Of a stretch of DNA of 52,614 nucleotides, positions 1 through 52,614 are shown one piece after another. The stretch is from an uncultured Bacteroidales bacterium (GTDB lineage Bacteria > Bacteroidota > Bacteroidia > Bacteroidales > F082). The position numbers and the translations under genes are program-made. The DNA is taken from positions 1 through 52,614 of the forward strand of contig CAJOIS010000031.1 in NCBI GenBank assembly GCA_905234645.1, read 5' to 3'. Below the pieces are notes generated by a model. That model did no database searches. It had not been told where the DNA came from and saw nothing but the letters and a program-made list of their open reading frames with translations. Each line of letters opens with the position of its first letter. Positions within the stretch are counted from its first letter, which is position 1.

Positions 1-1
1 C

Positions 2-682
2 CTGTTGGTCAAGGCCGGTGAGGCCGACGGTCTCGTCAGCGGTGCCCGCAGCACCACGGGCGACATGCTCCGTCCCGCCCTGCAGATCATCAAGACCGTC
101 CCTGGCGTGAGTTGCGTCAGTGGCGCCTTCACGATGTTCCTGCCCGAAGGTTGTCCTTACGGCACCGATGGCCGCATGGTCTTCGCCGACTGCGCCGTTA
201 CGCCCATGCCGACGGCCGAGCAGCTGGCCGAAATCGCCATCTGCACCGCCGACACCGCCAAGGCCATCGCCAAGATCGACCCCGTCACCGCCATCCTGAG
301 CTTCTCCACCAAGGGCAGCGCCAAGCATGAGGTAGTCGACAAGGTCATCGAAGCCACACGCATCGCCAAGGAGCGTCGTCCCGACCTCGTCCTTGACGGT
401 GAGTTGCAGGCCGATGCTGCCATCGTGCCGTCCGTCGGTTCGAGCAAGGCCCCAGGCAGCCCCGTCGCCGGTAAGGCCAACACCCTCGTGTTCCCCTGCC
501 TCGAAGTCGGCAACATCGCTTATAAACTCGTCCAGCGTCTGGCCGGTGCCGAAGCCGTCGGTCCCGTGCTGCAAGGCCTCGCCAAGCCCTGCAACGACCT
601 CAGCCGTGGCTGCTCCATCGATGATGTGTACAAATTGGTGGCCATCACCTGCAACCAGGCCATTGCACAGAAACAGAAATAA
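2..682 (+). CDS. pta: Phosphate acetyltransferase, C-terminal part (5' end outside window)
   Basis: Interconverts acetyl-CoA and acetyl phosphate in the cytoplasm, the step before acetate kinase in acetate fermentation. The frame is open from the first bases, so the true start lies upstream; about 226 C-terminal residues are visible. Family signatures include the GEADGLVSGA segment near the left edge, the LDGELQADAA segment and the SPVAGKANTLVFP segment that forms part of the active-site cleft of PTA_PTB enzymes. The protein ends in a normal family C-terminus (IAQKQK). ackA follows 96 bases downstream on the same strand, the usual pta-ackA order, although an inverted repeat pair fills the gap. 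Identity is secure; whether an extra N-terminal domain exists cannot be seen. Confidence 0.95.
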   Translation: MLVKAGEADGLVSGARSTTGDMLRPALQIIKTVPGVSCVSGAFTMFLPEGCPYGTDGRMVFADCAVTPMPTAEQLAEIAICTADTAKAIAKIDPVTAILSFSTKGSAKHEVVDKVIEATRIAKERRPDLVLDGELQADAAIVPSVGSSKAPGSPVAGKANTLVFPCLEVGNIAYKLVQRLAGAEAVGPVLQGLAKPCNDLSRGCSIDDVYKLVAITCNQAIAQKQK

Positions 683-685
683 TAT

Positions 686-764
686 GTAGGGGCGGACCTG
701 CGTGTCCGCCCTGTAACAAAAAACAATGAATATTATTTGGGCGGACACATAGGTCCGCCCCTAC
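686..764. repeat. Inverted pair of GTAGGGGCGGAC-type palindromes
   Basis: Two copies of about 27 bases, at 686-712 and 738-764, are reverse complements of each other with a few mismatches. Each is itself a hairpin of GGCGGAC with GTCCGCC. The pair starts three bases after the pta stop and ends 15 bases before ackA. A third relative is at 7665-7694 and a looser one at 26061-26086. Such a structure could act as an attenuator or mRNA stabiliser between pta and ackA, or be a parasitic repeat; the sequence does not decide. Confidence 0.85.
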
Positions 765-778
765 AAATCCGAACAATA

Positions 779-1984
779 ATGAAAATCCTCGTATTAAATT
801 GCGGCAGTTCATCCATCAAATACCAGCTGCTGGAAATGGAGAACGCCAATTCATCCAAACTGTTAGCCAAGGGCCTCTTGGAGCGCATCGGCCTCGAAAT
901 GGGCGAATTCACCCACAAATACAATGGCGAGAAGCACTACGAGCAACTCCCCATCCCGAACCATACCGAGGGCATCAAGCTGGTGCTCAAGGCTTTGGTC
1001 GACCCGAAGATGGGCGTCATCAGCGACCTGAAAGAAATCAACGCCGTTGGTCACCGCGTGGCCCATGGTGGTGAGAAGTTCACCAAGAGCGTCCTCATCG
1101 ACAACCAAGTCATCAAGGGCATCGAAGACCTCTGTGACCTCGCCCCGTTGCACAATCCCGGCAGCCTGCAAGGCATCCACGCCATGGAAGAAGTGCTCCC
1201 CGGCATCCCAATGGCCGCCGTGTTCGACACTTCGTTCCACAGCACCATGCCGCCTGAGGCTTATCTCTATGCCGTGCCTTACGAATACTATGACAAGTAT
1301 CGCGTGCGCCGCTATGGCTTCCACGGCACCAGCCACAAGTACGTGGCCGAGAAGGCCGCCGCTTTCGTCGGCAAGGACTGGAAGACCTCCAAGATTGTCA
1401 CCTGCCACCTCGGCAGCGGTGCCTCTATCGCCGCCGTGGAATACGGCAAATCGGTGGAGACCTCGATGGGCTTCACGCCCGTTGAAGGCCTCGTCATGGG
1501 CAGCCGCACCGGCGACCTCGACCTCGGCGCTTTCATGTACATCATGGACAAGGAAGGCTACACCACCAAGGAGATGAACACTTTAGTAAACAAGAAATCC
1601 GGTCTCGTGGGCATCACGGGCGGCAAGCAAGACATGCGTGACGTGCGTGCCGGCAAGGAAGAAGGCGACGAGCGTTGCACCTACGCCTTCAACATGTTCG
1701 CCCACCGCGTGAAGAAGTACATCGGCGGCTACATGGCCGTGATGAACGGTGCCGACATCATCGTGATGACGGGCGGCATCGGCGAGAACGCCTGGTTCAT
1801 GCGCGAAGCCATCCTCGAAAACATGGAAGGCCTCGGCATCGAGTTTGACCGTAAGATCAACAAGGAAACCATCGGCGATGCTGGTGTCATTTCTACGCCT
1901 AATTCAAAGGTCACCGTGGTGGTGTATCCTACCGACGAGGAATTCGTCATTGCACAGGACACCTACAACCTCGTGACGAAGTAA
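779..1984 (+). CDS. ackA: Acetate kinase
   Basis: Converts acetyl phosphate and ADP to acetate and ATP. The 401-residue protein has the family length. Visible ASKHA-family motifs are NCGSSS near residue 7 (phosphate-binding loop), FDTSFH followed by YGFHGTSH in the middle, HLGSG, and the C-terminal nucleotide segment FTGGIGEN-like (VMTGGIGENA). I chose ATG 779 because MKILVLNCGSSS is the canonical N-terminus; the frame stays open upstream only through the repeat at 738-764, which would add a spurious 14-residue extension from a TTG. It follows pta and is probably cotranscribed with it. A strong hairpin terminator lies 19 bases after the stop. Confidence 0.97.
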   Translation: MKILVLNCGSSSIKYQLLEMENANSSKLLAKGLLERIGLEMGEFTHKYNGEKHYEQLPIPNHTEGIKLVLKALVDPKMGVISDLKEINAVGHRVAHGGEKFTKSVLIDNQVIKGIEDLCDLAPLHNPGSLQGIHAMEEVLPGIPMAAVFDTSFHSTMPPEAYLYAVPYEYYDKYRVRRYGFHGTSHKYVAEKAAAFVGKDWKTSKIVTCHLGSGASIAAVEYGKSVETSMGFTPVEGLVMGSRTGDLDLGAFMYIMDKEGYTTKEMNTLVNKKSGLVGITGGKQDMRDVRAGKEEGDERCTYAFNMFAHRVKKYIGGYMAVMNGADIIVMTGGIGENAWFMREAILENMEGLGIEFDRKINKETIGDAGVISTPNSKVTVVVYPTDEEFVIAQDTYNLVTK

Positions 1985-2003
1985 GTTTCATACGTACACA
2001 AAC

Positions 2004-2036
2004 AAAAATGGGAGCGAGATTTTCGCTCCCATTTTT
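2004..2036. terminator. Bidirectional rho-independent terminator between ackA and the YARHG gene
   Basis: A perfect stem TGGGAGCGA / TCGCTCCCA with a 5-base loop is flanked by A5 on the left and T8 on the right, so it can end transcription from both convergent genes. Confidence 0.9.
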
Positions 2037-2040
2037 TTTG

Positions 2041-3177
2041 TCACTTTGCCCAGAATTCTATCCATTCCCTTTCTTCCTGACTCATCTTACCCATATCGTC
2101 CTTGTATTCAGGGTCGGGAACATACCAGTTTGTCGACTCAAAGAACTTCCTCAGTCCTTGGTCCTTGAACACATGACCGCGGTAAGCGAAAGGTATGTTC
2201 TTCAAAATGCGTTTCTCCTCCTTCGTCAGCGTAAAGCCCTCTTCGAAAAGGAAGGTTCTCCATCTGGCGTATTGTAGTTTTACGGCATTCATCACATCCT
2301 CGCTGGTCTTGTCGCCCCACATCAGCATCATGCCTGGATCCATCTTGTTGACGACAAGTTCCCCTTCCGGATGGAAATTCTTCTTGTGGAAAGTGATACC
2401 ACCTTTCTGGATGTGAAACACGAGTTGGTCATAATACAAATCTCCTCCATCCGAAGCACGGCCCACGCCGTTAATAGTCCATTCGCTGGCATTCTTGAAG
2501 AAAGCAGGTCGGATGCCGAAAGACTCCCTATCACCCATGTTAAGGTTCAGGGTGAAGTCGTCAATCTGGTTATTGGCCCAACGGTTAGCGGCAGTCAGCA
2601 CATAGTCGAAGCAATACTCGGCGCCCACATACCCTGACTCGTCGAAAGTGTAGGTATGCTCCACAATGTTCAGGCCGCTCTTGAAGGTGGCATTGAAGTG
2701 GTAGACAAACAGATAAGGGATTGTCTCCGAGTAATCATATTCACGCCCCAGCTCAAGTTCGCGCTGTTTGGTAAGTTCGTTGAACTTGCCATTACGGAAA
2801 TAGCCCTCTCTTTCTTCGACGTGCGCCACCTGATAGTTCAAGCGCTGGCCGTTGATCACCACAGTAAAGTCATGGATGTTCGGATGCGTGGTAAGTTTCT
2901 TGTACTCCTCTTCCGTAATGTCCCAGGCGCCGCCAGGCGGGAGGGCCTCGAAGCCGACCAACAAGGTCTTTTCGTTGCCGGGATTGAAGAACTCGTAATA
3001 AACATGAACCTGTATCTGCCTGTCCACTCTTGTGACATCAAGAATCTCTTTCATGACTGAGATCTCGGTTTCTGTGACTGGGATGAGCTGGTTGCCCGAG
3101 GTGTAGTACACACCGTCGTTGGCCTTCACCCCAAAGAATGAAAGCACCATTAATAATAGGATGAATGTTTTCTTCAT
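2041..3177 (-). CDS. Secreted DUF4424-like protein with C-terminal YARHG domain
   Basis: Exported protein of 378 residues with no assigned biochemical role. A signal peptide (hydrophobic FILLLMVLSFF, cleavage near VKA-N) is followed by a beta-rich region beginning ANDGVYYTSGNQLIPV, resembling DUF4424-type proteins. The last 75 residues match the YARHG pattern: FAYRGHVF, then FFESTNWYVP and a terminal acidic helix. YARHG domains are extracytoplasmic and of unknown function. It lies 41 bases downstream of the PAS gene on the same strand, and I see no good promoter box in that gap, so the two are probably cotranscribed. The domain call at the C-terminus is firm; the N-terminal assignment is an inference from the opening motif. 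Confidence 0.75.
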   Translation of the reverse strand: MKKTFILLLMVLSFFGVKANDGVYYTSGNQLIPVTETEISVMKEILDVTRVDRQIQVHVYYEFFNPGNEKTLLVGFEALPPGGAWDITEEEYKKLTTHPNIHDFTVVINGQRLNYQVAHVEEREGYFRNGKFNELTKQRELELGREYDYSETIPYLFVYHFNATFKSGLNIVEHTYTFDESGYVGAEYCFDYVLTAANRWANNQIDDFTLNLNMGDRESFGIRPAFFKNASEWTINGVGRASDGGDLYYDQLVFHIQKGGITFHKKNFHPEGELVVNKMDPGMMLMWGDKTSEDVMNAVKLQYARWRTFLFEEGFTLTKEEKRILKNIPFAYRGHVFKDQGLRKFFESTNWYVPDPEYKDDMGKMSQEEREWIEFWAK

Positions 3178-3218
3178 ATTGATTGGCTATTTGTGATTAA
3201 TGAATTCGGTGTTAATGG

Positions 3219-3554
3219 TTATCCGCGGTCGTAATGCGGCATTTCGTCGGGCAAGATGATGGAAAACTCGACGAGGCCACCTACGACTTGCTTGGCATCG
3301 TCCTCGTACCACGGCGTCTGGTAAATCAATTTCTTCTTGCCTTTCTTCGAAATCGTGTAAACGTTGGTGGCGGCATCGTCCAAAAGATGCCGAATGATTT
3401 GCTGCGAGCGTTCGTTGTGGCACTTCATCAAATCGCGGCCACGGGCGTCGCCGTTCACCTCGATAGAACTGTCGTTTTGGTAAAGGATTTCGCCGTCCTT
3501 GGCACTAATCGTAATGGCGATATTCAAGCCTTTGAAGTAGTCAAGTTGTTCCAT
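3219..3554 (-). CDS. Small stand-alone PAS-domain protein
   Basis: A cytoplasmic protein of 111 residues consisting of little more than one PAS fold. The line ITISAKDGEILYQNDSS is the typical first beta-hairpin of a PAS domain, followed by DLMKCHNERSQ and the conserved strand KKLIYQTPWYEDD. Similar small PAS proteins are widespread in Bacteroidota; their ligand and output are unknown. No kinase or DNA-binding part is attached. It shares a divergent promoter region with the Lpt permease gene and leads into the YARHG gene. Confidence 0.75.
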   Translation of the reverse strand: MEQLDYFKGLNIAITISAKDGEILYQNDSSIEVNGDARGRDLMKCHNERSQQIIRHLLDDAATNVYTISKKGKKKLIYQTPWYEDDAKQVVGGLVEFSIILPDEMPHYDRG

Positions 3555-3573
3555 AATGCGTGTTATTTTTCGG

Positions 3574-3598
3574 CAAAGATAGAATTTTTCTAACTTTG
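3574..3598. promoter_or_regulatory. Divergent promoter pair for PAS gene (minus) and Lpt permease (plus)
   Basis: Two Bacteroidota -7 boxes sit back to back: TATCTTTG on the minus strand (3574-3581) and TAACTTTG on the plus strand (3591-3598). They are 9 bases apart, so polymerase binding at one should exclude the other. Confidence 0.7.
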
Positions 3599-3617
3599 CA
3601 GCGTTCTTTAATTAAAA

Positions 3618-5078
3618 ATGAAGAAACTATACCGCTATATCACCAAGTCGTTTCTGGGCACTTTTGTACTCACCTTTTTCATCGTGGTGTTCATCTGGGT
3701 GATGCAGTTCGTGTGGCTTTATGTCGACGATTTAGTCGGTAAAGGATTGGAATTCAAAATTATAGCCGAGCTCCTGTTTTACACTTCCATCACCGCCATC
3801 CCCATGTCGCTGCCTCTGGCCTTGCTTTTAGCCTTGTTGATGTGCTTCGGCAATCTGGGTGAACATTATGAGTTGGTGGCGATGAAAGCCTCCGGGATTT
3901 CGATGTGGCGTTCCATGCGACCCCTGTTGTACTTTTCGCTGATGCTCAGCGTGATGGCATTCTTCATCTCCAACAGCCTCATCCCCATCGCCACCTTGAA
4001 ATGGCGCACCCTGCTGACCGACGTACAACGTCAAAAACTGGCTTTTAACATCAAGGAAGGGGTGTTTTACAAGGACATCGAGAACTACGTCATCTATGTG
4101 GACAAGAAAGGCAAAGACGGCAGCCACATCTACGGCGTGAAGATCTACGACCACACCGACCATACCGGCAACACCAAAATCATCTCCGCCGACTCAGGCT
4201 ACATGACCATGAGTCCCAACCAACGCAACATCATCTTCACGTTATACAACGGATTCAACTACACCGACATCACGACGGACAACTACAAAGACACACGACC
4301 TTTTGAGCGAATGTCGTTCAAACAGGAACAAATCAAGTTCAGCCTCGCTTCGTTCGACATGACCCGGTCGAGCGAAGACATGTACAAGTCGTACCAACAG
4401 ATGATGAACATCCGTCAGCTCTCGCAGTCCCTGGACTCGTTGGAGCGGCGTTTCGACAACAAGCAAGAGAACTTCACCCAAGGCTTTGAACGACGATGGG
4501 CCAACTACAACAGCCTCAGCCTCCCCGAACCCCGCACCGACACTATGATGACCAACACAAGCCATCTCCTGCGCTGGCCCCTGCTCGATAATTATGAAGG
4601 CGAGCAACGCACCGCCCTCGTCAACATGGCCATGAGTACGGCCCAAAACGCCAAGGACAACGTAGCCTTCAATAAAGTGGACCTTGGTTCGCAAACCGAG
4701 AACATCAACAAGCACAGGAAGGAATGGCACAAGAAATTCACCCTGAGCATCGCCTGTATCATCTTCTTCTTCATCGGTGCGCCTTTGGGCAGCATCATCC
4801 GTAAGGGTGGACTGGGCCTCCCCGTAGTCATCTCCGTGGTGTTCTTCATCATCTACCACCTCATTTCAACCATTTGCGAACGCATGGCCGTATTCGGCGA
4901 CCTCAATATGTTCCTCGGCGTGTGGCTCTCGTCCCTTGTGCTGATGCCCGTCGGGCTCTTCTTCACCTTCAAGGCCACCACCGATGCCGCTCTCTTCGAC
5001 GGCGACAGCTGGAAGAAGTTCTTCCAACGCTTGTTCAAACGCCACAAGGCTCCAGAACTTTCGGTCCCTGAGCCCTGA
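3618..5078 (+). CDS. LptF/LptG-family lipopolysaccharide transport permease
   Basis: Inner-membrane permease of the Lpt machine that extracts lipopolysaccharide from the inner membrane and sends it across the periplasm. The 486-residue protein has the YjgP/YjgQ layout: about three transmembrane helices at residues 10-120, a large periplasmic region (about 130-375), and three helices near 380-470 including the FFFIGAPLGSIIRKGG segment typical of the family. It is longer than the roughly 360-residue E. coli proteins because of a longer periplasmic part. LptF and LptG cannot be told apart here. The last residues (VPEP) and the stop codon are encoded by a dispersed palindrome (5064-5093). Glycosyltransferase genes follow, consistent with an envelope role. 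Confidence 0.88.
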   Translation: MKKLYRYITKSFLGTFVLTFFIVVFIWVMQFVWLYVDDLVGKGLEFKIIAELLFYTSITAIPMSLPLALLLALLMCFGNLGEHYELVAMKASGISMWRSMRPLLYFSLMLSVMAFFISNSLIPIATLKWRTLLTDVQRQKLAFNIKEGVFYKDIENYVIYVDKKGKDGSHIYGVKIYDHTDHTGNTKIISADSGYMTMSPNQRNIIFTLYNGFNYTDITTDNYKDTRPFERMSFKQEQIKFSLASFDMTRSSEDMYKSYQQMMNIRQLSQSLDSLERRFDNKQENFTQGFERRWANYNSLSLPEPRTDTMMTNTSHLLRWPLLDNYEGEQRTALVNMAMSTAQNAKDNVAFNKVDLGSQTENINKHRKEWHKKFTLSIACIIFFFIGAPLGSIIRKGGLGLPVVISVVFFIIYHLISTICERMAVFGDLNMFLGVWLSSLVLMPVGLFFTFKATTDAALFDGDSWKKFFQRLFKRHKAPELSVPEP

Positions 5079-5093
5079 GCCTGTCGAAGGGCT
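5064..5093. repeat. CCTGAGCCTGTCGAAGGG repeat, supplies the permease stop codon
   Basis: The unit CCCTGAGCCTGTCGAAGGG (5073-5091) belongs to a family also found at 22687-22732, 23461-23526, 26662-26721 and 38270-38297. Its TGA at 5076-5078 is the stop codon of the upstream permease gene. Confidence 0.85.
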
Positions 5094-5122
5094 GAAAACT
5101 AACCCATAGAAAACATTCCATC

Positions 5123-6340
5123 ATGAAAATACTTCTACTCTGCAACAAGCCTCCCTATCCTGCCTCCGAAGGCGGTCCCATGGCGATGAATAGCATCATC
5201 ACAGGGTTGCTGGATGCCGGACATCAGGTCAAAATATTGGCTGTCAACAGCGAGAAATTCAACGTCAAGGGAAGCGATATCCCTGAAGATTACAGGAAAA
5301 AGACCGGTATCGAGCTTATCGATGTCGACCTTCGCATCAAGCCTCTGAAAGCCTTTGCCAACCTCTTCACCAAGAAATCCTACCACGTGGAGCGTTTCAT
5401 CTCCAAAGAATTCAAGGAGAGGCTAGTAGAAGTGCTTGAAAAAGAGCAATTTGACGTGGTGCAACTAGAGATGTTGTACATGGCACCCTATGTCGAGGAT
5501 ATCCGTGCCCACTCCAAAGCCATGATCGTGCTGCGTGCCCATAATGTCGAGCATAAAATCTGGGAACGCATCGCCAAAGAGACCCGCTTTTTCGTAAAAC
5601 GTTGGTACATCAACCATCTGGCGAAGACCTTGAAGGAGTACGAGCTCTCTGCCTTGGAGACCGTCGATGGCATCGCCGCCATCACCCGCAAGGACGCTGC
5701 CTTCTTCCGTAAATACTGCTCCAAGCCCATCATCGACATCCCGTATGGCGTTTATCCTGAAGAGTTCACGCCGAAATACGAAATCGAAGGCAAGCCCAAG
5801 TTCTACCATATCGGTTCCATGAACTGGATGCCCAACGAGGAAGGCATACGTTGGTTTATCGATGAGGTGCTACCCAAGACCGTGGAGAAAGTCTACGATT
5901 TCGTCTATCACCTGGCAGGACGTAACATGCCTGAATGGCTCACAACGTTGAAGAATCCCCATGTCAATGTCATCGGCGAAGTGCCCGACGCCAAAGAGTT
6001 TGTTGCCAACCACGACGTAGCCATTGTGCCTTTGCTTTCGGGCAGCGGTATCCGCATCAAGATCATCGAGTCGATGGCTATGGGCAAGACCGTCATCACT
6101 ACCCGCGTGGGCGCTGAGGGCATCCTCTACGACGAGGAAGTCAACATCATCATCGCCGAGAACAAGGCCAAGATGGTGGAAGCCATCCGCAGCATCCACG
6201 AGAACCCGGAGATTGCCGTCAAAATCGGACAAGAGGCACGAAAACTGGTGGAAAGCACCTACGACAACCGCAAGATTATCGCTCGCCTGCTGATGTTTTA
6301 TGAGCAGATTAAGCCAGGGAGCAAGATTTCGTTTTTGTAA
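5123..6340 (+). CDS. Glycosyltransferase, GT4-like, first of two
   Basis: Predicted cytoplasmic GT-B fold sugar transferase of 405 residues, probably acting on lipopolysaccharide or another surface glycan. The N-terminal acceptor domain opens MKILLLCNKPPYPASEGG, the pattern of GT4 enzymes that begin with a glycine-rich loop. The C-terminal donor domain contains GSMNWMPNEEGI, then VPLLSGSGIRIKIIESMAMGK, which carries the E-x7-E-like nucleotide-sugar binding region (short form here), and TRVGAEGI. It lies 44 bases after the Lpt permease, separated only by a repeat, and a similar gene follows. Sugar and acceptor cannot be read from sequence. Confidence 0.85.
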   Translation: MKILLLCNKPPYPASEGGPMAMNSIITGLLDAGHQVKILAVNSEKFNVKGSDIPEDYRKKTGIELIDVDLRIKPLKAFANLFTKKSYHVERFISKEFKERLVEVLEKEQFDVVQLEMLYMAPYVEDIRAHSKAMIVLRAHNVEHKIWERIAKETRFFVKRWYINHLAKTLKEYELSALETVDGIAAITRKDAAFFRKYCSKPIIDIPYGVYPEEFTPKYEIEGKPKFYHIGSMNWMPNEEGIRWFIDEVLPKTVEKVYDFVYHLAGRNMPEWLTTLKNPHVNVIGEVPDAKEFVANHDVAIVPLLSGSGIRIKIIESMAMGKTVITTRVGAEGILYDEEVNIIIAENKAKMVEAIRSIHENPEIAVKIGQEARKLVESTYDNRKIIARLLMFYEQIKPGSKISFL

Positions 6341-6440
6341 CTATGGCCTATAGCCGATGGCCTATGGCTCGCTTCTGCAAAAGGCATAAACTTCGCGCTT
6401 TGGGTGAAGCAAGCCATGGGCCATAAGCCATCAGCCATAG
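6341..6440. repeat. Long imperfect inverted repeat of the GCCTATGGC type
   Basis: Arms of 35 bases at 6341-6375 and 6406-6440 are about 80 percent complementary and built from repeated GGCCTATGG-like words; the 30-base centre contains GCATAAACTTCGCGC. The left arm begins at the base after the stop codon of the upstream glycosyltransferase. No other copy is seen in the window. Confidence 0.8.
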
Positions 6441-6470
6441 TCAAAAATGCATCAAATAAAGAAAAATCAC

Positions 6471-6478
6471 TATCTTTG
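6471..6478 (+). promoter_or_regulatory. -7 promoter box for second glycosyltransferase
   Basis: TATCTTTG matches the Bacteroidota TAnnTTTG box and lies 19 bases before the ATG at 6498. Confidence 0.6.
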
Positions 6479-6497
6479 TCCCCCAATTGATTTAACG

Positions 6498-7697
6498 ATG
6501 AAGATATTCGTCCTCCTGCCCCGCATTCCCTATCCGCTGGAAAAAGGCGACAAGTTGCGGGCTTTCAACCAGATAAAGCAACTCTCAAAGCACAATGAGA
6601 TTATTCTTTGTGCCTTAAATGACGACCGGAAGGTCAGCGAACAAGACGCTTTTCGTGCCTTACAGCCCTACTGTCAGTCCATCAGTTTCATCAAAATCAC
6701 GAAACCTCAGATTCTTTTAGGCCTCGTCCGTGCCTTCCTTAAAGGCTTGCCTATGCAATGCGGCTACTTCTACAACCGCAAGGCGGTCAAAAAAATCGAC
6801 GCCCTGATTGCCAAGCACAAGCCCGACATGCTCTTCGGACAACTGCTCCGCGTGGCTGAATACATCCGACATAAAGACCTTCCGAAAGCCATTGATTATC
6901 AAGATATCTTCTCCTATGGAATGAAACGCCGTGCCGACATCGCTTCGTTTGTCACACGACCCGTTTACAACATGGAATACCGTCGCCTGTGCCGCTACGA
7001 GGCCGCCATCTTCGACGACTTCGACGTGCGCACCATCATCAGCGAACCCGACAGGGCGTTGTTCCCCCACAAGAAACGCGACGAAATCCTCATCGTCCCC
7101 AATGGCGTGGACCACGAGAAATACCACCCCATGGACTGCGAGAAGCGGTACGACCTTGTCTTCACGGGCAACATGAGCTACCCGCCCAATGTAAACGCCG
7201 TTGAATACCTGGCCTACGAAATCCTGCCCATCGTTTGGAAGACCCTGCCCGACGTGAAGATGTACATCGCTGGCGCCACCCCCGACCCTAAGGTGAAGAA
7301 AGCCGCCTCGGATAAAATCATCGTCAGCGGCTGGCTCGACGACATCCGCGATGCCTACGCACAAAGCCGCGTCTTCATCGCACCAATGCGCATCGGTACA
7401 GGCCTGCAAAACAAGCTGCTTGAGGCCATGTCAATGCGTCTTCCTGCCGTCACCTCGCCCCTTGCCAACGCATCATTGGGTGCCAAACCCGACGAGGAAA
7501 TCCTGGTTGGCAAAGATGCCGAAGAAATGGCGCAACACATCATCACCCTCCTCACCGAAAAGGAAAAGGCGGAACAAATCGCCCAGGCGGGATACGATTT
7601 CACAAACCGCGTGTATGATTGGGGGAAGGCAACGGAAATTTTGGAGGCCGCTATGACGGCCATTGCAGGGGCGAACCCGCGTGTTCGCCCTGAATAA
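6498..7697 (+). CDS. Glycosyltransferase, GT4-like, second of two (Stp1-type)
   Basis: Predicted 399-residue sugar transferase. It opens MKIFVLLPRIPYPLEKGDK, characteristic of the sugar-transferase group often linked to exopolysaccharide export; the C-terminal half has VFTGNMSYPPNVNAV, then APMRIGTGLQNKLLEAMSM with the donor-binding glutamate, and AVTSPLANA. ATG 6498 is preferred over an upstream in-frame ATG at 6447 because a promoter box lies between them. It resembles the preceding glycosyltransferase in layout but is not a close duplicate. The final ten residues (AGANPRVRPE) and stop are encoded by or abut a GTAGGGGCGGAC-type palindrome, so the C-terminus is probably an acquired tail. Confidence 0.83.
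   Translation: MKIFVLLPRIPYPLEKGDKLRAFNQIKQLSKHNEIILCALNDDRKVSEQDAFRALQPYCQSISFIKITKPQILLGLVRAFLKGLPMQCGYFYNRKAVKKIDALIAKHKPDMLFGQLLRVAEYIRHKDLPKAIDYQDIFSYGMKRRADIASFVTRPVYNMEYRRLCRYEAAIFDDFDVRTIISEPDRALFPHKKRDEILIVPNGVDHEKYHPMDCEKRYDLVFTGNMSYPPNVNAVEYLAYEILPIVWKTLPDVKMYIAGATPDPKVKKAASDKIIVSGWLDDIRDAYAQSRVFIAPMRIGTGLQNKLLEAMSMRLPAVTSPLANASLGAKPDEEILVGKDAEEMAQHIITLLTEKEKAEQIAQAGYDFTNRVYDWGKATEILEAAMTAIAGANPRVRPE
7665..7694. repeat. GTAGGGGCGGAC-type palindrome forming the 3' end of a coding region
   Basis: GGGGCGAACCCGCGTGTTCG-type copy of the family at 686-764, with GGCGAAC pairing GTTCGCC-like arms. It encodes the last residues of the upstream glycosyltransferase. Confidence 0.75.
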
Positions 7698-7713
7698 ACG
7701 AACAAACAACCAT

Positions 7714-7773
7714 TGGAAACGCATAGATCCCGTGCCATCGCACAACCAGCCGCAGGGATGACATGCGTTTCCA
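7714..7773 (-). repeat. Variable-stem hairpin element, copy 1
   Basis: The outer stem TGGAAACGCAT pairs with ATGCGTTTCCA; inside it are the conserved parts of this family, AGATCCC on one side and GGGATGAC on the other. Read on the minus strand it has the order CAT-GTC-ATCCC, apical loop, GGGAT-CT-ATG. Related copies are at 9499-9576, 9591-9657 and 28030-28088, with unrelated outer stems. Confidence 0.85.
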
Positions 7774-7800
7774 TAAACAACGAAAACAACATATAACAAT

Positions 7801-9480
7801 ATGGCACAACCAGACGATAAAAAAATCATCTTCTCGATGGTAGGCGTGAGCAAGATCATCCCGCCGTCGCGACAAATTTTGAAAGACATCTATCTCTCCT
7901 TCTTCTATGGCGCAAAAATCGGCATCATCGGCCTCAACGGAGCGGGCAAGTCCACCCTACTGCGCATCATTGCAGGCAAGGAGAAATCCTATAACGGCGA
8001 AGTGGTCTTCTCGCCCGGCTATTCAGTTGGCATGCTCGACCAGGAGCCGCAGCTCGACGACAACAAAACGGTGAAGCAAGTGGTAGAAGAAGGCGTGCAG
8101 GAGATCGTCGACATCCTGAAGGAATACGAGGAGATCAACAACAAATTCGCTGAGCCTGACGCTGACTTCGACAAGCTCATTGCTCGTCAGGGCGAGCTGA
8201 CCGAGCTCATTGAGCAACACGACGCCTGGGAACTCGACAGCAAGCTGGAACGCGCCATGGACGCCCTCAACTGTCCCGACGGTGACACGCCCGTGCGCAA
8301 CCTCTCGGGAGGAGAACGCCGCCGTGTGGCCCTTTGTCGTCTACTGTTGCAAGAGCCTGATATCCTGCTCCTCGACGAGCCCACCAACCACCTCGATGCC
8401 GAGAGCATCCAGTGGCTGGAGAGCCATCTGCAGCAATACAAGGGCACCGTCATCGCCGTCACCCACGATCGTTACTTCCTCGATCATGTGGCCGGCTGGA
8501 TCCTCGAACTCGACCGCGGTGAAGGCATCCCGTGGAAGGGCAACTACTCGTCGTGGCTCGACCAGAAGACCGCCCGCCTCGCCATGGAAGAGAAGACCGA
8601 GAGCAAGCGTCGCAAGACCCTCGAACGTGAGCTGGAATGGGTGCGCATGGCGCCTAAGGCCCGTCATGCCAAGGGCAAGGCCCGTCTGGAGTCGTATGAG
8701 AAGATGCTCAACGAAGACGTGAAAGAAAAGGAAGAAAAACTCGAGATCTATATCCCCAACGGCGACCGTCTCGGTGCCAAAGTCATCGAAGCGCACGACG
8801 TCACCAAGGCCTACGGCGACAAACTTCTGTTTGAAAACCTCAACTTCAGCCTGCCACAAGGCGGCATCGTGGGTGTCATCGGTCCCAACGGCGCAGGTAA
8901 GACCACGCTGTTCCGCCTCATCATGGGCTTAGAGAAACCAGACTCCGGCACCTTCGAAGTCGGCGAGACCGTGAAAATCGGCTATGTCGACCAGCAGCAT
9001 GCCGACATCGACCCCGAAAAGACCGTCTGGGAAGTCATTAGCGGCGGCAACGAACTCATCCAACTGGGCAAGCGAAGCATGAACTCGCGCGCCTATGTGT
9101 CGCGTTTCAACTTCGGCGGCAACGACCAGCAGAAAAAGGCCGGCGTACTGTCGGGCGGTGAGCGCAACCGTATGCATCTCGCCTTGACCTTAAAGCAGGA
9201 AGCCAACGTGCTGCTTTTGGACGAACCCACCAACGACATCGACGTGAACACGCTCCGCGCCTTGGAAGAAGGTTTGGAGAACTTCGCAGGCTGCGCCGTC
9301 ATCATCAGCCACGACCGTTGGTTCCTCGATCGCGTAGCCACCCACATCCTCGCCTTCGAGGGCAACTCGCAGGTCTATTTCTTCGAGGGCAGCTACTCGG
9401 AATACGAAGAAAACAAGATGAAGCGCTTGGGCAACGTGGAGCCGAAACGATTTAGGTACAAGAAGTTGAAAGTTGATTAA
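7801..9480 (+). CDS. ettA: Energy-dependent translational throttle protein EttA (ABC-F)
   Basis: ABC-F ATPase that binds the ribosomal E site and gates entry into elongation according to the ATP/ADP ratio. The 559-residue length is that of EttA. Two nucleotide-binding domains are complete: Walker A GLNGAGKST, signature LSGGERRRVAL and Walker B ILLLDEPTNHLD in the first; GPNGAGKTT, LSGGERNRMHL and VLLLDEPTNDID in the second. The linker has the KARHAKGKARLESYEK segment typical of the P-site tRNA interaction motif. There is no membrane domain. The start is the first ATG with the usual short lead into IIFSMVGVSK. Flanked by hairpin elements on both sides, so it is probably transcribed alone. Confidence 0.95.
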   Translation: MAQPDDKKIIFSMVGVSKIIPPSRQILKDIYLSFFYGAKIGIIGLNGAGKSTLLRIIAGKEKSYNGEVVFSPGYSVGMLDQEPQLDDNKTVKQVVEEGVQEIVDILKEYEEINNKFAEPDADFDKLIARQGELTELIEQHDAWELDSKLERAMDALNCPDGDTPVRNLSGGERRRVALCRLLLQEPDILLLDEPTNHLDAESIQWLESHLQQYKGTVIAVTHDRYFLDHVAGWILELDRGEGIPWKGNYSSWLDQKTARLAMEEKTESKRRKTLERELEWVRMAPKARHAKGKARLESYEKMLNEDVKEKEEKLEIYIPNGDRLGAKVIEAHDVTKAYGDKLLFENLNFSLPQGGIVGVIGPNGAGKTTLFRLIMGLEKPDSGTFEVGETVKIGYVDQQHADIDPEKTVWEVISGGNELIQLGKRSMNSRAYVSRFNFGGNDQQKKAGVLSGGERNRMHLALTLKQEANVLLLDEPTNDIDVNTLRALEEGLENFAGCAVIISHDRWFLDRVATHILAFEGNSQVYFFEGSYSEYEENKMKRLGNVEPKRFRYKKLKVD

Positions 9481-9498
9481 CCTGCTGCGTCAAAGCGA

Positions 9499-9576
9499 GC
9501 CGTCCATGTCATTGCTGCGCAGGTATGTGCGTTAGCATGGAAATCGAAGATTCGACGTAGTCAATCTATGGACGGC
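9499..9576 (+). repeat. Variable-stem hairpin element, copy 2, carrying a nested insertion
   Basis: Outer stem GCCGTCCAT (9499-9507) pairs with ATGGACGGC (9568-9576). The conserved GTCATT and apical GCGCAGG..TGTGCG parts follow the left stem. Before the right stem a 26-base stretch (9540-9565, GAAATCGAAGATTC core) interrupts the expected GGGATCTATG; nearly the same stretch occurs at 37389-37414. Confidence 0.8.
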
Positions 9577-9590
9577 GGCATATATAAGAC

Positions 9591-9657
9591 GGCTTCAGAA
9601 AGCATAGATTCCGACCTCCCCACATTCCAGCGTTGGAATGACATGTTTTCTGAAGCC
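9591..9657 (-). repeat. Variable-stem hairpin element, copy 3
   Basis: Outer stem GGCTTCAGAAA pairs with TTTCTGAAGCC, enclosing CATAGATTCC and GGAATGACATG. Same inner parts as the other copies but a different outer stem. It is oriented opposite to copy 2, which lies 14 bases away. Together they fill most of the 288-base gap between ettA and the DUF805 gene. Confidence 0.85.
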
Positions 9658-9731
9658 TGCTTTATCTACAAAAAGAAAGACCCGACTAATAAGCCTGCAA
9701 AACAAAATTATGTTTTCTAAAAATAACTTCC

Positions 9732-9739
9732 TAAATTTG
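9732..9739 (+). promoter_or_regulatory. -7 promoter box for DUF805 gene
   Basis: TAAATTTG fits TAnnTTTG and is 29 bases before the ATG at 9769, in an otherwise AT-rich stretch. Confidence 0.6.
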
Positions 9740-9768
9740 CAGCGTATTAACCCTAAAAAACTACCACT

Positions 9769-10284
9769 ATGAACTTCGGAGAAGCAATCAAAAGCGTGTT
9801 TTCAAAGTATGCAACTTTCTCGGGACGTGCACGCCGTTCTGAGTTCTGGTATTTCTTTCTGCTCAACTTTCTCGTCTGCTTCGTGTTAGGGCTTATCCCC
9901 GTCCTTTCCTGGGTGTCGGGATTGTGGTCCCTGGCCATACTGATTCCTTTCTTGGCCGTCACCGTACGCCGTTTTCACGACATCGGCAAGAGCGGATGGT
10001 ATTATCTCGTACCTGCCATTCCGGCATTGGCCTACGTGGGTTATCTGGTCTATTATGTGCTGAAAATCATGAAGGAAATCGGAGGCAGCTTCTCTGACAC
10101 AGATGCCATCATGCAACATATCATGGACAACCCTTCAGGCATCATTGCCATCGTCGTCCTTGGACTTCTGTCCCTTATTACGACGATTATTTGGATTGTC
10201 TGGATGGCTAAAGACAGCCAACCTGGCGAAAACAAATGGGGTCCCAATCCCAAAGAAAACCAATCCCAAGGAAATGCCTGGTGA
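9769..10284 (+). CDS. DUF805 family inner-membrane protein
   Basis: Membrane protein of 171 residues and unknown function. The family hallmark is the N-terminal ATFSGRARRSEFWYF segment (residues 15-29), followed by hydrophobic helices near 31-60, 77-97 and 122-147 and the RRFHDIGKSGWYYL segment between helices. The C-terminal tail (GENKWGPNPKE) is also typical. It has its own promoter and terminator, so it is monocistronic. Confidence 0.85.
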   Translation: MNFGEAIKSVFSKYATFSGRARRSEFWYFFLLNFLVCFVLGLIPVLSWVSGLWSLAILIPFLAVTVRRFHDIGKSGWYYLVPAIPALAYVGYLVYYVLKIMKEIGGSFSDTDAIMQHIMDNPSGIIAIVVLGLLSLITTIIWIVWMAKDSQPGENKWGPNPKENQSQGNAW

Positions 10285-10329
10285 CGAGCCGCAAAACATC
10301 TATTGATCGTAAGTTTACCCTCATGACTG

Positions 10330-10365
10330 ACAAGGCGTTGTTTTTTCAGCGCCTTGTTATTTTTT
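10330..10365 (+). terminator. Terminator after DUF805 gene
   Basis: ACAAGGCG pairs with CGCCTTGT across a 12-base loop and is followed by a T-rich stretch (TATTTTTTG). Confidence 0.75.
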
Positions 10366-10400
10366 GTCGCATCAATGCACCTAAATTGAAATAAAGCCTT

Positions 10401-10408
10401 TATCTTTG
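10401..10408 (+). promoter_or_regulatory. -7 promoter box for C10 peptidase gene
   Basis: TATCTTTG matches the consensus and lies 31 bases before the ATG at 10440. Confidence 0.65.
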
Positions 10409-10439
10409 CGGCTCAAACAACGATAAAAACAAATTAATA

Positions 10440-12473
10440 ATGAGAAAGTTTTATTTGACCTTATGCCTTTTGGCTGTCATCGGCAGCCTGATGGCCGGTC
10501 CTGTCGACCAAAAGAAAGCCCAGAAACTGGGTGCCAAGTTCTTGAGCACCACGGCTATCAGCCAGAAAAACGCCAACATCCAATTGGATTTGGTCAGCGT
10601 GGCTGCCGACCGTGACGCTACCGACTATTACGTCTTCAACGTCAGCAACGGAGAAGGCTTCGTCATCGTGGCTGGTGACGACCGCGTGAGGCCCATCCTC
10701 GCCTACTCCACCACTGGCAAATATAACCCGAATGACGTAGCCGATGGCTTCCAGTTCACCCTCAACGGATTCCGCAATGAGATCCAATATGTACGTGAAA
10801 ACAACCTCGGTGCCACACCCGACATTGTCGCCGAATGGAACTCCGTGACCACAACAGGCAACCTTAATCGTAGCCATCGGGCACAAGCTGTGGTTGGCCC
10901 GCTTTGTCAGACCCTATGGAACCAAAACTACCCATGGAACAGCCAATGCCCCGAAGACCCTGAAGGCGACGGTGGCTATGTCTATGCCGGCTGCGCAGCC
11001 ACGGCCATGGGCATGGTGATGAAATATTGGGATTGGCCCGCTGTGGGAAACGGTTCCCATACGTACAACCCTGACGGCTATGACCAACAAACTGCCAACT
11101 TCGGCCAAACCGAATATCATTTCGAACTGATGCCCTTGGCACTCGACTCCACGAGCAGCGAAGAAGAGATCTTTTATGTCGCTCAACTCCTGCATCATCT
11201 CGGCATCGCGCTCGACATGCAATACAGCCCCAACGGCAGCGGTGCCAGTGCCTTTTCTATTTACACCGCATTTCAAAGCTATTTCCGCTACAATAGAGAC
11301 TTCCCTGAAATCAACGCTGGAGGAATCATCCCTGGCTATGGCTACACCAACGAGGAATGGGCTCAGATGTTAAAAGACGGCGGCCTTGACGAGCATCTCC
11401 CGATTTTATACTGCGGCTCCGATGACGGCGGAGCAGGCGGTCACGCCTTCGTATGTGACGGCTACGACGAAAACGACTACTTCCACTTCAACTGGGGCTG
11501 GAGCGGCCGCGACAATGCCTGGTGCCCCATCGGTGCACTCCACACCACGAGATACGACTTCAATCAAACCAACCATTTCATCGGCCACATCATCCCCCAA
11601 GGCAGCGAGTACTCCAGCCGTCCCGACAGTGTGAGCAAAATGGGCCTCATCGAAGAAGCCTTCGATGCCGTCCGCCTCACCTGGACCAACCCCACCACCG
11701 ACCTCAACGGTAACGTTTTGACAGGTATCACCTCCATTACTATCCGCCGCAACTTCGAGGTCATCGCCGAACTGACCGACGCTCAAGTGGGAGCCGACAT
11801 GGAATACGAAGACAACGGCCTCGAGCCAGGTCTATACGAATACTCCATCTACGTCACCAATGAGGCTGGCATCAGCCGCACCACCTACCGCAGCGTGCTC
11901 GTCGGCGAGAAATGCAACATGGTCTTCATTTTGCACGACGCAGGCGGTGACGGCTGGAGAGGCGCATCCATCAGCGTGGCCGATGAGAACTTCAACCGCC
12001 TAGCCGTCATCACCATGACGGAAGGCTCGTCACTAGCCATTGACATGCCCCTGCTGAGCGGCAACCTCAACTTCATCTGGAATCCTTGCTGGTATCACGC
12101 CTATCCTGAATACGACACCGACGATGAGTGCTCCTTCAGCATCCTCAACGCCAACGGCGAGACCATCTACACCTCGGCCGAGCTCGAAGAAGGCGTCTTC
12201 TTCTCCTACGACCCGTGCAGCGTCGACGCCGTTGAGGAAACCACGACGGACAACAGCGTCAACGTCTATCCCAACCCGACCCATGGAATGCTCAACATCC
12301 AAGGCCAAGGCATAATGTGCATCAGCGTCAGCAACGTGTTGGGACAGCAGCTCATGGAGGCCACTGTCGACGGCAACACCACCCTCGACCTGAGCCGCTT
12401 CGAATCGGGCATGTATCTCATCCGTATCGAGACCGAAAATGGCGTGACGGTACAGAAGGTCAACGTTAGATAA
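10440..12473 (+). CDS. Secreted C10 (streptopain-like) cysteine peptidase with T9SS sorting domain
   Basis: Exported protease of 677 residues. Order of parts: signal peptide (about 1-19, LMAG), Spi/inhibitory propeptide-like region (about 20-130, including GFVIVAGDDRVRPILAYS), peptidase domain with catalytic Cys185 in YAGCAATAMGMVMKYW and catalytic His335 in GGHAFVCDGYDENDYFHFNWGW, then beta-sandwich segments, and a type IX secretion C-terminal domain from about residue 603 (VYPNPTHGML ... GMYLIRIETENG). Unlike the second C10 peptidase of the window (40429) it is shorter. Family knowledge predicts autoprocessing of the prodomain and outer-membrane translocation by T9SS; no T9SS machinery gene is in view. 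It ends next to a large palindrome. Confidence 0.92.
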   Translation: MRKFYLTLCLLAVIGSLMAGPVDQKKAQKLGAKFLSTTAISQKNANIQLDLVSVAADRDATDYYVFNVSNGEGFVIVAGDDRVRPILAYSTTGKYNPNDVADGFQFTLNGFRNEIQYVRENNLGATPDIVAEWNSVTTTGNLNRSHRAQAVVGPLCQTLWNQNYPWNSQCPEDPEGDGGYVYAGCAATAMGMVMKYWDWPAVGNGSHTYNPDGYDQQTANFGQTEYHFELMPLALDSTSSEEEIFYVAQLLHHLGIALDMQYSPNGSGASAFSIYTAFQSYFRYNRDFPEINAGGIIPGYGYTNEEWAQMLKDGGLDEHLPILYCGSDDGGAGGHAFVCDGYDENDYFHFNWGWSGRDNAWCPIGALHTTRYDFNQTNHFIGHIIPQGSEYSSRPDSVSKMGLIEEAFDAVRLTWTNPTTDLNGNVLTGITSITIRRNFEVIAELTDAQVGADMEYEDNGLEPGLYEYSIYVTNEAGISRTTYRSVLVGEKCNMVFILHDAGGDGWRGASISVADENFNRLAVITMTEGSSLAIDMPLLSGNLNFIWNPCWYHAYPEYDTDDECSFSILNANGETIYTSAELEEGVFFSYDPCSVDAVEETTTDNSVNVYPNPTHGMLNIQGQGIMCISVSNVLGQQLMEATVDGNTTLDLSRFESGMYLIRIETENGVTVQKVNVR

Positions 12474-12476
12474 TAA

Positions 12477-12600
12477 AGAGGTTCCCGCCTGACGGCGGGA
12501 ATGGAGTTTTGTATTAAATAATCAGCGGCGGCTTGTGTTACAAGCCGCCGCAGTTTATAAAATGATAATAACTCCATTCCCGCGAAGCGGGAACCTCTTA
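12477..12600. repeat. Nested palindrome between convergent genes
   Basis: Arms at about 12477-12509 and 12571-12600 are inverted copies (AAGAGGTTCCCGC ... GCGGGAATGGAGTT), each with its own small hairpin, and they enclose a third hairpin GCGGCGGCTTG / CAAGCCGCCGC at 12522-12549. The whole gap between the C10 peptidase and pfp genes is therefore a cruciform-like element. It may terminate both genes. Confidence 0.85.
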
Positions 12601-13815
12601 CCACTTCAAGATCTTCTTGAAGTCGTATGCCTCGGGATCTGGCACATAGGCCTTGGCCGCTTCGTAGTCGGCGGGGCTGATATACTGCAATCCGTCGTTG
12701 AAAATCAACTCGGCTTTCGGGCCGTTCAGGTTGACCAAACGAGGCTTGATCTTGCCGTTCTCATCTTCCACATCCTTGAGATACAACGGCTCAATCTCAC
12801 CCTTGGGGTTGGCGGTGACCATAGCACCACTCACCCCCTTGTCGAAGAGCTTCTTCACGCCATAGCCCAGCAACGAGCAGTAGGTCAGGTCGTAGCCGTT
12901 AGGCTCAACGCAACGGATGCCATAACCGATCTCGACGGGGCGGCTCTTCACGTTCATGCCCAGAGCCTTCAAACGCTGTTGCAACAACAGGTTGAAGATA
13001 TGTGCCTTACTGACGTTGCCCAACTCGGGATGGCCGTGCTCGTCGTAGGTGAAGGCCACACCCGACTTCTCGATCTCTTCGTCGCTCATAAAGTGGAACA
13101 CACCCTCGCTGACGATGGCCACACCATAGTCAACACCCAAGAGTTTGCGCTTCACGATGGAGCTGACCACCAACTTGATGATGGCGTCGAAGGTAACTTC
13201 GGCCTTGTTGAACATCTCAGGGATAACCACCATCGGGCAGTGGCAGGCCGACGTCATGCCGAAGGCCAGGTGACCCGCCTCGCGACCCATGGCCGACACC
13301 ACAAACCAGTTGCCACTGGTGCGGGCATCTTCGTAGATGGTCTGCACCAAATGCACTGCAGCATCCTTGGCGGAGTAGTAGCCAAAGGTCGGGCTACCTT
13401 CGGGCAACGGCAGGTCGTTGTCGATGGTCTTGGGCACGTGGATATTCTGGATCGGGAAACCGCTGTTGGCCAAGAACTTCGAGATGCGGTTGGCCGTCGA
13501 GGCGGTGTCGTCGCCGCCGATGGTGACCAACAGTTTGATGTTATTCTTCACGAAGAACTCCGTGTTGAACTCCTCGTTCTTCGGTTTGTAGCGACTCATC
13601 TTCAGAGCCGAACCGCCTTGTTTCAAGATGGCATCGGCATAGAGGAAGTCCATTTCGACCACGTCGGGATTGGGCTTGAAGAGGTTCTTGTAGCCTTCGT
13701 TAAGACCGAGGACGCGATATCCGTCCTTGAGGAAGGTCTTCGCCACGGTGCTGATGACCGTGTTAATGCCGGGAGCGGGACCGCCGCCAGCGAGGATTAC
13801 GATGGATTCTTTCAT
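12598..13815 (-). CDS. pfp: 6-phosphofructokinase, predicted pyrophosphate-dependent
   Basis: Phosphorylates fructose 6-phosphate in glycolysis. The 405-residue protein belongs to the PfkA family: GGGPAPGINTVIS at residues 10-22, GGDDTAS at 100-106 and PKTIDND at 128-134. Two positions define phosphoryl donor use in this family: Asp after GGD (D103; ATP enzymes have Gly) and Lys in PKTIDND (K129; ATP enzymes have Gly). Both point to pyrophosphate as donor, which makes the step reversible and saves ATP. I chose the ATG at 13815, giving MKESIVILAGGG; an in-frame ATG at 13842 overlaps the upstream mannosidase gene. The gap to that gene is 19 bases, so cotranscription is likely. Confidence 0.9.
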   Translation of the reverse strand: MKESIVILAGGGPAPGINTVISTVAKTFLKDGYRVLGLNEGYKNLFKPNPDVVEMDFLYADAILKQGGSALKMSRYKPKNEEFNTEFFVKNNIKLLVTIGGDDTASTANRISKFLANSGFPIQNIHVPKTIDNDLPLPEGSPTFGYYSAKDAAVHLVQTIYEDARTSGNWFVVSAMGREAGHLAFGMTSACHCPMVVIPEMFNKAEVTFDAIIKLVVSSIVKRKLLGVDYGVAIVSEGVFHFMSDEEIEKSGVAFTYDEHGHPELGNVSKAHIFNLLLQQRLKALGMNVKSRPVEIGYGIRCVEPNGYDLTYCSLLGYGVKKLFDKGVSGAMVTANPKGEIEPLYLKDVEDENGKIKPRLVNLNGPKAELIFNDGLQYISPADYEAAKAYVPDPEAYDFKKILKW

Positions 13816-13834
13816 AGGTTTATGTATTAGTTGA

Positions 13835-16823
13835 TTATTCAATTACAAACTCATCACAGAAGATCCAAGCCTTCTGCCCGGCGCCGACATGGCCTTCGGG
13901 GCAGACGCCAATAGTCTTGGCAACCATCTTCACATAACGGGCATTCGTGCGCGGACGTACCGCCATTTCTTGGATGAAAGCACCGTCGGCATCCTCTGGT
14001 ATGTCGTTCTTCACTTTGCCGACACTGCGGAAGTTCTTGCCGTCGTCGCTGACGAAATACTCCACCTCACGAGGCATCCAAATCCAAGAATACGCTTCCT
14101 GCAAGAAGCTGCCCGCCAAGCGGTTGATCTTCTTGGGTTGGCCCAGGTCGACGGTGGCGATGAGGTCGACGCCATAATAACCCTGCCATGCTCCTGTGCG
14201 GAAGTTGTCAGTACCACGCAGGTGGTCGATGAGGGCCTTGAGACCACCAGCAGAGTATTGTTCGTTGTACATGTTCTCCACCTTCACGCTGCGGTTGGCA
14301 TCGATGAGGTAATACTGCGCGTCGATGGGTAGGCTCCAACGGCCGTCTTGTTGTGCCGCGGCACGCACGGTGGCGTTGTCCTTGAAGCACAGCGGATGCT
14401 CGTAGAGCTGACCGTTCTCACGCGGGTCGGTGCCATCCAAGGTATAATAGATCTTGACGCCCTCGACGGGATGACTCATGCTCACCATGAGGCTGTCGAA
14501 GAAGGTGTCGGACTGGGCGTTGATGGTCGGGACGATGACGATGGGATCTTTTTCGATGCGTAGAATGGGGCAGTTCTCGGGCTGCGTGGCCCAAGGCGAA
14601 TCGGCCTTGTCAGTCATGGTGAACTCCAAGGTGCCGCCGTTGTGCACCTCGTCGAAGGTGACATAGCTGCGCTCTAAAGGCTTGCCGTTCAGCTTCACCG
14701 ACTGCACATAGCAGTTCTTGTCGCTCAGGTTCTTGGCAATGACCTCAAACTGCTTGCCGTTCTCGAAGGTCAAGCGTGTGCGTTCAAAGCGTGGCAGACC
14801 CAGCACATAATAACCCGAGGCAGGCGTGGCGGGATAGAAACCCATGGCGGAGAACACGCCCCAGGCCGACATCTGACCGCAGTCCTCGTTACCGGCATAG
14901 CCATCGCGGCGGTCGGTGTAGAAGTCGTCCATTACCTTTTTCACATAGTATTGCGTCTTGGTGGGCTTGCCGACGAAGTTATACATATATACGGTGTTGT
15001 GGCTCGGCTCGTTGCCATGGGCATACTGACCGATGAGGCCCGTGATGTCGGGCTGCTCACGTCCCGTCAGGTTGGAAGGTGCGTTGAAGAGCCCGTCGAG
15101 TTTGGCCTCGTAGCTGTCGCGGCCGCCCATCAGGTCGACGTGGCCGTTGACGTCCTGAGGCACGAAGAAACCATATTGATAAGAGTTGGCTTCGGTCAGC
15201 GTGAAGTTGACCTGCGCGGGGTCGAAGGGGCGCATCCAGCCACCGTTGCGACGACCTTGGAAGAATTGGTTCTCAGGGTTGTAGATGTTCTTATAAGCCT
15301 GCGCTGTGGCATAGAACTCGTTGGCGATGTCGGTCTTGCCCATGGCCTCGGCCATACGAGCCACGCACCAGTCATCGTACGCATATTCCAAGGTCTTGGA
15401 GACCGCCTCGCCTTCCGCTTCGATCGGGATGTAGCCGTATTTCATGTAGGCACCCCTGCCACGGAAATCGGTTCTCGATGAGTGAACCATAGCCTCCAAA
15501 GCTTTTTCAGTGTCAAAGTCGCGGATGCCAGCAAAGTAAGCGTCGGCGATGACGGGAATGGCGTGGTTGCCAATCATGCAGTAGGTCTCGTTGGCCGCTA
15601 GTTCCCAGATGGGCAGCATGTGATGCGGGTTAGTTTCGTACTTATTAATAAAGGTGTTAATGAAGTCGAGGGTGCGCTCGCGTTGCATCAGGCTGAAGAG
15701 TGGGTGCAGACTGCGGAAAGTATCCCAAAGTGAGAACACAGTGTAGACAGGTCTTTCCGACTTATAGACTTTCAGGTCATGGGCGCGATAGCGGCCGTCA
15801 GCATCGCTATAGAGGTTGGGGGCAATCATGCAGTGGTAAAGTGCCGTATAGAACACCGTCTTGTTCGACTCGTTCGGGTCGCTCACCTCGTAACGTTTCA
15901 GTTCGGTGTTCCATTTGTCGTAGGCCTTTTGGCGCAGGGCATCGAAATCGAAGTCATTCTCGGCGAGTTCGGCTTTCAGATTGTTCTTCGCGCCTTCCAC
16001 ATCGACAGCAGAGAGGGCAATGCGCATGGTGATTTCACCATTAGACTCAGGAAACATAAAATAGACTTTCATAGGCCTACGATTAGGGAAAGGTTTCCCG
16101 TCAACTATTGGACCATCATAGTGATAACAAATCCATGGTTGATTTCCAGACTCTTCTATTACGAAATGCGTGGAAAACTCTGCATAGAAATACAAGTATT
16201 GGTCGTTGGCCCAATCGCGAGTACGACGGAAACCACTAATGGCATGGTCGTTTTCCACATTTATCTCCGTTTCATAAACATACTCGTCATTGACACCGTG
16301 TTCCATATCAAGCATCAGCCACTCAAGTTTGTCTTTCGGATAAGTGCAACGCATCATACCAACGCGATCACCCGTGGTCAACTCAACTTTCACACTATCG
16401 TCCAAAACCACGGAATAATAGCCCGCTTCGGCATCTTCATCCTCGTGTTTAAAGGCTGCGTGACTATAAAGAGAATCATAGTATGCATAAGCGGCTTCGT
16501 TTGGCAAATCCTGGTCAAACACAAACTCTTCTGTAAACGGCATAAACCTAAAGTCGCCATAATCGGAGCAGCCCGTGCCGCTGAGGTGGGTGGTGCTGAA
16601 GCCGAGGATGGTGTGGTCGGTGGTGTGGTAGCCCGAGCAGCCGTCCCAGTCGTTCATGCGGCATGCCGAAGGGCACCGTGGCACCAGGGAAGGTGTGGCC
16701 GTGACCGCCTGTGCCGATGAAGGGGTCGACATAGTTGGCGGGGTCGGCGACGTAATCGGCCTTAGGCTCCTGCGTGCAGGCCGCAAGGGCCAAAAGCAAC
16801 AAAGGTAAGAATAGTTTTTTCAT
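13835..16823 (-). pseudogene. GH92 alpha-mannosidase lipoprotein, frameshifted near the N-terminus
   Basis: GH92 exo-alpha-mannosidases remove mannose from N-glycans or yeast mannan at the cell surface or in the periplasm. Starting at 16823 the frame encodes a lipoprotein signal (LLLLALAACT) and the GH92 opening NYVDPFIGTGGHGHTFPGA, then PFGM; the rest resumes in another frame as NDWDGCSGYH and runs to 13835. Between M (16662-16664) and NDWDG the family normally has about seven more residues (VQLSPDT-like). One leftover base implies a loss of about 20 bases near 16658-16661. Downstream parts are intact: NEDCGQMSAWGVFSAMGFYP active-site segment, a chitobiase-type Fn3 module and a C-terminal F5/8 type C module. 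Either a real recent mutation or an assembly error. Upstream of pfp and probably cotranscribed. Confidence 0.85.
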
Positions 16824-16969
16824 AGGAAGGAATTTGTTTGAGGGTGTAAAAGTAGAAAGAAAAAGTATTCGTTTTACAACAGCCGACGTTTTTTCATGGC
16901 ATAATAATTGTACATTTGGAGTATTTGTAAAAAAAATGTCATTTTAACCTCTATTATTCCAAAAAAGAG

Positions 16970-16977
16970 TATATTTG
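16970..16977 (+). promoter_or_regulatory. -7 promoter box for first T9SS propeller gene
   Basis: TATATTTG lies 56 bases before the ATG at 17033, giving an AT-rich leader of about 50 bases. Confidence 0.65.
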
Positions 16978-17032
16978 CAGCCCAATTATTGAACATCAAT
17001 TATTTTCAATTATTAACTCAAAACACACAAAC

Positions 17033-19042
17033 ATGAAAAAAGTACTTTTACTTTCGTTGAGCCTTGTTTTAGGCTTCAGTGCTTTTGCACAACAGCGTGT
17101 GGCCAAGAATGACGTCCGGTCAGCTCAGGCCAGCGCCCAGAAAGTCCTGGTTGGTAAGGATGCTCCTGTGGCCTCTTCCGCCCAGTTCGCTCCTCAAACC
17201 GCCAAGAGCGTTGTCGTTAACAGGTATCAGGACGTGCTTGAATACGCCGAGACCATGTTGACCTACTACGACCTCCAGTCGAACCAGTTCGTTGCCAACC
17301 GTATGTATCAGTTGCCCGACGGTAGCGTTGCCGTGACTGCCACCATGTCACACGAAAACAACCAAACCGCTTCTGACCGCGGTACGGGTTACAACTTCTA
17401 CAGAGAAGGTGAATGGCAAGATGAGCCGGAAGAGCGCGTCGAGCCCTTCAAGACCGGTTGGCCTTCCATCGCCCAGTGGGGTGAAAATGGTGAAATCCTC
17501 CTCTCCCACGGCGGTGGCCACATGCAGTGCTTCACCAGAGAAGTTGCCGGTGAAGGCGAATGGGTCAACATGGGCCCCCTCCCGGATTACCCGGAAGGCT
17601 ATCCTTACAACGAGTATCCCACCTGGCCGAGAGTGATCACCTGCGGTGACAACCACAACGTCATCATCGCCGTTGCTGCCCTCCAGCACTCCATCAGCTC
17701 CGATGAATCTGATGTCCGCACCGTGATGTTTCGTTCGGAAGATGCCATCAACTGGACCGTCAGCTACAGCCTCCTTGAAGAATACGGCTATGAGACGGGT
17801 GCCTTCTCCGCCGACGACTATGCCCTGGCTGCCAACGGCCACACCGTCGCCATCCTCTACTCGGGCTGCCTCACCAACAGCGTTTGGATGTTCAAGTCGA
17901 CCGACGACGGTTTGACCTGGAACACCACCAAAGTTTGGGAAGACCCGTACGAAGGTGCCGACTGGGATGACATGGACTTTTGGTTTGAAGACACTCTGTT
18001 CAAGCCCATGAACGGCTCTATCGTTGTCGACAAGGACAATATTGTCCACGTGGCTCTCAACGTGTTCGAAATGGCCCGTCTCGAAGGTCAAGACCCGGGT
18101 TATTACACCCATTGGTCTGGCCGTCAAGTCGATGGTATCATCTATTGGAACGACACACAAGGTCCCCTTACCGACACCAATCACGATGAATATATCGGCA
18201 CCGTCTACGAAGAGCACTTTGCTACTCCCCATCAGGCTCATGCCGCACGTCTCTGGTGGCCCGTCCCCGATGATCCTGGCTATGTCCACATGATTCCCGA
18301 CTCCACCAAATGGATCGGCTTCATCCCGATGTACGAAGGCATTAGTTGGGAAAATGGCAAGTACTACAGTGGTAATGACTATTCCCACAAATTTTATGGT
18401 GCTTCCGGTCACCCGGCTCTTGCCGTTGACCCCCACGGCAACCTCGCCTGCGCTTATTCAACGCCTTGCACAAAACAAGAGAACGAAACTGACCCGTACT
18501 ATAAGAGACACATCTATGTCAGCTATCGCAATGTTGACAAAGGATATTGGGAGCAAATCGTTGACGATATTACAGATCCTGAAGAAATTTTCGAATTGAG
18601 TGGCTCCGAAAACACGTTCACCATGAGCGCACCCAACTCGGTCAACCCGGGTGAATACTGGTTCGGTTTCCAAAGCGACCAAGAGGTCGGTTTCTACTGG
18701 GGCTCCAATGCTTCCCAGACCTCTGGCACCGACAACGGCATCTCCGTCGTCAAGGTGATCGCCGACCCCGATATGGTCAGCGTTCCCGAGAGCACCGAGG
18801 CTGTTGACGTGATCTACGGCATCTATCCTAACCCCGCCACTGACTATGTGATCGTGAAGTCGGCCATGGACGCCGAGGCTAACATCAGCATCTTCAACCT
18901 CGTCGGCCAGTGCGTGAAGAGCTTCAGCAAGAGCCTGAAGTTAGGTGAAAACGCCATCAGCATCGACCTCCAGAGCGGCATCTACTTCTGCAACATCGAA
19001 GCCAACGGCTTCACCAAGACCATCAAGTTCGTTGTGAAGTAA
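17033..19042 (+). CDS. T9SS-secreted sialidase-like propeller protein, paralog 1
   Basis: Secreted protein of 669 residues of unknown activity. A signal peptide ends at FSAFA-QQ. The body is rich in Asp-box-like turns (KSTDDGLTWNTT; RSEDAINWTVS), as in exo-sialidase-type beta-propellers, but no complete sialidase active site was recognised, so a binding or unknown enzymatic role is as likely. The last 75 residues form a T9SS type A sorting domain (GIYPNPATDYVIV ... SGIYFCNIEANG ... IKFVVK). It is followed by a strong terminator and a paralogous gene at 19217 with the same order of parts, so the two arose by tandem duplication. Confidence 0.8.
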   Translation: MKKVLLLSLSLVLGFSAFAQQRVAKNDVRSAQASAQKVLVGKDAPVASSAQFAPQTAKSVVVNRYQDVLEYAETMLTYYDLQSNQFVANRMYQLPDGSVAVTATMSHENNQTASDRGTGYNFYREGEWQDEPEERVEPFKTGWPSIAQWGENGEILLSHGGGHMQCFTREVAGEGEWVNMGPLPDYPEGYPYNEYPTWPRVITCGDNHNVIIAVAALQHSISSDESDVRTVMFRSEDAINWTVSYSLLEEYGYETGAFSADDYALAANGHTVAILYSGCLTNSVWMFKSTDDGLTWNTTKVWEDPYEGADWDDMDFWFEDTLFKPMNGSIVVDKDNIVHVALNVFEMARLEGQDPGYYTHWSGRQVDGIIYWNDTQGPLTDTNHDEYIGTVYEEHFATPHQAHAARLWWPVPDDPGYVHMIPDSTKWIGFIPMYEGISWENGKYYSGNDYSHKFYGASGHPALAVDPHGNLACAYSTPCTKQENETDPYYKRHIYVSYRNVDKGYWEQIVDDITDPEEIFELSGSENTFTMSAPNSVNPGEYWFGFQSDQEVGFYWGSNASQTSGTDNGISVVKVIADPDMVSVPESTEAVDVIYGIYPNPATDYVIVKSAMDAEANISIFNLVGQCVKSFSKSLKLGENAISIDLQSGIYFCNIEANGFTKTIKFVVK

Positions 19043-19064
19043 TACCATTCTAAAGGTTAATTAC

Positions 19065-19098
19065 AAAAAAAGGAGGCCCGAAGGCCTCCTTTTTTTTG
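19065..19098 (+). terminator. Strong terminator after T9SS propeller gene 1
   Basis: AAGGAGGCC, a CGAA tetraloop and GGCCTCCTT, followed by eight T and preceded by seven A. Confidence 0.95.
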
Positions 19099-19145
19099 TG
19101 CAAAAAAAAAAAAACCAAAAGCACTTGCATTTAAGAAATAATAAT

Positions 19146-19153
19146 TATTTTTG
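19146..19153 (+). promoter_or_regulatory. -7 promoter box for second T9SS propeller gene
   Basis: TATTTTTG lies 63 bases before the ATG at 19217, similar in leader length to its paralog. Confidence 0.6.
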
Positions 19154-19216
19154 TCCAAATTTTTTCCACAAAAACAAACAACCAATCAACTCAATTACTA
19201 ATTAAAACCATTCAAA

Positions 19217-21181
19217 ATGAAAAAGTTATTTACTTTAGCATTGGCCTTGCTGGTTGCCACTGTCGGCTTCTCGCAAGTGCAGAAAAAATCGATGCCGAGA
19301 TACGACATCAGAAAGGACATGACTGCTATTCAACAAGCCCCAAGAACGCAAGGCACGATTGAATACGCCGAAAGCACACCTACAATGACCTCTACCAGAG
19401 ATATTGTCTATGGTGAGATGGACTACACCTACTATGACTGGCAGACCAACCACGCCGCCATCAACAGAACCATTGTTTGGCCCGATGGAAAAGTGAACTT
19501 TGCTTTCACCTATGCCGGCACCTCCAATTTCACCGACCGTGGTACTGCCATCGGCACCTATGACATCAACACCGACGAATGGACCCCTTCGGATGGTCGT
19601 GTCGAGAACGAAAAGACCGGTTTCGGCTCCATCGCCCGCTACAAAGAAAACGGTATCGTTGTGGCCGCTCACACCGCTTCCGACACCAAGGTTTACATCA
19701 TTGACGACAAGGACAACATGACGCCCAACAGCGTTCCTGCCGTCCTCAACATCGGCACCGACGTCTACACCCACCCCTGTGTGATGACTTCTGGTCCCAA
19801 CCGCGACATCATCCACATGGTTTGCTCTGAATTCGATGACGGCGATCCTGACGGAAACGGCATCGAGCATGGTATCAGATACTATCGTTCAACCGATGGT
19901 GAAAACTGGGACATCACCTGCCTCGAGCTTCCCTATCTCACAATCGATTACGGCACCGAACATGGCGGTAACTGCTATTATTGGATGGAGACCACTGAAG
20001 ACAACTGCCTCGCTCTTGTCATCAACACGGGCAATACCGACGGCATGGTGCTCTACAGCTATGACGATGGTAATACCTGGGAAAGAAAAGTTTACTTCCA
20101 CGATCCCTGCCCTGGCGTCGAAGTTGAAGAATCGTTCTTCTATCCCCGCTGGACTTCCGCCCTTTGGAACGACGACATGGAACTGATGATGGCCTACGAG
20201 ATTAATGGCAGTTCCCACTCTGGCACTTATAACAAGGTAGGTGGCGGCTGCGCTTTCTGGAGCGAATACTTGCCCTACCGTGGCACTACTGTGGAATGGG
20301 GCTTCGACCCGAACAACCCGATGCCTCCTACTCCCGGGCAACCCTTCATCATGGACTCCGCCTATCTCTTTGAAGACATCTATGGCGCATGGTGCATGTG
20401 GAGCGAACCCACGCACGACATGCTGCCAGAATACTTTGGCTATTTCTTCAACGTGGACGAAGACGGCAATTGGGAAGATCCCTTTGCTGAGGAATGGGAA
20501 ACCGAGTTCCATTTCATTGAAGGTGGTTCTCTTTCTCCTATTGGAAATCATGGTTCCTACAACGCTGGTTCAGCCATGCAGCCTGTCCTTTGCAAGGTGA
20601 ACGGCAACGACAACGAACTGGTAACCGTTTGGTGCTTCTTGGATGACGAGAACAGCCTCAATGACATGTTCTACTTCAAGCTCTTTGCCGCCTATTCTTG
20701 TGATGCTGGTTTGAGTTGGAGCCATCCGGTGAACCTCGTTGCAGGTGAATTCGAATTCACGTACAACGAAATGGTCTATCCTCAAGCTGCCGTGATTGGC
20801 AACACCCTCATCGTTGCCGCCCAAGTCGACAGCGATCCAGGTACCACCGTCATCTCCTCTTCTGAAGACGGTAATCCAGACGACAATGTATGGCTGGGCT
20901 ATACCTTCGACATCACCGACCTGTTCTCATGGTACGATGGCATGCCTGAGGTTGGCAACAACCACAACGTTCACATGGACATCTATCCTAACCCCGCCGT
21001 TGACCAACTCAACGTCACCCTCAGCCAGAACGCTGAGATCGTGATCTACAACATCATGGGTCAAAAGGTGATGAGCCAGGAAGGCTTTGCTGGTGCCAAC
21101 AGCATCAACATCGACAACCTGACCAGCGGCATCTACTTCGTGAACGCCGGTTCCGACACCCAGAAGTTCATCGTGAAGTAA
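19217..21181 (+). CDS. T9SS-secreted sialidase-like propeller protein, paralog 2
   Basis: Secreted protein of 654 residues, paralog of the preceding gene. Signal peptide ends near VGFSQ. Shared features with paralog 1 include a DRGT segment after the first strands, an EKTGFGSIARYKENG segment, Asp-box-like turns (YRSTDGENWDIT; YSYDDGNTWERK) and a T9SS type A sorting domain (DIYPNPAVDQLNV ... SGIYFVNAG ... KFIVK). The middle diverges, so substrate or ligand may differ. Function is unknown. It has its own promoter and a terminator nearly identical in core to that of paralog 1. Confidence 0.8.
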   Translation: MKKLFTLALALLVATVGFSQVQKKSMPRYDIRKDMTAIQQAPRTQGTIEYAESTPTMTSTRDIVYGEMDYTYYDWQTNHAAINRTIVWPDGKVNFAFTYAGTSNFTDRGTAIGTYDINTDEWTPSDGRVENEKTGFGSIARYKENGIVVAAHTASDTKVYIIDDKDNMTPNSVPAVLNIGTDVYTHPCVMTSGPNRDIIHMVCSEFDDGDPDGNGIEHGIRYYRSTDGENWDITCLELPYLTIDYGTEHGGNCYYWMETTEDNCLALVINTGNTDGMVLYSYDDGNTWERKVYFHDPCPGVEVEESFFYPRWTSALWNDDMELMMAYEINGSSHSGTYNKVGGGCAFWSEYLPYRGTTVEWGFDPNNPMPPTPGQPFIMDSAYLFEDIYGAWCMWSEPTHDMLPEYFGYFFNVDEDGNWEDPFAEEWETEFHFIEGGSLSPIGNHGSYNAGSAMQPVLCKVNGNDNELVTVWCFLDDENSLNDMFYFKLFAAYSCDAGLSWSHPVNLVAGEFEFTYNEMVYPQAAVIGNTLIVAAQVDSDPGTTVISSSEDGNPDDNVWLGYTFDITDLFSWYDGMPEVGNNHNVHMDIYPNPAVDQLNVTLSQNAEIVIYNIMGQKVMSQEGFAGANSINIDNLTSGIYFVNAGSDTQKFIVK

Positions 21182-21201
21182 TTCACCTGAATCTTGTAAA
21201 C

Positions 21202-21233
21202 AAAAAAGGAGGCCTTCGGGTCTCCTTTTTTTT
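21202..21233 (+). terminator. Terminator after T9SS propeller gene 2
   Basis: AAGGAGGCC, TTCG tetraloop, GGTCTCCTT with one G-T pair, then eight T. The stem sequence matches the terminator at 19065, as expected if it was duplicated with the gene. Confidence 0.92.
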
Positions 21234-21248
21234 GTGCTTTGCTATGCG

Positions 21249-22226
21249 TCATTGCGCCTTGCGACTCGTTACAATGTCACGCGCCAAATACACTGCCTTG
21301 CGGTAAGAATCGGGCGAAGCCGTGTTCGTATTGACAATGTCGAAGGCAGGGCCATGCATAGGTGCAGTGCACACCACTGGTAAGCCCGCCCAATAGTAGG
21401 CACTGCCTCCAAAAGCCATCAGCTTAAGCGGGAAGACACCTTGGTCGTAATACATAGCCAACACCGCGTCATACTTTTTCCACTGCCCGTTGACGAACAG
21501 CTGCGACACTGTAAAGGGTCCGAAAGTCATCAGGCCCTTGCGCTGGGCTTCGCCAACGGCCTTCAGCACCTTGTCGTCGCCATCCACCGTGACATGGGGA
21601 TTGAAGCCCATCACGGCAATCTTCGGCGCATTGATGCCAAAGTCTTTCTTCAACGCCTCCGACAAGGTGGCCAACTTGCTGACAAGGAAAGTGCTGTCGA
21701 TCTGGGCAAGCGCCTTCTCCAGAGGTAGGTCATCAGTGGCCAAGGCGATGCGCATCATGTCGTTCACCATCAGACGCAAAGGCTGAGTGTCCTTGAAATG
21801 CGAGAAAAGGTAATTCAGGTTGCTCTGAGCTACTATTGGACTGTCGGGAGCCATCACCAAGGCATCGACGAGGCCATTGCGCAGGTCCTCGACCGCCTTC
21901 TTCATCGACACCACCGACATCTCTGCAGAGAGTTCCGTAGCCGCTCCTGGCTCGATCTTCAACTCGTTCTCAACGATATTGATGATGTTGAACTTGCCCG
22001 TTCCGGCTTGCCTGACATCACGGGTCAAGGCATAATTCGGGGATTCCATGCCGAAATTCTTCTTGTAGTAGGCAAACGCCTTCGACTGGCCATACAAGAT
22101 GGGCGTCAGCATTTCGAACATACGGGCATCGGAGAAGGTCTTCAACATGACTTCATAGCCGATACCATTGAAGTCGCCATGGCTCAACGCCACTCGCGGC
22201 AATTGGTGAGTAGGGGCATCTTGCAT
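21249..22226 (-). CDS. pdxA: Divergent PdxA-like protein lacking two metal-ligand histidines
   Basis: PdxA oxidises 4-phosphohydroxy-L-threonine in pyridoxal phosphate synthesis using NAD and a divalent metal. The 325-residue protein is clearly of this family: HGDFNGIGYEV at the N-terminus, GFNPHVT in the middle, MYYDQGVFPLK and MHGPAFDIV near the end. In E. coli PdxA the metal is held by His166, His211 and His266. Here the segment ATDDLP has Asp for the first, GFNPH keeps the second, and YYDQG has Tyr for the third; the substrate motif GHTE is SHFK. It may therefore be inactive in the classical reaction or have a new one. ATG 22226 is preferred over a TTG nine bases upstream. Confidence 0.8.
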   Translation of the reverse strand: MQDAPTHQLPRVALSHGDFNGIGYEVMLKTFSDARMFEMLTPILYGQSKAFAYYKKNFGMESPNYALTRDVRQAGTGKFNIINIVENELKIEPGAATELSAEMSVVSMKKAVEDLRNGLVDALVMAPDSPIVAQSNLNYLFSHFKDTQPLRLMVNDMMRIALATDDLPLEKALAQIDSTFLVSKLATLSEALKKDFGINAPKIAVMGFNPHVTVDGDDKVLKAVGEAQRKGLMTFGPFTVSQLFVNGQWKKYDAVLAMYYDQGVFPLKLMAFGGSAYYWAGLPVVCTAPMHGPAFDIVNTNTASPDSYRKAVYLARDIVTSRKAQ

Positions 22227-22247
22227 AGTTATCAATTTTTTATTAAG

Positions 22248-22281
22248 CTGAATTTCAACGTGAAATCAGCCTTCAAAGTTA
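22248..22281 (-). promoter_or_regulatory. Promoter box and leader hairpin of pdxA-like gene
   Basis: On the minus strand TAACTTTG (22274-22281) is followed by CTGATTTCACGTTGAAATTC-type hairpin sequence at 22248-22269, where CTGA.TTTCA pairs with TGAAA.TCAG. The hairpin would sit at the 5' end of the leader and may stabilise or regulate the mRNA. Confidence 0.5.
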
Positions 22282-22319
22282 AACAATAAAATAAATAAAC
22301 AAGAAAAAAGCGGTGTTTT

Positions 22320-23633
22320 TTACGAAAAAAGTGCTTTTTCGAAGCCTTGCATGATGATTTTCGTTGCCCCAACCTGCGACTCAAGATAACGTCGGCAAGT
22401 CGCGGAAGACTGCACATAAAACGCCTCATCGTCCATCAGGCGTAGCACCGTCGCTTCCAATTCGGTGGCATTGTGGATAGGAAAAGCGCCCTGCAAGGCC
22501 ACCAAATCCACGGCCTCCTTGAAGCTTGTGTATTTCGGCCCGAAAATCACAGGACAGCCAAAAGTGACGGGTTCCTGTATGTTGTGGATGTTCACGCCAA
22601 AGCCGCCACCGATATACACGAAGCGCGCATACTGGTATAGCTGGGAAAGGATGCCGATGGTATTGATGATTAAGACTTGTTTCGGTCGGCCCTTCGACCC
22701 TTCGACAGGCTCAGGGCTCAGGAACCTCGATTCAGCATCCAATTCAGTATAGCATTGGCTGTCGGGGAACGCAGTCTTGATTTGTGCTATATGGCTGTCG
22801 GAGATGTCGTGGGGGGCTATGATAAGGCAGTAGTCTTCAGGCAAACGAGATACAAATGTCGTCCAAAGACGTTCGTCGGGCGGCCAGGTGCTGCCTGCAA
22901 TGATGCACTTGCGCCCATTGATGAATCGCTCCACCTCGAGAAAAGGCTTGGCCTGTTCCGCAATGGCCGCCACACGGTCGAAGCGCGTGTCGCCACACAC
23001 CGTGACGTTGTCCATGCCATGCCGCGTAAGTAGTTCAGCCGTCGTCTCATCCTGCACGTAGAAATGGTCCACCGTCTTCAGTTGTTTGCGGAACCATGCG
23101 CCATACCAGCGGAAGAAATAGCTGTCGGGCTTGAGGATGAGAGCAATGTAGAACAGCGGTATGTCAGCCTCTTCCAAAGCCTTCATGTAGTTGAACCAGA
23201 ACTCGTACTTGATGAAATACGCCGCCACAAAATGATGACGCTCCACCCATGCCTTGGCATGTCGTGGCGTGTCGGTAGGCAGATAAAGGACCTCGTCGGC
23301 CAAGGGATAGTTCTTGCGCACTTCATACCCAGAAGGGGAAAAGAAAGACAACAATATCTTATATTCGGGATGTGCCTGCTTTATGGCCTCAATGACAGGT
23401 CTGCCTTGCTCAAACTCTCCTAGCGAGGCGGCGTGAAACCAAATCCAATTGGATGAATCAGGAGCCTGAGCTTGTCGAAGAGCCGGTTCGATATTTGTCG
23501 TCCTTTCGACAGGCTCAAGGGCCTTAGTCTTACGACCTTCAACCCATTGCTTTGCCTTGGCGTTGCCCAATAAGGCCGCCAGCCGCACACCAAGCGAATA
23601 AAGACATACACCTATGGTATAGAGAATGCGCAC
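22320..23633 (-). CDS. waaA: Kdo transferase WaaA with two translated palindromic repeats
   Basis: Membrane-associated transferase that adds 3-deoxy-D-manno-octulosonate to lipid A in lipopolysaccharide synthesis. The 437-residue protein has an N-terminal anchor (about 3-22), the catalytic-base segment HAASLGEFEQGRP (about 67-79), KYEFWFNY, and IGGGFGVNIHNIQEP in the donor domain. Two stretches are alien to the family: residues about 37-60 (ALEPVERTT ... ALRQAQAP) and about 302-317 (LSPEPVEGSKGR). Both are encoded by TTCGACAGGCTCAGG-type repeats and fall in loops between conserved blocks, so the enzyme is probably still active. Start is GTG 23633, five bases after the stop of the upstream gene. 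Conserved sites are otherwise intact. Confidence 0.92.
   Translation of the reverse strand: MRILYTIGVCLYSLGVRLAALLGNAKAKQWVEGRKTKALEPVERTTNIEPALRQAQAPDSSNWIWFHAASLGEFEQGRPVIEAIKQAHPEYKILLSFFSPSGYEVRKNYPLADEVLYLPTDTPRHAKAWVERHHFVAAYFIKYEFWFNYMKALEEADIPLFYIALILKPDSYFFRWYGAWFRKQLKTVDHFYVQDETTAELLTRHGMDNVTVCGDTRFDRVAAIAEQAKPFLEVERFINGRKCIIAGSTWPPDERLWTTFVSRLPEDYCLIIAPHDISDSHIAQIKTAFPDSQCYTELDAESRFLSPEPVEGSKGRPKQVLIINTIGILSQLYQYARFVYIGGGFGVNIHNIQEPVTFGCPVIFGPKYTSFKEAVDLVALQGAFPIHNATELEATVLRLMDDEAFYVQSSATCRRYLESQVGATKIIMQGFEKALFS
22687..22732. repeat. TTCGACAGGCTCAGG repeat inside waaA, copy near the 3' half
   Basis: Contains CCCTTCGACAGGCTCAGGG (22698-22716) with a partial second unit on each side. 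It keeps the waaA frame open and is translated as LSPEPVEGSKGR. Confidence 0.88.
23461..23526. repeat. Inverted pair of TTCGACAGGCTCAGG repeats inside waaA
   Basis: GAGCCTGAGCTTGTCGAAG (left) and CTTTCGACAGGCTCAAGGG (right) are inverted copies about 20 bases apart. Read on the minus strand they encode residues about 37-60 of WaaA, between VEGRK and the WIWFHAASLGE block. Confidence 0.88.
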
Positions 23634-23638
23634 TCCTA

Positions 23639-24451
23639 TTAATTATAATAGTAAATCTCGGGCTGGCGCTGATAGGTCGGGATGTTCCAGCTGACGCGGA
23701 TGCCATAGTAGAAGTCGTTGTAACGCTTCTTGGGGTCGGTGGGACCCACAGGCTCCATCACGCCCGTCTCGGGGTTGGTGAACACACGGAAGTCATAGTC
23801 GCGGAAATCGCGCGTGCGGGCGTAGGTCATTTCGAGGGCTATGGAGAGGTTGAGCAAACGGGTGTCGCTGAGGTAGAGATAACCCGTCTCAAAATGCAAT
23901 GCCGCGCCACCACGCATGCGGTCGTAGCCGTATTGATAGTCGCCTTCCACAACATAGGGCGTGTTGAGCATCGTCTCCTGGAAATCGACACGGATACGGT
24001 TGCGAAGAAAGCCCGCACCGCCTTGCACGAAGAATCCGCTATTGGGATTGCGGCCGTAGGGGAACAGCTTGCCCACTTCGGCAAGCAGAAGCATACCGCG
24101 TTGGTCGATGGCCAGTTCGCTCATGCTGCCACTACCACCGATGATTTCACCGTCTACGGTGGTGATGCCCTCGCCAAAAATAGAGATACGATCACCCTTA
24201 ACCTTGTTGCCGAAAACGAGGCTACCTATGGCAGAAAACAACCAGTTGGAACCTGTCTTGTAGACGAAGCCACCACCCAACGTGTTCGTGAGACCATACA
24301 TGTCTTTCGTGTCCATGGCAGGCAACTCCAAGGCATAGGTCACCTGAAACATGGCCACGGGAACGGGGTCTTTCATAATGTCTTTCCCAGACTGTGCGGA
24401 AAGACGGCACACCATAGCCAACAAAAGGAAAGGTATAATTACTTTGCGCAT
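23639..24451 (-). CDS. Predicted outer-membrane beta-barrel protein, unknown function
   Basis: Exported protein of 270 residues. A signal peptide (FLLLAMVCRLSAQ) is followed by alternating hydrophobic strands with many Gly and aromatic residues (GGGFVYKTGSNWLFSAIGSLVFG; GYLYLSDTRLLNLSIALEMTYAR) and a C-terminus rich in aromatics (EIYYYN), all consistent with a small outer-membrane barrel. No family was recognised. ATG 24451 is chosen because it gives the signal peptide and lies downstream of the promoter; the frame is open further upstream on the opposite side of the divergent promoter, which is accidental. Directly upstream of waaA and probably in one operon with waaA. Confidence 0.72.
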   Translation of the reverse strand: MRKVIIPFLLLAMVCRLSAQSGKDIMKDPVPVAMFQVTYALELPAMDTKDMYGLTNTLGGGFVYKTGSNWLFSAIGSLVFGNKVKGDRISIFGEGITTVDGEIIGGSGSMSELAIDQRGMLLLAEVGKLFPYGRNPNSGFFVQGGAGFLRNRIRVDFQETMLNTPYVVEGDYQYGYDRMRGGAALHFETGYLYLSDTRLLNLSIALEMTYARTRDFRDYDFRVFTNPETGVMEPVGPTDPKKRYNDFYYGIRVSWNIPTYQRQPEIYYYN

Positions 24452-24502
24452 AACGATTCGTTTTTTATTGAACGAGCAAATGCTGGTTTTAGTATTGCGC
24501 CG

Positions 24503-24520
24503 CAAAAATACGTATTTTTG
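24503..24520. promoter_or_regulatory. Palindromic divergent promoter, two mirror-image -7 boxes
   Basis: CAAAAATACGTATTTTTG is a perfect 18-base palindrome. Its right half is TATTTTTG for the M16 peptidase (plus) and its left half is the same box for the outer-membrane-protein/waaA operon (minus). The two boxes are separated by two bases, so firing should be mutually exclusive. Confidence 0.75.
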
Positions 24521-24538
24521 CATGCAATTAATCGAGAA

Positions 24539-25780
24539 ATGCTGGAAAACAAATATACAGAAGCCGTCCTCCCAAACGGCATTAGGCTGATACACAAAGA
24601 GAAACAAGGCGAAATCGCCCACCTGGTGCTGCTGGTGGAGACGGGTACCCGCGACGAGATGGCACACGAAAACGGCCTCGCCCACTTCGTGGAGCACACC
24701 ATCTTCAAGGGCACACAAAGTCGAAAGGCATACCATATCTTGAGCTGCCTCGACAATGTGGGCGGCGACCTCAACGCCTTCACCACCAAAGAAGAGACCT
24801 GCATCCAAGCCACCTTCCTCAAGCAGCACTACAAGCGTAGCCTCGACCTCTTCGCCGACATCGCCTTCCATTCCACTTTCCCAGAGAATGAGCTGGCCAA
24901 GGAAAAGGAGGTCATCCTCGACGAAATCAACTCTTACTTGGACTCGCCTTCCGACGAGATCTACGACCTGTTTGAAGAGATGGTCTTCAAAGGACATCCA
25001 TTGTCGCGCAACATCCTCGGTACCACCAAGCTGGTGAAAGGTTTCCGCAGGCAGGACATCCTCGACTTCATGGCGCACAACTATAGCACCGACAAGATGG
25101 TGTTGGCCAGCATCGGTGACATCAGCTTCAAGGAGTTCGAACGGCTGGCGATGAAATACTTCGGTGAGCAGCCCGCACACCTCGTCAGCAGGAAACGCGA
25201 AGCTTTCAAAAGCTACAAACCTGAAAGCCGCACGGCCGAGCGCAAGAACCATTTGAGCCATTGCATGATAGGCGGACTGGCGCCTGAATTCAGCAGCCCG
25301 TTGCGCATGCCCATTGTCATGCTCAACAACATTCTTGGTGGACCCGCCATGAGTTCCCGACTTGGCCTTAACATCCGCGAGAAATACGGTTTTGCTTACA
25401 GCATCGAGTCGCAATACTCAGCATACTCCGATACAGGCCTCATCAGCGTCTACATGGGTGTCGACCCCGACTCCTTGGAAAAAGCCATCGATTTGGTTTA
25501 CAAGGAATTGAACAAGCTCTGCGCACAAAAACTCGGCACCATGCAGTTGCAACATGCCAAGCAGCAACTCATCGGACAGGTCGCCTTAAGCTATGAAAGC
25601 GGCATGAACGAGCTACTGAGCGCCACACGTTCGTTGCTCATGGGCGAACCCATAGAATACATGGACGACATCATCCGTAACATAGAGGCCGTTACTGCCA
25701 GTGACATCCTAGACATCGCCAACAGGGTGTTTGATAGGAAGCGGTTGAGTCAGATTGTCTTTTATGGAATTGAGAATTGA
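24539..25780 (+). CDS. M16 family zinc metallopeptidase
   Basis: Pitrilysin-type peptidase of 413 residues (single-chain, PqqL/processing-peptidase-like size). The inverted zinc motif HFVEH is at residues 49-53, with the downstream Glu ligand in the EKEVILDEI segment about 75 residues later, and the C-terminal half has the GPAMSSRLGLNIREK / YGFAYSIESQYS region that completes the chamber. No signal peptide is visible. ATG 24539 is chosen because it follows the promoter box by 18 bases and gives the family N-terminus (YTEAVLPNGIRLIH). Its stop codon lies in a GAATTGAGAATTGAGAG repeat. Substrate unknown. Confidence 0.88.
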   Translation: MLENKYTEAVLPNGIRLIHKEKQGEIAHLVLLVETGTRDEMAHENGLAHFVEHTIFKGTQSRKAYHILSCLDNVGGDLNAFTTKEETCIQATFLKQHYKRSLDLFADIAFHSTFPENELAKEKEVILDEINSYLDSPSDEIYDLFEEMVFKGHPLSRNILGTTKLVKGFRRQDILDFMAHNYSTDKMVLASIGDISFKEFERLAMKYFGEQPAHLVSRKREAFKSYKPESRTAERKNHLSHCMIGGLAPEFSSPLRMPIVMLNNILGGPAMSSRLGLNIREKYGFAYSIESQYSAYSDTGLISVYMGVDPDSLEKAIDLVYKELNKLCAQKLGTMQLQHAKQQLIGQVALSYESGMNELLSATRSLLMGEPIEYMDDIIRNIEAVTASDILDIANRVFDRKRLSQIVFYGIEN

Positions 25781-25786
25781 GAGTTT

Positions 25787-25901
25787 AAAATGGAATAATT
25801 CTATTTAAAGCGGAATATTCCATTTTGAAATAGTTAATTTCGTAAATGAATGGAATTTTGACAAAATTTGTTGAAATTTTATTTTATTGGAATTCATTTA
25901 C
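25787..25901. repeat. AT-rich inverted repeats in the M16-purE gap
   Basis: Two inverted repeats: AAAATGGAATA / TATTCCATTTT (25787-25797 with 25816-25826) and GTAAATGAAT / ATTCATTTAC (25842-25851 with 25892-25901). They occupy the first part of a 322-base gap without a large gene and may be operators or remnants. A word of the form AAANCGGAA occurs in and after them and again near 28820-28870. Confidence 0.6.
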
Positions 25902-25976
25902 TTATCCCAAATAACGAAAAATAATTGAAAATTTTGCTTGACAAAACTATTTCAATTTGTATATTTGCTGTGTGAA

Positions 25977-26048
25977 ATGGGAAAAATCTCGTTTAAAACG
26001 GAAAGATTAAAGGTAAGCTTTGCTACTTTCTTCATATTGTTTAGTTGA
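25977..26048 (+). CDS. Candidate 23-residue small protein
   Basis: ATG lies 10 bases after the promoter box, so the mRNA would be nearly leaderless. The encoded peptide starts MGKISFKTER and ends in a hydrophobic stretch (FATFFILFS), a basic-then-hydrophobic layout possible for a small membrane peptide. Length is too short to judge coding potential; it may be chance within an RNA gene. Confidence 0.2.
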   Translation: MGKISFKTERLKVSFATFFILFS

Positions 26049-26060
26049 TTTGGTTGTATG

Positions 26061-26094
26061 TAGAGACGGTGTGTGCACCGTCTCTATTTTTTTC
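26061..26094 (+). terminator. Terminator of the candidate small transcript
   Basis: TAGAGACGGTG / CACCGTCTCTA forms a perfect 11-base-pair stem with loop TGTG, followed by seven T. Its shape (GTAGAGACGG...CCGTCTCTA) recalls the palindromes at 686-764. It lies between a plus transcript and the 3' end of purE, so it may also block read-through into purE antisense. Confidence 0.85.
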
Positions 26095-26102
26095 CGCCCA
26101 AA

Positions 26103-26609
26103 TCAATTGGTCTTGAACCGGTATTTCACCTCTTTCAATTCGGCGTTGGCCTTGGTAATCTTGTTCTTCAGATTCTCCTTGTAGCTGGCCACTTTGGTGG
26201 CAATCTCAGCATCGCCCAAAGCGAGCATTTCAGCGGCGAGGATGGCGGCATTGAGGGCTCCATTCACGCCCACCGTGGCCACGGGGATACCGGGAGGCAT
26301 TTGGATGATAGACAACATGGCATCGAGGCCGTCGAGCATACCCTTCACTGGCACGCCTATAACGGGCAACGTGGTGTTGGCGGCAATCACACCTGGAAGG
26401 GCGGCAGCCATGCCTGCGGCGGCGATGATGACCTTGATGCCGCGACCTTGGGCTTCGCGGGCAAAGGCCTCGACTTCTTGAGGCGTGCGGTGTGCGCTGA
26501 GGGCGTTCATCTCAAAGGGGATTTCCATCTCGTCGAAGAACTGTGCGGCTTTTTCGAGAACGGGAAGGTCGGATGTGCTTCCCATGATGATGCTTACTAT
26601 TGGAGTCAT
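26103..26609 (-). CDS. purE: N5-carboxyaminoimidazole ribonucleotide mutase PurE
   Basis: Converts N5-CAIR to CAIR in purine synthesis. The 168-residue protein has class I PurE features: the phosphate-binding IIMGSTSDLPV at residues 8-18, SAHRTPQ at about 38-44, AAGMAAALPGV at about 64-74 and GVPVKG..DGLDAMLSIIQMPPGIPVATVGV in the C-terminal half. A promoter box TATTTTTG at 26735-26742 (minus) implies a leader of about 120 bases that carries a repeat pair. No purK is adjacent. Confidence 0.96.
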   Translation of the reverse strand: MTPIVSIIMGSTSDLPVLEKAAQFFDEMEIPFEMNALSAHRTPQEVEAFAREAQGRGIKVIIAAAGMAAALPGVIAANTTLPVIGVPVKGMLDGLDAMLSIIQMPPGIPVATVGVNGALNAAILAAEMLALGDAEIATKVASYKENLKNKITKANAELKEVKYRFKTN

Positions 26610-26661
26610 TTCAATTGAGACTTGAGAATTGATAGTTATCAGTTATGGAGTTATAGCAGGT

Positions 26662-26721
26662 TGCTGAGCCTGTCGAAGCACCGTCACGCTATCAACCGGC
26701 CCTTCGACAGGCTCAGGGACC
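26662..26721. repeat. Inverted pair of TTCGACAGGCTCAGG repeats in the purE leader
   Basis: TGCTGAGCCTGTCGAAGCA (left) and GGCCCTTCGACAGGCTCAGG (right) form an inverted pair with a 12-base spacer between purE and its promoter, so the purE mRNA leader would carry a strong hairpin. Confidence 0.88.
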
Positions 26722-26734
26722 TAGATTTATGACG

Positions 26735-26742
26735 CAAAAATA
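26735..26742 (-). promoter_or_regulatory. -7 promoter box for purE
   Basis: TATTTTTG on the minus strand; the next gene in that direction is purE, 126 bases away. Confidence 0.55.
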
Positions 26743-26782
26743 GTTTTTTTTCAGGTATTGTCGAACCAATGACTTCAATTTG

Positions 26783-26790
26783 TATATTTG
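26783..26790 (+). promoter_or_regulatory. -7 promoter box for hpt
   Basis: TATATTTG with a TTG 22 bases upstream; it lies 44 bases before ATG 26834. Confidence 0.65.
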
Positions 26791-26833
26791 TAACGCCTTA
26801 CCAAAAGGGCAAAAGAACTTCAATCCTTTGAAA

Positions 26834-27373
26834 ATGAAAACAGTAAAGGTCTTAGACAAGGAATTTGGGCTATACATCCCCCAAGAAAAAATCGAAGCCA
26901 GCATTCAGGATGTAGCCGACCAGATCAACCGCGACCTTGACGGCATGAATCCTATGTTCCTCGTGGTGCTCAACGGCGCCTTCATGTTCGCCTCAGAGCT
27001 GTTCAAGCGGCTGACCATTCCCTGCGAGATCAGTTTCGTCAAGCTGACCTCCTATGCCGGCACCGAAAGCACCAATGTGGTCCGCGAACTCATCGGCCTC
27101 GACCATTCATTGGACGGCCGCCATGTGGTCATCGTGGAAGACATCGTCGACACGGGCCACACCATGCGTTATACCATACAAAAACTGAGGGACTTGAAGG
27201 CCGCCGACGTGCGCATCGCTACTATGTTCTTCAAACCCAATAATTTCCAATACTCCTATCCCATCGACTACAAGGGCATGGACATCGGCAACGAGTTCAT
27301 CGTGGGCTACGGATTAGATTATGACCAACAAGGACGCAATTTACCGGATATTTATAAAATCATAGAAAACTGA
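26834..27373 (+). CDS. hpt: Hypoxanthine phosphoribosyltransferase
   Basis: Salvages hypoxanthine (and probably guanine) to the nucleotide with PRPP. The 179-residue type I phosphoribosyltransferase has the PRPP loop VVIVEDIVDTGHT at about residues 98-110, the LNGAFMFASELFKRL segment near 52 and the KLTSYAGT flexible loop. ATG 26834 is chosen because upstream in-frame starts precede the promoter box. The TGA stop (27371-27373) is part of an ATTCCGAATTCAGCATTC-type repeat. adk follows on the same strand, so purine salvage and adenylate metabolism genes are adjacent. Confidence 0.95.
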   Translation: MKTVKVLDKEFGLYIPQEKIEASIQDVADQINRDLDGMNPMFLVVLNGAFMFASELFKRLTIPCEISFVKLTSYAGTESTNVVRELIGLDHSLDGRHVVIVEDIVDTGHTMRYTIQKLRDLKAADVRIATMFFKPNNFQYSYPIDYKGMDIGNEFIVGYGLDYDQQGRNLPDIYKIIEN

Positions 27374-27440
27374 ATGCGGAATTATGAATGCGGAATGCCG
27401 AATGATCTCATTCCGAATTCAGCATTCAACATTCCGAATT
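27370..27440. repeat. GAATGCGGAATT / ATTCCGAATTCAGCATTC repeat between hpt and adk
   Basis: A run of GAATGCGGAAT words on the left and ATTCCGAATTCAGCATTC words on the right makes an imperfect inverted repeat. It overlaps the hpt stop and ends 15 bases before the adk start. A second member is at 37373-37480 in an equivalent position after deoC. Confidence 0.88.
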
Positions 27441-27455
27441 AAAAAACATAACGTT

Positions 27456-28025
27456 ATGCTTAACATCATACTATTTGGCCCTCCCGGGGCAGGCAAGGGA
27501 ACGCAGTCGCAGTTCCTGCGAGAGAAATACAACTTGACTTATATCTCCACAGGTGAGATCCTGCGCGAGGAAATCGCCGCCGAAAGCGAACTCGGCCTCC
27601 AGGTCAAGGAAATCATCAGCCAAGGCAACCTCGTTTCCGACGAAATCGTGGCCAAGATCATCGAGAAAAAACTCTCCGAGAACATGGACTCGGCCGGTTT
27701 CCTCTTCGACGGTTATCCGCGCACCGTGCGCCAAGCCGAGATCTTGGACGAGATGATGGAGAAGTTCAACATGTCGCTGACAGGCGTATTGAGCCTTGAA
27801 GTGCCCGAAGAACTGCTCATCGAGCGCATGCTCGAACGCGGTAAGACCAGCGGTCGCGCCGACGACAATCTTGACTCCATCAAGCATCGCTTTGTGGAAT
27901 ATGAGGCCAAGACACGCCCCGTGCTCGACTTCTACGAAGGCAAGGGCAACCTGCACCCCGTGAACGGCGTGGGTGAAATCCCGCAAATCTTCGAGAACCT
28001 CTGCACGGTGATTGGTAGTCTTTAA
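27456..28025 (+). CDS. adk: Adenylate kinase
   Basis: Equilibrates ATP and AMP with ADP. The 189-residue protein has the P-loop GPPGAGKGTQ at residues 8-17, the AMP-binding STGEILREEI and GFLFDGYPRTV segments, and RGKTSGRADDN followed by RFVEYEAKTRPV. The LID between these is short, as in the small bacterial/cytosolic form without a zinc finger. ATG 27456 gives the family N-terminus MLNIILFGPPG; the frame is open upstream only through the repeat. Confidence 0.96.
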   Translation: MLNIILFGPPGAGKGTQSQFLREKYNLTYISTGEILREEIAAESELGLQVKEIISQGNLVSDEIVAKIIEKKLSENMDSAGFLFDGYPRTVRQAEILDEMMEKFNMSLTGVLSLEVPEELLIERMLERGKTSGRADDNLDSIKHRFVEYEAKTRPVLDFYEGKGNLHPVNGVGEIPQIFENLCTVIGSL

Positions 28026-28029
28026 ACCT

Positions 28030-28088
28030 AAATAGCCCATGTCATCCCAGCGCAGGCCGTGTGCAGGCATGGGATCTATGGGCTATTT
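28030..28088 (+). repeat. Variable-stem hairpin element, copy 4
   Basis: Outer stem AAATAGCCCAT (28030-28040) pairs with ATGGGCTATTT (28078-28088); inner parts are GTC-ATCCC and GGGAT-CT, with apical GCGCAGG..GTGTGC. It lies between convergent adk and the acyltransferase gene and touches the stop codon of the latter; it probably terminates both. Confidence 0.88.
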
Positions 28089-28750
28089 TAATGCGCCCAG
28101 CGAACGTCGCGCTTCAGTATTGATGGCGGATTGCCGCCAATGACTTGGTTTTCGCCGGCAAAGGCTGACTTCAATAGTGTGCCCGCTGCCAAGACCGTGT
28201 CGTTAGGCACCTCGGCACCTTTCAGCAACACACATTTGCATCCAATCCAGACATGGTTACCCACGACAATGGGCTTGTCTGGATTGATGCGTTCATTCTC
28301 CTTGTCAAACAACGGATGTTCGTCGGTGTCCATCACCAGCACATCCCACGCCAACAAACAGTCATCGCCAAAAGTGATTTCCTTGGCGCAGACGATGGTG
28401 CTCTCTGCCGTCATATTGAAGCCCGCACCGAGTTTCAAGTCACCACGCACCGAGAGCTTGGAGCCATGCCCGATGCTCGCTTTGCCACCGAAGCCCACCG
28501 TGCCGCTCACCTGCCAAATACTGCGTGAGCGCTTGCGGTCGTAATGGCCCACATCACCGAAGCCGATTTTAATCATCGCCGTCTCCACCTTTTCAGGCAG
28601 TTCCACCTTACCGTGCAGCTCGCGCAGGTATGTGCGATGCGACACAACGACAGGCAACTTCACGGCTGTCTTGAACGGGAAATAATGGAAATTGAAGCGC
28701 AGCGTCTTGGGGATGGAGCGGACGATATTCCAGAAATCGAATGAGGTCAT
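28088..28750 (-). CDS. Hexapeptide-repeat (left-handed beta-helix) acyltransferase
   Basis: Predicted O-acetyltransferase of 220 residues. From about residue 80 the sequence shows hexapeptide periodicity (GTVGFGGKASIGHGSKLSVRG; ITFGDDCLLAWDVLVMDTDEHP), then PIVVGNHVWIGCKCVLLKGAEVPNDTVLAAGT, the typical C-terminal coil of maltose/sugar O-acetyltransferases. The N-terminal 75 residues are not recognised. ATG 28750 lies 22 bases after a TATTTTTG box on the minus strand. The substrate is probably a surface glycan, by analogy only. Confidence 0.82.
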   Translation of the reverse strand: MTSFDFWNIVRSIPKTLRFNFHYFPFKTAVKLPVVVSHRTYLRELHGKVELPEKVETAMIKIGFGDVGHYDRKRSRSIWQVSGTVGFGGKASIGHGSKLSVRGDLKLGAGFNMTAESTIVCAKEITFGDDCLLAWDVLVMDTDEHPLFDKENERINPDKPIVVGNHVWIGCKCVLLKGAEVPNDTVLAAGTLLKSAFAGENQVIGGNPPSILKRDVRWAH

Positions 28751-28771
28751 GACTGTGAAAGATTTATGGTG

Positions 28772-28779
28772 CAAAAATA
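28772..28779 (-). promoter_or_regulatory. -7 promoter box for acyltransferase
   Basis: TATTTTTG on the minus strand, 22 bases before the start codon. Confidence 0.6.
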
Positions 28780-28878
28780 AGAAATCCTGAGAAGTGACCA
28801 AAAGTATGGCTTTTTTGAATTGAAACGGAAATTTTTTAATTTAAAATGAAATTTTTGCATTTCGAAACGGAATATTTG

Positions 28879-28886
28879 TATTTTTG
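28879..28886 (+). promoter_or_regulatory. -7 promoter box for propeller gene at 28916
   Basis: TATTTTTG, 30 bases before ATG 28916. Upstream sequence (28820-28875) carries two GAAACGGAA words similar to those near 25810 and 25992. Confidence 0.6.
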
Positions 28887-28915
28887 TGCTATAAATACAA
28901 AAAAATAATGCTGCC

Positions 28916-30166
28916 ATGAAACGACTTTACCTTTTATTAATACTCCTTGGCCTTGCCTTTTCGATTATGGCACAAGAACGCCAAATTGTTCAAGGCTACT
29001 GCAAGGACAAAAACGGCAAAGCCATTGAGAACGTGAGCGTCTATGCCCACGACTCGCTGCTTGTCTCAGTCACCGATGAGCAAGGGCGTTTTACATACGG
29101 TCACGCAAAGGCAGGCGAAAAACTCCGTTTCGCACACATGGTGTACGAGCCCACCTATTATACTATTAGGGAGAAAGACATCAACGGCAAAAACCTGACG
29201 GTCAGGATGAAAACCAAAAGCCACGAACTGCTTGAGGTGCAAGTGACCGCCAACGCACCTCATATTGCCTTTGATAATCCAGTGATGACCGTCATCGACT
29301 ATACATTGCGCGACGACGGCATCTATCTGATCGCTTATCGTCGCCGGAATTCAACCCTGCTCCATCTCTCTTTCGACATGGACACGCTCCACGAGATGAA
29401 AATATCCTCGCGCTACAAGTATCTCACCAAGGACGCTTTCGGCGACATCTACGCCATCAACGACTACCAAGCCAGTCTGGTAGGTTTCATGGAACTCGAA
29501 AACGGAAAGAAGCTGCTGATGAACTTCTACCACTCCATGTCGCGGAAAGAATTTTACGACAAGTTCGCCGCCATCGTGGCTGCCAGCGACAGCATTTTCG
29601 TCACCGGACAACGCCATTTTTTCAACACAGGCTTAGGCTATTACCGACACCTCTACGGCAGCGACGAAGAGCCGAAACTGCTCCATTACATCGAGGACGA
29701 CGAAGCTGCTGGTAGCATCCGGTGGCACAATGGCCATTACGAAGTCCAACCCGAATTCATCGAGCCCGTTTATGCCCCGATTTATGCCATCGACAACAAG
29801 TTCTACATCTTCGCTTACATCGACCACGAGACGGTAGTCTTCGATGCGGCAGGCAACGAACTGGAGCGTCATCCTCTCACCTTCCACGAATACCGCAAAT
29901 GGAACGGCAAGATTGAACCCGACCACCGCTGGAAGCGGAAAATGCTGGTCGACCAGGCCCGAAAGGAGTTCTACACCTTCTTCGTCAACGATGGCATATA
30001 TACCCTGAAACGCATCGACCTGAAAACCGGAACGGCCACCTCCGTGATGGACCTCAGCGGATATCCTTTTGCTCAGAATATGAGGATTCACGATGGCGTT
30101 TTGTATTTCATTTATCCTACGGGCATCAACCACCGGAAGGCATTGTATCAGGTAAGAATAGACTGA
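28916..30166 (+). CDS. Secreted CarboxypepD_reg plus beta-propeller-like protein
   Basis: Exported protein of 416 residues. Signal peptide to about residue 19 (FSIMAQ), then a CarboxypepD_reg-like beta-sandwich (about 22-105: VQGYCKDKNGKAIENVSVYAHDS, SVTDEQGRFTY), which in Bacteroidota usually opens TonB receptors or surface proteins, and a C-terminal 270 residues of repeating strands (NPVMTVIDYTLRDDGIYLIAYR; VYAPIYAIDNKFYIFAYID; YTFFVNDGIYTLKRIDL) that resemble a 6-bladed propeller. No catalytic motif is evident. A gene of the same architecture is at 31493. Function unknown. Confidence 0.7.
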   Translation: MKRLYLLLILLGLAFSIMAQERQIVQGYCKDKNGKAIENVSVYAHDSLLVSVTDEQGRFTYGHAKAGEKLRFAHMVYEPTYYTIREKDINGKNLTVRMKTKSHELLEVQVTANAPHIAFDNPVMTVIDYTLRDDGIYLIAYRRRNSTLLHLSFDMDTLHEMKISSRYKYLTKDAFGDIYAINDYQASLVGFMELENGKKLLMNFYHSMSRKEFYDKFAAIVAASDSIFVTGQRHFFNTGLGYYRHLYGSDEEPKLLHYIEDDEAAGSIRWHNGHYEVQPEFIEPVYAPIYAIDNKFYIFAYIDHETVVFDAAGNELERHPLTFHEYRKWNGKIEPDHRWKRKMLVDQARKEFYTFFVNDGIYTLKRIDLKTGTATSVMDLSGYPFAQNMRIHDGVLYFIYPTGINHRKALYQVRID

Positions 30167-30257
30167 TATTTTGATTAGTTATTTATCAAAATCGGTATGT
30201 TTTTTTGTAGTATTTAACTTGAATTTTTCCTAGTTAAACTATAAAAAATCACACTCT

Positions 30258-31485
30258 ATGAAAAAGATTTACATTCTATTGCTTTTTTCAGCATTAGCTT
30301 TTCAAAGTGCCGTGGCACAAAACGAACTCCAAAATCCATACGCAGTAGCCAAGGAAGATGGGTTCAGCTATCGTTCGTTGAAGAAACTCATCAATATGGA
30401 TAGCCTTTATGTCGGGTCACAATTTGAGAGACCTTATAATGACCTTATGAGTATCCTTTATTCTAGGGTAGGGCATTACAAGGACGCCATGCGTATGGCC
30501 GAAAAAGGCAACTTGTTTTCAGACAAGACGCGTTTGGCTAGTACTTATGAAAATGTGAGAACAATACCTTTGTCGGAAGTAATGGACAGCATTATCGAAA
30601 ACAATCGTGTCATCATGCTTAACGAGATGCATTTTAATCCCCATAGCAGGGCTTTTGTCATCAGTTGGTTGGAAAAATGCTACCAAAACGGATATCGTTA
30701 CTTTGCCGCTGAAACCTTATTTGCAAAAGACTCCTTAATGAACGAGCGGCGCACCGTGCTACTTGGCGAAACGGGATTCTATAGCGATGAACCTGTTTTC
30801 GGCGACCTATTAAGGACGGCGCTCAACATAGGCTATACGCTGGTGCCCTACGAGGCCGATGGTTGGGGCGTTGACCGCGAGAGGAATGAAGCAGATAACC
30901 TGATCAAGAACATTCTTGACAAAGACCACGAAGCTAAATTTTTGGTTTATGGAGATGGGGCATATCGCTGACCGCAAAGGGTGGTCGATGATGGGAGGAT
31001 TTTTCAAGGAAAAAACAGGTATTGACCCGTTCACGATGGATTGCAGCGTCATGACTTTCTCTGAACAATACGAAAGCATGGACTCGCTGCGTACCGCATT
31101 TTTTGACCGCATTGATGCCATGCCCGTCCGTGAGCCGATTATCTGTTATGATACTGTGAAACGCATTTATCCAAATAACTCAGGCATGGATGTCACCTGC
31201 TGTCTGCCGCGCACGCGCTTCATCGAAGACAACATCCCCGACTGGAAACTATACAAAGGCAAGGTGCTTTTCACCCTCGACCGCCGCTTCATCGACGAAA
31301 ACGGTTTCCCAAAAGGTTGTGTGAGCGCATTCCTGAAATCGGAAGGCGAGCAATGCGTTCCCATCGACCAATACATGTACGGCAAAGATGAAAAGGAGTT
31401 CAAATTGGCTCTTTACAAGGGCGAGTATCTGCTGAGGTTTGATGACGGGAAGGCATACAAATATGCCACAATCACCGTAAAATGA
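30258..31485 (+). pseudogene. Exported erythromycin-esterase/ChaN-like protein, frameshifted
   Basis: The first 230 or so codons (from 30258) encode a signal peptide (FQSAVAQ) and a domain with VIMLNEMHFNPHSRAFVISW and RYFAAETLF, reminiscent of EreA/ChaN-type hydrolase folds where Glu and His in N-E-x-H are functional. The frame ends at TGA 30969-30971, but coding similarity continues in the next frame as GHIADRKGWSMMGGFF ... to 31485. Removing one G from the GGGG at 30957-30960 restores one protein of about 408 residues (VYGDGHIADRKGWS). The change is either a real mutation or a homopolymer sequencing error. Function is uncertain. It sits between two propeller-type genes on the same strand. 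Confidence 0.65.
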
Positions 31486-31492
31486 GTACGTT

Positions 31493-32953
31493 ATGAAAAA
31501 AAACTCTATTCTTGCTTCACTATTGCTATTTCTTGCTTCTTCGCTTTTCGCCCAAACTAGAACCACCGTTTACGGCAACCTCGGCGTGGAGAACGTGAAC
31601 ATCAGCATCGTGAACACCCCATACGGCACCAGCACCGATGCCAAAGGGCGTTACGAACTGCCGCTTTTCGACCGCTCGGAGACCGTCAACCTTTATTATT
31701 CGTGCATCGGCTATCAGGATACGGTAGTGAGTCTCACGCCAAGACAATTACAGCGCGATTCCATCAACGTCAGTTTCCGTATGCACAAGATGAGTTACGA
31801 CCTTCAGGAAGTTGGGGTTTCGGCAAGCAAAGACTTTTACCGCTCTGGTTCCAACCGCAACATCGCCGACATCGCGTTTTTGGATGGGAAAATCTACCTT
31901 TTGGAAAACAAGCCCAAGACCTCATCGATGGTCGTCCTCGACACCGAAGGCGTTGTGCAAACCCACAAGGACTTCGACCAACTCTTTGAAAAGCTCCACA
32001 TTGACGCTTTCGATGACCTCATTCTTGTCGGGCGGGACAGTTGCTTGCAGGTATATCTTGATGAAAAACAGGGCATTTTGCCCGTTTCCACCTTCTCGCG
32101 CGATGATTACCGCAACAAACTCCTCAAAATTGTGTGCGAGTACAACGGGGCTTACATCGTTAGGACCATCGTTCACGACCGAGGACTTTACTGGCTCAAA
32201 TTCAACCACGGCAAAAGCCAGGATTTCCTTTACATGAAAAAAGGCGGCTCCATGGAGAAGCCCCAATATTTATGCAGTTTCATCGACACCCTCGGCTACC
32301 GCGCCTGCCAGTCGCAATGGATGAAAATCCAAAACGAATACCATCAGGCGATGGCGGAAAACTTCACCCTCGAGTCCATCTACGATGAGAACGGGGATGG
32401 GAATCCAGTGCGCGAAGGAGAAAGCATAACTTCCATGAGCATCAAAAAAGCGGAACGAGGAAGTCCAGGCATCGACCTCATCAACGAGGGGATATGGGAC
32501 GGGAATTTGGTACGCTTGGCAGAAACCCCAACCTTGCTTGGAATGATACAATGGTATTGCTCCATGCTGGCCAAAAAGGAATTCCAGATTGTCCCCTTGA
32601 AAGTCAACGGCATGCTTCAATTCGTTGGCCTCGACAACCGTGAAATCGTGGAAATCGGCCCCGACTTCAAAGTGGCGAAAAGACAGCAACTGAAAATCAC
32701 TTCGGGAGAGCAATACTTCAAAAACGAGTTCCTCACCGACAAGGACAAGGGCAAGGTATATGGTTTGTTTGAGAAAGACGGGATGAGTTACATCGGCCTC
32801 TACGACCCTGAAGCAGGCACAGTCGGCATGGGACAAAAGGCCAGCAAAAAGATTTTTCCAAGGGTATTCAAGGTGCATGGCGGCTATGCCTACAGCGTGT
32901 TTTTCGATTCGGGGAGCAACCGCGGGGTGATTAGTCGGGTGAAGATAGAATAG
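31493..32953 (+). CDS. Secreted CarboxypepD_reg plus beta-propeller-like protein, second copy
   Basis: Exported protein of 486 residues with the same plan as the gene at 28916: signal peptide (FLASSLFAQ), a CarboxypepD_reg-like domain at about 22-108 (GTSTDAKGRYELPL; YSCIGYQDTVVSL; the characteristic LQEVGVSA at its end), then propeller-like strands (NIADIAFLDGKIYLLEN; DAFDDLILVGRDSCLQVY; VFKVHGGYAYSVFFDSG). It begins seven bases after the frameshifted esterase-like gene, so the two are probably one operon. Function unknown. Confidence 0.72.
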   Translation: MKKNSILASLLLFLASSLFAQTRTTVYGNLGVENVNISIVNTPYGTSTDAKGRYELPLFDRSETVNLYYSCIGYQDTVVSLTPRQLQRDSINVSFRMHKMSYDLQEVGVSASKDFYRSGSNRNIADIAFLDGKIYLLENKPKTSSMVVLDTEGVVQTHKDFDQLFEKLHIDAFDDLILVGRDSCLQVYLDEKQGILPVSTFSRDDYRNKLLKIVCEYNGAYIVRTIVHDRGLYWLKFNHGKSQDFLYMKKGGSMEKPQYLCSFIDTLGYRACQSQWMKIQNEYHQAMAENFTLESIYDENGDGNPVREGESITSMSIKKAERGSPGIDLINEGIWDGNLVRLAETPTLLGMIQWYCSMLAKKEFQIVPLKVNGMLQFVGLDNREIVEIGPDFKVAKRQQLKITSGEQYFKNEFLTDKDKGKVYGLFEKDGMSYIGLYDPEAGTVGMGQKASKKIFPRVFKVHGGYAYSVFFDSGSNRGVISRVKIE

Positions 32954-32983
32954 GTTTTCGGGGACAGCAATATGGTTTTTCAC

Positions 32984-32991
32984 TATATTTG
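32984..32991 (+). promoter_or_regulatory. -7 promoter box for lipoprotein gene
   Basis: TATATTTG, 31 bases before ATG 33022. Confidence 0.6.
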
Positions 32992-33021
32992 CCTCGTCAA
33001 ACCAATCAAATCCATTTCAAC

Positions 33022-33555
33022 ATGAAAAAACTATTCATCTTTATCGCCATAGCATTCACCATGGTGGCTTGCAACAACAACGGCAGCAACAGCAGCAGTA
33101 ACAACAACACACAAAACACTGACAACAAAGCAGACACGGAAGAAACCGTCAGCGCAACAGAAGCTTCGGCAGAGCTAGGCAAGGCGTTTCTGGAAAACTT
33201 CTACCAAGGTTTGGCCGAAGTTATATGGGAAGAGGGAGACCGTGAATATGTAAGCGAACATGTCACACCCAACGCCAAACAGTTTCTGATCGACCAATAT
33301 GAATATGATTGTCCAGAAGGCGAAGAACGCATGGCACTTTGGCTGTTCTCCTATCAAGGTGGCGGGGATGTAGGCGGCACCTGCAAACGCACCATTGAAC
33401 CTGTTGACGGACTTACGTATAGGGTAACCAATGACTACTATGAAGATGATGGCAAAATGACCTATCAATACATTGTCAGTCTTGGACTTGTCAAGGATGG
33501 AGACACATTCAAAATCAATTCCATTACACCAGAAGGAGAAAGCTACTTTAACTAA
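33022..33555 (+). CDS. Small lipoprotein with Asn/Ser-rich linker
   Basis: Lipoprotein of 177 residues. The signal ends in a lipobox (TMVACN, Cys16), followed by a low-complexity Asn/Ser/Thr stretch (about 17-36) and an acidic linker that would hold the folded part away from the membrane. The remaining 130 residues form a compact alpha/beta domain (EASAELGKAFLENFYQGL; TYRVTNDYYEDDGKMTYQY; VKDGDTFKINSITPEG) resembling small lipoproteins with an NTF2- or DUF3828-like fold; this is an inference from strand pattern only. It has its own promoter and is followed by a hairpin. Confidence 0.75.
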   Translation: MKKLFIFIAIAFTMVACNNNGSNSSSNNNTQNTDNKADTEETVSATEASAELGKAFLENFYQGLAEVIWEEGDREYVSEHVTPNAKQFLIDQYEYDCPEGEERMALWLFSYQGGGDVGGTCKRTIEPVDGLTYRVTNDYYEDDGKMTYQYIVSLGLVKDGDTFKINSITPEGESYFN

Positions 33556-33587
33556 CCCTTGAAGGAAACCATTTAAAGAATTCTAAT

Positions 33588-33614
33588 AAAGACCCTTCCA
33601 GCCGGAGGGTCTTT
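33588..33614 (+). terminator. Hairpin between lipoprotein and malQ
   Basis: AAAGACCCT pairs with AGGGTCTTT across a 9-base loop. It ends five bases before the malQ start, so it is either the lipoprotein terminator or a structure in the malQ leader; the T-run is short. Confidence 0.6.
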
Positions 33615-33619
33615 GTGCC

Positions 33620-35503
33620 ATGAAAACGCAATTCAGGTTAAGATACGACAGCCGCTGGGGCGAGGAACTGTTCCTCACAGGAAACACAACAGAATTAGGT
33701 CTTTGGAACCCCAACAAAGCCGTTCCGATGGAATATGTGGGGCCTGGGATTTGGTCGGTGGAAACCGACGTAACGCCAACAGCCGAATACAAATATTTCA
33801 TCCGCGAAAACAGCAAAATCCGTTGGGAGGAAGGCTCCAATCGCATCCTGCCCAGGGGAAAGGACCGCACGTGGGATTGGTTTGGCCTCACAGAACGCCA
33901 GACGATGAAAGGCGTGGCGGTGCCGTTGTTCAGCCTGCGCACGGAAGATGATTTCGGCATCGGTGAATTTGCCGACTTGCCTATATTAGGCGACTGGTGC
34001 ATAGCCAACGGCATGAAAATCATCCAAATCCTGCCCATCAACGATACGACGGCACATTTTGATTGGCGCGATTCTTATCCTTATAATGCCATCTCAGCAT
34101 TTGCATTGAATCCAGTTTATCTCAACCTCGAACAACTGGGAATCAAGGAAGACGCAGCTTTCAAACGGACACGCACTATGCTCAACGGGAAGGACTTTGT
34201 TGATTATCCCAAAATGCTGAAAGCCAAATGGAAATACTTCCAAACCGCCTTTGAACATCAATGGACGACGGTGAAAGACAACGAGGATTTCAAGCAATTC
34301 TGCAACGACAACACCGATTGGCTCCCCGATTATGCCCAATATTGCGCCGAGCGCGACGGCAACAGCACGGAGATCCACTTTTTTCTGCAATACCACTGCG
34401 ACAAACAACTCCGCGAGGCCGTTAAGGCTTTACACGACAAAGGCATTATGCTGAAAGGCGACATTCCGATTGGGGTATATCCCTCCGGAGTGGACGTGAA
34501 ATCGCACCCCGAATTGTTCAACCTTGACGTGCAAGTGGGCGCGCCGCCCGATGACTTCTCCGCCGAGGGACAAAACTGGGGCTTCCCGTCCTACAACTGG
34601 GAGGCTATGGCCAAGGACGGCTACGCCTGGTGGCAACGCCGCCTGCAGGTAATGGCGCGCTATTTCGATGCATATAGAATTGACCACATCTTGGGCTTCT
34701 TTCGCATCTGGGAGATTCCAAAGACGGCCAAGTCGGGCTTGTTGGGACATTTCAGCCCCGCCCTACCTTTGAGTGTGGAAGAAATTGAAAACCAAGGCTT
34801 CCATTTCATCAAAAGCAAGCATGTGAAGAAAGGCGTAGATACCCTTTTCATCCCTGTGCCCAACGAGAAAGACAAATACATCCCGCGCATCGAACTGCAA
34901 AAAACCAAGGTATACGAAGCCCTCAACGATGAGCAAAAACAAACCATCGATGCCATTTATGAGGATTTCTACTTCCATCGTCACAATGACTTCTGGAAGC
35001 AAAAAGCCTTGGAAAAGTTGCCTGCCCTTATCCATGCAACACCCATGATTGCCTGCGGCGAGGACCTCGGCATGATTCCCGCCTGCGTCCCTGAGGTGAT
35101 GCAGGAATTAGGCATTATGAGCCTTGAAGTGCAACGTATGCCCAAAGTGTTCGGCCATCAATTTGTGCAGACCGAAGATCTACCCGAGAACTGCGTCTAT
35201 ACCACAGGCACCCACGACATGCCGACGCTACGCGGCTGGCTGACCGAAGACCGCGTCCGCACCCGACAGTTCCTCGACAGCCTCGACCTCGACGACCGCA
35301 AAGTCACTGCCAAGACCATCAAAAAGGTGATGGACAAGCATTTGGATAGTCCATCAAAGTGGAACATTTATCCGTTGCAAGACCTGTTGGACAGGGACGA
35401 AAGAAATTGGTCGCCCAACCCTGTGGACGACCAAATCAATGTTCCTGCAAATGCCAAAAACCAATGGAAATGGCGGATGCGGATGTCTTTGGAAAAACTA
35501 TGA
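33620..35503 (+). CDS. malQ: 4-alpha-glucanotransferase (GH77) with N-terminal CBM20
   Basis: Disproportionates malto-oligosaccharides in glycogen or starch use. The 627-residue protein has one starch-binding CBM20 module (about 1-90: FRLRYDSRWGEELFLTGNT, GLWNP, YKYFIRENSKIRWEEG) and a GH77 catalytic domain. Active-site segments are DAYRIDHILGFFRIWEIP (nucleophile Asp in RID), CGEDLGMIP (acid/base Glu) and TGTHDMPTLRGW (third acid). Bacteroides homologs are commonly near 890 residues with two CBM20 modules; this one has a single module and a shorter segment before FFLQYH, so it is a compact version. It is convergent with the next gene, with one base between the stop codons. Confidence 0.93.
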   Translation: MKTQFRLRYDSRWGEELFLTGNTTELGLWNPNKAVPMEYVGPGIWSVETDVTPTAEYKYFIRENSKIRWEEGSNRILPRGKDRTWDWFGLTERQTMKGVAVPLFSLRTEDDFGIGEFADLPILGDWCIANGMKIIQILPINDTTAHFDWRDSYPYNAISAFALNPVYLNLEQLGIKEDAAFKRTRTMLNGKDFVDYPKMLKAKWKYFQTAFEHQWTTVKDNEDFKQFCNDNTDWLPDYAQYCAERDGNSTEIHFFLQYHCDKQLREAVKALHDKGIMLKGDIPIGVYPSGVDVKSHPELFNLDVQVGAPPDDFSAEGQNWGFPSYNWEAMAKDGYAWWQRRLQVMARYFDAYRIDHILGFFRIWEIPKTAKSGLLGHFSPALPLSVEEIENQGFHFIKSKHVKKGVDTLFIPVPNEKDKYIPRIELQKTKVYEALNDEQKQTIDAIYEDFYFHRHNDFWKQKALEKLPALIHATPMIACGEDLGMIPACVPEVMQELGIMSLEVQRMPKVFGHQFVQTEDLPENCVYTTGTHDMPTLRGWLTEDRVRTRQFLDSLDLDDRKVTAKTIKKVMDKHLDSPSKWNIYPLQDLLDRDERNWSPNPVDDQINVPANAKNQWKWRMRMSLEKL

Positions 35504-35504
35504 C

Positions 35505-36344
35505 TTACAGCACATCGTGGCTAATTTCCGAGCCACCCGTACATTCGCTACCTGTGGTAGAGGCATTGCCCGTATAGTGCAGTTCGCTACCACCTGAAAG
35601 ACGCGCTTTGATACTGCCGTCACTATGAATGTATGCCGCACTGCCTCCCGACATATCACCAATAAATTGATTGCAAACAAGGCCATACCTGTTTCCGACA
35701 ACTTTTTTCGCGATACTGCTTGAGCCTGACAAATAAGCATCAAGGTTGACGACATCACCTTCAAGAATGACATCCGAGGCGCCACTTAACTCGAGGTCCA
35801 AATCGGTGGCGGTCACATGACCCTTAACATTAGAACCACCTGACAGTTCCATCTCGATTTCGTCAGCATCAATGTCGCCATAGAAATCTGAGGAGCCCGA
35901 AAGTTCAATCTCAACTTGGTCGGCATCGATGTCGCCATGGAATTCTGATGCACCAGACAAGTTAACTTCAACCTTTTCGCCGTCAAGGCCATACTCCGAA
36001 TGGAATTCAGAAGCACCCGACAAGTCAACACTCGTCAATTCGGTGTTGTAGGGAAGAACCACTTTCATATCCGAGCCATAGCTGTTAGCCAAAGGTTTAA
36101 GTTTGATAACCAATTTGTTACCATCCATTTCCACAACGACATTCGGCATGACATTTTCGCCTGCCGTGACGGTAATCTGTGTGGCCGCATCGCTGACGGT
36201 AATTTCAAACGAATTATGAACTTCAAGTTCTGTGTAAGTAGCTGAGATGTCGAAATCCTTAGTGATAGGGTCGCCCGCATACTTGGAGCAACAGCTAAAC
36301 GCTAACAAAACAAGAGTTGAAAGAATGAAAAGGTGTTTTTTCAT
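35505..36344 (-). CDS. Head-GIN (DUF2807) repetitive beta-helix lipoprotein
   Basis: Putative envelope lipoprotein of 279 residues. A lipobox (LLAFSC, Cys18) is followed by the head-GIN pattern DISATYTELEVHNSFEITVSD and then by about ten short repeats of the form VEIELSGSSDFYGDIDAD / LDLELSGASDV, in which L-S-G-A/G-S recurs every 17-20 residues. This is a right-handed parallel beta-helix typical of DUF2807 proteins. Function is unknown; adhesion or binding is usually suggested. The internal DNA repeats make this region prone to expansion or contraction. Confidence 0.85.
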   Translation of the reverse strand: MKKHLFILSTLVLLAFSCCSKYAGDPITKDFDISATYTELEVHNSFEITVSDAATQITVTAGENVMPNVVVEMDGNKLVIKLKPLANSYGSDMKVVLPYNTELTSVDLSGASEFHSEYGLDGEKVEVNLSGASEFHGDIDADQVEIELSGSSDFYGDIDADEIEMELSGGSNVKGHVTATDLDLELSGASDVILEGDVVNLDAYLSGSSSIAKKVVGNRYGLVCNQFIGDMSGGSAAYIHSDGSIKARLSGGSELHYTGNASTTGSECTGGSEISHDVL

Positions 36345-36502
36345 GATTGATTATCTGCCGGTTATACCCCATCGGCTCGTCGGGTTTAACAGAATTGTTT
36401 TATTACACGGCTGCAAAGAAACAAGAACGTCTTGACAACCGTTTTCACATAACGGAAGATTGAACAAAATAGTATTTTTGTCACCATTTCAAGAAAAAAT
36501 CT

Positions 36503-36510
36503 TATTTTTG
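36503..36510 (+). promoter_or_regulatory. -7 promoter box for deoC
   Basis: TATTTTTG with TTTG 22 bases upstream (36477-36480), 20 bases before ATG 36531. Confidence 0.7.
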
Positions 36511-36530
36511 AAGCCCAAATACAAACCATC

Positions 36531-37376
36531 ATGAAATTCAAACCATACAACCATAGCGAAGAAGCACTGAATGAGCGCATCAGGCTCATCGTCAACGAAG
36601 AGAAGAAAAAAGGCAGCGAGAAGGAAGCCCTGCGCACCATCTTCCAAAGCATCGACTTCACCACCTTGGAGGCCTTCGACAACGAGGCCAAAATCAAGGA
36701 CTTCTGCGATAAAGCCTTGGCCTTCCCAAAACAGAAGCCGCACCTCAGCGTGCCCGCCATCTGCATCTATAGCCCCTTCATCCGTCAGGCCAAGCAACAG
36801 CTTGAAGGCAGCGGTATCCGCGTGGCCACGGTGGCCTGCGCCTTCCCCTCGGGCATGATGCCCTTTGACTTGAAAGTCAAGGAAGTGGAGTATTGCGTCA
36901 ACGAAGGCGCCGATGAGGTGGATATGGTCATCTCGCGCGGTACCTTCCTCGCTGGACACTATGACGAGGTCTTCGACGAAATCAAGACCATCAAGGCGAC
37001 CTGCGGCGACAAGGCCCACCTGAAAGTCATCCTTGAGACGGGCGAGCTGAAGACCGTGCAGAACATCCGCAAGGCCAGCGAACTGGCCATCCTCGCCGGT
37101 GCCGACTTCATCAAGACCTCGACAGGCAAGGTGCCGGTGGCCGCCACACCACTTGCCTCCATCATTATGATTGATACCATAAAGGAATACTACGAAGCCA
37201 CAGGCAAGAAGGTCGGCTTCAAGCCTGCTGGTGGCATGAAGACCCCCGAAGACGCCCTTACATATTATTATCTCGTGAAAAACATCCTCGGCGAGCCATG
37301 GCTCAACCCGAACCTCTTCCGCGTGGGCACGAGCCGCTTGGCCGGACTGATCCTTGAACAAATAAACAAATGCTGA
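36531..37376 (+). CDS. deoC: Deoxyribose-phosphate aldolase
   Basis: Splits 2-deoxyribose 5-phosphate to glyceraldehyde 3-phosphate and acetaldehyde in deoxynucleoside breakdown. The 281-residue TIM barrel has the family segments SGIRVATVACAFPSG (about 101-115), the Asp in EGADEVDMVISRG, the KVILETGEL strand, the Schiff-base lysine in ADFIKTSTGK and the second active lysine in GFKPAGGMK. It is longer than the 250-260-residue enteric enzyme because of an N-terminal extension, as in other Bacteroidota. Its last codon and TGA stop belong to a GAATGCGGAATT-type repeat (37373-37480). First gene of a short run with osmC-like, thioesterase and TSCPD genes. Confidence 0.95.
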   Translation: MKFKPYNHSEEALNERIRLIVNEEKKKGSEKEALRTIFQSIDFTTLEAFDNEAKIKDFCDKALAFPKQKPHLSVPAICIYSPFIRQAKQQLEGSGIRVATVACAFPSGMMPFDLKVKEVEYCVNEGADEVDMVISRGTFLAGHYDEVFDEIKTIKATCGDKAHLKVILETGELKTVQNIRKASELAILAGADFIKTSTGKVPVAATPLASIIMIDTIKEYYEATGKKVGFKPAGGMKTPEDALTYYYLVKNILGEPWLNPNLFRVGTSRLAGLILEQINKC

Positions 37377-37480
37377 ATGCGGAATTATGAAATCGAAGAT
37401 TCAGCGAAGCTAATGCGGAATAGGGCGAAGCCCAGCAGCGCATCGCGACATTCAGCATTCCGAATTCAGCATTCCGAATT
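37373..37480. repeat. GAATGCGGAATT / ATTCCGAATTCAGCATTC repeat between deoC and osmC-like gene
   Basis: Second member of the family at 27370-27440. It opens with the same CTGAATGCGGAATTATGA string, then is interrupted at 37389-37414 by the same 26-base motif that interrupts a hairpin element at 9540-9565, and closes with two ATTCAGCATTCCGAATT words. It supplies the deoC stop and ends 12 bases before the next start. Confidence 0.88.
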
Positions 37481-37492
37481 AAAAAATACAAT

Positions 37493-37888
37493 ATGGCAAC
37501 AATAAAAGGAACCTATAAGGGCAATCTCCGTAACGAGATGACCCATGTACAGTCGGGTAACACCATCCTTACCGACGCCCCCACCGATAACCACGGCAAA
37601 GGCGAAGCCTTCTCGCCCACCGACCTCGCCTGCGCGGCCCTCGCCGGCTGCATGATGACCATCATGGGCATCAGCGCGCAAGGCCACGGTACCACCTATA
37701 CTGTGAAGAAGACCATGAACGCCGACCCGCGCCGCATCGGGCAGATCGACATCGTGTTCAACTTCCCTGCCAAGGAATACACCGAAAAGCAAAAATCCCT
37801 GCTTTGGGCTGCCGCCGAAAGCTGTCCTGTAGGCCGCTCGCTGCATCCCGATGTCATCGTCAACATCACCATGAATTTCCAAGGCTGA
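37493..37888 (+). CDS. OsmC family protein
   Basis: Small cytoplasmic peroxidase-like protein of 131 residues. The two family cysteines are present: LACAALAGCMMTIMG (Cys near 53) and AAESCPVGRSL (Cys near 110), with the FSPTDL segment before the first. OsmC/Ohr proteins reduce organic or lipid peroxides through these cysteines; this stand-alone subgroup is often only annotated OsmC-like. Its stop codon overlaps the start of the next gene by one base (TGATG), showing translational coupling. Confidence 0.88.
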   Translation: MATIKGTYKGNLRNEMTHVQSGNTILTDAPTDNHGKGEAFSPTDLACAALAGCMMTIMGISAQGHGTTYTVKKTMNADPRRIGQIDIVFNFPAKEYTEKQKSLLWAAAESCPVGRSLHPDVIVNITMNFQG

Positions 37889-38268
37889 TGGAATACGATA
37901 ATTTGAAAGGACTCCGCCACAGCGTGCAGCTCGTTGTGGAGCACAAGGATACCGCCGCCGTTTACGGTTCGGGCGCCTTGGAGGTGTTTGCCACCCCAGC
38001 CATGATCGCCCTGATGGAGAAGACCTGCTTGGAAGCTGTAGCCGACAAGATTGGCGAAGGCAACACTACCGTCGGCATCGCCGTCAACATCAAGCACCTG
38101 AAAGCCAGCCCGGTGGGTTCCACTATCCGCTGCGAGGCTGAACTCATCGAGGTGGATCGCCGCCGTTTGATCTTCGAGGTGAAATGCTTTGAGGGAGAAA
38201 CGTTAGTCGGCGAAGGCATCCACGAGAGGTTTGTCGTCGACAGTGAAAAGTTTATGAGCAAGTTTTAA
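37888..38268 (+). CDS. Hotdog-fold thioesterase, FlK-like
   Basis: Predicted acyl-CoA thioesterase of 126 residues. The pattern FATPAMIALMEKTCL ... IKHLKASPVGSTIRCEAEL matches the hotdog family of fluoroacetyl-CoA thioesterase FlK, in which Thr (in ATP), Glu (in LME) and His (in KHL) are catalytic; all three are present. Physiological substrate is unknown; fluoroacetate specificity should not be assumed. ATG 37888 is chosen because it overlaps the osmC-like stop and gives the family N-terminus. Confidence 0.82.
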   Translation: MEYDNLKGLRHSVQLVVEHKDTAAVYGSGALEVFATPAMIALMEKTCLEAVADKIGEGNTTVGIAVNIKHLKASPVGSTIRCEAELIEVDRRRLIFEVKCFEGETLVGEGIHERFVVDSEKFMSKF

Positions 38269-38269
38269 A

Positions 38270-38297
38270 CCGGCCCTTCGACAGGCTCAGGGGCCTT
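38270..38297. repeat. TTCGACAGGCTCAGG repeat between thioesterase and TSCPD genes
   Basis: CGGCCCTTCGACAGGCTCAG with flanking G-rich end, nearly identical to the right-hand copy at 26696-26721. It begins two bases after the thioesterase stop and ends 12 bases before the next start. Confidence 0.85.
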
Positions 38298-38309
38298 AAT
38301 CTTTTAAAT

Positions 38310-38558
38310 ATGAAATACACCTACCGAACCCAAGGCACTTGTAGCCAAGCCATTGAGTTTGAAATCGAGGACGGCATTTTAAAGAACGTGCAGTTCTATG
38401 GCGGCTGCAACGGCAACACCCAAGGTGTCGCCACGCTCGTGGAAGGCATGAAGGCAGAGGACGTCGTCGCCAAGTTGGAAGGCATCCGCTGCGGCTTCAA
38501 GCCCACCTCCTGCCCCGATCAATTGGCCAAGGCCATTAAGAAGGCTTTGGAAAGTTGA
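38310..38558 (+). CDS. TSCPD domain protein (TIGR03905-like)
   Basis: Stand-alone TSCPD protein of 82 residues: YRTQGTCSQAIEFEIEDG at the N-terminus, FYGGCNGNTQGVATLV, and the eponymous CGFKPTSCPDQLAKAI near the C-terminus, with three or four conserved cysteines that could bind metal. The domain is otherwise found at the C-terminus of some B12-dependent ribonucleotide reductases; the free-standing form has no assigned role. Its stop codon lies within an AGTTGAGAGTTCAGAG repeat fragment. Confidence 0.88.
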   Translation: MKYTYRTQGTCSQAIEFEIEDGILKNVQFYGGCNGNTQGVATLVEGMKAEDVVAKLEGIRCGFKPTSCPDQLAKAIKKALES

Positions 38559-38646
38559 GAGTTCAGAGTTTAGAGAAGAAAAGTTGGCACTATTACAATT
38601 TATTGGACTACGTTGCGTTAATAGAACAGATTAAAAACCATCAAAT

Positions 38647-39744
38647 ATGAAAAAACACATCATCTCCGTGGCAGTCTTGGCCATCGCCGTCATGCTGACC
38701 ACTTTTACCAGTTGCAGAAAGCCTGTTGCTGAAGACGACACTCCCGCCAAGGAAGGTCTTTATCTGGGCATCATCGGATTCAACCAAGAACTTTACACCA
38801 TGCCGCTCGGCCTGCTCAACCAAGACACGAAGCACGATTTTGAAAGCTTCGTCGACGGCCTCGCCATGCAAAACGGCACCATCCTCTACCACGCCGTCAA
38901 CACAGGCTTGAACAGCTTGGCCAAAGCTAAGGTGCCGGAGAACCTAATCAACGTGTCGGTGGTGACCTTCACCGACGGTCTTGACCAAGGTTCCATTGCA
39001 CTTTCCGACTTCAATTCGAGTAGCGAATACCTTTCAGCAGTCAATTCAAGAATCACAAACGAACTCATCGGCGGCAACAACATCTCGGCTTATTCCATCG
39101 GTGTGCGTGGTTCGGACGTGGCCGACATTGAAGGCTTCAGCAACAGCCTCAACAAGCTTTCGAGTAGCCCAAGCAATGTCTTCGAAGTCAACGACATGAG
39201 CGAAGCCTCCGACAAGTTTGCCCAAATCGCCCAACAGCTTTACAACCAAAGCACTTTCTACAACGTCTCGTTGAGATTGCCCGTACAGGACCCCAACACC
39301 GTCATCCGTTTCACTTTCGACAACGTGGAAGATGCCTCAGAATCGCAATGCTACATTGAAGGCACCTACATCCGCAACAACGGCATGGCACAGCTGACCG
39401 ACATCCACTATGTCGGCTTGGAGTGCATGTCGGGCTACGCCGTTAACGCTGCCACTGAAAACATCTTCAATGTGTTTTCATTCAAAAACCTCACCGATTT
39501 GAATGGTAACCAGATGAGCACCGACTATGTGAAACAATGGAAATGGATTGAGTCGGTCAGCCAGTGGCAACGCAACAGCGAATTCACGCCTTCGGGCAAC
39601 ACCGAGATCGTCAACGAATACAAGAGCGCCATGATCATGCTCGTGCTTGACTGCTCCAGCTCGCTCGGCGCTGACTTCGTCAACATGAAGACCGCTGCCA
39701 ACTCATTCATCGAGACCTTGAGCGGCAACTACAACGGAAGATAA
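38647..39744 (+). CDS. Lipoprotein with circularly permuted von Willebrand A domain
   Basis: Predicted surface or periplasmic lipoprotein of 365 residues (lipobox TFTSC, Cys23). vWA metal-site (MIDAS) motifs are all present but out of order: the Thr in NGTILYHA (Thr78) and Asp in VVTFTDG (Asp110) come first, and the DxSxS strand (LVLDCSSSLG, Asp335) with its following helix (FVNMKTAANSFIETL) closes the protein. In ordinary vWA domains DxSxS comes first. Between the two halves (about 205-325) is a beta-rich insert. Related proteins probably exist in other Bacteroidota. Ligand unknown. Confidence 0.75.
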   Translation: MKKHIISVAVLAIAVMLTTFTSCRKPVAEDDTPAKEGLYLGIIGFNQELYTMPLGLLNQDTKHDFESFVDGLAMQNGTILYHAVNTGLNSLAKAKVPENLINVSVVTFTDGLDQGSIALSDFNSSSEYLSAVNSRITNELIGGNNISAYSIGVRGSDVADIEGFSNSLNKLSSSPSNVFEVNDMSEASDKFAQIAQQLYNQSTFYNVSLRLPVQDPNTVIRFTFDNVEDASESQCYIEGTYIRNNGMAQLTDIHYVGLECMSGYAVNAATENIFNVFSFKNLTDLNGNQMSTDYVKQWKWIESVSQWQRNSEFTPSGNTEIVNEYKSAMIMLVLDCSSSLGADFVNMKTAANSFIETLSGNYNGR

Positions 39745-39765
39745 AACAAACATAACGTCATAAAC

Positions 39766-39806
39766 AAAAGGGGGAAGTCACCAAAACGGCAACTTTCCTC
39801 TTTTTT
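39766..39806 (+). terminator. Terminator after vWA lipoprotein gene
   Basis: AAAAGGGGGAAGT pairs imperfectly (two G-T pairs) with ACTTTCCTCTTTT across a 13-base loop and runs into six T. The T-run overlaps a TATATTTG box (39806-39813) for the next gene, whose ATG at 39820 would then be almost leaderless. Confidence 0.7.
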
Positions 39807-39819
39807 ATATTTGAACAAC

Positions 39820-40344
39820 ATGGAAAAAAAGGAATTACGCACGCTCATCAAGACATTGAAAAAGCAGCACAGCAAGGAACAGCTTCTTGAACAATCAGAG
39901 AGAATCCTTGCCAAATTGGAACAGCATCCCGACTTCATCAAAGCCGAGAGAATCATGCTTTACAGCGCCCTCCCTGATGAGGTGCAGACCCAAGCCTTCC
40001 TTGAGAAATGGCACTTGAAGAAAACCATCATCCTGCCCACTGTGGTCGGCGACGACATCATCCCAGTGGAATATGGCAAGGACACCGACTTTGCCGTGGG
40101 TGACTTCAACATTTTGGAGCCGCAAAACGAACCCTATCGCGGCACTTTCGACCTGATTGTCGTTCCTGGGGTGGCTTTCGACCAAAATGGCAACCGCATC
40201 GGTCGAGGGCGTGGCTACTACGACCGATTCTTATGCCAACACATGGACGTGAAGCGCATCGGCATCTGCTTCGACTTCCAACTTGTCGACAACGTGCCCA
40301 CCGAGCCTTTGGACATCAAAATGGATGAGGTCATCACGCTATAA
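39820..40344 (+). CDS. 5-formyltetrahydrofolate cyclo-ligase
   Basis: Converts 5-formyl-THF to methenyl-THF with ATP, returning folate to one-carbon metabolism. The 174-residue protein has the family layout: basic N-terminal helices (KKELRTLIKTLKKQH), IMLYSALPDEVQTQAFLE, VPGVAFDQNGNRIGRGRGYYDRFL (substrate and phosphate binding) and GICFDFQLVDNVPTEPLD near the C-terminus. ATG 39820 is chosen over upstream non-ATG starts. The gene symbol varies (fau, ygfA, mthfs), so none is given. Confidence 0.93.
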   Translation: MEKKELRTLIKTLKKQHSKEQLLEQSERILAKLEQHPDFIKAERIMLYSALPDEVQTQAFLEKWHLKKTIILPTVVGDDIIPVEYGKDTDFAVGDFNILEPQNEPYRGTFDLIVVPGVAFDQNGNRIGRGRGYYDRFLCQHMDVKRIGICFDFQLVDNVPTEPLDIKMDEVITL

Positions 40345-40389
40345 GATGCAATTTCTTTCCATTAATTGCGGTGTTTCAAGATTTTTGCT

Positions 40390-40397
40390 TATCTTTG
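40390..40397 (+). promoter_or_regulatory. Promoter for second C10 peptidase gene
   Basis: TATCTTTG with TTG 21 bases upstream (40366-40368), 31 bases before ATG 40429. Box sequence and leader length match those of the C10 gene at 10440. Confidence 0.7.
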
Positions 40398-40428
40398 GAG
40401 CCTTTTAGACAAATACCATTCATTCACT

Positions 40429-43227
40429 ATGAAAAAACACATATTCACACTGCTAGCCCTGCTCTTGGGCTTCAACTGCTTGAACGCCAACCCTGTCGAC
40501 TTGGGGAAAGCAAAAACCATAGGCCAGAAATTCGCCTGTGCAAAATTCAACAAAGAGATTAAAAGCAATGACTTAAGCTTGGTTTACACAGGCGCCACCC
40601 ATCGTGGCGAGGCGTGCTTCTATGTCTTCAACACCGGTGAACAAGGTTTCGTCATCGTCTCCGCCGACGACCGCTTCCGTCCCATCGTGGGTTATTCCGA
40701 CGAAGGCCCATTTGTGACCGAAAACATGTCACCCGAGCTGGCTTTCTACCTTGACAAAATCATCGAAGCGCGCACAAGCCCCGATGCCGTTATCTTCGAC
40801 AACACGCAACAGGAATGGGAAAGCGTAATGGCCACAGGCAAACTGCTCTCCCGCAACCGAGGTCGCAGTGTAGACTACCTCGTCGCCACCAAGTGGAACC
40901 AGGACTCGCCTTATAACCTCTATGCTCCCGAAGCCAGCAACGGCCCCGGCGGCAGATGTTATGCAGGATGTGTGGCTACGGCCATGAGCCAAATTATGAA
41001 ATATTGGGACCATCCCGAGCATGGCACTGGTTCGCACACCTACAACTCAGGTGGATGGTGGGGCCCCCACTACTACAACCTCAACGCCAATTTCGGTGCT
41101 ACCTACTACGACTGGGGCAACATGCCTGTTAAAATTAACAGCAGTTCTCCACAAGAACAAATCGAGGCAGTCGCCACTTTGATGTACCACTGTGGCGTGG
41201 CGGTCGAAATGGGCTTTGCCTACGATGGCAGCGGTGCCAATTCCGAAGACGTTCCCGGCGCCATCCAACAGTATTTTTCCTATTCGAGCCATGCCAACTT
41301 GAAACGCAGGGACAACTATCAGCTCTCCCAATGGCAGAACCTACTCAAGGAATCGTTCGACATCGGCTGGCCCGTCTATTATTCTGGCTATAGCGATGAA
41401 GGTGGCCATGCCTTCGTATGCGATGGCTACGACGACAACGACCTCTTCCATTACAACTGGGGCTGGGGTGGCAACAGCGATGGCTGGTTCGTCATCGACG
41501 AGATTGACTTCGCCGGTTGGGCTGGAGCCATCTTCAACTTCGTCCCTGCCGATGTCTACGACTACATGCCCCTGCAACCCGAGAACCTCTCTGTGGAACC
41601 TAGCGGCGACTTCGACTATGCCGCCACCTTGCAATGGACCAACCCCTCACAAAATGTCCATTTCAGCAACCTCACCTCCATCGACCGCATCGTGGTCACC
41701 CGCAATGGCGAAATCGTCTACACCGAAGACAATGTGGCACCTGGCGCCAATATGACATTTACAGACCACTACATGCCCGCTATCGTAAATTATACCGTAT
41801 ATGCCATCTCCCACAATGCCAAGGGATTGGAAGCCGTCGAAAATGACGTGCTGCTTGGACCCGTTTGCAACTGGACCGTCAACATGACTGCTTCTTCAGC
41901 CAGTGGATGGAACGACGGTGCCCTGTCCTTCGTCAACCAGCATGGTGATGAAATTGCCCACGTCACACTCAACGGGACAAATGCCACCCAAGTGGTTCAC
42001 CTGCCCCAAGGACATATCGACATCCAATGGATCAAGCCCTCGGCTAGTGTCAGCCAAATGGGATTCGTCATCAAGAATTCATCCGATCACACAGAGGTCA
42101 GCTTTAGCGGAAGCTCTGCCGACATCACTCCAGGCATGTTCTATATTGCCAATAACAACTGCAACAAAGTCGAAGCCGACATCGCCGGTCCTGAGAACCT
42201 CACAGCATCCCAATCGGGCAACAACGTCACCCTTTCATGGGATGCCATTAACGACAGAGAAATCATCCACTATCAGGTGTTCCGCGACAATCTGCTTCTG
42301 GCCATTACGGAAGCCACGAGCTTTACCTATACTGAGACCGATGATACCTTCCACAACTATCATGTGATTGCCTTCACTGAAGACGGAGAGACAAGACCTT
42401 CCAACATCTGTAACCTTCAGCCTGAATCAGCATACCCCATGCCGACCAACCTGCGTTACGAAATGGTGAACCCGTCAAAGGCCAAGATTTCATGGGATGC
42501 GCCACAAGGCGACAGTCCGAGAGGTTACATGGTTTATCGTCGCCCTAAAGGCGGGGAGTTCAAGCGTATTAAAATGCTGTCGAGCACCTCTTTCTCCGAC
42601 AACCTCGGATCGCAAGCCGATTCGCACTACGAATACATCGTCTGCGCATGCTACACCACCCAAAACATCCCGTCAGCCTTTGCCTCCTCACAAGAGCACC
42701 CCGAGCTGAACTTCATCGAGGTCAATAAGACCATCATCCCGCAGCACCTGAGTTTCTTTATCCATGAAGGCAATGTCATTTTGGAATGGCAAGAAGCCAC
42801 CATGGCGGAGTACTACAACATCTATCGCAACAGCGAACGCATTGCCCATGGCGTGCATGGAACCAGCTTCGTTGATTATGATGCAACTTCAAATGAAACC
42901 TACCATTATGTGGTGACCGGTTGCACCGATTTCATCGAATCAAGTCTTTCCAACGAGGCCTACGTCGACTGGACTACCGACATCGATGAACAAGGCAGCC
43001 ATCAAGAAGTCAGTCTCTATCCCAACCCGACGAAAGACAAGGTCTTCGTTGAGGCTGAAGGTCTTCGCGAAGTGCGCGTCTTCAACCTGATGGGACAGGA
43101 GGTGCTGCGTCAGACCGTAGACGACAACCGCGTCACCCTTGACCTCTCATCTCAACCTCAAGGTTGCTATTTCATTGAGGCCACCACCGAACATGGCAAC
43201 ACGACAACGAAAATCATGAAATTATAA
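40429..43227 (+). CDS. Secreted C10 cysteine peptidase with Fn3 modules and T9SS sorting domain
   Basis: Exported protease of 932 residues. Order: signal peptide (to about 19, LNANP), Spi-type propeptide (about 20-140, including GFVIVSADDRFRPIVGYSDEG), C10 catalytic domain with Cys181 in CYAGCVATAMSQIMKYWD and His327 in GGHAFVCDGYDDNDLFHYNWGW, then several Fn3-like modules (for example LTASQSGNNVTLSWDA; AKISWDAPQGDSPRGYMVYRR; NVILEWQEATMAEYYNIYR), and a T9SS type A domain (LYPNPTKDKVFVEAEG ... GCYFIEATTEHG). It is the longer relative of the gene at 10440. It heads a run of papain-fold peptidase genes; the next begins 12 bases after its stop. Predicted to act outside the cell on host or dietary protein. 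Confidence 0.92.
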   Translation: MKKHIFTLLALLLGFNCLNANPVDLGKAKTIGQKFACAKFNKEIKSNDLSLVYTGATHRGEACFYVFNTGEQGFVIVSADDRFRPIVGYSDEGPFVTENMSPELAFYLDKIIEARTSPDAVIFDNTQQEWESVMATGKLLSRNRGRSVDYLVATKWNQDSPYNLYAPEASNGPGGRCYAGCVATAMSQIMKYWDHPEHGTGSHTYNSGGWWGPHYYNLNANFGATYYDWGNMPVKINSSSPQEQIEAVATLMYHCGVAVEMGFAYDGSGANSEDVPGAIQQYFSYSSHANLKRRDNYQLSQWQNLLKESFDIGWPVYYSGYSDEGGHAFVCDGYDDNDLFHYNWGWGGNSDGWFVIDEIDFAGWAGAIFNFVPADVYDYMPLQPENLSVEPSGDFDYAATLQWTNPSQNVHFSNLTSIDRIVVTRNGEIVYTEDNVAPGANMTFTDHYMPAIVNYTVYAISHNAKGLEAVENDVLLGPVCNWTVNMTASSASGWNDGALSFVNQHGDEIAHVTLNGTNATQVVHLPQGHIDIQWIKPSASVSQMGFVIKNSSDHTEVSFSGSSADITPGMFYIANNNCNKVEADIAGPENLTASQSGNNVTLSWDAINDREIIHYQVFRDNLLLAITEATSFTYTETDDTFHNYHVIAFTEDGETRPSNICNLQPESAYPMPTNLRYEMVNPSKAKISWDAPQGDSPRGYMVYRRPKGGEFKRIKMLSSTSFSDNLGSQADSHYEYIVCACYTTQNIPSAFASSQEHPELNFIEVNKTIIPQHLSFFIHEGNVILEWQEATMAEYYNIYRNSERIAHGVHGTSFVDYDATSNETYHYVVTGCTDFIESSLSNEAYVDWTTDIDEQGSHQEVSLYPNPTKDKVFVEAEGLREVRVFNLMGQEVLRQTVDDNRVTLDLSSQPQGCYFIEATTEHGNTTTKIMKL

Positions 43228-43239
43228 ACATAAACCCAC

Positions 43240-44376
43240 ATGAAGAGACTTATGAAATATGCAGCCGTCGCGCTGTTACTCGGCCTGGGCACGACCCTCG
43301 TCGCCCAAGAAGCCGAAGAGAAAGAACCCGTCTACAAGTTCACCGAGACCGTCAACGTGAAGCACACGCCAGTTGACAACCAAGGCAGTTCCGGCACCTG
43401 CTGGTGCTTCGCCGGAGTCGGCTTCGTCGAGGCAGAGATACTACGCATCTACGGCAAGGAATTCAACCTTTCTGAGATGTTCGTCGTCCGCAACGCCTGG
43501 ACAGAAAAGGTGGCGAAATTCGTCCGCATGCATGGCAACAACACCCTCAGCCAAGGCGGCGAGGTGTGCGACGTGCTTTACATGATCGACAAATATGGCA
43601 TGATGCCCGAGTCCGAATACAGCGGCAAGGTCATCGGCGAGGATCGTCACATGCATGCCGAGATGAACGAAGTCATCAGCTCGGTGGCACGTTCCATCAT
43701 CAAGAACGGCAACAAGAAGATCTCTCCTGCCGGCCCAAAGGCGGTGCAAGGCGTTTTGGACGCCTATCTCGGCGAAGTGCCGCAAGAGTTTAAGGTCGAT
43801 GGCAAGAAATACACGCCCAAATCGTTCGCGGATAAATACCGCATCAATCCTGCCGACTACATTGAGATCTGTTCCTTCACCAGCGAAGAATACAACAAGC
43901 CCTGCATGGTCGAAATCCCCGACAACTGGACATGGACCCAGGCCTACAATATGACACTTGACAAACTGATGGAAGCCGTCGACTATGCCCTCGAGCATGG
44001 CTACACCCTCGGCTGGGCACAGGATGTCAGCAACAAGGGCTTCTCAGGAAAGACCGGAATAGGCATCGTCCCCGAAGACCCCGAAAACGAAAAGCTTTGG
44101 GAAGAGATCGTCGCCGAAAAGCAGGTCACTGACGAAGACCACCAGAGAGCCTATGACAACTGGGATGCAGGCGACGACCACAGCATGCTCGTCGTCGGTA
44201 TCGCCAAGGACCAGAACGGCAACAAATACTACAAAATCAAGAATTCATGGGGCGACAGAGGTCCTTACAAAGGCTATTGGTACTGCTCGGAGCAATATCT
44301 GCGCCAATACACCATCTTCTTCACGCTGCACAAGGATGCCCTTTCGAAAGCCATGCGTAAGGATTTGAGGCTATAA
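43240..44376 (+). CDS. Exported C1B (bleomycin hydrolase-type) cysteine peptidase, first copy
   Basis: Papain-fold peptidase of 378 residues. Signal peptide ends near TTLVAQ. Catalytic residues are all visible: Gln in VDNQGSSGTCWCF with Cys54, His314 in GDDHSMLVVGIA and Asn335 in KIKNSWGD. The C1B (PepC/bleomycin hydrolase) character is shown by FSEM-like LSEMFVVRNAWTEK after the Cys helix and by the segment YTPKSFADKYRINPADY. Intracellular relatives are aminopeptidases; an exported form is common in Bacteroidota. No T9SS domain, so it may stay periplasmic. Only 12 bases from the C10 gene, hence probably cotranscribed. Confidence 0.9.
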   Translation: MKRLMKYAAVALLLGLGTTLVAQEAEEKEPVYKFTETVNVKHTPVDNQGSSGTCWCFAGVGFVEAEILRIYGKEFNLSEMFVVRNAWTEKVAKFVRMHGNNTLSQGGEVCDVLYMIDKYGMMPESEYSGKVIGEDRHMHAEMNEVISSVARSIIKNGNKKISPAGPKAVQGVLDAYLGEVPQEFKVDGKKYTPKSFADKYRINPADYIEICSFTSEEYNKPCMVEIPDNWTWTQAYNMTLDKLMEAVDYALEHGYTLGWAQDVSNKGFSGKTGIGIVPEDPENEKLWEEIVAEKQVTDEDHQRAYDNWDAGDDHSMLVVGIAKDQNGNKYYKIKNSWGDRGPYKGYWYCSEQYLRQYTIFFTLHKDALSKAMRKDLRL

Positions 44377-44485
44377 AACAAGAGGCCGGAGTCTTTTTAT
44401 GGATGTTGATTCAGGCATTATTCATTGAATAATATCGCATTTTCGACATTTTTATTGCAAGTTCTGTTTTTTGACAAAAAAACAC

Positions 44486-44493
44486 TATCTTTG
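44486..44493 (+). promoter_or_regulatory. -7 promoter box before the two-module membrane protein
   Basis: TATCTTTG lies 63 bases before ATG 44556. The gap between the first C1B gene and this box (44377-44485) is AT-rich and holds a small hairpin ATTATT/AATAAT at 44418-44434. Confidence 0.6.
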
Positions 44494-44555
44494 CATCGTT
44501 GTTATTATGGATTATAGGGAGTCCATGATCGCAACATAATTGCGAGGTTAACACA

Positions 44556-45113
44556 ATGAAGAGTACCATAATAGCCTTAATTACATTTTTGACATTATCA
44601 TTCGGGATGTCATCTATTAGCGAAACAAAAGCGCAAATATTCATGTTTTATGACCCGTTTGAATTGTCTGAAACAGAAGAAGAACCTAAAGAAGAAGAAG
44701 AAGCCATAGAAGCAGTCATCGCGGAAAATACCTACACTGAGAATTCCACTTCCATACTATGGGTTGCAGCAATAATATGGATTATAATAGGAGGATTGGC
44801 GTGGAGATACTTCCGCACCCGAAAGATTAAACAAAAAAGATTGTATATGGAAAGATACGAACATCGGAACACAAGCAAGTCTGTTGCAATAATCGGGCTG
44901 CTATTATTATTTGCCTTTCCTACCCAAGCACAGGTTTACATGGACGAAGAGACAAAAGAAAGCGCCATGCTTTCCAACATGCCAAATGTGCCGCAACACA
45001 AAACCAAATACAACGATCGCGACATGTTTGCACCCCTCGAAGGTGAAGTATTGGTGCTTGGTTTACTTGGTGGCGCATACCTCATCAAGAAAAAAAGAAA
45101 CAACAAAGAATAA
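44556..45113 (+). CDS. Two-module small membrane protein, unknown family
   Basis: A 185-residue protein of unknown function and AT-rich composition compared with its neighbours. Module 1: signal-like helix (4-19), acidic stretch (38-54, EEEPKEEEE), transmembrane helix (about 67-84), basic tail (RTRKIKQKR). Module 2 repeats the plan: second signal-like helix ending PTQAQ (about 108-126), polar segment, then LEGEVLVLGLLGGAYLIKKK, a short hydrophobic helix with basic end like the C-terminal anchors of small Bacteroidota proteins. An internal ATG at 44850 could start module 2 alone (87 residues). It lies between two C1B peptidase genes. It may be a fusion of two small proteins or a recently merged pair. 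Confidence 0.6.
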   Translation: MKSTIIALITFLTLSFGMSSISETKAQIFMFYDPFELSETEEEPKEEEEAIEAVIAENTYTENSTSILWVAAIIWIIIGGLAWRYFRTRKIKQKRLYMERYEHRNTSKSVAIIGLLLLFAFPTQAQVYMDEETKESAMLSNMPNVPQHKTKYNDRDMFAPLEGEVLVLGLLGGAYLIKKKRNNKE

Positions 45114-45201
45114 CAAGGCAGATTTACATAGTTTGTTCAATTGAAAAAAACGCTTCTTTGTATTGAAAATCAAATTATTATCAACGATAAAAAATAACAA
45201 G

Positions 45202-46440
45202 ATGAAATTCAAACACATCCTTACCGCAGCCGCATTGATGCTCAGCGTCGCCGCCGTTGCACAACCACAACCTCCGATGCCCAAACCCGACGAAAAAGAA
45301 GGAGAAGGCTTCAAGTTTGACACCATTAAAGTGCTCCCTGTCACTTCTGTTAAAGACCAAAACCAAGCTGGCACCTGCTGGTGCTACAGTTCATTGGCTT
45401 TCTTTGAAGCCGAGTTACTCCGTATGGGCAAGCCCGAGTACGACTTCTCGGAAATGTACATTGTCTATAAAACCTACATCGACCGTGCCGAAGCCGCCAT
45501 TCGCACCCACGGTGATGTTTCCTTCTCACAAGGTGGCTCGTTTGGCGACGTGCTCTATGCTATCAGGCACTACGGTCTCGTTCCCGACGAACTGATGCCT
45601 GCCGGTGCCATGCACGGCGACTCATTGTCCAACTTCACCGAGCTATCCGCTGTCACCGACCCCTTTGTGGAAGGTGTCATCAAGAGCCGCAAGATTCAGA
45701 TGGACAAGGACGGCAACCCGCTGTGGAAGAAGGCCTTGGCTGGCATCTATGATGCCTACCTCGGTGTTCCCCCAACCGAGTTCACCTACAAAGGCAAGAA
45801 GTACACGCCTATGAGCTTCGCCGAATCAACGGGACTCAACATGGACGACTATGTCAACTTGACCTCGTTCACGCACCATCCCTTCTACGAGCCTTTCGTC
45901 ATCGAAGTGCAGGACAACTGGCGCTGGGGTCAGGCCTGGAACCTTCCCATCGACGAGTTCATGCAGGTGATGGACAACGCCATCGACAAAGGCTACCCGA
46001 TTGCTTGGGGTTCCGATGTCAGCGAGACCGGTTGGCTCCGTGGAAAGATGGCTGGCATCGCCGTGTTGCCTGACATTGAAGCCAAGAGCAAGGACCTGCA
46101 AGGTAGCGACATGGCCCACTGGCTGGGCATGAGCGCTGCTGACCGCAAAAAAGAAGCCATGAGTCAACCCACACCTCAAAAGTGGGTCACGCAGAAGGAA
46201 CGTCAGATCGCCTACGACAACTACGAGACGGGCGACGACCACGGCATGCTCATCTACGGTACCGCCAAGGACCAGATCGGCAACGAATACTTCATCGTGA
46301 AGAACAGTTGGGGCGACGCTGGCCAGTACAATGGCATTTGGTACGTTTCCAAGGCTTTTGTCCGCTACAAGACCTTGAACATTGTGGTGCACAAAGACGC
46401 CCTGCCGAAAGACATCGCCAAAAAGCTTGGCATCAAATAA
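45202..46440 (+). CDS. Exported C1B (bleomycin hydrolase-type) cysteine peptidase, second copy
   Basis: Paralog of the gene at 43240, 412 residues. Signal peptide ends AAVAQ, then a Pro-rich linker (PQPPMPKPDEKEGEG). Catalytic residues: Cys59 in QNQAGTCWCYSS, His347 in GDDHGMLIYGTA, Asn368 in IVKNSWGD. Shared C1B segments include FSEMYIVYKTYIDRAE, FSQGGSFGDVLYAIRHYGLV and YTPMSFAESTGLNMDDY. It has an extra segment of about 30 residues before the catalytic His (SMAHW-type LQGSDMAHWLGMSAADR). ATG 45202 is preferred to an upstream ATG at 45163 because it gives a clean signal peptide. Followed by a strong palindrome. Confidence 0.9.
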   Translation: MKFKHILTAAALMLSVAAVAQPQPPMPKPDEKEGEGFKFDTIKVLPVTSVKDQNQAGTCWCYSSLAFFEAELLRMGKPEYDFSEMYIVYKTYIDRAEAAIRTHGDVSFSQGGSFGDVLYAIRHYGLVPDELMPAGAMHGDSLSNFTELSAVTDPFVEGVIKSRKIQMDKDGNPLWKKALAGIYDAYLGVPPTEFTYKGKKYTPMSFAESTGLNMDDYVNLTSFTHHPFYEPFVIEVQDNWRWGQAWNLPIDEFMQVMDNAIDKGYPIAWGSDVSETGWLRGKMAGIAVLPDIEAKSKDLQGSDMAHWLGMSAADRKKEAMSQPTPQKWVTQKERQIAYDNYETGDDHGMLIYGTAKDQIGNEYFIVKNSWGDAGQYNGIWYVSKAFVRYKTLNIVVHKDALPKDIAKKLGIK

Positions 46441-46462
46441 CTCGTCACTATTTATCGACGAT

Positions 46463-46498
46463 CAACAAAGGGAAGGCCTTACAACCTTCCCTTTGTTG
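46463..46498 (+). terminator. Strong hairpin after second C1B gene
   Basis: CAACAAAGGGAAGG pairs perfectly with CCTTCCCTTTGTTG across an 8-base loop. There is no long T-run after it, so termination may be partial and the next gene (46515) may be cotranscribed. Confidence 0.7.
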
Positions 46499-46514
46499 AA
46501 TTAAATCCACCTCT

Positions 46515-47708
46515 ATGAAAAAGAGCATACTATTGCTTGCCTTTCTGGCCCTTATGGTCTCGTGCAACGCACAAAACAACAATAACAGCAAAAACATGAA
46601 AACAGAACGCCTGACCTACTTCAGTTTCGGCCACCACAACACCATGAGGATTGACATCGGTGAGAAATACAAGGTGGAGACCATGAAAGACGGAAGGATA
46701 CACATCGTCATCGACGAAGGCTTCCCGAAGGAAAAGGAATTCTACATCGAAGACACTACTATCTTCGTCGAGCTGCAAGCCCTTGTCAAGGAGTTCAAGA
46801 TGGACAGGTACAAGGAAGATTACCAGCCCAGGATGAGAATCTTCGATGGCGATTCCTGGTCGCTGTACTACAAGTACGACTCGAGGCGCAGTGTCAGCTC
46901 AGGCGGTTATATGGCATGGCCTAACAACTATCACGAGGCCCATCAAGCCATATCGGAATACTTCCAGAAATGGAGAGACTATCCCATCCAAGCCAAAGAA
47001 ATCGACCTCTTCCAGTACACTTGCAAGAACAACCAAGGGCGCGACATCGAGTATCGCATGGAACGCGGCGAGCAGGAAGCCAAACTTTTCATCCGCAACG
47101 CCGAATACGACACGGACAAGGAGGTGGCAGTCAGCAACGACTATCTGACGGAGTTACAAGAGTTGGTTAACATATATCGCCTAAAGGAAGCATACGATCG
47201 CACCACTGACGACGATAGTACTTCCGTGTACCGCTTCTTCATTTGTTACAACACGGGCGACACAATTGACTTCACGAACTACTATACGACATTCGGCAGT
47301 GGACAAACGGCTCCTTTCTTGAGCTTTTTCGACCATTGGCTGCCCGTTCGCGGTGATCTTGTCAGGTTTGAATATAATTATAGAGTCACTGACTTCCGCG
47401 AGATAAAATACTACGTCATCAAAGATGACGAAGATTTCTCTCTCAGTTATTATGATGATAGAGGTCAGCATCATGAGGGCAAAATGGACAAAGAAGACGT
47501 GTTGAAATTACAGAAATTGGTTGAATCCTTCGGCCTGGACAAAGCCAAGAACAAGTTTAAGGGCAACTCCACATGGCACCTCTTCACTGATTACGATTCA
47601 AAAGATATAGCCCGTTTAGGCGGACGAGGTGATGACGAAGCCTCGGCAGAGAAAGTGCAACATATTTTTGACGCCCTTACAGCGTTCTTTGCGCCTTATC
47701 TCCAGTAG
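46515..47708 (+). CDS. Lipoprotein with three tandem about 115-residue repeats
   Basis: Predicted lipoprotein of 397 residues (lipobox LMVSC, Cys17, then an Asn-rich linker). No known family recognised. I see three tandem repeats at about 31-160, 161-277 and 278-397. Each has beta strands, then an x-L-Q-x-L-V helix (ELQALVKEFKMDRYK; ELQELVNIYRLKEAY; KLQKLVESFGLDKAK), a strand pair (WSLYYKYDSRRSV; YRFFICYNTGDTI; WHLFTDYDSKDIA) and an aromatic closing helix. The pattern suggests triplication of one domain. It follows the peptidase cluster and may be its binding or inhibitor partner, but this is only positional. Confidence 0.65.
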   Translation: MKKSILLLAFLALMVSCNAQNNNNSKNMKTERLTYFSFGHHNTMRIDIGEKYKVETMKDGRIHIVIDEGFPKEKEFYIEDTTIFVELQALVKEFKMDRYKEDYQPRMRIFDGDSWSLYYKYDSRRSVSSGGYMAWPNNYHEAHQAISEYFQKWRDYPIQAKEIDLFQYTCKNNQGRDIEYRMERGEQEAKLFIRNAEYDTDKEVAVSNDYLTELQELVNIYRLKEAYDRTTDDDSTSVYRFFICYNTGDTIDFTNYYTTFGSGQTAPFLSFFDHWLPVRGDLVRFEYNYRVTDFREIKYYVIKDDEDFSLSYYDDRGQHHEGKMDKEDVLKLQKLVESFGLDKAKNKFKGNSTWHLFTDYDSKDIARLGGRGDDEASAEKVQHIFDALTAFFAPYLQ

Positions 47709-47710
47709 CC

Positions 47711-48601
47711 TTAATGCTTGATCTGCTCAAACCCCTTGCCGTAGGCGCCCATCACGGTGTTCATCGTCATGAAGGCCTTGGGGTCTTCTTCTTTTACGAT
47801 TCTTAAGATCTGTTGCGACTCACGCTTATGTGCCACCACCATGAGGATGGGACCTTCGTGCTTGGTGTACCAGCCTGTACCGTTGATGACCGTCACGCCA
47901 CGTTGCATCTCATTGGCAATGCGATCGGCCACCTTGTCAGGCTCGGAAGTGAAGATGAAAGCTTGAACCGTCTGCTTGTTACCCGTCAGCACAAGGTCAA
48001 TGCAATAGCTGCACACGCCCATCACCACACAGCTGTAGATAAAGTCCTCGATAGTGTTGCCCACAATGAAACCGCAAGCAATGATGATGATGTCGCAGAG
48101 CAGGATGACACGTCCTTGAGAGATGTTACGGTACTTACATACAATCATGGCGATGATGTCGGTACCACCTGTGCTGCCGCCCTGGGTGAAAGCCACGCCA
48201 ATGCTCAAGCCCGCCAAGCCACCACCGAGAATAGCCGCCAGAAAATGGTCGCTGACAAAGGGCTGCATCGTGCCAGCCATCATCGGGTCGGTGATAAAGT
48301 GTTGCAACAAAGACATGAACACAGAAGCCATGATGATGGAATAGGCCGTCTTGATGCCAAAGCCCACACCGATGACTTTGAGCGCGATGAGCAGTAGGAT
48401 GGCATTGATGACGAACACAGAGATACCTGTGGAGAGACCCGTGCCCCAATAAATTAATGCCGCAATGCCACTCACGCCGCCGCCCATGAGGTGGTTCGGG
48501 ATAAGGAAGGCCGTCCAACCCAAGCACATGCAAAACAACGCCAAGGTGATGATGACATATCGCTTCACCTCAGCCAATACGGATTTTTTGTCTGCTTTCA
48601 T
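47711..48601 (-). CDS. YitT family membrane protein
   Basis: Inner-membrane protein of 296 residues. Five to six transmembrane helices (about 15-35, 45-75, 80-100, 113-135, 155-195) carry the YitT hallmarks FLIPNHLMGGGVSGIA and FTQGGSTGGTDIIA. The C-terminal soluble domain (about 215-290, FIFTSEPDKVADRIANEM, GVTVINGTGWYT, VVAHKRE) is the DUF2179 module. Transport role and substrate are unknown. Convergent with the three-repeat lipoprotein gene (two bases between stops). Confidence 0.92.
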   Translation of the reverse strand: MKADKKSVLAEVKRYVIITLALFCMCLGWTAFLIPNHLMGGGVSGIAALIYWGTGLSTGISVFVINAILLLIALKVIGVGFGIKTAYSIIMASVFMSLLQHFITDPMMAGTMQPFVSDHFLAAILGGGLAGLSIGVAFTQGGSTGGTDIIAMIVCKYRNISQGRVILLCDIIIIACGFIVGNTIEDFIYSCVVMGVCSYCIDLVLTGNKQTVQAFIFTSEPDKVADRIANEMQRGVTVINGTGWYTKHEGPILMVVAHKRESQQILRIVKEEDPKAFMTMNTVMGAYGKGFEQIKH

Positions 48602-48621
48602 AACAGATTGGTTTTATGTGG

Positions 48622-48629
48622 CAAATGTA
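48622..48629 (-). promoter_or_regulatory. -7 promoter box for YitT gene
   Basis: TACATTTG on the minus strand, 21 bases before the start codon at 48601. Confidence 0.6.
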
Positions 48630-48644
48630 TAGATATTTTGCTTA

Positions 48645-48683
48645 AAAAAAAGAAAAAAACCTCCCGATTTTTCATCAGGAGGC
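48645..48683 (-). terminator. Terminator of the tRNA operon
   Basis: On the minus strand CCTCC.GAT pairs with ATC.GGAGG (one mismatch) around a 5-base loop, followed by a run of seven T, one C and eight T. Confidence 0.85.
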
Positions 48684-48691
48684 CTCTCCGT

Positions 48692-48775
48692 ACCCGAGGC
48701 CGGGCTCGAACCGGCACGCCTTTAAAGGGCAAGGGATTTTAAGTCCCTCGTGTCTACCAATTCCACCACTCAGGC
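48692..48775 (-). tRNA. tRNA-Leu (UAA)
   Basis: 84-base class II tRNA. On the minus strand the acceptor GCCTGAG pairs with CTCGGGT, D-arm has GTGGAATTGGTAGAC, the anticodon stem AGGGA/TCCCT holds loop CTTAAAA (anticodon TAA), a long variable arm follows and the T-loop is GTTCGAGC. CCA is not encoded. It is the last of three tRNA genes on this strand. Confidence 0.97.
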
Positions 48776-48800
48776 ACTTACACAAAAAATCCCGATGTGG

Positions 48801-48873
<73 letters not shown>

Positions 48874-48982
48874 TTGTCTGCGACAATCGGCATTCTTGTT
48901 CGCGACTCGGCATAATCAAACTCCGTTTGCTTCTGCTCTCGCTGCTCCAAGAATTCCGCCTGCTATCACAGCTTGGCTTTTG

Positions 48983-49055
<73 letters not shown>

Positions 49056-49070
49056 TTGCGAATTGCGCGG

Positions 49071-49100
49071 CAAAAGTACAACTTTTTTCGATACCACAAA
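49071..49100 (-). promoter_or_regulatory. Promoter of the tRNA-Gly-Gly-Leu operon
   Basis: On the minus strand TTTG (49097-49100) and TACTTTTG (49071-49078) are separated by 18 bases, a full match to the Bacteroidota -33/-7 promoter. Confidence 0.75.
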
Positions 49101-49127
49101 CAATTTATGGAAAAAAATTATTCTTGT

Positions 49128-49161
49128 ATCGTTAAAGATTTGATTATAAACCTTTAACGAT
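49128..49161 (-). terminator. Hairpin overlapping the mutS stop codon
   Basis: ATCGTTAAAG pairs perfectly with CTTTAACGAT around a 14-base AT-rich loop. The stop codon of mutS (49154-49156) lies in the stem, and a T-run follows on the minus strand about ten bases further. A probable mutS terminator. Confidence 0.55.
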
Positions 49162-51757
49162 TTAATAACTTTTTAATCTCATTCAGCTTCATCAAAGCCT
49201 CGACAGGCGTCAATGTGTCGATGTTGGTATTGAGGATGTCTTCCTTGATCTGCAACAGCAACGGGTCGTCCAGCTGAATGAAGCTCAACTGCATGGCATC
49301 GTCTTGTTTCTTAGTGGCGGCTTTCTCCACATCCTCACTCGTGTGCGATTTCTCCAAAACCGTCAACAGAGATGTGGCGCGCTCGATAACCTTGCGCGGC
49401 ATACCCGCCATCTCGGCCACATGGATACCGAAACTGTGGGCGCTGCCGCCACGCTTTAGTTTGCGCAAGAAGACCACCTTATTGCCGACTTCCTTCACCG
49501 ACACGTGGTAGTTCTTGATGCGGGCAAAAGAGTCTTCCATTTCATTCAATTCATGATAATGCGTGGCAAACATCACCTTGGCGCGGCTCACGGGATGGTC
49601 GTGCAAGAACTCCGTGATGGCCCAAGCGATGCTGATACCGTCATAGGTGCTGGTACCGCGCCCAATCTCATCAAGCAGCACAAGACTCCTCGACGATACG
49701 TTGTTCAAAATACTCGCAGTCTCGTTCATCTCCACCATGAAAGTAGACTCACCCGACGAGATGTTGTCGGAGGCGCCCACACGGGTGAAGATCTTGTCCA
49801 CCAACCCGATACGTGCCGAAGCAGCCGGAACAAAGCAACCCATCTGCGCCAACAGCACAATCAATGCCGTCTGTCGCAGCAAGGCCGACTTACCCGACAT
49901 ATTGGGACCCGTGATGATGATGATCTGTTGCTTGTCACGGTCGAGGTACACGTCGTTGGCAATATAGCTCTCGCCCACGGGCATCATCTGCTCGATGACG
50001 GGATGGCGGCCCTCCTTGATATCCAAGACATACGAGTCGTCAATAACAGGGCGTACATAGTTGTATTTCAACGAAATATCAGCGAAACTAACCAAGCAAT
50101 CGATGCGGGCAACGAGGGAAGCATCCACTTGTATCGGCTCCACGAATTCCGTCACGGCAGTGACTAACTCATTGTAAAGCCTTTGCTCAATAATGCTGAT
50201 TTTCTCCTCCGCACCAAGAATCTTCTGCTCATATTCCTTCAACTCTTCTGTGATATAGCGCTCAGCGTTGGTGAGGGTCTGCTTGCGAATCCATTCTTGT
50301 GGCACCTTGTCCTTGTGTGCATTGGTGACCTCGAGATAATAGCCGAACACGTTATTATAGCCCACCTTCAGCGAGCTGATGCCCGTGGCTTCCATCTCGC
50401 GGCGTTGTATGCCCATCAGGTATTCCTTGCCCGAACGCGACAGGTTGCGCAGGTCGTCCAACTCATCATCCACACCATCAGCGATGTAATTGCCTTTGGA
50501 GAGCAAGGCCGGCGCGTCGGGGTTGAGTTCCTTCTTGATCTTTTCTCGGATAGACACACAGGGATTGAACTGCTCGGCATATTTCTGCAACGAAGGATGT
50601 CCGCTCTCCTCGCAGGCGGTCTTTAAAATCTCAATCTGGTCCAAGGCACGACCTACCTGCAGCAACTCCCTGGGATTCACCCTCGACAGCGACACCTTCG
50701 AAATCAGTCGCTCCAAATCACCAACTTGCCTTACAGCCTCTTGGAATTTGGCAATCAAGTCGCGGTTTTCGGTGAAGAACTGCACCACCTCATAACGTGC
50801 CTCGATCTGTTCCTTGTTTTTCAAGGGCAGGCTCAGCCAGCGGCGCATCAGCCGGCCACCCATCGGTGAAACCGTCTTATCGATGACATCGATCAAGGTC
50901 TTGGCGTTCATGTTCGACGTGTGCAGCAGCTCCAAATTACGAATGGTGAATTTGTCTAACCACACATACTGTCCTTGGTCGATGCGAGATAGCGAAGTGA
51001 TATGGTTGAGCTTGTCGTGTTGCGTCTCAATGAGGTAATGTATCGCCGCACCCGCAGCCACAATGCCTTTCGGGAAATCGTCGACGCCGAAACCTTTCAG
51101 CGATACCGTATGGAAATGTTTGTTGAGAATCTCGTTGGCGTAGTCGTCGGTGAAGACCCAGTCGTCGAACACGGTGAGGTAATACTTCGCACTGAACAGG
51201 TCTATGAAATCCTTGCGTTTGTTGCGTTGCACCAGCACCTCGGAAGGGTTGAAGCTCTGCAACAACTTGTCGATGTATTCGTTGGTGCCTTGCGTCAGGA
51301 AAAATTCGCCCGTTGAGACATCCAAAAAAGCGACACCCGAAATCTCCTTTTCGAGATGCATCGAAGCAAGGAAATTGTTCTCTTTCTGCTCCAACACATT
51401 GTCGTTGTAAGTCACGCCAGGAGTAACCAATTCCACGATGCCGCGCTTCACCAGTTTTTTGGCCAATTTCGGGTCTTCAAGTTGCTCGCAGACAGCCACT
51501 TTCAGTCCTGCACGGACCAACTTGGGCAGATAAGTATCCAAGGCATGGTGCGGAAAACCGGCCAATTCGATATCGGCAGAAGCGCCATTAGAGCGTTTAG
51601 TCAGCACAATGCCCAATATCTTGGACGACTTCACCGCGTCCTCGCCATAAGTTTCGTAGAAATCGCCCACGCGAAACAACAACATGGCATCGGGGTATTT
51701 CGCCTTAAATGAGAAATACTGTTTCATCAAAGGGGTTTCGGTCGCTTTTTCTGCCAT
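49154..51757 (-). CDS. mutS: DNA mismatch repair protein MutS
   Basis: Recognises mismatches and starts methyl-independent repair with MutL. The 867-residue protein has the complete MutS I plan: mismatch-contacting [14 protein letters not shown] (about 27-40, Phe-x-Glu motif), connector and lever regions, Walker [15 protein letters not shown], the [14 protein letters not shown] segment, Walker [17 protein letters not shown], and the [11 protein letters not shown] signature. The C-terminal tail ends IKKLLNR. ATG 51757 gives [15 protein letters not shown], the family N-terminus; the frame stays open further upstream across the divergent promoter, which is accidental. Confidence 0.97.
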
Positions 51758-51778
51758 ACAAACTTGAATTAATGGGTA

Positions 51779-51786
51779 CAAAATTA
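51779..51786 (-). promoter_or_regulatory. -7 promoter box for mutS
   Basis: TAATTTTG on the minus strand, 22 bases before the mutS start. The divergent methyltransferase gene starts 39 bases away on the other side. Confidence 0.6.
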
Positions 51787-51824
51787 TAAAATTTTCACTT
51801 ATTTTGCGGCCTAAAAAGAAAAAC

Positions 51825-52358
51825 ATGCGCAAACTCAGTATGGACGAACTGAACCGCATCAGCAAGGAAGACTTTGAACAAGCGGACAAAACACCTATTA
51901 TTATTGTCCTCGATAACATTCGCTCGTTAAGCAATGTAGGGGCCTTCTTCCGCACCGCAGACGCTTTTCGCATCAAAGAGTTGTTCCTTTGCGGCATTAC
52001 GGCCTGTCCGCCCCACCGCGAAATCCACAAGACCGCTTTGGGTGCCGACGAAACCGTGAGATGGCGTTACTTCGACACCACCGAAGCAGCTTGCCAAGCA
52101 TTGAAGGCCGAAAACTATAAGATTTTTGCCGTCGAGCAGGTGGAAGGCAGCACCATGCTGCAAAATTTCATTTTTGAACCACATACCGCTTATGTCTTGG
52201 GCAACGAGGTTGAGGGGGTAAGCGAGGAGGTTTTACCGTTTTGCGAAGGTGCCATCGAGTTGCCTCAAGAGGGTACAAAACACTCTTTGAACGTCTCCGT
52301 TTGTGCCGGCATCGTCATGTGGAAAGCCTTCGAACAACTGAAAATTGGGACAAAATGA
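51825..52358 (+). CDS. SpoU/TrmH-family RNA 2'-O-methyltransferase
   Basis: Predicted rRNA or tRNA ribose methyltransferase of 177 residues with an alpha/beta knot. SPOUT motifs: motif 1 [19 protein letters not shown] (about 32-50, with the Asn and Arg), motif 2 [14 protein letters not shown] (about 125-138) and motif 3 [18 protein letters not shown] (about 146-163). No RNA-binding extension, as in TrmL/TrmH-like small members. Start ATG 51825 gives [12 protein letters not shown]. Target position is not predictable. Confidence 0.9.
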
Positions 52359-52452
52359 GGTCGTTTTAAGCATTTTTTATTCTTTTTTTGAAAAAACAGC
52401 AAAAAAACAGCATTTTTTTTCAACAATTTGTGTTGACAATTAAAATATTTCC

Positions 52453-52460
52453 TATTTTTG
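52453..52460 (+). promoter_or_regulatory. -7 promoter box for the last gene
   Basis: TATTTTTG with GTTG 17 bases upstream (52432-52435). ATG 52537 is 76 bases downstream, so the mRNA has a leader of about 70 AT-rich bases. Confidence 0.65.
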
Positions 52461-52536
52461 TCGCTAATTAGAAAGAGTAGAATATATCAAATAATTGAAT
52501 CAATTAACTAAATTACAAACCTAACACAATTACGTT

Positions 52537-52614
52537 ATGAAGAAAAATTTGACAATTTCGAAGCTCATGATGCTTATCGTCATGGCTGTCCTTCCCTTCA
52601 GCATGTATGCCCAG
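52537..52614 (+). CDS. Exported protein, N-terminus only (3' end outside window)
   Basis: Only 26 codons are visible. They form a signal peptide: basic MKKNLTISK, hydrophobic LMMLIVMAVLPFS, and MYAQ at the cleavage region. This kind of start is common in SusC/TonB-dependent receptors and in T9SS-secreted proteins of Bacteroidota, but nothing of the mature protein can be seen, so no function is assigned. Confidence 0.65.
   Translation, partial: MKKNLTISKLMMLIVMAVLPFSMYAQ

Follow-up and report, generated by a model that had tools for sequence, protein, structure and literature searches.

A genus-specific, REP-like hairpin repeat of uncultured Bacteroidales with a near-invariant core and locally matched outer arms

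Introduction

The CGTC-tagged REP superfamily of Di Nocera, De Gregorio and Rocco (2013, PMC3733652) includes dRS3 of Neisseria and RPE-4 and RPE-6 of Rickettsia conorii. In the parts of that survey on which we draw, CGTC repeats are described from five phyla including Bacteroidetes, with TGTC variants, stems that start with A and T, CCA tails and intragenic copies, RPE-4 and RPE-6 among them. The same parts state that no dedicated transposase is known and leave as questions by what means CGTC-tagged REPs move and if new ones still form. RAYT/GTAG REPs, as presented in the portions of PMC8266576 cited here, are hairpins that an HUH transposase recognises in the form of single-stranded DNA. A separate proposal, in the cited part of PMC8794818, is that template switching creates and maintains perfect RNA stems. 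Here we analyse a 52,614-nucleotide stretch of DNA from an uncultured Bacteroidales bacterium, referred to throughout as the window, and compare a hairpin repeat that it carries with these systems.

Results

The window corresponds to contig C31 in a draft genome of 2.59 Mb (77 contigs, 83.7% complete). A first-pass annotation made from its letters had proposed four hairpins with a conserved inner loop and locus-specific outer stems, and both the sequence and a covariance model confirm four elements at these positions:

7714..7773, tag strand minus: element 1, between two plus-strand open reading frames
7714-7721 and 7766-7773, plus-strand letters: outer arms of element 1, TGGAAACG and CGTTTCCA
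7722-7724 and 7725-7726, plus-strand letters: CAT and AG, left side of element 1
7727-7731 and 7755-7759, plus-strand letters: inner stem of element 1, ATCCC and GGGAT
7760-7762 and 7763-7765, plus-strand letters: GAC and ATG, right side of element 1
9499..9576, plus strand: element 2, with arms GCCGTC (9499-9504) and GACGGC (9571-9576)
9505-9510 and 9566-9570, plus strand: junctions of element 2, CAT-GTC and CT-ATG
9591..9657, minus strand: element 3, with arms GGCTTCAGAAAG (9591-9602) and TTTTCTGAAGCC (9646-9657)
9608-9612 and 9635-9639: inner stem of element 3, ATTCC and GGAAT
28030..28088, plus strand: element 4, between convergent open reading frames
28030-28037 and 28081-28088: outer arms of element 4, AAATAGCC and GGCTATTT
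28038-28043, 28044-28048, 28071-28075 and 28076-28080: core of element 4, CAT-GTC, ATCCC, GGGAT and CT-ATG

The order on the tag strand is outer arm, CAT, GTC, ATYCC, a G-rich loop, GGRAT, CT, ATG and the matching outer arm. Searched against the window at E up to 1, the covariance model, which was trained on 44 elements including one of the window's four (L020), returns exactly four matches, namely 7716-7771(-), 28032-28086(+), 9597-9651(-) and 9499-9576(+) with E from 1.8e-16 to 3.5e-11, and these are the four elements proposed. The exact pattern CATGTCATYCCN{8,35}GGRATCTATG has three matches in the window, missing 9499-9576 with its broken core, and none in 100 shuffles; the absence of matches from shuffles and reversed-pattern controls rejects a chance origin. 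Element 2 reads ATTGC in place of ATYCC and holds about 20 extra, partly palindromic nucleotides (9543-9562, ATCGAAGATTCGACGTAGTC) within its inner stem. Elements 2 and 3 lie tail to tail, as a pair, with a plus-strand open reading frame on either side. The outer arms match, as had been proposed, but not perfectly throughout, as those of element 3 carry a single A.C mismatch (tag strand) adjoining CAT. The asymmetric internal loop is likewise conserved, GTC/CT occurring in 261 of 262 cores retrieved with any 3-by-2 loop allowed in that frame, but on the tag strand RNAalifold pairs the G of GTC with the T of CT and so reduces the proposed 3-by-2 loop to 2-by-1.

A partly palindromic stretch like that at 9543-9562 (TGACTACGTCGAA... 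on one strand) is also present in L330 and L305, and five distinct sequences among the loci collected fit a loose pattern for it. At gathering score the only Rfam matches in the window are three tRNAs, and a looser search of 7600-9800 gives none above that score (best sub-threshold E 0.23 and 0.24); with no match for the elements at gathering score, a known RNA family is rejected.

The four elements are copies of a repeat specific to one genus of gut Bacteroidales. Their own genome contains 21 matches to a near-exact pattern and 41 copies of the relaxed core GTCATYCC...GGRATCT, each with a reversed control of 0, and 36 copies by the covariance model at E up to 0.001 with strict filters. Across the genus, the repeat occurs in 39 of 99 genomes (controls 0), at least two copies being present in 31 of the 99 and 67 in the richest; a smaller sample that counts the own genome gives 15 of 36. 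In a sample of the order that spans 132 genera in all, the other 148 genomes give no match to the covariance model, and the exact pattern is missing from each of 24 genomes examined from other genera. Named records with the repeat, among the matches listed, are mainly MAGs of uncultured Bacteroidales or Bacteroidia, some of whose titles give ruminant sources, and a few of the listed pattern matches fall in other phyla. The pooled elements analysed below are a non-random sample of the matches listed plus loci from in-gene queries (15 in-gene copies in the strand test); 17 other-taxon loci, which match the pattern and have no outer stem, are excluded from later counts, and part of them serves as a control.

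Outside the core, the arms are partly common to loci and partly locus-specific, and they are matched either way. Counted from the internal loop, positions 4-9 of the stem are Watson-Crick paired in 79-91% of the 253 elements pooled, versus 27-38% with partners shuffled, and positions 10-15 in 49-61% versus 29-36%, with little excess past position 15 and stem spans that cluster at about 9 and about 15 bp. When each orthologous group is represented by one random copy, giving 164 independent loci, positions 4-9 are 90% paired in the long class and in the short class alike, and swapping right arms within a class lowers this to 42%; a few fixed arm classes are therefore rejected, though recurrent arms exist. 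The first-pass description of the outer stems as unrelated goes too far: there are 77 distinct 6-nt arms among the 164 loci, but three arms, AGCAGC, GCCTCC and AGAAAG, account for 48 of the 164, a recurrence which shows that the arm is in part inherited.

Alignment A1 draws 44 sequences from 44 of 102 groups, limited to stems of at least 9 bp and CAT/TAT junctions, and has 154 cells changed on both sides versus 52 in shuffles. Two of five covariation measures on A1 failed to exceed shuffles, namely pairs with a double change (8 versus 7.3) and pair types (25 versus 23.5); its figure of 98.4% paired cells is inflated because A1 was chosen for good stems. The control set of 23 CGTC-like palindromes from other taxa, retrieved with the same pattern, has no matched flanks past the two pattern-fixed positions. 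A core that is nearly constant between arms that differ yet nearly always match, even inside conserved genes, suggests that a single-stranded DNA shape is preserved.

Comparison of species at one site used 36 groups with both flanks common to the copies. At positions 3-9, double changes kept pairing in 202 cases and lost it in 9, single changes left a standard pair in 76 and broke it in 66, and at control positions beyond the stem (18-27) pairing survived 49 double changes and was lost in 244, all in counts where pairs within a group are non-independent and a few groups contain tandem copies of one locus. Individual cases include AATTCCGCCTTACAT/ATGTGAGGCGGAATT in L006 against AATCCTGTCTCTCAT/GTGAGGGACAGGATT in L096, with flanks 88.5% identical, and three Watson-Crick swaps between L046 and L048, with flanks 92.1% identical. 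The orthologue of the window's 9499-9657 pair in L228 has other matched arms, one with a G.G mismatch, and L210, whose upstream gene is 92.6% identical, has neither element. Hot-spot re-insertion could mimic part of this compensation.

Double changes this numerous relative to single ones would also fit mutation alone, with template switching (quasipalindrome correction) copying arm onto arm and no selection on the fold, and the part of PMC8794818 cited above proposes such switching as the origin and upkeep of perfect stems. Mutation alone does not predict the asymmetric loop kept in 261 of 262 cores, the unmatched flanks of the 23 similar palindromes of other phyla or the tag-strand excess of G.T over A.C reported below, and we regard it as rather unlikely.

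In three other genomes (L216, L222 and L231) the gap that follows the ABC-F-like gene, orthologous to window 9480-9768, carries a different palindromic unit of about 150 nt, GATTCCCTTCGGGAATGGA ... TCCATTCCCGAAGGGAATC, with a GC-rich middle.

The mismatches in the arms indicate which strand folds. On the tag strand, positions 3-9 of the 164 loci contain 33 G.T and 8 A.C mismatches (p 1e-4; 30-40 versus 7-10 over 200 choices of representative), where swapped partners would give 123 and 115. An alternative count of 55 versus 16 favours G.T because its windows were set with G.T scored as a pair, and the fixed-position count is preferred. G.T on one strand is A.C on the other, so it is the tag strand whose fold is preserved. 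Inner-stem mismatches are opposite in kind, with three C.A and no G.T. Transcription reads the opposite strand at 47 loci, which lie either within genes or between co-directional ones; there G.T again exceeds A.C (13 versus 3; p 0.02, small counts), and the 39 loci in sense settings have 3 and 1. Because the excess holds where the tag strand is antisense, mRNA structure does not explain the arms. Copies between co-directional genes are 30 sense and 23 antisense, and the 33 loci inside genes comprise 9 in the same orientation as the gene and 24 opposite; mRNA-level selection as sole cause is rejected on this near-even orientation and the antisense G.T excess.

The first-pass annotation had suggested selection on an RNA or cruciform with compensatory change. 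Covariation between loci and between species largely upholds this, but the fold is that of the tag strand, and such a signature speaks for single-stranded DNA (or a separate RNA from the tag strand) rather than for mRNA or a strand-symmetric cruciform. A functional RNA, with the tag strand transcribed either within an mRNA or separately as a small RNA and with selection on its fold for stability or protein binding, would share the G.T tolerance and covariation typical of RNA stems. Against it stand the near-even orientation between genes, the tag-antisense placement of 24 of 33 in-gene loci, the persistence of G.T over A.C in antisense settings and the lack of an Rfam family at gathering score for the window's elements, which together make such an RNA quite unlikely in our estimate.

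The 164 loci include 32 between convergent genes, 17 in divergent gaps and 33 inside genes. Crude frame calls for the 36 own-genome copies examined with their flanks place 10 well inside a long open reading frame, 13 in convergent gaps, 8 in co-directional and 2 in divergent positions, with 3 unclear or at a contig edge. Intrinsic transcription terminators with a common core would suit the convergent placements and the TTTT that follows element 4, and they conflict with the copies in divergent gaps and inside genes and with the rarity of T runs, TTTT lying within 10 nt past the stem at 8 of 119 non-coding loci per strand against a background of 3.9%. With a T run on the transcribed strand at only 3 of 53 co-directional loci, we give terminators almost no credence and reject them.

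Inside open runs of at least 800 nt, 60 of 62 deduplicated copies have a core length of 1 mod 3, a result partly forced by the open-frame requirement, and 58 use one codon phase; copies elsewhere have core lengths of 1, 2 and 0 mod 3 in 81, 76 and 13 cases. Pfam assigns ten host proteins to GH3, EPSP synthase, DNA topoisomerase, an Mfd-like helicase with a CarD/RID domain, pseudouridine synthase, radical SAM, glycosyltransferase, Mur ligase, a PrmC-type methyltransferase and GH20, and own-genome in-frame copies include those in the aroA and mfd-like genes. Several inserts lie between domains; in the PrmC-type protein, for example, PrmC_N spans residues 20-87, the insert 117-138, and the methyltransferase domain starts at 146. 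Judged from sequence, the interrupted frames appear to stay open and the predicted proteins match Pfam families, several on both sides of the insert.

Of 245 copies, 100 belong to neighbour pairs no more than 120 nt apart, arranged tail-to-tail in 35 cases, head-to-head in 15 and in tandem in 3. Tail-to-tail gaps are mostly 41-43 and 51-56 nt, and a 27-nt gap recurs in 7 head-to-head pairs. One element is nested in the loop of another at L274, L278, L281, L285 and L371; the regular expression GTCATACC...GGTATCT has 0 matches, nested GTCATACC forms being visible with right halves that do not fit.

Filled and empty gene sites were surveyed by eye, thirty loci per site, in place of a list of 41 elements with an 'empty' orthologue, many of which were filled with other hairpins, variant cores or repeats. 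At the radical SAM gene 16 loci carry the element or a nested form of it, 13 lack it and 1 is unanchored, and aroA has 21 with hairpin inserts of the element's kind (some nested or degenerate, with unrelated arms) and 9 without. The GH3 site is occupied by the element in 13 loci, by GTATCC...GGATAC-type hairpins in 7 and by a GAGACG...CGTCTC palindrome in 7, and 3 are without; the Mfd-like site has the element in 9, other palindromes in 6, short tandem repeats or nothing comparable in 8 and another arrangement in 1, with 6 unanchored. The same gene positions are thus hit by several palindrome families. A target-site duplication, sought by eye in filled and empty pairs, gave no single length.

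An inverted-repeat test on 27 sites, with single-base shuffles as reference, found a hairpin beyond chance in 0 of 7 tested empty sites of aroA, marginally in 1 of 8 of radical SAM, and as a 6-10 bp hairpin in 7 of 10 tested GH3 sites lacking both the element and the GAGACG palindrome (two GAGACG sites were set apart). The aroA and radical SAM sites, empty of hairpins or nearly so, show that the element can do without a hairpin already in place. The other first-pass suggestion, insertion into the loop of such hairpins, is not general, although seven of the GH3 sites tested do hold them. Such insertion into hairpins or palindromic targets, with outer arms that belong to the site rather than to the element, draws on these GTATCC...GGATAC-type GH3 hairpins and on REPs located inside palindromes in the cited part of PMC3733652. 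The GH3 hairpin could, however, be the remnant of a lost element, and the Mfd arms ATCGCC/GGCGAT are not seen in loci with short tandem repeats only; with the aroA and radical SAM results, we consider this origin very unlikely.

In the GH3 copies L329, L333 and L334 the left-arm GTC matches a GAC codon on the right, the others pairing over GGC/GCC only. This suggests that arms can become re-matched to their flanks, and it is also a point in favour of mutation alone.

Other palindrome families occupy the same positions of the GH3 and Mfd-like genes in other species (L338-L347, L308-L321), namely GAGACG...CGTCTC, GGCTGTCACA...TGTGGCAGCC and CGTCATYGCGAGG...CGAAGCRATCC with 56, 10 and 17 distinct copies (overlapping loci). 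Short tandem repeats of TTGACAG or TTGAGAG type lie in the same linker of the Mfd-like gene in several species (L309-L320).

RAYT was examined at three levels: a family search in 60 genomes, nine gene neighbourhoods, and presence or absence across the 99 genus genomes. Of these 99, 19 have a match to RAYT-like genes, 15 of the 31 with at least two copies of the repeat and 4 of the 68 with none or one (Fisher p 2e-6, with relatedness uncorrected and draft genomes incomplete). A RAYT-like match at E 1e-20 is missing from 16 of the 31 element-bearing genomes, which are drafts. The own genome (G000) has a pair of such genes (L200/L201):

C16:2576-3286, minus strand: RAYT-like Y1 transposase gene
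C38:2566-3225, minus strand: RAYT-like Y1 transposase gene

The two are 75% identical over most of their length, and neither has the hairpin on both sides. The nine Y1-gene neighbourhoods read include none with the repeat on both sides and two with one copy nearby. RAYT as mobiliser remains a correlation, and no enzyme is tied to the repeat.

Discussion

The element resembles CGTC REPs, as the cited parts of PMC3733652 describe them, in its A/T first stem pairs, many intergenic and some intragenic copies, and dimers, and its TGTC head and three-nucleotide tail may correspond to theirs. The likeness is partial. The T of TGTC pairs with the tail A and the G can pair with T, whereas the CGTC-REP motif (CGTC, TGTC or CCTC) is unpaired; the A-T and T-A first stem pairs, present in 44 of 44 sequences of A1, are part of the search pattern; and in the CTA tail CT is fixed by the pattern and A is paired. 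The survey gives CGTC REPs a stem of 8-9 bp, a loop of 4-5 nt, a short and mostly CCA tail and predominantly head-to-head dimers. The element, by contrast, has a 5-bp inner stem under the pattern used, a loop of more than 20 nt and a CTA tail, its consensus fold leaving 23 unpaired columns between the stem halves, and the stem and loop sizes of CGTC REPs do not apply to it. Tail-to-tail pairs are the commoner (35 versus 15), and an outer stem that differs by locus is kept paired. Because only some defining features are present and the stem and loop sizes fail, we describe the element as one that behaves like a CGTC REP and probably descends from one, rather than as a member of the superfamily.

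Other described repeats share single traits. Like the Rickettsia RPEs, going by the description in the cited part of PMC3733652, the element forms palindromic inserts in frame inside genes that stay open, but it belongs to a different phylum and differs, as far as that description goes, in its locus-specific, compensated arms. Like the RAYT/GTAG REPs and REPtrons of PMC8266576, in the portions cited, it is an imperfect hairpin tagged at one end, in a genus that has RAYT-like genes; its tag is GTC rather than GTAG, and none of nine Y1 neighbourhoods is flanked on both sides by the repeat. REPs within palindromes, such as the CGTC-1 dimers of H. neapolitanus and GTAG-15 of A. variabilis, also have inverted sequence flanking the unit or dimer, with one consensus per genome in the cited account of PMC3733652, whereas the flanks here differ by locus. 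Within the open-licence PMC literature, the scope of our search, we found no description of a locus-specific compensated outer stem.

Somewhat on the probable side, in our judgement, is a REP-type element that is kept as a single-stranded hairpin of the tag strand, with arms re-matched locally, putatively as the substrate of an HUH/Y1-type enzyme or of another hairpin binder. A near-invariant core of (T)GTC head, ATYCC/GGRAT inner stem and CT(A) tail sits in a varying, paired stem of about 9 or about 15 bp; the mismatches tolerated are those suited to the tag strand; and gene sites filled here are empty in other species of the genus. The copies, on this reading those of a CGTC/TGTC-type REP, lie between genes and, in frame, inside genes. 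What matters would be how the tag strand folds as single-stranded DNA, its simplest role being that of a substrate for a RAYT-like HUH/Y1 transposase or another binder of single-stranded hairpins. Compensatory substitution would re-match the arms at each locus, probably helped by replication template switching, which would copy one arm onto the other and may draw in flanking host sequence.

A more radical version, on the unlikely side, is an element that writes its own arms, the folded tag strand priming or templating an inverted copy of the flank, host sequence included, at or after insertion, and selection then keeping the hairpin. If true, this REP would have its recognition stem made at the target site instead of carrying it along.

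The repeat is a real and unusual variant of REP/RPE-type DNA, for which the case is strong on anatomy and evolution. Genomes of the genus hold as many as 67 copies, at sites that are filled in some species and empty in others; together with the compensated stems and the strand signature, this makes recognition of a single-stranded DNA fold directly testable. The repeat would also exemplify, in nature, stem compensation maintained in DNA rather than in RNA, and the repeated tolerance of in-frame palindromes at the same positions of conserved proteins.
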